A DNA stretch of 44,882 nt from Pseudomonadota bacterium (GTDB lineage: Bacteria > Pseudomonadota > Gammaproteobacteria > Burkholderiales > Thiobacillaceae), in assembly GCA_021849595.1 (NCBI GenBank), contig JAJZSR010000004.1, positions 1 through 44,882 of the forward strand. Reading direction: 5' to 3'. The position numbers and the translations under genes were made by a program. The notes under the pieces were generated by a model. It ran no database searches, was not told where the DNA came from, and saw only the letters and a list, made by a program, of their open reading frames with translations. This document shows, in pieces, positions 1 through 44,882 of this stretch (the stretch's first letter is position 1; every line of letters begins with the position of its first letter).

Positions 1-315
1 GGCTTCCCATTCAGCCGCCGGATCATGCCCGCCGCGCCGTGCTGCCTTCCATGCACCAGCAATCGAACGGGCTTGGGTCAAAGACTGTTGCCCATGCCGT
101 AGCCATTCTGGAATGCTGTTGCCTGACGCACCGTCGCGCGCATACCCGCCGATGGTGTATTTTGTTCGCTTGCCTTGATGCTCATACTCGATTACCCATG
201 TTTTCGTCCCGTGCGGGCGCACTCGCAAAAACAATCCGTCGCCATCGCCCAAAAGCCGGTCGCGCTTCGGATCAGGCTTGGCGGTTTCACACGTCACAGC
301 GGCTAGTTTTCCCAT
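1..315 (-). CDS. Tyrosine integrase (P4-type), N-terminal part, cut by window edge
   Basis: Reading the minus strand from an ATG at 315 gives 105 open codons running off the left edge. The translation holds the arm-binding N-terminal domain of P4-type phage and island integrases: DGDGLFLRVRPHGTKTW, then an EYEHQGKR..YTIGGY strand, then SLTQARSIA followed by a GGHDPA-type motif (in the family, R-x-G-x-D-P). The catalytic C-terminal half with its Arg-His-Arg-Tyr residues lies outside the window. Such integrases insert islands or prophages at a chromosomal site near the integrase gene, so the left edge is probably the end of a mobile element. Whether the gene is intact cannot be judged here. Confidence 0.85.
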   Translation of the reverse strand, partial: MGKLAAVTCETAKPDPKRDRLLGDGDGLFLRVRPHGTKTWVIEYEHQGKRTKYTIGGYARDGASGNSIPEWLRHGQQSLTQARSIAGAWKAARRGGHDPAAEWEA

Positions 316-458
316 GTCGGCTCCTTGGGTGGGATTCTGGGTGGGAATACGGTAAGGCTTGGGTGGGATTTTACGGGAACGAGCGGGAACAGGCAAACGG
401 CTATAAATACGATGAAACAATGTACTAAAGGAATTCTAGGGAATCAAAAGGAATTTAT
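316..458. repeat. Short direct repeats upstream of the integrase; probable arm-binding or attachment region
   Basis: The gap between the divergent integrase and EVE genes holds tandem G-rich repeats. TGGGTGGGATT occurs at 326-336 and 360-370, with a near copy TGGGTGGGAAT at 338-348, and CGGGAAC occurs at 374-380 and 384-390. Closer to the EVE gene, AAAGGAATT occurs at 428-436 and 448-456. Repeats like the first set are what integrase arm-type sites or excisionase sites look like. No tRNA gene or duplicated core site is visible, so the exact attachment site is not located. Confidence 0.55.
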
Positions 459-914
459 ATGCGTTATTGGCTGATGAAATCCGAACCTTCCGACGTCAGC
501 ATCGACGATCTTGCCGCCATGCCCGAGCAAAGCGTGCCCTGGTACGGTGTGCGCAATTACCAGGCGCGCAACTTCATGCGCGACCAGATGCGCGTCGGCG
601 ACCCGGTGCTGTTCTACCACTCCAGTTGCGCCGAGCCCGGCATCGCTGGGCTGGCCGTGGTGAGCAAGCTTGCCTACCCGGACGAGACGCAGTTCGACCC
701 GGCCAACAAGTACTATGATCCCAAGGCCAGCCCCGAACGCCCACGCTGGTTCAACGTCGATGTCAAACTGGTGAAAAAAACCCGCCTCGTAAACATCAGG
801 GAATTGCGCAGCCATCCCGAACTGGCAAACATGCGCATCCTGCAGAAAGGCAACCGCCTGTCCATCACCCCGGTCGATCCGGCCGAATACGCGTTCATTC
901 TGAGCAGACTATAG
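459..914 (+). CDS. EVE-domain protein (thymocyte nuclear protein 1 type)
   Basis: A 151-residue protein that is essentially one EVE domain, starting with the family's RYWLMKSEP. It continues with WYGVRNYQARNFMRD near residues 29-43, a VLFYHSS segment, and PRWFNVDV. EVE domains are related to PUA and YTH folds and bind modified bases in nucleic acid. In bacteria they occur both as free-standing housekeeping proteins and fused to restriction-type enzymes. The AAGGAATT in front of the ATG serves as ribosome site. The next gene starts 10 bases after the stop, so the two are probably cotranscribed. The actual ligand is unknown. Confidence 0.85.
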   Translation: MRYWLMKSEPSDVSIDDLAAMPEQSVPWYGVRNYQARNFMRDQMRVGDPVLFYHSSCAEPGIAGLAVVSKLAYPDETQFDPANKYYDPKASPERPRWFNVDVKLVKKTRLVNIRELRSHPELANMRILQKGNRLSITPVDPAEYAFILSRL

Positions 915-924
915 AGGCGCAATC

Positions 925-1257
925 ATGACTTTCCGGGAACTGCTCGCTTATGTGGGCGCGCACAGCAAACATGACTTCCTGGATGGCGACGTGACGGATA
1001 CCCTGGCGAAAACCCGCGCCGGCGGCCACCGCAACCCCTTGGCCGCGCAAATTCTCGGCGCCCTGGACGAAAAGCTGGGTCGTGATGGGCTGGACGCTCC
1101 GGTGGAACGTGCTTCCGCCATCAATGCCCTGGGGCCGCTGCGCCTGGCCTTCATGCGCGACGACGCGCCGGTGGAGGGTTTTCGCCTGATCGAAGAAATC
1201 GTTTATCTCATCGACGGCGCCTTCAACGACGAGGCCCAGCGGGCAGGCCCTTCCTGA
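925..1257 (+). CDS. Small hypothetical protein downstream of the EVE gene
   Basis: A 110-residue soluble protein that I do not recognise. It has no signal peptide or membrane segment and looks mostly helical, with a charged middle part (GALDEKLGRDGLD) and an acidic end containing GFRLIEEIVYLIDGAF. Base composition and codon use match the neighbours, and the ATG follows the EVE stop by 10 bases, which supports a two-gene unit. It ends 68 bases before the convergent purC stop. That 68-base gap can form an imperfect GC hairpin but has no T-run, so I do not call a terminator there. Confidence 0.6.
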   Translation: MTFRELLAYVGAHSKHDFLDGDVTDTLAKTRAGGHRNPLAAQILGALDEKLGRDGLDAPVERASAINALGPLRLAFMRDDAPVEGFRLIEEIVYLIDGAFNDEAQRAGPS

Positions 1258-1325
1258 GCGCCCGATTTTTCCGGCGCGGCCTGCCGGCCCAAGGCGGGCA
1301 CGCCCCCGAATCCCCGACGAATCAA

Positions 1326-2225
1326 CTATGCCGCAGCGGACGGCGAACCTATCAGCCGGCTCAAAGCTTCGCGGTATTTCTGCGCGGTTTTTTCCACCAC
1401 TTCGGGAGGAACGGCGGGTGCCGGCGGGCGTTTGTTCCAGCCGCTGGAGGTAAGCCAGTCGCGCACGTACTGCTTGTCGAAACTGGGCGGGTTTTCGCCC
1501 ACGCGGTATTGATCGGCAGGCCAGAAGCGGCTCGAATCGGGTGTCAGGGCTTCGTCGATCAGATACAGACGTCCCGCCGCGTCGACGCCGAATTCAAATT
1601 TCGTGTCGGCGATGATGATGCCGCGGGAGACGGCGTACTCGGCGGCCCGGCGATAAAGCTCCAGGGCGGCATCCCTGACCCGCGAAGCCAGTTCCGCTCC
1701 CAGCAACTCGACGGTACGCGCATAGTCGATGTTTTCGTCGTGCGCACCCACCGCCGCCTTGGTCGAAGGGGTATAAAGCGGCTGCGGCAGGCGCTCCGCA
1801 AGCTTGAGGCCGGCGGGCAGCGCCTGTCCGCACACGGCGCCGCTGGCCAGGTAGTCCTGCCAGCCCGAGCCCACAAGATAGCCGCGCACGATGGCCTCGA
1901 CCGGCAGCGGTCGGAGGCTTTTCACCACCACCGCGCGGCCCGCCACCTGGTCGCGCTCGTCGTCGCGCACGACGCTTTCCGGGCTGACCGCCAGCAGGTG
2001 ATTGGGCAGCACGGCAGCGAGCTTGCTAAACCAGAAACAGGAGATTTCCGTCAGCATGCGTCCCTTGCCGGGTATGGGCGTAGGCAAAACCACGTCGAAG
2101 GCCGAAAGGCGATCCGTGGCCACCAACAGCAGGCGTTCCTCATCCACCCTGTAAATGTCGCGCACTTTGCCGCGCGCAATGAGAGGCAAAGAGGCGATAT
2201 GGCTTTCCATCAGGGCGAGTGTCAT
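1326..2225 (-). CDS. purC: Phosphoribosylaminoimidazole-succinocarboxamide synthase (SAICAR synthetase)
   Basis: PurC joins aspartate to carboxyaminoimidazole ribonucleotide using ATP in purine synthesis. The 299-residue protein has the long form common in proteobacteria. It carries RGKVRDIY near residues 18-25, [11 protein letters not shown] near 36-46, the [11 protein letters not shown] segment, and [11 protein letters not shown] followed by [15 protein letters not shown]. The ATG at 2225 gives the usual N-terminus; a second ATG five codons later is possible. It is divergent from the glycosyltransferase gene and separate from purM/purN further along. Confidence 0.96.
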
Positions 2226-2292
2226 AAGGCAGAAAACGTAGCGTTCATGGGCTTCCTATAGGCGCAGCAAGCGGTCGACTGCGGTTTCTGGG

Positions 2293-2298
2293 ATTATA
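2293..2298 (-). promoter_or_regulatory. Perfect -10 hexamer upstream of purC
   Basis: TATAAT lies on the minus strand 68 bases before the purC ATG, but no good -35 hexamer sits 16-18 bases further upstream. On the plus strand the same bases give TATACT at 2295-2300, pointing toward the glycosyltransferase gene, so this AT-rich spot may serve both directions. Confidence 0.4.
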
Positions 2299-2411
2299 CT
2301 TTGGGCTCCTAGTCGACCCGAACCGGGCACGGCCGAGCATCGCCACACGCCGGCTCCGGCATCTCGCGTTCCGGTTCGATGCTTAGCACAGTTTGACGGC
2401 AAGCCGCCTGC

Positions 2412-3404
2412 ATGGATATCCAACCGCCTCCCGCCCCGCCCAGCATCTCCTGCGTGGTTCCCGCCTACAACGAGGCGGAGAACCTGCCCACCCTCCTGGA
2501 ACAGCTCAAGGACGCCCTTTCGGGGCTGACCGACGCCTGGGAAATCATCCTGGTGGACGATGGCAGCCGCGACCGCACGCGCGAGGCGCTGCTGCCCTGG
2601 CGCCACATGCCGGGGCTGATGGTGCTCCATCTGTCGCGCAATTTCGGCAAAGAGGCGGCCCTGAGCGCCGGCCTGGACGCCGCGCGCGGCGACGTCACCT
2701 TTCTGCTCGACGCCGACCTCCAGCACCCCGTGGAACTCCTGCCGCGCATGCTCGACGCCTGGCGCGGCGGCGCGGAAATGGTTTACCTGGTACGCGAAAA
2801 CCGCAGCGACGAAGGGTTGCTCAAGCGCATCGGCACGCGCTGGCTATACCGCCTGATGAACTGGAGTTCGCCGGTGTACATTCCTCCCGACGCGGGGGAT
2901 TTTCGCCTGCTGGATCGCAAGGTGGTGATGGCGCTGCGCGAGCTGCCCGAGCGCAACCGCTTCATGAAGGGCCTGTACGCCTGGGTGGGCTTCCGCACCC
3001 AGGCCCTGCCCTACACCCCCGCACCGCGCCTGGCGGGAGAAACCCAGTTCTCCTTCCGCCGCCTGGCGGGGCTCGCCTTGACCGGCCTGACCTCCTTCTC
3101 CACCCTGCCGCTGCGCTTCTGGAGCGCATTGGGCTTCATCCTTGCGGCCCTGGCCCTGAGTTACGGCGTGTGGATCATCATCGACCACTTCATCAACGAA
3201 AACACCGTCCCCGGCTGGGCTACGCTGGTCGTCGGCCTCATGTTCTTCAGCGGCGTACAACTGATTTCCGTCGGCATACTCGGGGAATACCTCGGCCGCG
3301 TCTATGAAGAGGTGAAGCAGCGCCCGCGCTACATCGTGGGCGACAAGTTGGACAACAGCCCGTTGCGCCAACGCGATCTGCCGAGCCGGCAGGAAAGTGC
3401 ATGA
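2412..3404 (+). CDS. Family 2 glycosyltransferase with two C-terminal membrane helices (ArnC/GtrB/FlmF2/LgmA-like)
   Basis: This 330-residue enzyme has a GT-A catalytic domain followed by two membrane spans (about 234-258 and 270-292), the design of enzymes that load a sugar onto undecaprenyl or dolichol phosphate. Visible motifs are VVPAYNEAENL (15-25), ILVDDGSRDRT (46-56) and the metal-binding DAD at 100-102, followed by LQHP. The gtrA-like gene starts inside its stop codon (ATGA overlap). With the ArnT-like and deacetylase genes next door, the likely product is undecaprenyl-phosphate linked to an N-acetylated hexosamine. The sugar itself cannot be read from sequence. Confidence 0.88.
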   Translation: MDIQPPPAPPSISCVVPAYNEAENLPTLLEQLKDALSGLTDAWEIILVDDGSRDRTREALLPWRHMPGLMVLHLSRNFGKEAALSAGLDAARGDVTFLLDADLQHPVELLPRMLDAWRGGAEMVYLVRENRSDEGLLKRIGTRWLYRLMNWSSPVYIPPDAGDFRLLDRKVVMALRELPERNRFMKGLYAWVGFRTQALPYTPAPRLAGETQFSFRRLAGLALTGLTSFSTLPLRFWSALGFILAALALSYGVWIIIDHFINENTVPGWATLVVGLMFFSGVQLISVGILGEYLGRVYEEVKQRPRYIVGDKLDNSPLRQRDLPSRQESA

Positions 3405-3778
3405 GAAGGCTCGCGGCCTTCGGCGCGGTTGGGCTGGCGGCGGCGTCCGTGCATTACCTAGTGGTCTGGCTGCTGGTGTCGCACTACGCCGTCGCACCGC
3501 TCGCCGCCAATGTCGGCGGCTTCCTGGTCGCGTTCTGGACGAGTTTCTTCGGCCACCGCCACCTAAGCTTCGCACACCGCCGCCCGGCACCGGTACGCCG
3601 GGCGCTGCCGCGCTTCGCCGCCGTCGCTCTGGCGAGCTTTGCGGCCAACGAAAGCCTATACGCCTGGCTCCTGGCCTACACCCCGCTGCCCTATACCTGG
3701 GCGCTGATCCTGGTGCTGGGCACGGTCGCCGTCGCCACATACCTCCTGAGCCGCTTTTGGGCCTTTCTGCCCGCCTAG
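3401..3778 (+). CDS. GtrA-family membrane protein
   Basis: A 125-residue protein made of four hydrophobic helices, the usual form of GtrA proteins, which are thought to flip undecaprenyl-phosphate-linked sugars across the inner membrane. Typical features are the FGAVGLAAASVHYL start, the NVGGFLVAFWTSFFGHR segment in the middle, and YLLSRFWAF at the end. It overlaps the glycosyltransferase stop by four bases, so the two are almost certainly translated together. Its last 123 bases lie opposite the 3' end of the convergent ArnT-like gene. Confidence 0.88.
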   Translation: MRRLAAFGAVGLAAASVHYLVVWLLVSHYAVAPLAANVGGFLVAFWTSFFGHRHLSFAHRRPAPVRRALPRFAAVALASFAANESLYAWLLAYTPLPYTWALILVLGTVAVATYLLSRFWAFLPA

Positions 3779-5260
3779 ACGGTATACGCCCACGCCATAC
3801 TGGTGCGCAACCTCGGGACTGGCGGCCACCAGGGGATATTGCGACTTCGCCCAGTCCGGCATGAAAGCCCACGTCACGATGGAGCTGCAGACGTAGTGCT
3901 TGATGCGGTCAGGCGTCACTAGGATCTCGCGTTTGGCCACGGGATCGAAGCTCGCCGACGTGTATAGCTCGGTAGTCCAACTGTCGCCGGCGCTGTACTG
4001 CGGATTGTTCCATTGCCCCATGACGCGGATGGGTTGGGCGCGGTGCAGATAAAAAGGCACACTATAGTAATAGCTCTCGATGAACATGACCTCGTCGCCA
4101 GGCTTCATTTGCGCACGCACGGTATCGCTCAGATCGACCAGCGATTTGCGATCCTCGACGGTGGTGACGATCACGGCGGCGATGCCCAGCGCCGCGCCGC
4201 CCCATGCGCAGGCCCAGGCCGCACGGCGCCATTTCGCAATCTCCCAATGGCGCTCCAGCCAATGGCCGGCCAAGAGCGCGAAAGCGGGCACCACGGGCAG
4301 GATGTAGCCGATGAGCTTGGAATTGGGAATGGAGAAGAACAACAGGATGGCCCCTATCCATACCCAGGCCAGACGCGTAAGCGGGTGCCCGGTGAGCCCT
4401 TGGCGCTTGGCCCGCACGGTCAGATAAGTCAGCAGCAAAGACCAAGGCAGCAGCCCCAGGAACAGAATCGCGGGATAGAAATACACCGGCTGCGGATTGT
4501 TGAAGCCGGTCGTAACATAGCGGTCGAACTGCTGATAGATAAAGGTGTAATAGAGGAAGCCGGGAAACTTGACTTCCATGAGCGCGAACCAGGGCACGGC
4601 GATGAGCACGAAGAGCACGATGCCGGGCAGCGAAACCAGACGGTAGAGGTGGCTCCAGCGCCGCTCCAGCATCAGCCACAACAGCATCACCAGGCCCGGC
4701 AGGGCGAGGCCGATCAAGCCCTTGGTGAGCACTCCCAAGGCGCTCGCCACATAGGCCAGCGGCAGCACAATGCCGGCCGGTTGGCCTCGCTGCATGCGTT
4801 CGCTGGCAGTGGCGAGCAGCATGATAGTCACCGCGATGAGCGCACCGACCAGCGCGTCCATGCTGGCATATTGCGCGGCGCCGAAGAACAGGGGCATGGT
4901 GGCGAGCACGAACACCGCCAGCGCCGCCGCGCGCCGGTTCAGCCAGCGGTCCATGAACCAGAACAGCACTGCGGCCACGGCAAAGGCCCCCAGCACGGAC
5001 GCCATGCGCGCCGCCCAGGCGTGATAGCCGAAGAGCTTGAGCGATGCCGCGGTGATCCAGTAGAACAACGGCGGCTTGTGGAAGAAAGGCAGGCCATCCA
5101 GGCGCGGCGTGCTCCAGTCGTGCAGACGCAGCATGTCATAGGCGATGCCGACGTAGCGGCCCTCGTCCGGGGGCAGCAGCGGCCTCACCCAGATGGTGGC
5201 CAGCAGCCAGAGAGCAAGCCAGAAAAAAATCCGCGCGGGACGGTATTGTTGTTGCTGCAT
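3656..5260 (-). CDS. ArnT-like lipid A glycosyltransferase (GT39/PMT family)
   Basis: A 534-residue polytopic inner-membrane protein of the ArnT/PMT family, which moves a sugar from undecaprenyl phosphate onto lipid A on the periplasmic side. The first periplasmic loop has the catalytic-type PDEGRYVGIA (31-40), and FFHKPPLFYW follows; about a dozen hydrophobic helices occupy the first 370 residues, then a periplasmic C-terminal domain. Homology appears to end near VYRLGG; the last roughly 35-40 residues are polar and arise because the frame stays open across the antisense strand of gtrA. This may be a lost stop codon or a genuine overlapping tail. Confidence 0.88.
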   Translation of the reverse strand: MQQQQYRPARIFFWLALWLLATIWVRPLLPPDEGRYVGIAYDMLRLHDWSTPRLDGLPFFHKPPLFYWITAASLKLFGYHAWAARMASVLGAFAVAAVLFWFMDRWLNRRAAALAVFVLATMPLFFGAAQYASMDALVGALIAVTIMLLATASERMQRGQPAGIVLPLAYVASALGVLTKGLIGLALPGLVMLLWLMLERRWSHLYRLVSLPGIVLFVLIAVPWFALMEVKFPGFLYYTFIYQQFDRYVTTGFNNPQPVYFYPAILFLGLLPWSLLLTYLTVRAKRQGLTGHPLTRLAWVWIGAILLFFSIPNSKLIGYILPVVPAFALLAGHWLERHWEIAKWRRAAWACAWGGAALGIAAVIVTTVEDRKSLVDLSDTVRAQMKPGDEVMFIESYYYSVPFYLHRAQPIRVMGQWNNPQYSAGDSWTTELYTSASFDPVAKREILVTPDRIKHYVCSSIVTWAFMPDWAKSQYPLVAASPEVAHQYGVGVYRLGGQKGPKAAQEVCGDGDRAQHQDQRPGIGQRGVGQEPGV

Positions 5261-5364
5261 AATGTCTTGTCCGAGTTCCTGCCGTCTGCCGCTATCGATC
5301 GCGCATTCGGGCCGTAAAAAAACAAAAAATTGCCTACTCCGTGGCCGTCGGCCGACCCTAAGTC

Positions 5365-6231
5365 ATGCCAGACACAGACCTGCCCTCCCGCGCCATCGTT
5401 CTATGCGCGGACGACTACGCCTTATCCGAGGGCGTGGATCGCGCGATCCTTGACCTCGCCGCCGCAGGGCGGCTGACCGCAGTCGGCTGCTTGGTGCAGT
5501 CGCCCCGCTGGCCGGCCGCAGCCAAGGCGCTTGCGCCCCTGCACGAACACGTGGACATCGGGCTGCATTTCAACCTTACTGAAGCGCTGGGAAGCGCCTG
5601 GCGCCGCGGACTGCCCCAACTGCTTGCCGCCAGCCAGTTGCGCCTGTTGCCGGCGGCTCCCATCCGCGCCAGCCTGGAAGCGCAACTGGACGCTTTCGCC
5701 GCCGCCCTGGAGATGCCGCCCGACTATGTCGACGGCCATCGCCATGTGCACCAGTTGCCGCAAATCCGCGACCTGCTCCTGGAATCCCTGGAGCGGCACG
5801 GCTGGCGTCCCTGGCTGCGCGTGACCGCGCCGCTGGTGGCAGCCAACGACGCCAGTGCCTTCAAGGCTCGTCTCATTGCCGCCCTTGGGGCGCGGCAGCT
5901 TGCTGCGCGCTGCCGCCGGGCTTCCTGGCCCCACAACCCCGCGTTCACCGGCATATATGGCTTCAACGCCGATGTCCCCGGCTATCTGGCGCTCCTGCAA
6001 AGCTGGTTCGCGCGCATACCGGCCGACACGCTGTTCATGTGCCACCCGGGAGCCGACCCGACACCGCTTGCGGTCGACCCCATCGCACCGGCACGGCTGG
6101 TGGAATACGAGGCGTTGCGCAGCGCGGATTTTACCCGATTGCTCGCACGGCTGAAGCTTCATCCGGCAACCGGCCGAAGTCGCTATGCCCAGCCCCCTGC
6201 GACGGCGGCGGAAACACCACCCGTACCCTAA
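5365..6231 (+). CDS. ChbG/YdjC-family carbohydrate deacetylase (NaxD/HpnK-like)
   Basis: A 288-residue member of the YdjC/ChbG fold, metal-dependent enzymes that remove N-acetyl groups from amino sugars. The metal and catalytic residues are visible: CADDYAL (14-20) with the two Asp, DIGLHFNLTE with His68, and DGHRHVHQLP (123-132) with the ligand His. Francisella NaxD, of this family, deacetylates undecaprenyl-phosphate N-acetylgalactosamine before ArnT-type transfer to lipid A. The neighbours here make the same role the best inference. HpnK in hopanoid clusters is an alternative, but no hopanoid genes are present. Its 3' end overlaps the sensor kinase gene by 101 bases. Confidence 0.85.
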   Translation: MPDTDLPSRAIVLCADDYALSEGVDRAILDLAAAGRLTAVGCLVQSPRWPAAAKALAPLHEHVDIGLHFNLTEALGSAWRRGLPQLLAASQLRLLPAAPIRASLEAQLDAFAAALEMPPDYVDGHRHVHQLPQIRDLLLESLERHGWRPWLRVTAPLVAANDASAFKARLIAALGARQLAARCRRASWPHNPAFTGIYGFNADVPGYLALLQSWFARIPADTLFMCHPGADPTPLAVDPIAPARLVEYEALRSADFTRLLARLKLHPATGRSRYAQPPATAAETPPVP

Positions 6232-7525
6232 GCCCGCTCTGACCATCCGCGCTTGCGGGAGCCAGGCTGACCCGTGCCCCATGGGCATCGGCCACGGCCT
6301 TGACGATGGCCAGGCCCAGGCCGCTGCCGGTTTCCATCTGGCTGCGCCCTGCGCTGCCGCGATAGAACCGGTCGAATACACGCTCGCGCTCCGTGGCGGC
6401 GATGCCGGGGCCATCATCAGCCACTTCCAGGAGCGTACCCCCCGCCTCACGCCCCACACGCACGTCCACCCGCCCCCATTCGGGGATGTAGCGCAAAGCG
6501 TTCTCCACCAGGTTGTTCAACAGCATGCGCACTTTGTGCGGGTCACCGTGCATTTCCAGCGCTGCCTCTGGAGCGATCAGACCCAGATCAATGTTGCGGT
6601 GCGCGGCCTTGGCGCTGAAGTCTTTCACCACGGAAGCGGCCAGCGCCCCCAAGTCGAATGCGCTCTCCTCGCCGACCGCCTGCTCCAGGCGGGAGAGGTC
6701 GAGAAGTTGACGGATGGCCCGCTGAGCGCGCTCGAATCCGGCCTTGAGGTCCGCCTGGGCTCGTGCCCGGGCGGCCTCGTCCTCGCTACGTTCCAGCAGT
6801 TGCATCTGCAGCCCCAGTGCCGCCAGCGGCGTGCGCAACTCATGGGCGGCGTCCGCGACGAAGCGGCGCTGCGACTCCAGCGCCTCGCCCAGCCTGGCCA
6901 TGAGGCCGTTGATGGCCTCCACCATGGGCTGCACTTCGACCGGCAGGCCGTTAGGCGAGACCGGGGTGAGGGAGCTGGGACTGCGATGGTGGATTTCCTG
7001 CGCGGCCCGGTCCAGCGGGGCAAGCCCGCGCTTGAGCGCGTAAGCCTGCATTGCGGCTATAAGCGGCATCATGAGCAGAAAAGGGAGCACTAGGCGCCCG
7101 GCCGACTCCGCCGCCAGGGTTTCGCGCACGGTCACGCGCTGCGCCGCCTGCACCACGCCGGCCGCCGTGGCTAAGGTGTAGAGGCGCCATTGCTCGCCGT
7201 TGACCTCCACCGTGCTGTAGCCGGTAGTACTGGAAAAGGGCAGACGCACGTCGGGATCGCTGCCGAATTCGCGCACGCCCGCGGGGCTGAACACCTGAGT
7301 GAAGAAATCGAATTCGGACGGCTTGCGCGCCGCATAACCGGGTTCCCCGCCGTCCTCGAAGCGGTGATGCGCCAGCACCGCCAAGGCCACCTGGCGCAGT
7401 TGCTGGTCCAACACCGAGCTCCACTCGGCCAGTGCATTGAGGTAGGACGCCGTCACCAGCACAACGGCACCCAGTGCCAACGCGCCCATGAGCCAGCGGG
7501 ACAAATAGCGCCGCAGCGTCGTCAT
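6131..7525 (-). CDS. qseC: Sensor histidine kinase, QseC/PmrB type
   Basis: A 464-residue membrane kinase. It has two membrane spans (about 12-32 and 145-164) bracketing a periplasmic domain of about 110 residues that looks like the 2CSK_N sensor of QseC. A HAMP-like linker follows, then the phospho-acceptor helix AAHELRTPLAAL with His228, and an ATPase domain with NLVENALRY and VADDGPGIA. It follows its response regulator by 40 bases. QseC and PmrB are hard to separate by eye; location beside a lipid A-type locus favours an envelope-stress role. About 25 residues after RVRVVFPPP extend antisense into the deacetylase gene. Confidence 0.87.
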   Translation of the reverse strand: MTTLRRYLSRWLMGALALGAVVLVTASYLNALAEWSSVLDQQLRQVALAVLAHHRFEDGGEPGYAARKPSEFDFFTQVFSPAGVREFGSDPDVRLPFSSTTGYSTVEVNGEQWRLYTLATAAGVVQAAQRVTVRETLAAESAGRLVLPFLLMMPLIAAMQAYALKRGLAPLDRAAQEIHHRSPSSLTPVSPNGLPVEVQPMVEAINGLMARLGEALESQRRFVADAAHELRTPLAALGLQMQLLERSEDEAARARAQADLKAGFERAQRAIRQLLDLSRLEQAVGEESAFDLGALAASVVKDFSAKAAHRNIDLGLIAPEAALEMHGDPHKVRMLLNNLVENALRYIPEWGRVDVRVGREAGGTLLEVADDGPGIAATERERVFDRFYRGSAGRSQMETGSGLGLAIVKAVADAHGARVSLAPASADGQSGLRVRVVFPPPSQGAGHSDFGRLPDEASAVRAIG

Positions 7526-7565
7526 GGCTCTTGCGGGCGGCGGCCTGTTTGCCTGGAAGCGCCGA

Positions 7566-8222
7566 TTATTCGGCCACCCAATAACCCACGCCGCGGATGT
7601 TGCGGATCAGGTCTGCACCCAGTTTCTTGCGCAAATGATGGAGATGCACCTCGACGGCGTTACTGCCGATCTCGTCGCCGTTGCCGTATATCGCTTCCTC
7701 CAGCGCCTTGCGCGAAAGCACGGCACCGGGACGCCGCATGAGCGCTTCGAGGATGGCCAGCTCCTTGCCCGAGAGATCCACCGCATCGCCCTTGTAGCTG
7801 ACCGCCTTGCGCATGGGATCGAGGGTAAGATCACCGCACACCATGATCGGATTGCCGCTGCCGGCATGACGGCGCAGCAGGGCGCGCACCCGGGCGATCA
7901 GTTCGTCCAGATCGAAGGGCTTGACCACATAATCGTCGGCTCCCAGATTCAGCCCGCCGACGCGGTCGTCGACGCCGTCACGCGCCGTCACCACGATCAC
8001 GGGCACCTGATTCTCGGTCGCCCGCAGGTTCTTCAACAATTCCAGGCCATCGCGTCCGGGCAGCCCCAGGTCCAGAACGATGACATGGTGGACCTTTTCG
8101 GCGAGGAGCGCCTCCGCCCGGATGCCGTCCTGCACCCAATCCACCGCAAAACCGGCCTGCTTGAGCCCTTTTTGCATGGCCTCACCAATCATGGGATCGT
8201 CTTCCACCAGCAATACGCGCAT
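7566..8222 (-). CDS. qseB: OmpR-family response regulator, QseB/PmrA type
   Basis: A 218-residue two-domain regulator. The receiver has the acidic pair Asp8/Asp9, the phosphorylated Asp51 in VLDLGLPGRDGL, and the conserved Lys in VVKPFD. The C-terminal half is a winged-helix DNA-binding domain ending in LRKKLGADLIRNIRGVGYW. It is first in the pair with the kinase gene. The permease gene ends 21 bases upstream on the same strand, so all three may share a transcript. No operator for it is recognisable by eye. Confidence 0.9.
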   Translation of the reverse strand: MRVLLVEDDPMIGEAMQKGLKQAGFAVDWVQDGIRAEALLAEKVHHVIVLDLGLPGRDGLELLKNLRATENQVPVIVVTARDGVDDRVGGLNLGADDYVVKPFDLDELIARVRALLRRHAGSGNPIMVCGDLTLDPMRKAVSYKGDAVDLSGKELAILEALMRRPGAVLSRKALEEAIYGNGDEIGSNAVEVHLHHLRKKLGADLIRNIRGVGYWVAE

Positions 8223-8243
8223 GGTTTCCTCTTCCTGCCTAAG

Positions 8244-9287
8244 TCAATAAAAGCGGCTGGCTTTATACCAAGCCAATCCGCGCCGTACCGCAACCAGAGT
8301 GCTGCTGGCCAGCGGTATGGCCAGCAGCACGCCGAAAAATCCGAATAACTGGCCAAATGCCATGAGGGAGAAAATCACCCCCACGGGATGCAGCCCCACC
8401 CGTTCGCCCACCAGCTTGGGCGTAATCCCGTACGCCTCGATCAACTGGCCGGCGAGAAACACCCCCCAGACCGGCAGCAGGCCCATCCAGGAGCCGAATT
8501 GCGTCACCCCCATGAGGGTGGCGAGCGTAACCCCCAAAGCCGCCCCCAGATAGGGAATGAACACCAGCATCCCCGCCAGAATACCGATCGCCAGGGCAAA
8601 TTGCAGCCCCGCCAGCGCCAAGCCGACGCTGTAATACGCGGCCATGATCAGCATGACCGCCAACTGGCCGCGCAAGAACTCGCCCAGTACGGCATCCAGC
8701 TCGCGGAAATAGCCCGTCACGGCGTCGTGCCAGGCGCGTGGCAAATTGGCCTCTATCCATGCGACCAAACGGTCCCAGTCCCTTAATAAATAGAACATGA
8801 CCACGGGAACCAGTGCCAAGTTCGCAAAAAATGCCAAAATAGCCAGAGAACCGTTACCCAGGCGCGGCAGCCACGTCTGCGCCGCCCCCGGTCCGACCTG
8901 GCTCAGGAGTCCCTGGCGCAGGGCCTGGGCGTTGAACTGCAATTGGAGGCCCAGGTGCTGGTTCAGCCAAGGTAGGAACGTGTCCTGGATCCAGGCCAGG
9001 GCCTGGGGAGTCTGGGCGGCGAGCAGGCTGAATTCGTGGCTGAGCACGGGCACCAGCACGAGCATCAGGGCCGCAATCAGCAGGGCAAGCGCCAGCATGA
9101 CCAGGGCGCTGGCCGGACCGCGCCGCAAGCGGAAGCGTTCCAGGCCATCCACCAGTGGGTCGCAAAGATAGGCCAGGATCGCCGCCGCCACGAAGGGCGT
9201 GAGAATGGGCGAGAGCAGCCAGACGAGCCAGCCCAGGGCAAAAATAACCGCCAGGGTCAGCACCAGGCTCAGGTATCCTGCGGGCAT
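8244..9287 (-). CDS. AI-2E/PerM-family transporter
   Basis: A 347-residue inner-membrane protein with about seven to eight hydrophobic spans. N-terminally it has SPILTPFVAAAILAYLCDPL, centrally a long amphipathic region (QALAWIQDTFLPWLNQHL), and then FIPYLGAALGVTLATLMG, the hallmark of the family first named after AI-2 exporter TqsA. Substrates of most members are unknown. It is divergent from purM with only 40 bases between the starts, an arrangement common in proteobacteria. Confidence 0.88.
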   Translation of the reverse strand: MPAGYLSLVLTLAVIFALGWLVWLLSPILTPFVAAAILAYLCDPLVDGLERFRLRRGPASALVMLALALLIAALMLVLVPVLSHEFSLLAAQTPQALAWIQDTFLPWLNQHLGLQLQFNAQALRQGLLSQVGPGAAQTWLPRLGNGSLAILAFFANLALVPVVMFYLLRDWDRLVAWIEANLPRAWHDAVTGYFRELDAVLGEFLRGQLAVMLIMAAYYSVGLALAGLQFALAIGILAGMLVFIPYLGAALGVTLATLMGVTQFGSWMGLLPVWGVFLAGQLIEAYGITPKLVGERVGLHPVGVIFSLMAFGQLFGFFGVLLAIPLASSTLVAVRRGLAWYKASRFY

Positions 9288-9327
9288 GGTCGGGTAAAAT
9301 AATTAATTTGGTCCGCTATTTTCCTCC

Positions 9328-10353
9328 ATGAATCCCTCTTACACCTACAAGGACGCCGGCGTGGACATCGACGCCGGGGACGCCCTGGTGGAACGCATCA
9401 AGCCTCTGGCAAAAAAAACCCTGCGCCCCGAAGTGCTCACGGGCATCGGGGGATTCGGGGCATTGGTCGAAATTTCCAAGAAATATCAGGAGCCGGTGCT
9501 GGTTTCCGGCACCGACGGGGTGGGCACCAAGCTCAAACTGGCCTTCCGCATGCAGCGTCATGACAGCGTGGGCATCGACTTGGTGGCCATGAGCGTCAAC
9601 GATATCTTGGTGCAGGGCGCCGAGCCCTTATTCTTTCTCGACTATTTTGCCTGCGGCCGGCTGGATGTCGGCGTCGCCGAAACCGTCATCAGCGGCATCG
9701 CACGGGGCTGCGAACTCTCCGGCTGCGCGCTCATCGGCGGCGAAACGGCAGAAATGCCCGACATGTACCCTGACGGCGAATATGACTTGGCCGGCTTCGC
9801 CGTGGGCGTGGTGGAAAAATCCCGCATCATCACGGGACAGTCCATCACCCCCGGCGACGCCGTGCTGGGGCTGGCCTCCAGCGGTGCCCATTCCAACGGC
9901 TATTCACTCATCCGCAAGCTGGTGGAGGTCAGCGGCGTCGACCTGGATGGCGATTTCCACGGCCGCCCTTTCGGCGATGCGCTGCTGGAACCCACGCGCA
10001 TCTACGTCAAGGCCATGCTCGATCTCATGCAGCGCCTGCCGGTCAAAGGCATGGCACACATCACCGGCGGCGGCCTGACCGGCAACATTCCGCGCATGTT
10101 GCCGCAAGACTGCGCTGTCGCGCTGAGGCACGATAGCTGGCAGCGCCCGCCGCTGTTCGACTGGCTGCAGCAGACGGGCCGCATCGTCGACGCGGAAATG
10201 CACCGCACTTTCAATTGCGGCATCGGCCTGGTCGTAGTGGTGGCGCCGGAACATGCGCCCGCCGCGCTCGCTGCGCTGGCGGCCGCCGGCGAGCGCGCCT
10301 GGCAGATCGGTCAAGTCACGCCCCGCAGCGGCGAGCCCGTCAGCATCGCGTGA
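9328..10353 (+). CDS. purM: Phosphoribosylformylglycinamidine cyclo-ligase (AIR synthetase)
   Basis: PurM closes the imidazole ring in purine synthesis, an ATP-dependent step. The 341-residue protein has the family's [19 protein letters not shown] start, the [13 protein letters not shown] loop, [29 protein letters not shown] and [16 protein letters not shown], all without gaps. Length is normal. The stop TGA overlaps the GTG start of purN, so the two are translationally coupled. Confidence 0.97.
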
Positions 10354-10997
10354 TCCGCGCCGTCGTCCTCATCTCCGGGCGGGGCTCTAATCTGGCCGCC
10401 CTGCTGGCGGCCTCCCTGCCGGTGGAGTTCGCCGCCGTCATCAGCAACCGTCCCCAGGCCGAAGGCCTCGAACATGCACGCCGGCGCGGCATCCCGGCCA
10501 TCGCCCTGGATCATCGCAACTACGCCGAGCGCACAGCTTTCGACGCCGAGCTGATGCGGCATATCGACGCCTACCGGCCGGACGTGGTGGTGCTGGCCGG
10601 CTACATGCGCATCCTTACCGAGGGTTTCGTGGCACACTATGCGGACCGGCTTGTGAACATCCACCCCTCGCTGTTGCCAGCCTTTCCGGGCCTCGACACC
10701 CACCGGCGCGCCCTCGCCGAGGGCGTCAAGATTCACGGCTGCACGGTGCATTTTGTGACCGACCGGGTGGATCACGGCCCCATCATTGCCCAGGCGGCAG
10801 TGCCGGTGTTGTCCGACGACACGGAAGCTACGCTCGCGCAGCGGGTACTGGCGCAGGAGCATCGCCTCTATCCCATGGCGCTGCGCTGGCTGGCGGAAGG
10901 TCGCATTGAGATCGTCGACGGCGTAGCACGGGTATCCGGGGAAGCCAGTCAGGCGCTACTGGTACCCGTCTCAGGGCCGCACGGGACCCCCGCCTGA
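10350..10997 (+). CDS. purN: Phosphoribosylglycinamide formyltransferase
   Basis: PurN transfers a formyl group from 10-formyltetrahydrofolate to glycinamide ribonucleotide. I place the start at a GTG at 10350 that overlaps the purM stop, because the product then begins directly with [17 protein letters not shown]; the frame is open further upstream only as a shadow of purM. The 215-residue enzyme shows the substrate loop [15 protein letters not shown], and the catalytic block [19 protein letters not shown] followed by GCTVHFV. Its stop is one base from the convergent hslU stop. Confidence 0.96.
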
Positions 10998-10998
10998 G

Positions 10999-12336
10999 CT
11001 ACAAAACGTAGCGCGCCAGGTCCTCGTGCCTGGCAAGTTCGCCCAAGCGCTCGTCGACATAGGCAGCGTCGATACTAAGGACATGCCGGGTGCCGCCCTC
11101 CCCTGCCGCAAAGGAAATTTCCTCGAGCAGCCGCTCCATCACGGTGTGCAGGCGGCGCGCGCCGATATTTTCAGTTTTTTCGTTGACCTCGAAGGCAATC
11201 GCCGCCAGCCGGGTGATGCCGTCCGCGCTGAATTCGATCCCTACGCCTTCCGTCGCCAACAGGGCTTCGTACTGCCGCGTGAGACAGGCATCCGTATTGG
11301 TAAGGATTTTTTCGAAATCCTCCACCGAGAGCGAGCCCAGCTCGACTCTGATGGGAAAGCGCCCCTGCAGCTCGGGAATGAGGTCCGAAGGCTTGGAGAG
11401 ATGGAAGGCGCCGCTGGCGATGAACAGGATGTGATCCGTCTTGACCATACCGTACTTGGTCGTGACCGTAGTGCCCTCGACCAGGGGAAGCAGATCGCGT
11501 TGCACCCCCTGGCGCGAGACGTCCACTCCCTGCACGTCTGCACGTGTGGCAATCTTGTCGATTTCATCGAGAAACACGATGCCGTTCTGCTCTACGGCCG
11601 TCAGGGCCGCCTGCCGGATATCGTCCTCGTTCACCAGACGCGCCGCCTCCTCTTCGGCCAGCAGACGCATGGCCTCGCGTATCTTGAGCTTGCGCGTCTT
11701 GCGGCGTCCGGCCTGCATGTTCTGGAACATGCCCTGAATCTGGCTGGTGAGATCCTCCATCCCCGGAGGGGCGAAAATTTCCATGTGCGGCGAGGCGATG
11801 GCGACGTCGATCTCGATGTCCTTGTCGTTCAACTGCCCCTCACGCAACATCTTGCGAAAACGCTGGCGCGTCGTCGTGTCTTCGGTTCGCTCGCCCTCGG
11901 CGCCGAAGCCCGTGCCCCGCGCGGGAGGCAAGAGGACATCGAGTATGCGTTCCTCGGCCGCCTCTTCCGCGCGAAAGCGCACCTTCGCCATTTCCTTTTC
12001 GCGCATATCCTTGAGCGCGCTCTCCATCAGATCACGGATGATGGTGTCGACATCACGCCCCACGTAGCCCACTTCGGTGAACTTGGTCGCTTCCACCTTG
12101 ATGAAAGGCGCATCCGCCAGCTTGGCGAGGCGGCGCGCGATTTCCGTCTTGCCCACCCCGGTGGGGCCGATCATGAGTATGTTCTTCGGCGTGATTTCAT
12201 AGCGCAGTGGCTCCGCCACTTGGGCGCGCCGCCAGCGGTTGCGCAGGGCCACGGCGACCGCCCTCTTGGCGGCGGCCTGGCCGACGATGTATTTGTCCAA
12301 CTCGTGGACGATTTCCTTCGGTGTCAGATTATTCAT
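10999..12336 (-). CDS. hslU: HslUV protease ATPase subunit
   Basis: HslU is the AAA+ ring that unfolds proteins and feeds them to the HslV peptidase in the cytoplasm. From the ATG at 12336 the product is 445 residues, the usual size, beginning [20 protein letters not shown]. Walker A is [17 protein letters not shown]; the pore loop region is [11 protein letters not shown]; Walker B is [12 protein letters not shown]; the C-terminus ends in ARYVL, the form that docks into HslV. The frame stays open 62 codons upstream, but this is the reverse frame of hslV. It follows hslV after 22 bases. Confidence 0.96.
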
Positions 12337-12358
12337 GAGAGGACGGGTTCCAGCGGGC

Positions 12359-12895
12359 CTAATCGAGCACTTCGATGACGTGTTGCTGGTTGGTATAGAT
12401 GCAGATATCGCCGGCGATGGCGAGAGATTTCTTGACGATATCCGCCGGTGCCAGGGATGTGTTCTCCAGCAAGGCGCGCGCCGCTGCTTGGGCGTAAGCG
12501 CCGCCCGAACCGATCGCCGCAATGCCGGCCTCAGGCTCGAGCACGTCGCCCGTGCCGGTGAGTATCAGCGAATGCTCGCGGTCCGCCACCGCCAGCATCG
12601 CTTCAAGCCGGCGCAGCATGCGGTCGGTGCGCCAATCCTTGGCAAGCTCCACGGCGGCGCGCATGAGCTGCCCCTGATGTTTTTCGAGCTTGGCCTCGAA
12701 GCGCTCGAACAGGGTGAAGGCGTCGGCCGTACCGCCGGCAAAGCCGGCCAGGACGCGGTCCTGATAAAGCCGGCGCACCTTGCGGGCACTGCCCTTGATG
12801 ACGACATTGCCGAGGGTTACCTGCCCGTCGCCGCCCAGCGCCACGACGCTGCCGCGCCGCACCGAAAGTATGGTGGTTCCGTGAAACTGTTCCAT
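12359..12895 (-). CDS. hslV: HslUV protease peptidase subunit
   Basis: HslV is the threonine peptidase of the HslUV complex and forms two stacked hexamers. The 178-residue precursor starts MEQFHG, and Thr7 becomes the catalytic N-terminal residue after removal of the short propeptide (TTILSVRR follows). [10 protein letters not shown], the [17 protein letters not shown] block and [15 protein letters not shown] are all intact. It is first of the hslVU pair, divergent from the psiE-like gene, with a heat-shock-type promoter in the gap. Confidence 0.96.
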
Positions 12896-12928
12896 ATTGG
12901 CTATCGCCCGGCGTTGAGAACTTTGGAA

Positions 12929-12955
12929 ATGGGTTCGGGTCAGCTAGATTTCAAG
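12929..12955 (-). promoter_or_regulatory. Sigma-32 (heat-shock) promoter for hslVU
   Basis: On the minus strand CTTGAAA (12949-12955) is followed after 14 bases by ACCCAT (12929-12934) and then TT. The sigma-32 consensus is CTTGAAA, 11-16 bases, then CCCCAT-n-T, so the upstream element is perfect and the downstream one differs at one base. It lies 34 bases before the hslV ATG. HslVU is a known heat-shock operon in proteobacteria, which fits. Confidence 0.75.
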
Positions 12956-13003
12956 GGGACACGGCAACGACATCCCATCCCCTTTCACACTGCGGCCCGA
13001 CAC

Positions 13004-13456
13004 ATGAAACTGTTCGAACTGGTCACCCGCTGGGTATTCGGGGTCATGCTGGTATTCCTGACCCTGGGCATCATCATCGGCACGCTACGCCTGTTTCTCA
13101 CGCTGGGCAACCTTTTCATATTCGGCGACATTACCGGGAATTACGTGAGTATCGTAAGCGATGTGCTCACGCTCTTCATCCTCATCGAGCTGTCTCGCTC
13201 GCTGGCCGACTACTTCACCGCGCACCGCCTGCGCCTCACCTTCATCGTCGATGCGACCCTGGTGTTCGTCATGCGCGATATCATGATCGGCCTGTTCGAG
13301 AACAAGCTCGCCAACGAGGATCTCTATGCCCTCGCCGCCATGCTGCTGGCGCTTACCGTGCTGCGCATCGGTTCGGTCGTGGTATTTCAGCGCGAGCGCC
13401 ACATGTTGGAACAATTGGGACGCGAAAAAGCCCGCAGCCCGAGCGCCGACGCATAA
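13004..13456 (+). CDS. PsiE-like (phosphate-starvation-inducible) membrane protein
   Basis: A 150-residue inner-membrane protein with four hydrophobic helices, matching the PsiE family in length and layout: MKLFELVTRWVFGVMLVFL, DVLTLFILIELSRSLADYF, FIVDATLVFVMRDIMIGLF and LAAMLLALTVLRIGSVVVF. The function of PsiE proteins is not established. The ATG at 13004 is preferred because membrane homology begins right after it; the frame is open much further upstream only as the shadow of hslV. No Pho box is visible. It converges on the STAS gene with 8 bases between stops. Confidence 0.75.
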   Translation: MKLFELVTRWVFGVMLVFLTLGIIIGTLRLFLTLGNLFIFGDITGNYVSIVSDVLTLFILIELSRSLADYFTAHRLRLTFIVDATLVFVMRDIMIGLFENKLANEDLYALAAMLLALTVLRIGSVVVFQRERHMLEQLGREKARSPSADA

Positions 13457-13464
13457 CCGCCGCG

Positions 13465-14565
13465 TCAGGTGCGCGGCTTGGGCGACAAGATGGCGAGCTG
13501 GCTTATGCCCATGCTCAGGAACAACTGCTGCACGAGAGCGTTCTGTCCGCGCAGCACGATGGTCTTCCCTTGGCCAAGCAATTGCATCAGGAAGCTCATG
13601 AACTGCCCCACGCTGGCGTACTCGATGCGCGGCACGGCTGAGAGATCCAGGACGATCCGGGTGTGCTGGGCCGCGTACTGGTTCAGCTTGCTCCAGACAT
13701 CGCCCTGTTTTTCGCCCAAGACCCCTTCAAGGCGGCAGGCTTCTTCGGCTGCCTCGTCCGGCACCGCCTCCACTTCACGCGCCGCCACGGCATTGTCCCA
13801 GGAGGGCGGGGAGAGCTCGAAGCGTACGGCATAATCCACTGCGAGGTCCTCGAATTCCTTCTGCCGGCCCATCAGTTGCAGCAGCGCCAACTGCATGAGC
13901 CAAAACGCCCCTGTGCCGGGACTGGCATTGAGCTTGCGCTTGAGCACCTCCAGAAATTTCACTACCCCGCTGACTTCCAGATGCTGCCCCACGTGCCTGC
14001 TGTCGGCCAACGCCGCGGCCGACAGGCGTGCACCGTCTTCGTCGATGTCCGAAGTGCGGGTAAAGTCCACCCGCAGCGGCGCGCTTTTGCCGACATGGGC
14101 GAGATCGTCTTTCAGTCGGCCGGCAGCCAGCGCGTCCAGCAGCGGCGGCAGGTTCAGCACTTTGACGGGCGCCGCGGGCTGTGCCGTCTTGGCCGCCGCC
14201 CACATGGGGGGCGAGGTTTCGAAACGCACGGTGAAGCTCACCGCCAGCTTCTCGAAGGTTTCGCTCTTGCCGGTCACGCGGTAAAGGTCGAAGAGCATAT
14301 ACCAGGCGGTGCGGTCTTCCTTGTCCAGCAGCGCCAGGAGGATTTTTTCGGTGTCCTCGATCTGATTGCTGGCATAGAGGAGCGCCGCGTGATCCAGCGG
14401 CGATTGGCCGCCGCCCGCCTCTTCGACCACGATGCCGCCGCCCTGGGCGGGGTTGTTGGGGCTTTCCAGCCCCTGGGTAGGGGATTCCGCCGGCGCGGCA
14501 GCGGGCGCCGGCGTCGCCTTAGGCGGCTCCTTGTCCTTGCCTTTTTTGAAAAACGACAGCGCCAA
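13465..14565 (-). CDS. STAS-domain protein with a duplicated internal module
   Basis: A cytosolic protein of about 366 residues: SFFKKGK start, Pro/Ala-rich linker (about 15-55), then two copies of a module ending LAV-x-(F/Y)-x-VRFE-x-SPP-x-W (about 87-122 and 221-256), and a C-terminal STAS domain with RIVLDLSAVPRIEYASVGQF (about 303-322). A more degenerate STAS-like stretch, with VDFTRTSDIDEDGA, lies between the modules. STAS domains act in anti-anti-sigma switches and protein docking; the role here is unknown. No ATG is available. I chose the TTG at 14565 because GAGG sits 8 bases before it; a TTG at 14589 would add eight residues. Confidence 0.75.
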   Translation of the reverse strand: MALSFFKKGKDKEPPKATPAPAAAPAESPTQGLESPNNPAQGGGIVVEEAGGGQSPLDHAALLYASNQIEDTEKILLALLDKEDRTAWYMLFDLYRVTGKSETFEKLAVSFTVRFETSPPMWAAAKTAQPAAPVKVLNLPPLLDALAAGRLKDDLAHVGKSAPLRVDFTRTSDIDEDGARLSAAALADSRHVGQHLEVSGVVKFLEVLKRKLNASPGTGAFWLMQLALLQLMGRQKEFEDLAVDYAVRFELSPPSWDNAVAAREVEAVPDEAAEEACRLEGVLGEKQGDVWSKLNQYAAQHTRIVLDLSAVPRIEYASVGQFMSFLMQLLGQGKTIVLRGQNALVQQLFLSMGISQLAILSPKPRT

Positions 14566-14591
14566 AGCCTGAACCTCGTAAAAGCCCAATG

Positions 14592-15674
14592 TTACGGGCG
14601 GTTTTCTTTTTCAACAACCTGGGGCGGCAGCAGTTCTTCCGTCGCGTCGCTAAAATCCGCCAACACCTTCGCGACAAACGCCGGGTCCAGATCCCGGACG
14701 ATGAAGACAAAGCGGCTGCGGCGGTCGCCGTCCGGCCAGGCCGCAAGCTTCGCTTCCGGATACAGCACATGTTGCACCCCGTGCAGCACACTGGGGGTGT
14801 CTTCACCGGCCACGTTGACGATGGCCTTGAAGCGCAACAGGTATTCCGAGCGGAAGGACACCAGCATGGCCAAGGCGGATTCCAGTCCCATCCGACTTAT
14901 CGGCGCATCCAGGGCGATACTGAAGGCCCGAATGCGGCTGTCGTGGCTTTCTGCCGCCGCATCCGCTTGCCGCACCTGGCCCAAGGCGTTGCGTCGCACC
15001 GGCGCATAGCGGCTGTCCTTGAGCCAGCCCTGCACGTCCGGTGTTTTCGAGGCCGGCTCATACAGGCCCAGGCCGAAGATTTCGGACACATCCAGCACCC
15101 CTTGCCGCACTTGCAGGATGGGTGCTGCCGGATTGAGGGCGCGCAACCTGTCTTCCAGCGCGGCGCGGCCGGCGTCATCAGCCAGGTCGACTTTGGTGAG
15201 CAGCAGCCTGTCCGCCACGGCCACCTGGCGTACCGCTTCGAAATAGCTGTCCAACTGCTGTGCGCCCAGCACGGCGTCCACTGTGGTCACCACGCCGTCG
15301 AGCCGAAAACGGGCGCGCAGCCATTTGTCGTGCAACAGCACATCCAAGATGGGCGCAGGATCGGCAATGCCCGTGGTCTCGATGACGGCCCGCTCGAAGG
15401 CCGGAACCTCACCCTTTTGCCGCGCCATGTATAGATTTTTCAAGCTCGGCGCGAGATTTCCGGATACCGTGCAGCAAATGCAGCCTCCGGCCAGCAGTGC
15501 CAGAGGCCCCTGCATCTTTTCCAACAGCAGATGATCCAGGCCAACCTCTCCGAATTCGTTCATGAGGACGGCCGTGCGGGGAAGCACACGGATGAGGTGG
15601 TTTAGGACGGTGGTCTTGCCGCTGCCGAGAAATCCTGTGAGCAGCGTGACCGGGATCACTTCCGGAGATGACAT
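14592..15674 (-). CDS. CobW/G3E-family GTPase (metal chaperone type)
   Basis: A 360-residue G3E GTPase. Walker A is GFLGSGKTTVLNHLI (15-29), the metal-binding CxCC motif is in LAGGCICCTVSG, the switch-like ETTGIADPAPI follows, and the C-terminal third is a CobW_C domain ending at the VVEKENRP tail. Members move zinc, cobalt or other metals into client enzymes. The position between a bacterioferritin remnant and a STAS protein does not identify the metal, and no zinc-repressor site is evident upstream. Confidence 0.85.
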   Translation of the reverse strand: MSSPEVIPVTLLTGFLGSGKTTVLNHLIRVLPRTAVLMNEFGEVGLDHLLLEKMQGPLALLAGGCICCTVSGNLAPSLKNLYMARQKGEVPAFERAVIETTGIADPAPILDVLLHDKWLRARFRLDGVVTTVDAVLGAQQLDSYFEAVRQVAVADRLLLTKVDLADDAGRAALEDRLRALNPAAPILQVRQGVLDVSEIFGLGLYEPASKTPDVQGWLKDSRYAPVRRNALGQVRQADAAAESHDSRIRAFSIALDAPISRMGLESALAMLVSFRSEYLLRFKAIVNVAGEDTPSVLHGVQHVLYPEAKLAAWPDGDRRSRFVFIVRDLDPAFVAKVLADFSDATEELLPPQVVEKENRP

Positions 15675-15737
15675 GAATGGGCGTTGGGACTTGGACGGCG
15701 AATGATCACTTGGGCCTGCGGTGTCAGGCCGACGAGT

Positions 15738-16152
15738 TCAGGAAAACGCCTCCCCTATGGCCCCCATGGCACTTTGCAGATAGTTCTGCAGACCTAATCG
15801 GTCGACAAGTTCAAGCTGGGTTTCCAGCCAATCGATATGCTCCTCGGTGTCCTTGAGATTATCGTCCAGTATCTGGCGGCTGACATAGTCCTTCACCGAT
15901 TCGCAGTGGGCGATGGCATCCTGGTACAGGGCGCGGCCCCTCAGTTCGAGTTTAAGATCCCCCTCCAGGCATTCGGGCACCGATTCACCGATAAGCAACT
16001 TGTCCAGATCCTGCAGATTGGGCAAGCCTTCGAGGAACAGGATGCGCTCGATGAGATGATCGGCATGGCGCATTTCCTCGATCGATTCCTGGTATTCGTG
16101 CTTGCTTGAGGGCCTGATTGAGGTATTGAATGACTTTTTTATCGCCTTTCAC
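15738..16152 (-). pseudogene. bfr: Bacterioferritin, disrupted by an internal deletion and frameshift
   Basis: From a GTG at 16152 with AGGAG before it the frame reads [16 protein letters not shown], the normal bacterioferritin start, and then turns into unrelated residues. In the next frame [21 protein letters not shown] and the whole remaining protein to [16 protein letters not shown] follow. Against E. coli Bfr about 25 residues (17-42, with ferroxidase Glu18 and most of helix A) are gone: 4 bases replace an expected 78, so 74 bases are missing and the frame shifts. The break falls in CAAGCAAG, consistent with slippage between short repeats. A TATAAT at 16233-16238 may still drive it. A sequencing error is possible. 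Confidence 0.82.
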
Positions 16153-16270
16153 GCGTGTCTCCTGATGGGGGCAAGGCACGGGCAAGCTTGGCCAGCCGCA
16201 GCACCCATGCGAATGCATGAGCCTCATGTCGAATTATAGCCAGCGTCCTTCCGGATCGAGGACGTTTCGC

Positions 16271-16465
16271 TCAGGCCGCCAGAGGATTGCAGGCGCACTC
16301 TTCGCGCAAGGCTTCGTGCAAAACCTCGCGCGCGCAGCGGGCGCACTTGCCGCATTGCGTGGCCACGCCCAGCTCCTGCCTCAGCGCGGAAAGCGTGCAA
16401 TGTCCCTCGCTCACGGCCTGGTGGATTTCCTTGTCGCTTACACCTTTGCAAAGACAGACATACAT
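16271..16465 (-). CDS. bfd: Bacterioferritin-associated ferredoxin
   Basis: A 64-residue [2Fe-2S] protein that normally reduces iron stored in bacterioferritin so it can be released. The four cluster cysteines are in place: YVCLCKGVS at the start and ATQCGKCARCAREVL further on, with the CHTLSAL-like stretch (here CTLSAL) between. The ATG at 16465 gives the standard start MYVCLCKGV; GTCTC separates it from AGGGCG, a modest ribosome site. Its partner bfr directly downstream is broken, so Bfd may serve another bacterioferritin elsewhere. Confidence 0.92.
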   Translation of the reverse strand: MYVCLCKGVSDKEIHQAVSEGHCTLSALRQELGVATQCGKCARCAREVLHEALREECACNPLAA

Positions 16466-16498
16466 GAGACCGCCCTGATGGATCACATCTATCGGGCC

Positions 16499-16526
16499 AT
16501 CTTATATAAATAAGAATCATTGTCAA
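16499..16526 (-). promoter_or_regulatory. bfd promoter with overlapping Fur-box-like site
   Basis: The minus strand has a perfect -35 TTGACA (16521-16526), 16 bases, then TAAGAT (16499-16504) as -10. On the plus strand 16506-16524 reads ATAAATAAGAATCATTGTC, which agrees with the 19-base Fur consensus at 13 positions, best in the AATCATTGTC half. A Fur site over the promoter would switch bfd on in iron shortage, as in other bacteria. Confidence 0.62.
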
Positions 16527-16550
16527 TAACGTTACCTCTGCGGGCGCCTG

Positions 16551-17965
<1,415 letters not shown>

Positions 17966-17969
<4 letters not shown>

Positions 17970-19027
17970 GCTTGCAGGGGAAGGTAAATGGAAAACACGG
18001 TATTGCCCGGCTCCGACTCGCATTCGATCATGCCGTAGTTTTGCGCCACCAGGGTCTGCGCCAGCGGCAGGCCCAGGCCGCTGCCGCCTTCACGGCCGGA
18101 AACCAGCGGAAAGAATATCTGTTCACGGATGGCCTCCGGGATACCCGGGCCGTTGTCTATGATGTCCACCCGCACGGCGAGCTTCAGGCGCCGGCTGCCC
18201 AGGTGCATCTGGCGCGCCACGCGCGTGCGGAAGATCACCCTGCCCTGGCCATGCATCGCCTGGACCGCGTTGCGTGCGATGTTCAATGCGGCCTGGATGA
18301 GCTGTTCCGGGTCGGCCTCGATTTCCGGCAGGCTCAAGTCGTAATCGCGCTGGATGACGATGCCTTCCGGGGTTTCGGCGAGCAGTAGGCTACGCACGCG
18401 CTCCAGCACCTCATGGATATTGACCGCCGAAAAATGCGGCAGGCGGCGGGGCGTGAGCAGGCGCTCCATGAGCGACTGCAGGCGATCCGATTCCTTGATG
18501 ATGACCTGCGTGTAGTCCTTGAGGGACTCGCGCGGCAATTCGCGTTCAAGCAGTTGCGCAGCACCCCGGATGCCGCCCAGCGGATTCTTGATTTCATGCG
18601 CCAGGTTGCGCAGCAGTTCGCGGTTGGCTTCCTGCTGCATGCGGATTTGTTCATGGCGCGCGATGCGCAACTGTGCATCCACCGGCCGCAGTTCCAATAC
18701 CCAGCCCTCGATCGACCCTTCGACATAGGACAAAGTGCAACTAACCCGTACCGGCGTATGGCCGGGCAGGGTGATTTCCATGTCGTGTTCGGTGACCGTC
18801 TCGCGGCTGCTGCGCGCACTGTGCAGGGCTGTCAGAAGTTCGGGGCTGCGCTCAAACAACACGGCGCTGTTCTCGCCGACAAGCAACGCCCCGGATACCC
18901 CCAGGAGACTTTCGGCCGAGGCGTTGAGGTAGGCCACCACGCCGGCGGGATCAAGGACCAGCACACCAGTCGCCAAATTATCCAGGGCGGCAAAAATCGT
19001 CGTGGAAGGAGGATCGGCAAAATTCAT
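17966..19027 (-). CDS. ntrB: Nitrogen sensor kinase/phosphatase NtrB
   Basis: A 353-residue soluble kinase without membrane spans, as expected for NtrB, which senses nitrogen through PII protein. An N-terminal PAS domain (about 10-115) is followed by the dimerisation helix NLAHEIKNPLGGIRGA with phospho-His144, and an ATPase domain with DNGPGIP and GGSGLGLPLAQTLV. It overlaps ntrC by four bases. The upstream 134 bases contain no other gene and end in a GGAGGG ribosome site before the ATG. Confidence 0.94.
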
Positions 19028-19161
19028 GTTTTGACCTTAGCACCCTCCGATGCAAAGCAGTGATTGTGCCAGGTTCGTCGCCCCGGGCCAGAAAACTGCG
19101 CAAGGGCGTCCCAGGATCGGAAGGAGCGAGGTTCCGCCGAACTATTCTGACAAGCGCGGCA

Positions 19162-19641
19162 TCAGCGGACGATGCTTATTTCCTGCCGGATGGCGCTGAT
19201 GTTCTGCTGATGCCGGGCCACGGCATCCTGCAATTTTTTCAGGCGCGCGAGAAATGACGGGCTAGTGGGTTGCTCACCCGGCAACGGGCGCTGCGCCTGG
19301 GCCAGGGATTGGCGGGCCTCCGTGAGTTCCTTGCGCTCCCTGGCCAGTTCGTCGTTGAGTATTTTCATACGCAAATCGTCGCGCTTGCGCTGGGTCGCCG
19401 GGCTGATGCGCGGGAAATTCGCCGGCCCATATTCCGCGGGCCTTTTGCGCACCGCTTTAGGGCGTGCCGCTTCGTCCAAGGGCCCCGCCGGGAGATCATA
19501 AATCTTGGCGGCCCTTTCCCCTTTGCGCGGCACGTCGGTAAAAGTGACGTTGCCGTTGGCATCCACGTATTTGTAAATTTCAGCGTGCGCGGGCAAACAG
19601 ACGAGCGCAGACAGAAGCAGAGTGACCAGGAGATATTTCAT
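19162..19641 (-). CDS. DUF4124-domain exported protein between glnA and ntrB
   Basis: A 159-residue secreted protein. The signal peptide is MKYLLVTLLLSALVCLPAHA with cleavage expected after AHA; directly behind it is the DUF4124 signature EIYKYVDANGNVTFTDVP. The rest is charged and helical, probably coiled coil (DDLRMKILNDELARERKEL). DUF4124 proteins of this size commonly sit in the glnA-ntrBC interval in betaproteobacteria; their role is unknown. The ATG at 19641 is preferred over an alternative start seven codons upstream because it begins the signal peptide. Confidence 0.85.
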   Translation of the reverse strand: MKYLLVTLLLSALVCLPAHAEIYKYVDANGNVTFTDVPRKGERAAKIYDLPAGPLDEAARPKAVRKRPAEYGPANFPRISPATQRKRDDLRMKILNDELARERKELTEARQSLAQAQRPLPGEQPTSPSFLARLKKLQDAVARHQQNISAIRQEISIVR

Positions 19642-19696
19642 GGGGGGCGGCCTTTGCCCCATTCTACGGTTCCCGCGGGAATTTTTTTAGAGCCCC

Positions 19697-19727
19697 AAAA
19701 AAAACAAAGGCGGCCATGACGGCCGCC
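19697..19727 (-). terminator. Rho-independent terminator of glnA
   Basis: On the minus strand GGCGGCC, a five-base loop and GGCCGCC form a seven-pair GC stem (19709-19727). It is followed directly by TTTGTTTTTTTT. It lies 48 bases after the glnA stop, so glnA is mostly transcribed alone and the downstream DUF4124-ntrBC genes need their own promoter or read-through. Confidence 0.88.
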
Positions 19728-19775
19728 CCCGCTCCGTCCGCCGGCGAAAGCGCGGCGGATAGCGCCCCTCTTGAA

Positions 19776-21185
19776 TCAGGAGGAGTAGTACATGGCGAAT
19801 TCCACCGGATGAGTGGTCATGCGGAAGCGTGTCACTTCCTCCATCTTGAGCTCGATATAGGCATCGATCATGTCGCTGGAGAACACGCCGCCGCGGGTGA
19901 GGAACTCGCGATCCTTGTCCAGATGCTCCAACGCCATCTCCAAGCTGTGGCAAACCTTGGGAATGGAGGCTTCCTCTTCGGGCGGCAGGTCATACAAGTT
20001 TTTGTCCGCCGGATCGCCGGGGTGAATCTTGTTCTGGATACCATCCAAGCCGGCCATCATCATGGCAGAGAACGCCAGATAGGGATTGGCCAGCGGATCC
20101 GGGAAACGCACCTCGATGCGGCGCGCCTTCTCGGACGCCGCGATCGGAATGCGGATGGAAGCGGAGCGGTTGCGGCTGGAGTAGGCCAGCATCACCGGCG
20201 CTTCGAAGCCCGGCACCAGGCGTTTGTAGGAGTTGGTGCCCGGGTTGGTGATGGCATTCAAGGCCTTGGCGTGCTTGATGATGCCGCCGATATAGTACAG
20301 ACAGGTGTCGGACAGACCGGCATAGCCATTGCCGGCAAACAGGTTCTTGCCGTCTTTCCACAAGGACTGATGGCAATGCATGCCCGAGCCGTTGTCGCCG
20401 ACAATGGGCTTGGGCATGAAGGTGGCGGTCTTGCCGTAGGCATGCGCCACGTTATGCACCACATACTTCAGCACCTGGGTCCAGTCCGCACGCCGGGTCA
20501 GCGTATTGAAAAGCGTGCCGATCTCGCACTGTCCGGCGGTGGCGACTTCATGGTGAAACACTTCCACCGGAATGCCGATCTCTTCCAGGGCCAGCACCAT
20601 GGCGGCGCGGATGTCCTGCAGCGAATCGACCGGCGGCACGGGGAAATAACCACCCTTGACGGCGGGTCGATGGCCCATGTTGCCGCCCTCGAATTTCTCG
20701 GCGGAAGACCAGGCCGCCTCCTCCGATTCGATCTTGACGGACGACCCCGACATGTCGTCGTGCCAGGTCACGGAATCGAAAATGAAAAACTCCGGCTCGG
20801 GGCCGAAATAGGCCGTGTCGGCCACGCCCGTGGATTTGAGATAGGCTTCCGCGCGCTTGGCGACGGAGCGGGGATCGCGGTCGTAGCCTTTGCCGTCGGA
20901 GGGCTCGATCACGTCGCAGGTGAGCACCACCGTGGACTCGTCAAAGAAGGGATCGACAAAGGCAGTGACTGGGTCAGCCTTGAGCAGCATGTCGGAAGCC
21001 TGAATGCCTTTCCATCCGGCGATCGACGAGCCGTCGAAAGGATGGCCGTTCTCGAACCATGACGCATCCACAATGCGCGAAGGGATGGTCACGTGTTGTT
21101 CCTTGCCGCGGGTGTCAGTAAAACGCAGGTCAGCGAATTTGGCTTCGCTGTCCTTGATCATTTTCAAAACGTCGGCCACCGCCAT
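19776..21185 (-). CDS. glnA: Glutamine synthetase, type I
   Basis: GlnA makes glutamine from glutamate, ammonia and ATP. The 469-residue product has the usual length for GSI-beta: [18 protein letters not shown] at the start, [10 protein letters not shown], the ammonium/metal site segment ending [30 protein letters not shown], and [20 protein letters not shown]. The adenylylation loop NLYDLPPEE is present near residue 398, so activity is probably also controlled by GlnE. Upstream lie a sigma-54 promoter and NtrC site; downstream a strong terminator. Confidence 0.97.
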
Positions 21186-21257
21186 GGTGCAATCTCCAAT
21201 AAATGAAAATATAAATTAAGAAAAAAGCGGACATTACGCTAAGCGCTTTGGGCGTAA

Positions 21258-21273
21258 AGCAGGAAACATACCA
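21258..21273 (-). promoter_or_regulatory. Sigma-54 promoter of glnA
   Basis: On the minus strand TGGTATG-TTTC-CTGCT matches the sigma-54 consensus TGGCACG-N4-TTGCW, with the GG and GC doublets ten bases apart as required. It ends about 72 bases before the glnA ATG. With the NtrC palindrome upstream and ntrBC downstream this is a coherent nitrogen-control promoter. Confidence 0.75.
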
Positions 21274-21307
21274 CCCGTTCGACATAAGCCCGCACATTGT
21301 GCCACAA

Positions 21308-21352
21308 GCACCATGTCGCGGGACGTTATTTGCATTTGCACCAACTTGGTGC
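21308..21352 (-). promoter_or_regulatory. NtrC-binding sites upstream of glnA
   Basis: GCACCAACTTGGTGC (21338-21352) is a perfect palindrome matching the NtrC enhancer form GCAC..GGTGC. A weaker copy beginning GCACCATG starts at 21309, about 30 bases nearer the promoter, i.e. close to three helical turns. The sites are about 50-90 bases upstream of the -12 element of the sigma-54 promoter, the right range for an enhancer-bound activator. Confidence 0.72.
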
Positions 21353-21456
21353 GTTTTTAAGAGCTACGCCCCTATTTAGGGCGGCCTTCTTAAAAATGGC
21401 TTCTTCGGTCGGGCATCAAAAAATTACGGCCAAGATTTCTCGGCAAATCCCAAAGC

Positions 21457-22887
21457 TCACGCCTTGGCGCCTTTGGTGTCCGCACCATAGGCTCGGCGGC
21501 GGAAACGCTTTTCCCGGCGGATGCGATTTTTCTCGCCTTCGCTCAGCGGCCGTGATTTTTTTTCTTCATAGGGATTATGCCCCTCATGAAATTCTATGCG
21601 CAGGGGTGTTCCCGAAAGATCGAAGGCGAGGCGGAAAGTGTTTTCCAGGTAGCGCCGATAGTCGTTCTGCACATTCCCCAGGGCGTTGCCGTGGATGACG
21701 ATGACCGGTGGATTGCGCCCGCCCTGATGAGCGTAGCGCAGCTTAGGCCGGAACAGGCCGGTTTTGGGGGGCGCGTGCCGCGCGGTCGCTGCCAGCAGGG
21801 TGCGGGTCAGGCGCGGAGTCGAGAGCTTGGCGAAGGCCGCGGCGTAGGCGGCATCCACGTCTTTGAGCAGGGGCGCAAGCCCTTGGCCCCTCAACGCTGA
21901 GATGTAATGGAAGCGTGCGAAGGAGAGAAATTGCAGCTTGCGCGCGAGCTCGCGCTTGATGACGTCGCGCCGGTAGTCGTCCAGGCCGTCCCACTTGTTC
22001 ACCGCCACCACCAGAGCGCGCCCGGTCTCAAGGATATGGCCCGCCAGATGGGCATCCTGCTCGGAGATTTCCCCTTGCGCGTCGAGCACCAGTATGCACA
22101 CATTGGCTTCGTCGATGGCCTGCAGGGTTTTGACCACGGAGAATTTTTCCACCGCCTCGAATACCTTGCCGCGGCGCCGCACCCCCGCGGTGTCGATGAG
22201 GGTGTAGGCGCGACCGCTGCGCTCGAAATCGACGTGGATGGCATCGCGCGTGGTGCCGGGCTCATCGAAGGCGATGACGCGCTCCTCCCCCAAAAGGCTG
22301 TTCACCAGGGTGGACTTGCCGACGTTGGGGCGCCCTACGATGGCGATCTTGGGATGCGCCGCGGCGGTTTCCGCCTCCGGCTCCGGGGCCGGAGGCGGAA
22401 AAGGCGCCAGGGCCTCTTCCGCCAATGCCCTGACCCCCTCGCCATGCGCGGCCGAAATGGCCAGGGGCTCCCCCAAACCAAGCTCGTGGAACTCGGCCGC
22501 CGCCACAGCCGGGTTCATCCCCTCGGTCTTGTTGACTGCCAGCAATACGGGGCAATGCGCGCGCCGCAAGCGCTCGGCAATCACCCTGTCTTGGGGCGTC
22601 AACCCCTGGCGGCCATCCACCAGGAACACGACGACATCCGCTTCATCGATGGCCTGTTGCGTCTGGCGCGCCATCTCGTGCAGGATGCCCTCCCTGACCA
22701 CCGGCTCCAGGCCTCCGGTATCCACCACCAGGTAGGGCTTATCGCCCATGCGACCGCGGCCGTAATGGCGATCCCGGGTCAGCCCCGGCAGATCATGCAC
22801 CAGCGCGGCGCGGCTTTGCGTGAGGCGATTGAATAGCGTGGACTTGCCGACATTGGGGCGGCCCACCAGGACCAGGGTTGGCAGCAT
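21457..22887 (-). CDS. der: Ribosome biogenesis GTPase Der (EngA)
   Basis: Der is a double GTPase needed for 50S subunit maturation. The 476-residue protein has two G domains: [12 protein letters not shown] near residue 8 with DTGGLEP and NKTEG, and [12 protein letters not shown] near 180 with [10 protein letters not shown] and NKWDG. A KH-like C-terminal domain with [13 protein letters not shown] and a basic tail follows. The start lies one base after the bamB stop. It is the last gene of the operon that begins at ndk. Confidence 0.96.
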
Positions 22888-22888
22888 G

Positions 22889-24034
22889 TCACTTCAGGCG
22901 AAAGGCCGTGACCTCGCCCTTGGCCGTCTCGACCGCAATACCTGGCCCAATGTCGACAGGCCGCCCGATGACAGCGCCGCCTGGTGCCTGCCGGCGCGCG
23001 AGGAAGGTGCCGTCCTGGGCGGAAAGGACGTGCACATAGCCCTCGCTGTCGCCGACCACGACGGTGGCGGCATAAGCCAGCGGCGCGCTGACCCCGCGCC
23101 GCGCCAAGGCATCCTGTTTCCAAACGATACGCCCGCTGCCCGCGGAGTAGGCAGTCACGGTGTCGGACGTATCGGTTACATAGACGTTGGCACCGTCCAT
23201 GGCAAGGCCTGCTTCACTGGAGGTATCACGCGCCCACAGCAGATTGCCGCTGGTCCGATCGAAACACGCCACCCGGCCCTGGTAAGCCACCGCGCACACC
23301 TGGGTCGCGTTCAACGCAGGCGGGCCGACCACGTCGGTGAGGCGCTCCAGCTCCGTGGCACCATGAGGCACTGCAACCGTCGCGTCCCACAGTTGCGCGC
23401 CATTGGCGACCGACAGCGCGACCAAGCGCCCGCCGGGATACCCGGCGTACAGCACGCCGTCCTTGACGCTCATGCCACCCGAGCCCTGCAGCATGAGACT
23501 GGGCAATTGCCGCGTGTAAACCCACTGTTGTTTGCCGTCCTTGGCGGACAAGCCGTAAATACTGCCGTCGCTGGTGCGTACCAGGACGACACCATCGGCC
23601 ACCAAGGGCGCGCCGGTCACATCGCTTGTCAGGGTCACGGCCCACGCCTTGGCTCCGTTGGCCGCACTCAGCGCCACGACCCCCGCTTGGGCGGCGCCGA
23701 CGGCCACCAGTCCCTCGCCAGCACCCACGCCGGCGACGATGCCGGTGCCAATGTCGCTTTGCCACAGGCGCTTGGAATCAAGCACCCCATAGGCCTCCAC
23801 CCGACCGCGCTCACCCGCCACGTATAGTACGCCGTGCGCCACGGCAGGCTGCAGGCGATGAAAGCCCGGGCTGCCCGCATTCACGCTGAACGCGCGGACC
23901 AGATCGGCGGAAGGCTTGAAGTTGACCAGCGGCGCGGGAGGCAATGGCTTGGGCCCGGAAGAGAACCAGCCGGAAACCGTGCTGCATCCTGCCAGCAGCA
24001 CGGGAAGCATTGCGGCGAGCAGCAGTCTCCTCAT
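22889..24034 (-). CDS. bamB: Outer-membrane assembly lipoprotein BamB
   Basis: BamB is the beta-propeller lipoprotein of the Bam complex that inserts outer-membrane proteins. From the ATG at 24034 the product is 381 residues: signal peptide with lipobox LLAGC (Cys17), then repeated PQQ-type blades such as [33 protein letters not shown] and [17 protein letters not shown]. The ATG overlaps the yfgM stop (ATGA); the frame is open far upstream only as the shadow of yfgM. Confidence 0.94.
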
Positions 24035-24671
24035 TGCGCCGGTCCTCCCAAAGCGTCCAGCTTCACCGCCAAGATGCCATACAAGGGATCCCTCTTGGCC
24101 AACCCGGCATAGGCCGCCTGATAAGCCGCCTTGGCCTCTGCCGTTTTGCCCTGGGCCAGCAGCACATCGCCTTGGAGGTCTTCGAAGCGAGCATCGTAGG
24201 CATCCGTGTGCGGCGCGTTCAGCGTGGCAAGCGCATCGGCGTATTGCTTCTGTTCCAGGTAATAATCCGCCAGGCGCAAGCGCGCCAGGTCTTTGACGAT
24301 CGGCTCGCGCGTGTGATCGAGCGCCCACTTGAACTGCGCCACGGCGCTGGCGTTGTCGCCACGCTCGACGTTGAATTTGCCGAGGATGAGCGCGGCGCGC
24401 GCGGCATAGGGCGTATCCGCGAACTTGTCCACCAGGCGTCCTCCCGTCTCGCGCACCAGGGCCGCGTTCTCCGTGGTCACGGCCTGCAGGAACTGGCCGT
24501 ACAGCTCCGCACCCTGCACCCGCTGCGCCGCCAGGTGGCGCTGCCAATATTGCCAGCCGGCGGCCGCCATCGCGATCAGCGCAGCGGCCAGCAGCACCAC
24601 GTTGCCCCAGCGCTTCCACCAGGCCTTGAGATTCTCTAGGTTTTCCTGCTCTTCCAGATCGTAGGTCGCCA

Positions 24672-24672
<1 letters not shown>
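24031..24672 (-). CDS. yfgM: YfgM-like membrane-anchored TPR protein (UPF0070)
   Basis: A 213-residue protein with a short cytoplasmic N-terminus (MATYDLEEQENLENLKAWW), one membrane span (about 25-43) and a periplasmic part made of TPR-like helices (YAARAALILGKFNVERG, LARLRLADYYLEQKQY, GDVLLAQGKTAEAKAAY). In E. coli YfgM binds the Sec translocon with PpiD and links it to periplasmic chaperones. Start at 24672 overlaps the hisS stop by one base; bamB follows with a four-base overlap. Confidence 0.9.
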
Positions 24673-25946
<1,274 letters not shown>

Positions 25947-25948
25947 AT

Positions 25949-27184
25949 TCAGGCCACGCGGCCCGGGGCGTACTTGCTCTTGACATAGTTCTCGACGATG
26001 GCCTGGAACTCGCGCGCGATGTCGCGGCCCTTGAGCGTGACGGTCTTCTGCCCGTCGACGAACACCGGGGCCACCGGGGTTTCCCCGCTGCCGGGCAGCG
26101 AGATGCCGATGTCGGCATGCTTGGATTCGCCCGGCCCGTTGACGACACAACCCATCACCGCGACGCGCAGGTTTTCCACGCCGGGGTAATGCTTGCGCCA
26201 GTGGGGCATCTGCTCGCGCAGATAGGTCTGGATGTCGCGCGCCAGTTCCTGGAACACTGTCGAGGTTGTGCGGCCGCAGCCGGGGCAGGCGGTAACCTGG
26301 GGCGTGAAGGCGCGCAGCCCCATAGCCTGGAGGATTTCCTGGGCCACCACCACTTCACGCGCACGTGCGCCGCCCGGCTCGGGCGTGAGGGAAACGCGTA
26401 TCGTGTCGCCGATGCCCTGCTGCAGCAGCACGGCGAGCGCCGCCGTCGAGGCGACGATGCCCTTGGTGCCCATGCCCGCTTCGGTCAGCCCCAGATGCAG
26501 GGGATAATCGCATTGCGCGGCCAGATCGCGGTACACCGCGATCAAATCCTGCACACGGCTCATCTTGCAGGACAAAACGATGCGATCGGGCCCCAGGCCG
26601 AGCTTCTGCGCCCTCTGCGCGGACTGCAGGGCGGAGGCCACCATGGCGCGCTTCATCACTACATCGGCGTCCTCGGGTGCGGCCGCCTGGGCGTTTTCGT
26701 CCATCATGCGCACCGCCAACTCCTGGTCCAGGCTGCCCCAGTTGACGCCGATGCGTACGGGCTTGTCGTAACGGCAGGCGATCTCTATCAGGGTGGCAAA
26801 CTGCTCGTCGCGCTTCTCGCCGCGTCCAACATTGCCTGGGTTGATGCGCAGCTTGGCGAGCGCCTCGGCGCACTCCGGCGCCTGGCTCAGGAGCTTGTGG
26901 CCGTTGAAATGAAAATCGCCGATGAGGGGGACCTCCGCCCCCTGGCGCGACAACGTTTCGCGTATGAACGGAACCGCGCGTGCCGCTTCCAAGGTATTCA
27001 CCGTGACGCGCACCAGTTCCGAGCCGGCCTCGTACAACTCCCTTACCTGGCGCGCCGTGGCCGCTACATCGGCCGTATCCGTATTGGTCATGGATTGCAC
27101 CACGACGGGCATGCCGTATCCTATGGCTACACCACCCACCTTGACCAGGCGGGTCAACCGGCGCGGCGGGGCTGCGGAACTCAT
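25949..27184 (-). CDS. ispG: 4-hydroxy-3-methylbut-2-en-1-yl diphosphate synthase (flavodoxin)
   Basis: IspG reduces methylerythritol cyclodiphosphate to HMBPP in the MEP isoprenoid pathway. The 411-residue enzyme begins with [20 protein letters not shown]; the [4Fe-4S] ligands are in [12 protein letters not shown] and [12 protein letters not shown] near the C-terminus. The central part is longer than in E. coli IspG, which is usual for many betaproteobacteria. The ATG at 27184 overlaps the rodZ stop. Confidence 0.95.
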
Positions 27185-27990
27185 GGCTTTTCTGCCGCCG
27201 CCACGCCGGCGGCCGTCATGCTGAAGCGGGCAACGTTGGCGGAAATGTAGGGCCGCAGGTCAATCGCGTGGCCGGCATAGCTCACGTTCACCTGACCGGC
27301 ATTCCCTATGACGAAATGCAGAGGAAACCCTTGCTTCAAGTCGATCTCCTGTCCCGAGTGATACAGCCCGTGCGCGACCTGCCTGTTCTGGGCATCGCGA
27401 ATGTCGACCCAGGCATCGGCCGAGAAGCGCAGTGAAACACCGCTGCCGATGGATACCGCCGTCGCCGGCCCGGCGGAGAAGGCGGCCGGGGCCTGGGGCG
27501 CCGCCAGCGGCGGTACGGCACCTGCCTGGTGTTTTTCTTGCGGCACCGGGGCGGCGGCCTGGCCGGTGATGGCAGCCGGTCCCTCGGCTTTATCCGCGTC
27601 CTGTCCGTTGCCGCTCGTCAACCAGCCGTAGAGGGCAAGAGGGATGACAATCAGGGCAAGCAACGCCAGTCCGCCCAGAAGCCACGCAGAGCGCCAGCGC
27701 CGCGCCGACGGCAGAGGGCTCAATTCGGTTTTAGGCGGGCTTTCCGGTGCGTGCTCCGCGCGCATCTGCGCGACGATTTCTTCCGCATCCAGACCGAGAA
27801 GTTTCGCGTAATTGCGCACAAAGCCGCGTGCAAAAACTGCCTGGCCGAGCGCCGCGAAATCGCCGTTTTCCATGGCCGCCACCTGGCGTTTCATGAGCCG
27901 AAGGCGGGCAGCGACCTGCTCGATCGCCAACCCCTGGGCCTCGCGGGCGCTGCGCAAACGTTCGCCGATACCGGCCAGGCTGTCATTCAT
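27181..27990 (-). CDS. rodZ: RodZ-like cell-shape protein
   Basis: A 269-residue inner-membrane protein. The cytoplasmic N-terminus is an HTH_25 domain (about 8-75) with [19 protein letters not shown] and [18 protein letters not shown] basic stretch, one membrane span (about 103-123), an Ala/Pro-rich linker and a C-terminal DUF4115 domain with [19 protein letters not shown] follow. RodZ tethers MreB filaments to the elongation machinery. It overlaps pilF upstream and ispG downstream by four bases each. Confidence 0.9.
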
Positions 27991-28757
27991 GGCGCGGCAT
28001 TCAACTGCTGTGCTTCGGGGGAATCGGGAAAGAGCTTGCGCAGTTGCTCCGCATACGCATCCGCCTGCGCCTTGCGGCCCAGCTTGCGCTCAAGTTCCAC
28101 ACCGAACCAGAGGCTCTGGGGCGTGGGCTGCGCGAGCTGGCCGTAACGCAGCATCTGCTTTTCCGCTTCTGCCAAGCGATTTTGCGCGTAATAGAGTTTA
28201 CCCAGGCCCAACATGGCGGGGCCGTAATCGGGCCGCAACGTCAGGGCGCGCCGGAAATCCGCCTCCGCCGCGGCCATGTCTCCCTCTTTTTCATGACATA
28301 TGCCCGAGTTGTACATGGCCAGTTCGGGCGTGCGATAAAGCGGGTTTTGCAGCGCCCGCTGCAACTGTTCGAGCCCCTCCTTGTACCGCCCGCGGGTGCA
28401 ATAGAAATAGCCCAGATTATTGTGTATGTCGGAGTTTTTCGGGTCGAGATCCAAGGCCTTGCGGAAATTCTCTTCAGCCAACTTGTCCTCGGCCAGATCC
28501 ATATAGATCAGACCCAGAACATCGTAGGCTTCCGGATAGCGCTTGTCGGCCTCGATGGCCTGCCGCACCTGCGACAGCGCAACGCGTATCTCTCCCCGCT
28601 GATAATACGCAGCGGCAAGGTCGGTCATTACCTTGGCACGGTGCAGGTTTTCCGCCGCCTGCTTGCTTTCCGGCGTCACCGAGGCATTCTGTGCGCAGCC
28701 CGCCAGAGTACCGAGCGCGACGACCAGCAACAGGGCGGGGAAGCGGAAACGGGGCAT
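27987..28757 (-). CDS. pilF: Type IV pilus assembly lipoprotein PilF/PilW (TPR)
   Basis: A 256-residue outer-membrane lipoprotein, the pilotin that places the PilQ secretin. The signal peptide ends in the lipobox LGTLAGC (Cys21). Behind it are about six TPR helices pairs, for example AYYQRGEIRVALSQVRQAI and NNLGYFYCTRGRYKEGLEQL. I use the ATG at 28757 because AGGAG lies five bases before it; a GTG two codons upstream is too close to that site. It stands in the conserved rlmN-pilF-rodZ order. Confidence 0.9.
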   Translation of the reverse strand: MPRFRFPALLLVVALGTLAGCAQNASVTPESKQAAENLHRAKVMTDLAAAYYQRGEIRVALSQVRQAIEADKRYPEAYDVLGLIYMDLAEDKLAEENFRKALDLDPKNSDIHNNLGYFYCTRGRYKEGLEQLQRALQNPLYRTPELAMYNSGICHEKEGDMAAAEADFRRALTLRPDYGPAMLGLGKLYYAQNRLAEAEKQMLRYGQLAQPTPQSLWFGVELERKLGRKAQADAYAEQLRKLFPDSPEAQQLNAAP

Positions 28758-28765
28758 GATCACTC

Positions 28766-29872
28766 CTATACCATGGCTTGAACGCGGACCGGATGCTGGA
28801 CGGTCCGGCCGGTCCGGTCCTTCACTTGCCCGGCCAACTGCCCGCAGGCGGCGTCGATGTCATCGCCACGCGTCTTGCGCACCGTGACGACATGACCGGC
28901 ATCCTGCAGTCTGCGCTGGAAGTCCAGCACGCGTTCCATCGGGCTGCGCCGCAAGCCGGCACCGGCGAAGGGATTGAAAGGAATGAGGTTGAGCTTGCCG
29001 GGAATGTCGCGCAGCAAATCCGCCAACTGGCGTGCATGCTGCGGCTGGTCGTTCACGCCGTCGAGCATGACATACTCGAAGGTAATGAAATCGCGCGGCG
29101 CTACCGCCAGATAGCGATCGCAGGCAGCCAGCAGTTGGGCAAGTGGATACTTGCGGTTAATGGGCACCAGATCGTCGCGCAAGGCATCATTGGGTGCATG
29201 CAGGGATACCGCAAGGGCAACCGGGACGCGCTGGCCCAGGCGCTCCATGGCCGGCACGAGGCCCGAAGTGGAAACCGTGACGCGCCGCCGCGACAGGCCG
29301 TAAGCATGATCGTCCAGCATGATTTCCAGCGCCTGCGCGACATTCTCGAAATTCGCCAGGGGCTCACCCATGCCCATCATCACCACGTTGGTCACGGGGC
29401 GATCGCTCGCCTCGCCGCCAAGGCGATTGGGCGCGCCGCGCAGGGCACGCTGGGCATGCCACAACTGGCCGACGATCTCACTCACGCTCAGATTGCGGTT
29501 GAAACCCTGCCGGCCGGTACTGCAGAATCGGCATTCCAAGGCACAGCCGACCTGTGAGGAGATGCACAGGGTGCCGCGATCGTCCTCGGGGATAAAGACG
29601 GTTTCGATGCCGTTGCCCACGCCCACGTCGAACAACCATTTGCGCGTGCCGTCGGCGGAGGTGTGCTCGAATTTCACCGCAGGCGGAGCAATGACCGCCT
29701 CGGCCAGCAGTTTTTCCCTGAGTCCCTTGGACAAGTCCGACATACGGGAAAAATCCGCCTCGCCGGCCTGATGCAGCCATTTCATGAGCTGTCTGGCGCG
29801 GAAGGGTTTTTCGCCCCACTGCGCGAACCAGTCGGCCAACTGCGGCAGAGTGAAGTCGAGCAAGTTTTGCAC
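28766..29872 (-). CDS. rlmN: 23S rRNA (adenine-2503-C2)/tRNA methyltransferase RlmN
   Basis: A radical-SAM methyltransferase that makes 2-methyladenosine in 23S rRNA and some tRNAs. The cluster motif is [15 protein letters not shown], the SAM-binding [12 protein letters not shown] follows, and the second catalytic cysteine is in [11 protein letters not shown] near the end. I place the start at a GTG at 29872 because the product then begins [15 protein letters not shown], as in the family, with 368 residues; upstream codons run into the ndk end. The ribosome site is poor. Confidence 0.93.
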
Positions 29873-29891
29873 AGCAGTGAGAAATCCTGAC

Positions 29892-30317
29892 TCAGCGACC
29901 GTAGATTTCGCTGGCGGCGAAAAAATAGGCGATCTCAATCGCGGCCGTCTCGGGGGCATCGGACCCATGCACGGCATTGGCATCGATGCTGGCCGCGAAA
30001 TCCGCGCGGATGGTCCCGGGAGCCGCTTTCTTGGGATCCGTGGCGCCCATCAGCTCACGATTTTTCGCGATCGCATGCTCTCCCTCCAGAACCTGGATCA
30101 TGACCGGGCCGGACACCATGAAATCCACCAAGTCCTTGAAAAAAGGGCGCTCGCGATGAACCGCATAAAACCCTTCCGCCTCGCGGCGCGACAAATGCCG
30201 CATCTTGGCCGCCACCACGTGCAAGCCGTTGGTTTCGAAGCGGCTGTAAATCTTGCCGATGACATTCTTGCCCACGGCGTCGGGCTTGATGATGGACAGG
30301 GTGCGTTCTAGGGCCAT
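29892..30317 (-). CDS. ndk: Nucleoside diphosphate kinase
   Basis: Ndk equalises nucleoside triphosphate pools through a phospho-histidine. The 141-residue protein has the standard start [49 protein letters not shown] and the active-site histidine in [17 protein letters not shown] lies before the ATG at 30317. It is the first gene of the operon that runs to der. Confidence 0.96.
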
Positions 30318-30362
30318 GTTCACTCCGGATTTCTTGTCAAAGGGTGGAAAAATAAGCGGGAA

Positions 30363-30371
30363 ATGATAGCA
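30363..30371 (-). promoter_or_regulatory. Extended -10 promoter for the ndk operon (putative)
   Basis: On the minus strand TGCTATCAT combines a TGn extension with TATCAT, 46 bases before the ndk ATG and just outside the tilS stop. No good -35 hexamer is seen, which extended -10 promoters can do without. Confidence 0.42.
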
Positions 30372-30381
30372 TGCCGGCCTC

Positions 30382-31716
30382 TCAGGATGCCGCCCCTTCT
30401 TCCGCCAGGATGCGCAGCCCGGCTTCATCGCCGTGCGCCTGCCAATCGGGGTGCACCCCCACCCCTGGTACCGCCACCAGGGTTTCGTCCACCCAGAGCA
30501 GTGGCCAAAGGCTACGCCACCACGGCGGCACGCCGGCCTCCTGGAACAGGTTCTTGAGGCTGCGCGCCGGCCCTCCCCGGCGTAGCGCCAAACGTTCCCC
30601 GCCCTGCCGCAAGCGCACGCTGATCACCCGGCCGGCGAGCTTGGCCTGCTTCAGACCTTGCCCCGGCATGGGCTCGAACTTCAATTGCAGAGGGCTGCCC
30701 GTCAACGGCAACACCGTCTCCCCGCGCCAAATCCAGCGCGCCTGGCCCAAGGTCGGAACAGCCGGGACCACGTAAATGTGGTCGTGGTAGCGCCTGAGGC
30801 TCGCCTGCCCCAGGGAAATGGCCGGCTGGCTTTGCCGCGCGGCGCCCAGCAGCTGGCGCAGTGCTTCGCGCAGACGACGCGGTGGCGGCACGGAGACCCC
30901 GGCACGGCGGATGAACCAAGCCAGCGCGTTGCGCGCGCGCGCCTCGCCCAGTGCCGCCAGTCGCTCGCAGCTCAGGCCCCCGGCAGCGTCGAAGCTGGCG
31001 TCCTGCTCGGCCAGTTGATCGAGCAGCGCGGCTGCCTCGGCAAAACTTGCCGCCGCAACGGCCAAGCGCCTGCGGTAGTCCGGGAAATGCTTCTCCAACA
31101 CGGGAAATACGGCGTGGCGCAGCGCGTTGCGGCGAAAAACCGCGTCGAAATTGCTTTCGTCGTCAACCCAGGTCAGGTAGTGCTCGCGCGCATAAGCCTC
31201 CAACTCGCTGCGCGGAACGTCCAACAATGGCCGCAGGTGGTACATGCCCGATCTGCCGCGAGCGCCTGGCATGGCCGCCGCGGCCCTCATCCCGCCGCCG
31301 CGCAGCAAGGCCAGCAGCACGGTTTCCGCCTGATCGTCCTGATGGTGGGCGGTCACCAGGATATCCGCCCCCGGCGCCGACAGAGCCCGATAGCGCTCAA
31401 TCCGCGCCGCGCCCTCCAGGCCCTGGGGATGCCGGCGATCCACCGTGACCCGAACCACTTCGCAGGGCACCCCGATTTGCAGGCACAGGGCCTGACAGTG
31501 CGCGGCCCAGGCATCGGCATCCGGGCTCAGACCATGATGCACGTGCATGGCCGAGAGTCCGAATGCATTTTCGCGTTGCAGGCGGCCGAGCAGGTGCAGC
31601 AGTACCACCGAGTCCAGGCCGCCGGACAAGCCCAGCCGCACCCGCGCGGCGCCGGCCAAATGCTTGTCCAGCGCATCGCGCGCGACGGAGAGCAGCGTTG
31701 TGGATTTCGCGTTCAT
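30382..31716 (-). CDS. tilS: tRNA(Ile)-lysidine synthase
   Basis: TilS converts the wobble cytidine of the CAU isoleucine tRNA to lysidine so that AUA is read as isoleucine. The 444-residue protein has the PP-loop [16 protein letters not shown] (28-43), [36 protein letters not shown] and [12 protein letters not shown], then the TilS substrate-binding domains. It follows accA after 47 bases, the usual accA-tilS pair. Confidence 0.94.
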
Positions 31717-31763
31717 GAGTCTGTCCGCCTTCAGACCATGGCCGGCGCTATTGGTTGCCCGGG

Positions 31764-32723
31764 CTAGGCTTCCTTGAAACGCCCATATTGCATGAGCTTC
31801 TGGTAGCGCGCGTTGAGCACCTCGTCCAGCGGGCTCGATTTGACTTCCGCCAATGCCTCCGCCAGCGCCCCGCTCAGCGCGCCGAACATGGCCGGCCAGT
31901 CGCGGTGCGCCCCTCCCAAAGGCTCATCCACCATGCGGTCAACCAGGCCCAGGCCAAGCAGGCGGGGCGCGGTAATGCCCAGAGTCTCCGCCGCTTCCGG
32001 CGCCTGTTCCGCGCTCTTCCAGAGGATGGAGGCGCAGCCTTCCGGAGAAATCACGGAATAAGTTGAATATTGGAGGATCAGCGTGCGGTCACCCACGCCG
32101 ATGGCGAGCGCTCCGCCTGAGCCGCCTTCGCCGATGACGGTGCAAATGATCGGGGTCTTGAGTTCCGCCATGACGTAAAGGTTACGGGCGATGGCCTCGG
32201 ACTGACCGCGCTCTTCGGCTCCGATGCCCGGATAGGCGCCCGGCGTATCGATGAAAGTGAACAGCGGAAGGGAGAATTTTTCCGCCAGGCGCATGAGGCG
32301 CAATGCCTTGCGGTAGCCCTCCGGACGCGGCATGCCGAAATTGCGGTATTGCCGCTCCTTGATGTCGCGCCCCTTCTGATGGCCGATGACCATCACCGGC
32401 GTGCCATTGAACCTCGCGATACCTCCGACGATGGCGGGATCGTTGGCGAAACCCCGGTCGCCATGCAGTTCCTGAAAATCAGTGAACAACCCGCCGAGGT
32501 AGTCCAGAGTGTAGGGGCGCTGCGGATGGCGTGCCACCTGGGAAATCTGCCAGGCGGAAAGCTTGGCATAAATGTCCTTGGTCAAGGCCCGGCTTTTTTT
32601 CTGCAGGCGTTGGATTTCCTCGGAGATATCCAGCGCCGAGTCGTCCTGCACGAAGCGCAATTCCTCGATCTTGGATTCCAGTTCGGCGACGGGCTGCTCG
32701 AATTCCAAAAATGTAGTTTTCAT
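31764..32723 (-). CDS. accA: Acetyl-CoA carboxylase carboxyltransferase subunit alpha
   Basis: AccA with AccD transfers the carboxyl group from carboxybiotin to acetyl-CoA, the first step of fatty acid synthesis. The 319-residue protein starts [19 protein letters not shown], followed by a coiled helix pair, then [11 protein letters not shown], the [14 protein letters not shown] block, [18 protein letters not shown] and [15 protein letters not shown], all standard. Length and gene pairing with tilS are normal. Confidence 0.96.
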
Positions 32724-32808
32724 GGGGGGCCGACGTGGCTAAACAGCCCGGCATTTTAACGCGAACCCCGTGCCGTGGTGGCCACCGGCGGCGGCCCGCC
32801 AAGCGCTC

Positions 32809-33300
32809 TCAATGATGCTGGTGGCCATGCTCGCCATGCGCATGTCCGTGAGCGACTTCATGGGCATCCGCAGTGCGCACACCGGAAACCTTGCACTTGA
32901 AATGCACCGCCTCCCCGGCATAAGGGTGGTTGCCATCCACGACCACCTTGTCTTCGGCCACTTCGGTGACCGTATATACCACTTCGGCACCCTCTTCGGC
33001 GCCCACCGGGGAGCCCACGAATTGCATGCCTATGTCGACATTGTCGGGGAATTGGTCTCGCGGCTCCACGCGCACCAGAGTTTCATCGTACTCGCCGAAG
33101 GCATCGGCCGGTTGCAGTTTCAACTCCACCGCATCGCCCGCCTGCTTGCCTTCCAGGGCGTGCTCCACCGGCGGGAAAATGTTGTCGTAGCCGCCATGCA
33201 GATAGTTCACCGGCTCATCGCTTTTTTCCAGCAGATTGCCGTCCAGGTCATAGACCTCGTATTCGAGGGTCACGACAGTGTTCTTGGCTATGGCAATCAT
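32809..33300 (-). CDS. slyD: FKBP-type peptidyl-prolyl isomerase SlyD
   Basis: A 163-residue SlyD: FKBP domain interrupted by the IF chaperone insert (LEKSDEPVNYLHGGYDNIFP; ALEGKQAGDAVELKLQP), ending in a histidine-rich metal-binding tail with HEVAHGHAHGEHGHQHH. SlyD proteins help fold proteins and supply nickel to hydrogenase or urease; the tail here is shorter than in E. coli and has no cysteines. The ATG at 33300 gives the usual MIAIAKNTVV start. The gene is divergent from the ribosomal oxygenase, 76 bases apart. Confidence 0.92.
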   Translation of the reverse strand: MIAIAKNTVVTLEYEVYDLDGNLLEKSDEPVNYLHGGYDNIFPPVEHALEGKQAGDAVELKLQPADAFGEYDETLVRVEPRDQFPDNVDIGMQFVGSPVGAEEGAEVVYTVTEVAEDKVVVDGNHPYAGEAVHFKCKVSGVRTADAHEVAHGHAHGEHGHQHH

Positions 33301-33376
33301 GATGGTTCCTTGAATGGGGTTGCGGAAGCGGCATTGCGGGGGCACCTCGTTTCAAGGCGCATAATAAGCCCTCATA

Positions 33377-34510
33377 ATGCACCGTTCCATTCTAGCAAGC
33401 TCCCTCATGCTCGGCGGATTGAGCCCGGAAAACTTTCTCGCCCGATATTGGCACAAAAAACCCCTGCTCATCCGCCAAGCCCTGCCAGGCTTCAAAGGGC
33501 TGCTGGCCCCCCACGACCTCATGAGCCTGGCGGTCCGGGAAGACGTCGAGTCGCGTCTGGTGTCGCATACGCGGACGGGCTGGAAAGTTGCCCACGGCCC
33601 TTTTGCGGCCAAAGATTTCACGCGCCTGCCCAAGAAGCATTGGACGCTGCTGGTGCAATCGGTGGACCACTGGCTGGATGCGGGCGCCGACTTGCTCACG
33701 CGCTTCGATTTCATTCCCCGCGCCCGCCTGGATGACCTCATGGTCAGCTATGCCGCGCCCGGCGGCGGCGTGGGGCCGCATTTCGACTCCTATGATGTGT
33801 TTCTGCTGCAAGGACTGGGGCGGCGGCGTTGGCGTATATCAGCGCAGCAGGACATGGAACTGCTCCCCGGCGTGCCGCTCAGGATTTTGCGCCGCTTCGA
33901 GGCCGAACAGGAGTGGGTGCTGGAGCCCGGCGACATGCTCTATCTGCCTCCCCATTACGCCCATGACGGCATTGCCGAAGGCGAGTGCATGACTTATTCC
34001 ATCGGCTTTCGTGCCCCGTCGGCGCAGGAACTGGCCGTCGGATTTCTCGACTGGCTGCACGAGCACCTCGACTTGCCTGGGCGCTACGCCGACCCGGCTC
34101 TGCGCCTACAACGCCATCCCGGCGAATTAAGCGACGATCTGGTGTCCCAGGTCGCGTCTCTGCTGGGGGGCATGCGCTGGACGGATACCGATATGGCTCG
34201 GTTTGCCGGCAGTTGGTTCTCCGAGCCCAAGCCTTCGGTATTTTTCGAGCCGCCGGCCCGTCCGCTGGGTCTGGCGGCTTTCACCCGCAAGCTGGCCCGC
34301 CGCGGCGTCGCCCTCGACCGGCGCAGCCGCCTGCTGTTTCGCGGGCGCCGCTTTTTCTGCAATGGCGAGGAAGTGGCCGCGCCACTCCGAAGTACGGCCG
34401 CTTTGCGTGCTTTGGCGGACAGCCGCAGGCTTGCCCCGGGCGCCTATGCCCCGGCGCTGACAACGCTTCTGCACGGCTGGTACGAAGCGGGCTGGCTGCA
34501 ATGGGAATAA
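33377..34510 (+). CDS. roxA: Ribosomal protein uL16 arginine hydroxylase RoxA (YcfD), JmjC cupin
   Basis: A Fe(II)/2-oxoglutarate oxygenase of 377 residues. The N-terminus FLARYWHKKPLLIRQALPG is typical of the YcfD family. The iron-binding HxD is in GPHFDSYDVFLLQG, and the distal histidine is in LYLPPHYAHDGIAEG; the C-terminal part is helical and winged. The E. coli enzyme hydroxylates an arginine of ribosomal protein uL16. Its stop lies inside the start of the next gene, so the two are coupled. Confidence 0.9.
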   Translation: MHRSILASSLMLGGLSPENFLARYWHKKPLLIRQALPGFKGLLAPHDLMSLAVREDVESRLVSHTRTGWKVAHGPFAAKDFTRLPKKHWTLLVQSVDHWLDAGADLLTRFDFIPRARLDDLMVSYAAPGGGVGPHFDSYDVFLLQGLGRRRWRISAQQDMELLPGVPLRILRRFEAEQEWVLEPGDMLYLPPHYAHDGIAEGECMTYSIGFRAPSAQELAVGFLDWLHEHLDLPGRYADPALRLQRHPGELSDDLVSQVASLLGGMRWTDTDMARFAGSWFSEPKPSVFFEPPARPLGLAAFTRKLARRGVALDRRSRLLFRGRRFFCNGEEVAAPLRSTAALRALADSRRLAPGAYAPALTTLLHGWYEAGWLQWE

Positions 34511-34968
34511 GCCTTTTGACCGCCACCGATTGGCGCCGGGCCGTCCACGAAATGCTCGGCCAGGCGAGCCGGCGCGTCCGGCTGCGGGAAGATGCCCTGA
34601 GCGATCAGAACTGGAATGAAACCCAGTTGGCCCCGGCGTTAAAAAATTTTCTGCTGGCCGGGCCGCAGCGCCGCGCAGAATTTCTGCTTGCCGATACCCG
34701 CCACGTATACGCCCACTGTCCCGCCCTGCTGGATCTCCTTGCCCACTTCGGCCATCTCATCGAGATTCGGCTCCAGGAGGAAGAGCCGGCACCGGAATGC
34801 TATTTTCTGGCCGACGACGAAGGCTTTTTGCTGCGCCCGAGCGCAGACAATTGGAATGCCCGCTACGCGCCGCGCGACCGTCACGCTGCTGCGCCCTGGC
34901 ATCTGCATTTCGAGGCAGCCTGGAAGCGCGCCGGCGCCGGCATTCCCGCGCGGCCGTTGGGCTTGTAG
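34501..34968 (+). CDS. Small protein coupled to roxA (DUF7931-like)
   Basis: A 155-residue soluble protein whose ATG lies ten bases before the roxA stop. The stretch ADTRHVYAHCPALLDLLAHF, then IEIRLQEEE, then FLADDEGFLLRP resembles a phospholipase-D-like or sequestering domain often seen as DUF7931, usually next to or fused with an acetyltransferase. I am not certain of the family. The function is unknown; the overlap suggests it works with the oxygenase or at least is made in proportion to it. Its stop is three bases from the convergent leuA stop. Confidence 0.7.
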   Translation: MGISLLTATDWRRAVHEMLGQASRRVRLREDALSDQNWNETQLAPALKNFLLAGPQRRAEFLLADTRHVYAHCPALLDLLAHFGHLIEIRLQEEEPAPECYFLADDEGFLLRPSADNWNARYAPRDRHAAAPWHLHFEAAWKRAGAGIPARPLGL

Positions 34969-34971
34969 CAC

Positions 34972-36504
34972 CTACACTTGAGGGTGCGCCCGCTCCAGCT
35001 TGGAATCGAGCTTGTTCAGAGCGTGTAGATAGGCCTTGACGGAAGCCACCACGATGTCGGTGTCGGCTCCCTGGCCGTTGACCACCCTCCCGGCCTTGGC
35101 GAGGCGCACCGTCACTTCCCCCTGGGCGTCGGTGCCGCTGGTGATGTTGTTGACCGAATAGAGCAGCAGGTCGGCATCGCTCTGCACCACGGACTCAAGG
35201 GCCTTGAAGGCGGCATCGACGGGCCCCGAGCCTTCTCCATGGGCTTCTTTCTCCACCCCATCGTCGGCAAACACCACCTTAGCATTCGGGGTTTCGCCCG
35301 TCTCCGAGACTACCCGCATGGAAACCAGCTTGTAACGCTCGCGCCCGGCGGAGGTTTCATCGGATACCAGCGCCTGCAAATCCTCGTCGAAGATTTCCCG
35401 CTTCTTGTCGGCCAATGCCTTGAAGCGGGCGAACGCCGCATTCAAGGCCTCCTCGCCGTCCAGCACGATACCCAGTTCGGCCAGCTTGGTCTTAAAGGCG
35501 TTGCGCCCGGACAGCTTGCCCAGCGTCAGGCGGTTGGCATTCCAGCCCACATCTTCGGCGCGCATGATTTCATAGGTTTCGCGGTGCTTAAGCACGCCAT
35601 CCTGATGGATGCCGGATTCGTGCGCGAAGGCATTGGCCCCGACGATGGCTTTGTTGGGCTGCACCGGGTAGCCGGTGATGGTGGACACCAGCTTGGAAGT
35701 CGGCACGATCTGGGTGGTGTCGATGCGCGTATCGCAATTGAAGACGTCCCGGCGCGTGCGCACGGCCATGACGACTTCTTCCAGCGAGGCGTTGCCGGCA
35801 CGCTCGCCCAGCCCGTTGATGGTGCATTCGACTTGGCGCGCCCCGTTCATTACCGCGGCAAGCGAGTTGGCCACCGCCATGCCGAGGTCGTTGTGGCAAT
35901 GGGTGGACCAAATGACCTTGTCGGCATTCGGCACCCGCTCGATGAGTTGGCGCACGCGTTCGCCCCACAAGGCCGGAAGGGAATAACCCACCGTGTCCGG
36001 GACATTGACGGTACGGGCACCGGCGGCGATGACCGCTTCGAACACCCGGCAGAGGAAGTCCAGATCGGAGCGCACCGCATCCTCGGCGGAGAACTCGACG
36101 TCGTCGGTGTATTCGCGCGCCAGCTTGACGGCCGCCACCGCACGCTCCAGCACCTGGTCCGGCGTCATGCGCAGCTTCTTCTCCATGTGGATGGGACTGG
36201 TGGCGATGAAGGTGTGGATACGCGCGGACTGCGCCGGCCGTACGGCGTCGCCGGCGGCGCGGATGTCCTTTTCGTTGGCGCGCGCCAGCGAGCAGACGGT
36301 CGATGTCTTGACATGCTCGGCGATGGTGCGGATGGCCCGGGCATCACCCGGACTGGCAGCAGCGAATCCCGCTTCGATGATGTCCACCCCCAGCTTCTCG
36401 AGCTGGCGCGCGATACGCAGCTTCTCGTCGCCCGTCATGGAAGCGCCCGGGCTTTGTTCCCCGTCGCGCAGGGTGGTGTCGAATATGTACAAACGTTCGG
36501 TCAT
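34972..36504 (-). CDS. leuA: 2-isopropylmalate synthase
   Basis: LeuA condenses acetyl-CoA with 2-oxoisovalerate, the first leucine-specific step. The 510-residue form has the catalytic barrel ([53 protein letters not shown]) and the C-terminal leucine-binding regulatory domain with [16 protein letters not shown]. The ATG at 36504 follows GGAGAAG; the frame runs 54 codons further upstream through the leader without homology. It is the last gene of the ilvB operon and has its own leader. Confidence 0.96.
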
Positions 36505-36677
36505 GATCTTCTCCAAAAGCTGCTGCGGATGGCCCGGCTGTCGGGGGCGCGGCGTAATGCTTCGACGGGGGAAAGAAGTCGTATCTGCCCTCAGGGCAGC
36601 AGCAGGGTGCCGAACAGCATGTTCGACAGGCAGGGGAGAAAAGAGGGCTGGCGAAAGGCACAGCAACGTTTAGACAT
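36505..36677 (-). promoter_or_regulatory. leuA leader with leucine-codon peptide (attenuator-like)
   Basis: The 182 bases between pssA and leuA hold a short open frame (36591-36677) and paired sequences. The last leucine codons CTG CTG CTG (36597-36605) lie in GCTGCTGC, which is exactly complementary to GCAGCAGC at 36519-36526, just before TTTT and the leuA ribosome site. Two local hairpins also form: CGAACA-TGC-TGTTCG and CTGCCC-TGA-GGGCAG. A ribosome stalled on the leucine codons would block the long pairing, the logic of a leucine attenuator. No long T-run is present, so translational control is equally possible. Confidence 0.58.
36591..36677 (-). CDS. Leucine leader peptide (leuL-like)
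   Basis: ATG at 36677 to TGA at 36591 encodes 28 residues that begin MSKRCCAF and end LFGTLLLP. Six of 28 are leucine, with three consecutive CTG codons directly before the final proline and stop. It starts nine bases after the pssA stop and has no strong ribosome site of its own, so it may depend on coupling. Leu-run-then-stop in front of leuA is the signature of leucine operon leader peptides; the peptide itself has no other expected job. Confidence 0.55.
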
Positions 36678-36685
36678 GGTCTAAA
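36669..36685. repeat. Perfect inverted repeat over the leader-peptide start
   Basis: TTTAGAC-ATG-GTCTAAA is a perfect seven-base palindrome with a three-base spacer, abutting the pssA stop and containing the leader ATG on the minus strand. It could be an operator or an RNA hairpin that hides the leader start; nothing in sequence decides between these. Confidence 0.5.
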
Positions 36686-37462
36686 TTATGCGGATTTTTT
36701 TCCCCTTGACAAGCCCCCACGGCGCTTGCTCCACCAAAGCCAGGCGCCATAGACGTAGCCGGAAAGGGCGTAGCAGGCGAACATGCCGAACAACACCTCC
36801 GGCGGGCTGGTGGAAACCAGGACGAAAAACAGCACCACCAGCAGGATCACGAAAAACGGCACGGTGCGGCGCAGGTTGATTTCCTTGCCGCTGTAGTAGC
36901 GGATGTTGCTGACCATGGTAAGACCGGCAAACAGCGTCATGGCGAAGGCTGGCCAAGCCACCTCGGGCCCTGCGATGCCGTATTCCTGCATGACCCAGAC
37001 AAAGCCCGTCACCAGAGCGGCCGCGCTGGGGCTGGGCAGGCCCTGGAAAAAACGTTTGTCGGCGACCTCCAACTGGGTATTGAAGCGCGCAAGCCTGAGC
37101 GCGGCGCCGGCGCAATATACGAAGGCTGCGATCCAGCCCATCTTGCCCAGACCCTTCAGGGCATACACATAAAGAATGAGCGCCGGCGCAATGCCGAAGG
37201 ACACCATGTCGGACAGGCTATCGTATTCGGCCCCGAATGCGCTCTGGGTGCGCGTCAGCCGGGCCACCCGGCCATCCAGGCCGTCCAACACCATGGCGAC
37301 GAAGATCGCAATGGCGGAGAGTTCATAGAAGCCATTCATCGCCTGGACGATGGCATAGAAGCCCGCGAACAAGGCCCCCGTAGTGAACAGGTTGGGCAAT
37401 ATATAGATGCCCCGTTCGCGCAGGCGCGGATGCTCGCCCTTGACGTGTTTGAAATCCAGCAT
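36686..37462 (-). CDS. pssA: CDP-diacylglycerol-serine O-phosphatidyltransferase
   Basis: PssA makes phosphatidylserine from CDP-diacylglycerol and serine, upstream of decarboxylation by Psd. The 258-residue protein is the membrane-embedded type: the CDP-alcohol phosphotransferase motif DGLDGRVARLT..FGAEYDSLSD lies near residues 60-86, and about seven membrane helices follow. It follows psd after 18 bases, within the ilv-leu operon. Confidence 0.94.
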   Translation of the reverse strand: MLDFKHVKGEHPRLRERGIYILPNLFTTGALFAGFYAIVQAMNGFYELSAIAIFVAMVLDGLDGRVARLTRTQSAFGAEYDSLSDMVSFGIAPALILYVYALKGLGKMGWIAAFVYCAGAALRLARFNTQLEVADKRFFQGLPSPSAAALVTGFVWVMQEYGIAGPEVAWPAFAMTLFAGLTMVSNIRYYSGKEINLRRTVPFFVILLVVLFFVLVSTSPPEVLFGMFACYALSGYVYGAWLWWSKRRGGLSRGKKSA

Positions 37463-37480
37463 GGGGCGGATTGTAGCGCG

Positions 37481-38110
37481 TCAGGAAAAACGCGCGATGA
37501 CGTCGCGACCGGCTTTGACACGGTCGCCCAGGCTGACCTGCGCCTGTGCGGCAAGCGGAAGATAGACGTCCACCCGCGAACCGAACCGAATGAAGCCGTA
37601 GCGCTGGCCCGGCTCCAACTTGTCCCCGGTACGCACGTAGCACAGGATGCGGCGTGCGATGAGGCCGGCGATCTGCACGACCGTCAGGTCGCCATGGGCC
37701 GTGCGCAGGGCGAGCGCATTGCGTTCATTCTCGGCACTCGCTTTATCCAGCGCAGCGTTGACGAAACCGCCCGGGAAATACCAGCGCCCGCTCACCTCCC
37801 CAGCCGCCGGGCTGCGGTTGGAATGGACGTTGAACACGTTCATGAACACGCTGATCTTCAGCGCCTCGCGGTCGAGATAGGGATCGCGTGCGCGCTCGAC
37901 GACGATGACGCGGCCATCGGCGGGCGCCAGCACGGCTTGCGGATCCTGCGGCGGAGCACGGCGCGGATCGCGGAAAAACTGCAACACGAACAATGCCGCC
38001 AGCCAGAAAGGCAGTGCCCACCAGCCCAGCGCCCAGGTGGCGGCCAAGGCCACCAGGGTGCAGAGGCCCAAATAAAACCAGCCTTCGCGGGCAATGAGGG
38101 GATGTTTCAT
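37481..38110 (-). CDS. psd: Phosphatidylserine decarboxylase proenzyme (short form)
   Basis: Psd turns phosphatidylserine into phosphatidylethanolamine. The 209-residue form is the short type: one or two N-terminal membrane helices, [25 protein letters not shown], and [11 protein letters not shown] near the end. Self-cleavage before the Ser of FGS would generate the pyruvoyl group and a small alpha chain of about 30 residues. It lies between ilvC and pssA, so the two steps to phosphatidylethanolamine are adjacent. Confidence 0.94.
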
Positions 38111-38180
38111 GGGGGGTCAGGATCGGAGCAGGCCGGCAAGGAAGCGCGGCACTGCCGCACCCCGTGACGGGCCGCCGTCC

Positions 38181-39740
<1,560 letters not shown>

Positions 39741-39741
<1 letters not shown>

Positions 39742-41447
39742 CACAACTCCTCCGCCAGGATCATTTCGGTGATCCCCTTGCCGCCGGGCACCATGGGGAA
39801 GACGTTCTCTTCCTGGTCGGTGATGAAATTCATGAACACCAGGCGGTCCTTCATGGCGAAGGCCTCGCGCAGCGAGCGCTCGACGTCCTCCGGCCTCTCG
39901 ATGGTCATGCCGACGTGGCCGTAGGCTTCCGCCAGCTTGACGAAATCGGGCAGCGAGCCCATGTACGACTCGGCATAGCGCTCCTTGTAAAAGAACTCCT
40001 GCCATTGCCGCACCATGCCCAGGTAACGGTTATTGAGCAGAATGATCTTCAGCGGCAGATTGAACTCCTTGCAGGTGGAGAGCTCCTGGATGTTCATCTG
40101 GATGGAACCTTCGCCCGTAATGCACGCCACCTGGGCATCGGGATGCGCCAACTGCACCCCCATGGCATAGGGCAGGCCCACCCCCATCGTGCCCAGACCA
40201 CCGGAGTTGATCCAGCGCCGCGGCTCATTAAAACGGTAATATTGCGCGGCCCACATCTGATGCTGCCCGACGTCCGAGGTCACATACGCCTCGCCTCCGG
40301 TCACCTCCCAGAGTTTTTCCACCACATACTGCGGCTTGATGATGGGAGACTGGCGGTTGTAGCGCAGGCAGTCCTTGGCGCGCCACAACTCGATTTGCGT
40401 CCACCATGCCGTGAGCGCTTCCTGATCGGGGCGCTCGCGGCCGGCCTTGATCTGGCGCAGCATCTCCTCCAGCACGGCCTTGACGTCTCCGACGATGGGC
40501 ACATCGACCTTGACCCGCTTGGAAATGGAGGAAGGGTCCACGTCTATATGAATGATCTTGCGCTGCTCGCGGGCGAAGTGCGCCGGGTCGCCGATGACGC
40601 GGTCATCGAAACGCGCGCCGATGGCCAGCAGCACGTCGCAGTGTTGCATGGACAGATTGGCCTCGTAGGTGCCGTGCATGCCCGGCATACCCAGAAATTG
40701 CCGGTCGGTGCCCGGATAGCCCCCGAGGCCCATCAGCGTACTGGTGACCGGAAAGTTGAGCAGCCGTGCCAGCTCCCGCAACGGCTCTGCGGCATCGCCC
40801 AGCACCACGCCGCCGCCGGTATAGAGCAGCGGCCGGTGGGCGCCAAGAATCATCTGCAGCGCCTTCTTGATCTGCCCGGAGTGGCCTTTCAGCACCGGAT
40901 TGTAGGAGCGCATGGTCACGCTGGCCGGGTAAGCGAACTCGGCCGTGTGGTGAGTCACGTCCTTGGGGATATCCACCACCACCGGACCGGGTCTGCCCGT
41001 AGCGGCGATATGGAATGCCTTCTTGATGGTGACGGCCAGTTCATTCACGTCCTTGACGAGAAAATTATGCTTCACGCATGGCCGCGTGATTCCCACCGTA
41101 TCGACCTCTTGGAAAGCGTCCAAGCCGATGGCCGCGGTAGGTACCTGGCCGGTGATCACCACCAGCGGAATGGAATCCATATAGGCGGTGGCTATCCCCG
41201 TCACCGCATTGGTAACGCCTGGACCGGAAGTGACCAGGGCCACGCCCACCCGTCCGGTCGCGCGCGCATAACCGTCGGCGGCATGCACCGCGCCCTGCTC
41301 ATGGCGCACCAGCACATGCTTGAATTTGTCTTGTTTGAAAATCTCGTCGTAGATGTTGAGCACCGCCCCGCCGGGATAGCCGAAGACGTACTCGACACCT
41401 TCCTCGGCCAGGCAGCGCACGACGATTTCAGCGCCGGTCAATTCCAT
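39741..41447 (-). CDS. ilvB: Acetolactate synthase large (catalytic) subunit
   Basis: A thiamine-diphosphate enzyme of 568 residues that makes acetolactate or acetohydroxybutyrate. It has the catalytic glutamate in VRHEQGAVHAADGYARA, GPGVTNAVTGIATAYMDS, the FAD-binding middle domain with DVDPSSISKRVKVDVPI, and the ThDP motif ITGEGSIQMNIQELSTC through LLNNRYLGMVRQWQ. The motif has Glu where many homologues have Asp (GDG), a variant I recall from related IlvI proteins and not a defect. It is first of the operon ilvB-ilvH-ilvC-psd-pssA-leuA. Confidence 0.96.
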
Positions 41448-41495
41448 AAAACTCCATAAAATACGCGGGAAATCAAAGTTTTCCGGAAACTACCT

Positions 41496-41524
41496 AGGTT
41501 ATCCGTTTCATCTGTCAGGGTCAA
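41496..41524 (-). promoter_or_regulatory. Sigma-70 promoter of the ilvB operon
   Basis: On the minus strand TTGACC (41519-41524), 17 bases, then TAACCT (41496-41501). It lies about 50 bases before the ilvB ATG. The short leader leaves no room for an attenuator at this end of the operon, in contrast to leuA. It overlaps the opposing promoter of the EamA gene. Confidence 0.5.
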
Positions 41525-41540
41525 GAAAAGCCTGTAGAAT
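41512..41540 (+). promoter_or_regulatory. Sigma-70 promoter of the EamA transporter gene
   Basis: CTGTCA (41512-41517), 17 bases, TAGAAT (41535-41540), 28 bases before the TTG start. The -35 of this promoter overlaps the -35 to spacer of the ilvB promoter on the other strand, so the two may compete for polymerase. Confidence 0.5.
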
Positions 41541-41568
41541 CGGCCCTTTCCGCCGCCCTGCCGTAAAT

Positions 41569-42486
41569 TTGAATCCCGCCCAGCCTTCCCGCCCAGCCCG
41601 TGCCCTGCTGGGCCTGGCGCTGCTCTCCCTGATCTGGGGGTACAACTGGGTGGTCATGAAATCCGCGCTCGCCGACGCCGGGGCACTCACCTTCACAGCG
41701 CTGCGCTCGGCGCTGGGTGCCCTGAGCCTGTTCCTGGTCATGCTTTGGCAGCGCAAACCCCTGGGTCTCACGCGCCCCGCCGCGACACTGACCCTTGGCG
41801 TGCTGCAGACCGCCCTGTTCGTGGGATTGACCATGGCGGCGCTCATCCACGGCGGCGCCGGCAAGACCGCCGTGCTGGTGTACACCATGCCTTTCTGGGT
41901 ACTGTTGCTGGCCTGGCCGCTCCTGGGCGAGCGCTTGCACGGTCTGCAATGGCCCGCGGTGGCGCTCGCCTGCGCGGGCCTAGTGCTGGTTCTGGCGCCC
42001 TGGCGCCCCGCCGTCAGCCCAACGAGCGAGATGCTCGCCATCGTTGCCGGGCTGGCCTGGGCACTCGCGGCGCTGCAGGCCAAGCACATGGGGCGCAGCC
42101 AGCGCTTTGACTTGCTTTCGCTCACCGCCTGGCAGATGGCCCTGGGCTCGCTGCCGCTGATCGCCCTGACCCTGGCGCTGCCCGAGCCGCCCATCCATTG
42201 GACGCCCTACTTCATCGGCGCGTTGCTCTACAACGTCGTTCTGGGCAACGCCCTGGCCTGGTGGCTGTGGCTGTACGTGCTGCAGAACCTCCCCGCGGGC
42301 GTCGCCAGCCTCGGCACCCTGGCCATACCGGTGATAGGCGTCTTGGCGGCCTGGCTGCAACTGGGCGAGCAGCCGGGCGAGGTCGAAATCGCCGGCATGG
42401 CCCTCATCGGCACCGGCCTCGGGTTGCTCGCTCTGGCCGCCATGCGGCGGCGCGCCGTTGCCCCGGTCGAAACGCCTGCGGAGTGA
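41569..42486 (+). CDS. EamA/DMT-family transporter
   Basis: A 305-residue inner-membrane protein with about ten hydrophobic helices in two EamA repeats: LALLSLIWGYNWVVMKSAL and MAALIHGGAGKTAVLVYTMPFW in the first, GLAWALAALQAKHM and GVASLGTLAIPVIGVLAAWL in the second. DMT exporters move metabolites or amino acids; position next to ilvB makes an amino-acid exporter conceivable but unproven. The start is a TTG at 41569 with no evident ribosome site, and no ATG lies nearby in frame. Confidence 0.85.
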   Translation: MNPAQPSRPARALLGLALLSLIWGYNWVVMKSALADAGALTFTALRSALGALSLFLVMLWQRKPLGLTRPAATLTLGVLQTALFVGLTMAALIHGGAGKTAVLVYTMPFWVLLLAWPLLGERLHGLQWPAVALACAGLVLVLAPWRPAVSPTSEMLAIVAGLAWALAALQAKHMGRSQRFDLLSLTAWQMALGSLPLIALTLALPEPPIHWTPYFIGALLYNVVLGNALAWWLWLYVLQNLPAGVASLGTLAIPVIGVLAAWLQLGEQPGEVEIAGMALIGTGLGLLALAAMRRRAVAPVETPAE

Positions 42487-42532
42487 CGCGCAGGGCCGAA
42501 GCGCGGGGATAGACCCCAGCGTGGGGACAGGT

Positions 42533-43375
42533 CTACTGGGACTGGCCTGCGCCTGTACCGGCAGAAACGATCAAGTTCGGCACATAGTGGCAGGCCAGGG
42601 TCCGCGACGGCCGCCCGCCTACGGCCTCCACATGCTCGCCGTAATGAACCAGCATGTCTTGCGGTACCAGCACGACCACTCTCGCGCCGGCAGGTTTGCC
42701 GTCCAGATGAATCACCGCTCGCAGATTGTTAAGATACGCAGGGTCGATTTTTCCATTTACTTCCCTCTGCGTCCGGTCAAGCAACTCAAGCGCTTGCGGC
42801 CGGGAAAGAAATCCAACGATCTGTCCGCCAAAAGGCGCGGACGGCCCAAACGACATCCCCATAGGCCCTCCTGCACCGCAATTCTCGTCCGCATCAGCGA
42901 CTTGCTGCGGGATGCCCGTGCTCTGCGAAATGGCGCCCTGCTCCTGCGGCTCCCGCGCAGGTGATGGCAACGCCACGGCCGAAGCGGCCGGCGCCGCCTC
43001 GACGCCGTGCTCCGCACGGGTAGGCGATTCCTGCAGCCCATGCTTGATAATTGCCGCTGTCTGAGTTTTCTCGGGTGCCTGAGGCAGCCGGGCCGACCCC
43101 GCCGCTTGCGGGGTTATGCCGGGCGGGATGCGCCCCATGTCCTGCTGCGCAGCAGGATGCGAAAGAGTAACACCTGCATTCCCCATCACCCTGCCCGATG
43201 TTAAGGGTGGAGAAGCCGGGTGGGCTCCATACCACCGCCAGGGAGGCAAAAACAACACCACCGCCGATATGGCGAGCGCCGCCAGAAACACAAGGCGCCA
43301 TGCTGATGAATGCTTCCACAAGTAGCCAACGCTACCGAGCAAGGACGTTTCTTTCGAGGGCTCAGGTTGCAACAT
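42533..43375 (-). CDS. Single-pass membrane protein of unknown function, partner of the AAA+ gene
   Basis: A 280-residue protein I do not recognise. A short cytoplasmic N-terminus is followed by one membrane span (about 27-44, VFLAALAISAVVLFLPPW), a long Pro/Ala/Gln-rich low-complexity stretch (about 50-170), and a compact C-terminal domain (about 185-280). That domain contains LELLDRTQREVNGKIDP, AVIHLDGKPAGARVVVLVPQ, VHYGEHVEAVGGRPSRT and CHYVPNLIVS, with one cysteine near the end. The layout suggests an inner-membrane anchor with a periplasmic reach. The ATG at 43375 is four bases after the AAA+ stop, so the two form one unit. Confidence 0.72.
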   Translation of the reverse strand: MLQPEPSKETSLLGSVGYLWKHSSAWRLVFLAALAISAVVLFLPPWRWYGAHPASPPLTSGRVMGNAGVTLSHPAAQQDMGRIPPGITPQAAGSARLPQAPEKTQTAAIIKHGLQESPTRAEHGVEAAPAASAVALPSPAREPQEQGAISQSTGIPQQVADADENCGAGGPMGMSFGPSAPFGGQIVGFLSRPQALELLDRTQREVNGKIDPAYLNNLRAVIHLDGKPAGARVVVLVPQDMLVHYGEHVEAVGGRPSRTLACHYVPNLIVSAGTGAGQSQ

Positions 43376-43379
43376 GGAA

Positions 43380-44714
43380 TCAGGCCCCCTGTGGGCACGC
43401 AGCCGCCAGCGCCTGCACGGCGCCTTCTTTCTCCACCAATGCGACACAACGCGCCCCTTGCTGCTTGGCGACGATGAGGGAATCGGCAATCGACTCTTCG
43501 ATTGCCCGCACCAAATCGCGCGAAGAGGCTGCATCTGCGAGCTTCTCCTGGCGCTGCATGAGCGTGTACAGCAGTTCCGGGTCTATCCCCTGCTCGGCCA
43601 CTTCCAGCCCATAATTGCGGATCATTTTTTCGATCTCCAGGGCCGTCACGCGCGCCACATCCAAACCGCTCAGGCGGGCAAAAACGAAAATACGGTCAAT
43701 GCGGTTGAGGACTTCGGGTGCGAATCCCGCCTCCTTCAGCGCGTTGGTGGCGGCGCGCCGCATCTCGTCGGAGTCGTGCGCATATTGCCGCCTGATGTCT
43801 TCCAACTCATCTGAAGCGGCATTGGTCGTCAGCACAAATATCGCACGTGCGGTGGATATCTGCCTGCCATCGGACGCCTCAGTAACAAAGCCATCGTTCC
43901 AGGCAGTCAGAAACCGCTTGTGCACCTCGGGATCGGCCTTTTCGATTTCATCCAGAAGCACGATGGCGTCCGGCGTATCTCGCAGGCTGGCCGTGAGCTT
44001 GCCGTAGGTATTCGATCCCACATAGCCCTTCGGCGAGCCGAACAACGCCGTCGCCCCCATACCCCTTGCCAACTGGGTCATATCAAAATGCAGGAGCTTG
44101 CGGCCAAGCGCAACGGCAAGCACTTTACCGAGATACGTCTTTCCGGTGCCTGGAAAACCAGCGAACAAAAACACCCCCACCGGCTTGCCGCGCTGCTGAA
44201 GGGCAAGGCGTCGGCGAATTTGCGCTGCCAAGTCATCGCATATGGCATCCTCGCCGATGACTTTGGATTTGAGCGTCGCAGCCAGGGCCGCGGCATCGAT
44301 GAAAACCGCCTCTGCATTCTGGCCAAGACGGTTTTCGAGCGCCTGGCGATTGGTAAGGCGATCCAGTATGTCCATGATCCAACGTCTCCGAGTAATCCAA
44401 CGCGGCAGTTTCCCCGCCACCGCTAATACACCCACCACCACCCAAAGCCAGAGGAAACCGGCCAAACCTCCCACCCATAGCCACCACTGCCCACCCCGCT
44501 TACCCACTGTTTCGGTCCAGCGCCCGGCAGCGGCCCACGCATGGGGAAGAAAATGTTCAGCCGCCCGTAAAAGCGCAAGCGCCATTACGAGGAATATCAG
44601 CAGCGGTAAGTAGCGGTTGAAAACCGCAAGCATGCGCTCCAAGTCGCTATACGTATCCACAAACAAGCGGGAAAATCTTATTCGCCGCAGGACCTCGGGA
44701 GTTGGATGCCGCAA
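43380..44714 (-). CDS. Membrane-anchored single-ring Clp/Hsp100-type AAA+ ATPase
   Basis: About 444 residues: two membrane spans (about 35-52 and 76-100) followed by one AAA+ module of the ClpA/ClpB second-ring type. Walker A is GFPGTGKT (186-193), the substrate-gripping pore loop GYVG is at 230-233, Walker B is IVLLDEIEKA (251-260), sensor 1 is at TTN (296-298), the arginine finger is Arg338 in LNRID, and sensor 2 is Arg399. Every catalytic feature is present, so it should be an active unfoldase or remodeller. There is no Clp N-domain, first ring or evident ClpP-docking loop. The start is uncertain: TTG at 44714 gives the longest frame; ATG at 44633 would still keep both spans. Confidence 0.82.
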   Translation of the reverse strand: MRHPTPEVLRRIRFSRLFVDTYSDLERMLAVFNRYLPLLIFLVMALALLRAAEHFLPHAWAAAGRWTETVGKRGGQWWLWVGGLAGFLWLWVVVGVLAVAGKLPRWITRRRWIMDILDRLTNRQALENRLGQNAEAVFIDAAALAATLKSKVIGEDAICDDLAAQIRRRLALQQRGKPVGVFLFAGFPGTGKTYLGKVLAVALGRKLLHFDMTQLARGMGATALFGSPKGYVGSNTYGKLTASLRDTPDAIVLLDEIEKADPEVHKRFLTAWNDGFVTEASDGRQISTARAIFVLTTNAASDELEDIRRQYAHDSDEMRRAATNALKEAGFAPEVLNRIDRIFVFARLSGLDVARVTALEIEKMIRNYGLEVAEQGIDPELLYTLMQRQEKLADAASSRDLVRAIEESIADSLIVAKQQGARCVALVEKEGAVQALAAACPQGA

Positions 44715-44802
44715 ACCGGTTTAGCGAACCACATTCGGCAGATAAGGGCCTCAAGATGTAGATTTTTTATCATATTATTGAGAATTACGTAAATAGATGA
44801 CA
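44715..44802. other. AT-rich gap upstream of the AAA+ gene
   Basis: This 88-base gap is markedly AT-rich compared with the rest of the window, especially 44758-44800. It holds a possible minus-strand -10 TATGAT (44769-44774), but no convincing -35 and no terminator. The composition break supports the view that the right-end genes are acquired. Confidence 0.4.
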
Positions 44803-44882
44803 TCAAACTGGCAGTTCGGCCTGTTTCCAGAAAGCGGCGATCAGCTTGGGTCGGTGCTGCATGGACTTGAGCCGACGCCGGG
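44803..44882 (-). CDS. C-terminal end of an unidentified gene, cut by window edge
   Basis: Reading the minus strand from the right edge, one frame gives about 26 codons ending in SMQHRPKLIAAFWKQAELPV and then TGA at 44803-44805. The residue mix looks like a real basic, helical C-terminus, and it sits 88 bases before the AAA+ start on the same strand. No family can be named from so little; other frames over these 80 bases are also open, so the call is tentative. Confidence 0.35.
   Translation of the reverse strand, partial: RRRLKSMQHRPKLIAAFWKQAELPV

Follow-up and report, generated by a model that had tools for sequence, protein, structure and literature searches.

A membrane-tethered, single-ring Clp-type AAA+ protein and its single-pass partner with an exchangeable outer domain: a candidate proteolysis-independent unfoldase

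FtsH, a AAA+ protein of the classic clade, carries two N-terminal membrane helices and a fused metalloprotease, and is accompanied by HflK and HflC, single-pass partners with periplasmic domains. Torsin, together with LAP1 or LULL1, pairs a single-ring Clp-like ATPase with a single-pass membrane partner. Msp1/ATAD1, again of the classic clade, has one helix and extracts proteins from membranes without degrading them; it has no dedicated periplasmic partner. To our knowledge, dedicated membrane-anchored Hsp100-type unfoldases with periplasmic partners of their own have not been described in bacteria, and no description of a membrane-anchored Clp/Hsp100 protein with exchangeable periplasmic partners was found in the open-access literature searched, the coverage of which was partial. 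Here we analyse a two-gene locus that appears to have this architecture. It lies near the right end of the window, the whole stretch of 44,882 nucleotides that was analysed, which is contig C9 of a draft genome (G000; 2.63 Mb, 229 contigs, 91% complete); the right end of the window is the end of the contig.

As judged from its sequence, the AAA+ protein is a membrane-tethered, single-ring protein of the Clp/Hsp100 D2 type. Its open frame on the minus strand extends up to TTG 44714 (43383-44714, 444 aa), and the residue numbers used for this protein follow that reading. The TTG chosen in the initial annotation probably lies too far upstream: homologues (about 400-430 aa) begin to align close to an ATG at 44633, the probable start of a gene of 417 aa (43383..44633, minus strand). 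The residues that had been listed as necessary for ATP-driven threading are all confirmed, namely Walker A (186-193; 44136-44159), the GYVG pore loop (230-233), Walker B (LLDEIEK, 253-259), the arginine finger R338 and sensor 2 at R399. Together with sensor 1 they lie in a Clp D2-type ring encoded at 43383..44282 (minus strand), and an alignment of 32 members shows Walker A, a GYxG pore loop, Walker B, both sensors and the arginine finger to be invariant. The proposal that two membrane helices stand in place of the Clp N-domain and first ring was also borne out. Hydropathy places transmembrane helix 1 at residues 31-49 (44568..44624, minus strand), a segment that is hydrophobic in nearly all relatives, and helix 2 at residues 81-99 (44418..44474, minus strand), and there is a single AAA+ ring. 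A basic stretch, PRWITRRRW, comes after helix 2 and is probably on the cytoplasmic side.

An HMM search with the AAA+ core, recommended earlier as a check, returned the Clp second-ring family AAA_2 (Pfam, E=7e-32), and placing the protein in a known conjugation or secretion ATPase family was not supported; Torsin was a sub-threshold Pfam match. The best NCBIfam matches were to the second ring of ClpA (147 bits, cut-off 993) and of ClpB (145 bits, cut-off 1232), and the TssH model gave 122 bits (cut-off 885). With one ring only and scores far under these cut-offs, the protein falls outside the ClpA/ClpB/TssH class 1 proteins, and an AAA_2 core with Walker A and B, an aromatic pore loop, sensors 1 and 2 and an arginine finger places it among those of the Clp/Hsp100 D2 type. 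The nearest solved structures to the core are the second rings of ClpE, ClpC and ClpB, and identity to plasmid-borne Clp proteins is about 30-35%. The two N-terminal transmembrane helices ahead of the ring are a trait of the FtsH type; the HExxH zinc metalloprotease is absent, as the protein stops after the small domain, and the FtsH model scores just 10 bits. A ClpP-type tripeptide ([ILVM]G[FLIM]) between sensor 1 and the arginine finger is absent from 29 of the 32 sequences, including that of the window; the other three relatives have a match there, which is not conserved. Architecture and conservation together support a predicted unfoldase that is membrane-anchored, independent of ClpP and provided with a dedicated adaptor.

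The candidate adaptor is encoded 4 bases downstream of the AAA+ gene on the same strand (42533..43375, minus strand; 280 aa). One helix at residues 25-43, a linker rich in Pro, Ala and Gln and a compact C-terminal domain had been ascribed to this protein, and all are present; the topology of the single-pass protein is probably N-in/C-out. A juxtamembrane LWKHSSAWR segment and the transmembrane helix together occupy residues 19-43 (43247..43321, minus strand), and a related segment is found in partners of all outer-domain types. Basic residues lie just N-terminal to the helix, and the alignment reveals a conserved pair of cysteines, C164 just ahead of the outer domain and C262; both features fit a periplasmic location of the outer region. 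The outer domain, of about 95 residues, was modelled with AlphaFold2 from six sequences as a small beta-barrel with one helix (mean pLDDT 80, about 90 over the core). The resemblance to OB folds is weak: the best Foldseek matches of the barrel include OB folds (ribosomal S12, EutN/CcmL), none with E <0.001, and VIA-align gave Z values of 6-7.5, below 8, to EutN/CcmL, IF1, RsgA and the OB domains of ribosomal proteins and proteasomal ATPases. On the basis of the model, VIA-align and the alignment, we assign this domain with moderate confidence as a periplasmic OB-like beta-barrel (residues ~181-274; 42554..42835, minus strand). The partner as a whole matches no Pfam or NCBIfam family above cut-off.

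We scanned 84,980 species genomes and found 36 further loci, whose AAA+ proteins are about 45-71% identical, in Alpha-, Beta- and Gammaproteobacteria, Verrucomicrobia and one Rokubacteria MAG. The AAA+ family is rare and patchy. It occurs in 1 of 117 genomes of the window's own family, in 1 of 399 of the order and in 2 of 398 of the phylum, and in 4 of 144 genomes of Paraburkholderia, the genus of one of the loci (L010). In every one of the 36 loci the gene directly 3′ of the AAA+ gene encodes a single-pass protein, five of these partners being under the helix threshold of our script and read as single-pass by inspection of the sequence. The initial annotation had made its pairing of the two genes depend on such co-occurrence, and the pairing stands. 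A plasmid search with the AAA+ protein gave one close relative only (Microvirga pMVF16-3), and the same search with the partner gave no match; most of the 36 loci look chromosomal.

The partners share an N-terminal LWxxAPxWR motif, or a variant of it, and the helix; they differ in the outer domain, which is OB-like, cadherin-like, made of Sel1 repeats, of two unnamed types or nearly missing. The ~95-residue domain of the window recurs in four loci (L008, L009, L011 and L025), the Burkholderia/Dyella group has an outer domain of ~250 residues, and partners from Accumulibacter and Methylomonas have a longer, partly related form. Sel1 repeats are found in most partners from Alphaproteobacteria (Pfam Sel1 E=6e-15), and no other outer domain scanned passed the Pfam/NCBIfam cut-offs. 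In the two Mesorhizobium loci (L015 and L016) the outer domain is cadherin-like by our reading of the sequence, with no Pfam family above cut-off. In Microvirga the whole partner is 61-78 aa long and the outer domain is nearly gone. At the Microvirga loci L027, L028, L030, L032 and L034 the partner consists of the membrane helix and a short tail, and a gene of ~134 aa, putatively ASCH-like, immediately precedes that of the AAA+ protein. At L011 (3746-5568) one AAA+ gene has the partner gene behind it in triplicate, in tandem.

Outer-domain type tracks the AAA+ clade: on a maximum-likelihood tree of the AAA+ proteins a minimum of 8 changes is needed, compared with a mean of 24.9 for shuffled labels. 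The cadherin-like type sits in one supported AAA+ clade with two OB-like members, so the outer domain has changed on a motor that stayed the same.

A third gene (~200-260 aa, single-pass, with a conserved C-terminal domain) forms part of the operon in 24 of the 36 loci; it lies directly upstream in nearly all carriers and downstream of the partner in L031. Its domain was modelled with pLDDT >90 as a probable periplasmic Ig/FN3-like beta-sandwich, for which Foldseek and VIA found weak Ig/FN3-like sandwich matches in the PDB (Z <5), and it belongs to no family among the Pfam and NCBIfam models scanned. Each of four control genomes gave one copy of the third gene and the six genomes of the window's clade, including the window's own, gave none, a count that involves one genome at 91% completeness and some other drafts. 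The lack of this gene across the clade indicates that the two-gene form is a real variant rather than a truncation in the window alone.

A third gene had also been annotated in the window itself, ending 88 bases upstream of the AAA+ gene. Its stop is present at 44803, but the frame is the tail of an IS-like repeat and not a member of the operon. The repeat, of ~100 bp (44774..44873), recurs in the same genome at the ends of two other contigs, C114 and C158, and a 72% copy lies in contig C107. By direct reading, the annotated gene consists of the final 25 codons of a truncated reading frame in the repeat (RRRLKSMQHRPKLIAAFWKQAELPV, stop; 44803..44880, minus strand). It resembles the 3′ end of an insertion-sequence transposase gene, and its motif suggests a C-terminus of the IS630 type. 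The IS fragment had no match in the plasmid search. The repeat at three contig ends probably caused the assembly break.

Two congeners show the gene order without the pair. Both have the same EamA transporter gene, identified with Pfam and located in the window at 41569..42486 (plus strand), followed directly by a gene for a membrane protein that we take, from its sequence, to be of the RDD type. The window's genome has the partner, the AAA+ gene and the IS-like repeat after EamA, and contig C158 opens with an end of the same repeat and continues into the RDD gene. The pair is thus part of an insertion with the EamA gene at its left border, and from the gene order in the congeners we infer that C158 follows C9; the assembly gap conceals how large the insertion is as a whole. 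The AAA+/partner pair has a G+C of 0.60-0.62, the EamA gene one of 0.70. In C158 the repeat and the RDD gene are separated by ~190 bp (~83-276; L003) that are without counterpart in one congener (G004) and mark the far edge of the insertion.

The AAA+ gene may give rise to a second product. An internal ATG (M114; 44373..44375, minus strand) is preceded ten bases upstream by an SD-like GGAG, and methionine is kept at this position in nearly all members, L034 and L026 being without it. The verrucomicrobial AAA+ genes of L035 and L036 start exactly at this conserved ATG. At both loci (L035 5512-7598, L036 9812-12009) there are two adjacent AAA+ genes, the upstream one divergent and the other starting at the internal ATG, and a hetero-hexamer of the two products is possible. 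SD-like pairing of -6 kcal/mol or lower was calculated for 24 of 31 sites, compared with 11% for random codons and 9% for other Met codons. When tested against synonymous recoding, the signal gave p=3e-6 in the Sel1 clade, a weak 0.01 in Microvirga, and non-significant values in the window's clade (combined p=0.12) and in the Burkholderia type (0.42); since the compared sequences are related and not independent, these p values overstate the evidence for an internal start. A soluble second AAA+ product is plausible from these signals, with moderate support in Alphaproteobacteria only.

We consider the chances about even that the pair is a proteolysis-independent, inner-membrane unfoldase or extractase of the Clp type that is steered by periplasmic domains. 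The constant segment of the partner would dock onto the membrane helices or the ring of the AAA+ protein, and the outer domain, OB-like here, would sense or bind a periplasmic or envelope ligand. Engagement of the ligand would position or activate the AAA+ hexamer to extract its target, either a membrane protein or a complex's cytoplasmic tail, from the membrane or from the complex. By analogy, extraction would proceed as with FtsH-HflKC or Msp1 but without proteolysis. Translation from the internal ATG might add untethered subunits, one gene then supplying membrane-bound and soluble ring members. We give the same even chance to the division of labour in this scheme, with sensing or binding of an envelope ligand left to the outer domain and extraction of membrane proteins to the ring; the near absence of an outer domain from Microvirga partners is hard to reconcile with obligatory periplasmic sensing. 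A wider generalization, possible but doubtful, is that the loci form an undescribed, horizontally mobile family with tethered and soluble subunits from one gene and interchangeable periplasmic receptors on a constant transmembrane adaptor, in effect an ATP-driven puller that the cell can re-aim at different signals from the envelope.

The same data can be read in other ways. A short N-terminal tail and a helix that stay constant while the outer domains are exchanged resemble a shared pull-tag, and the partner could itself be the substrate, its cytoplasmic tail being threaded by the ring so that the partner is extracted or turned over and a periplasmic sensor or adhesin is reset. The tandem partner copies in L011 agree with such a role. 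Turnover would, however, require another protease, as there is no ClpP loop, and genetic coupling cannot separate a substrate from an adaptor; we regard this reading as unlikely. It is also conceivable that an ordinary cytoplasmic Clp disaggregase has been tethered and that the partner is merely its anchor, as the Microvirga partners, almost only a membrane helix, and a core nearest to D2 of ClpA, ClpB and ClpC would suggest. We find this quite improbable, since two helices of its own make an extra anchor for the AAA+ protein redundant, and the outer domains stay folded and clade-specific, that of the window with a conserved Cys pair.

The initial annotation was right to suggest a membrane-tethered unfoldase with a periplasm-reaching partner, as the co-occurrence in every relative supports; the roles in defence, conjugation or secretion that it offered fared less well. 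In a defence system the outer domain or the membrane helices would sense a phage or mobile element, and the motor would trigger membrane damage or remove a phage protein. The patchy, horizontally moved distribution is in keeping with this, swapped outer domains recall arms-race modularity, and the AAA+ core has weak PADLOC matches to DolB and PDC-M37B. Those matches, however, reflect the generic Clp core (56-75 bits, versus 147 to ClpA), and the partner and the third gene match no PADLOC defence model. There is no effector domain, few defence genes lie nearby, and the survey of 77 neighbour genes found no family for defence, secretion or mobility that recurs, the immediate neighbours in relatives being diverse and mostly metabolic or housekeeping. 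Searches of phage and viral collections matched generic Clp proteins only, the best 80 IMG/VR matches being no closer than these. A defence role is thus without positive support, and we judge it distinctly unlikely. Membrane anchoring and the occasional plasmid location in Microvirga would suit an accessory ATPase of a conjugation or secretion apparatus, but no T4SS, T2SS or T6SS cluster recurs beside the AAA+ loci. With a single isolated T4SS coupling-protein match among the 77 neighbour proteins, unrelated neighbours and mostly chromosomal loci, service to such an apparatus is highly improbable.

We return to an extractase steered from the periplasm as the preferred reading. If it is correct, envelope sensing would be linked to cytoplasmic protein extraction without proteolysis, the outer domains would be a natural plug-in set of receptors on one motor, and the locus would provide a clean test case for mixed tethered and soluble hexamers from a single gene. 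No library family searched (Pfam, NCBIfam, PADLOC) names the two-gene unit as a whole: the ring is of a known kind, and a membrane-spanning single-ring Clp protein with exchangeable periplasmic partners fits none of these families. Dodola DolB and PADLOC PDC-M37B likewise place a Clp-like AAA+ protein in a small operon; identity with Dodola (DolA/DolB) was rejected, as only core residues 141-303 match and the partner has no PADLOC match. With the second ring of ClpA, ClpB and ClpC the protein shares the AAA_2 core, the GYVG pore loop and a sensor 2 located in the small domain at the C-terminus, but it is built of one ring, lacks an N-domain, D1 and the ClpP tripeptide, and has two membrane helices. 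Unlike Torsin, the ring is on the cytoplasmic side, supplies its own arginine finger and aromatic pore loop and belongs to a protein that spans the membrane. FtsH with HflK and HflC has the same layout of two helices and a cytoplasmic ring with single-pass partners bearing periplasmic domains, whereas here the ring is of the Clp type, there is no protease and the partners are unrelated. With Msp1/ATAD1 the pair would share its proposed mode of action, the extraction of proteins, without degradation, by a ring anchored in the membrane.
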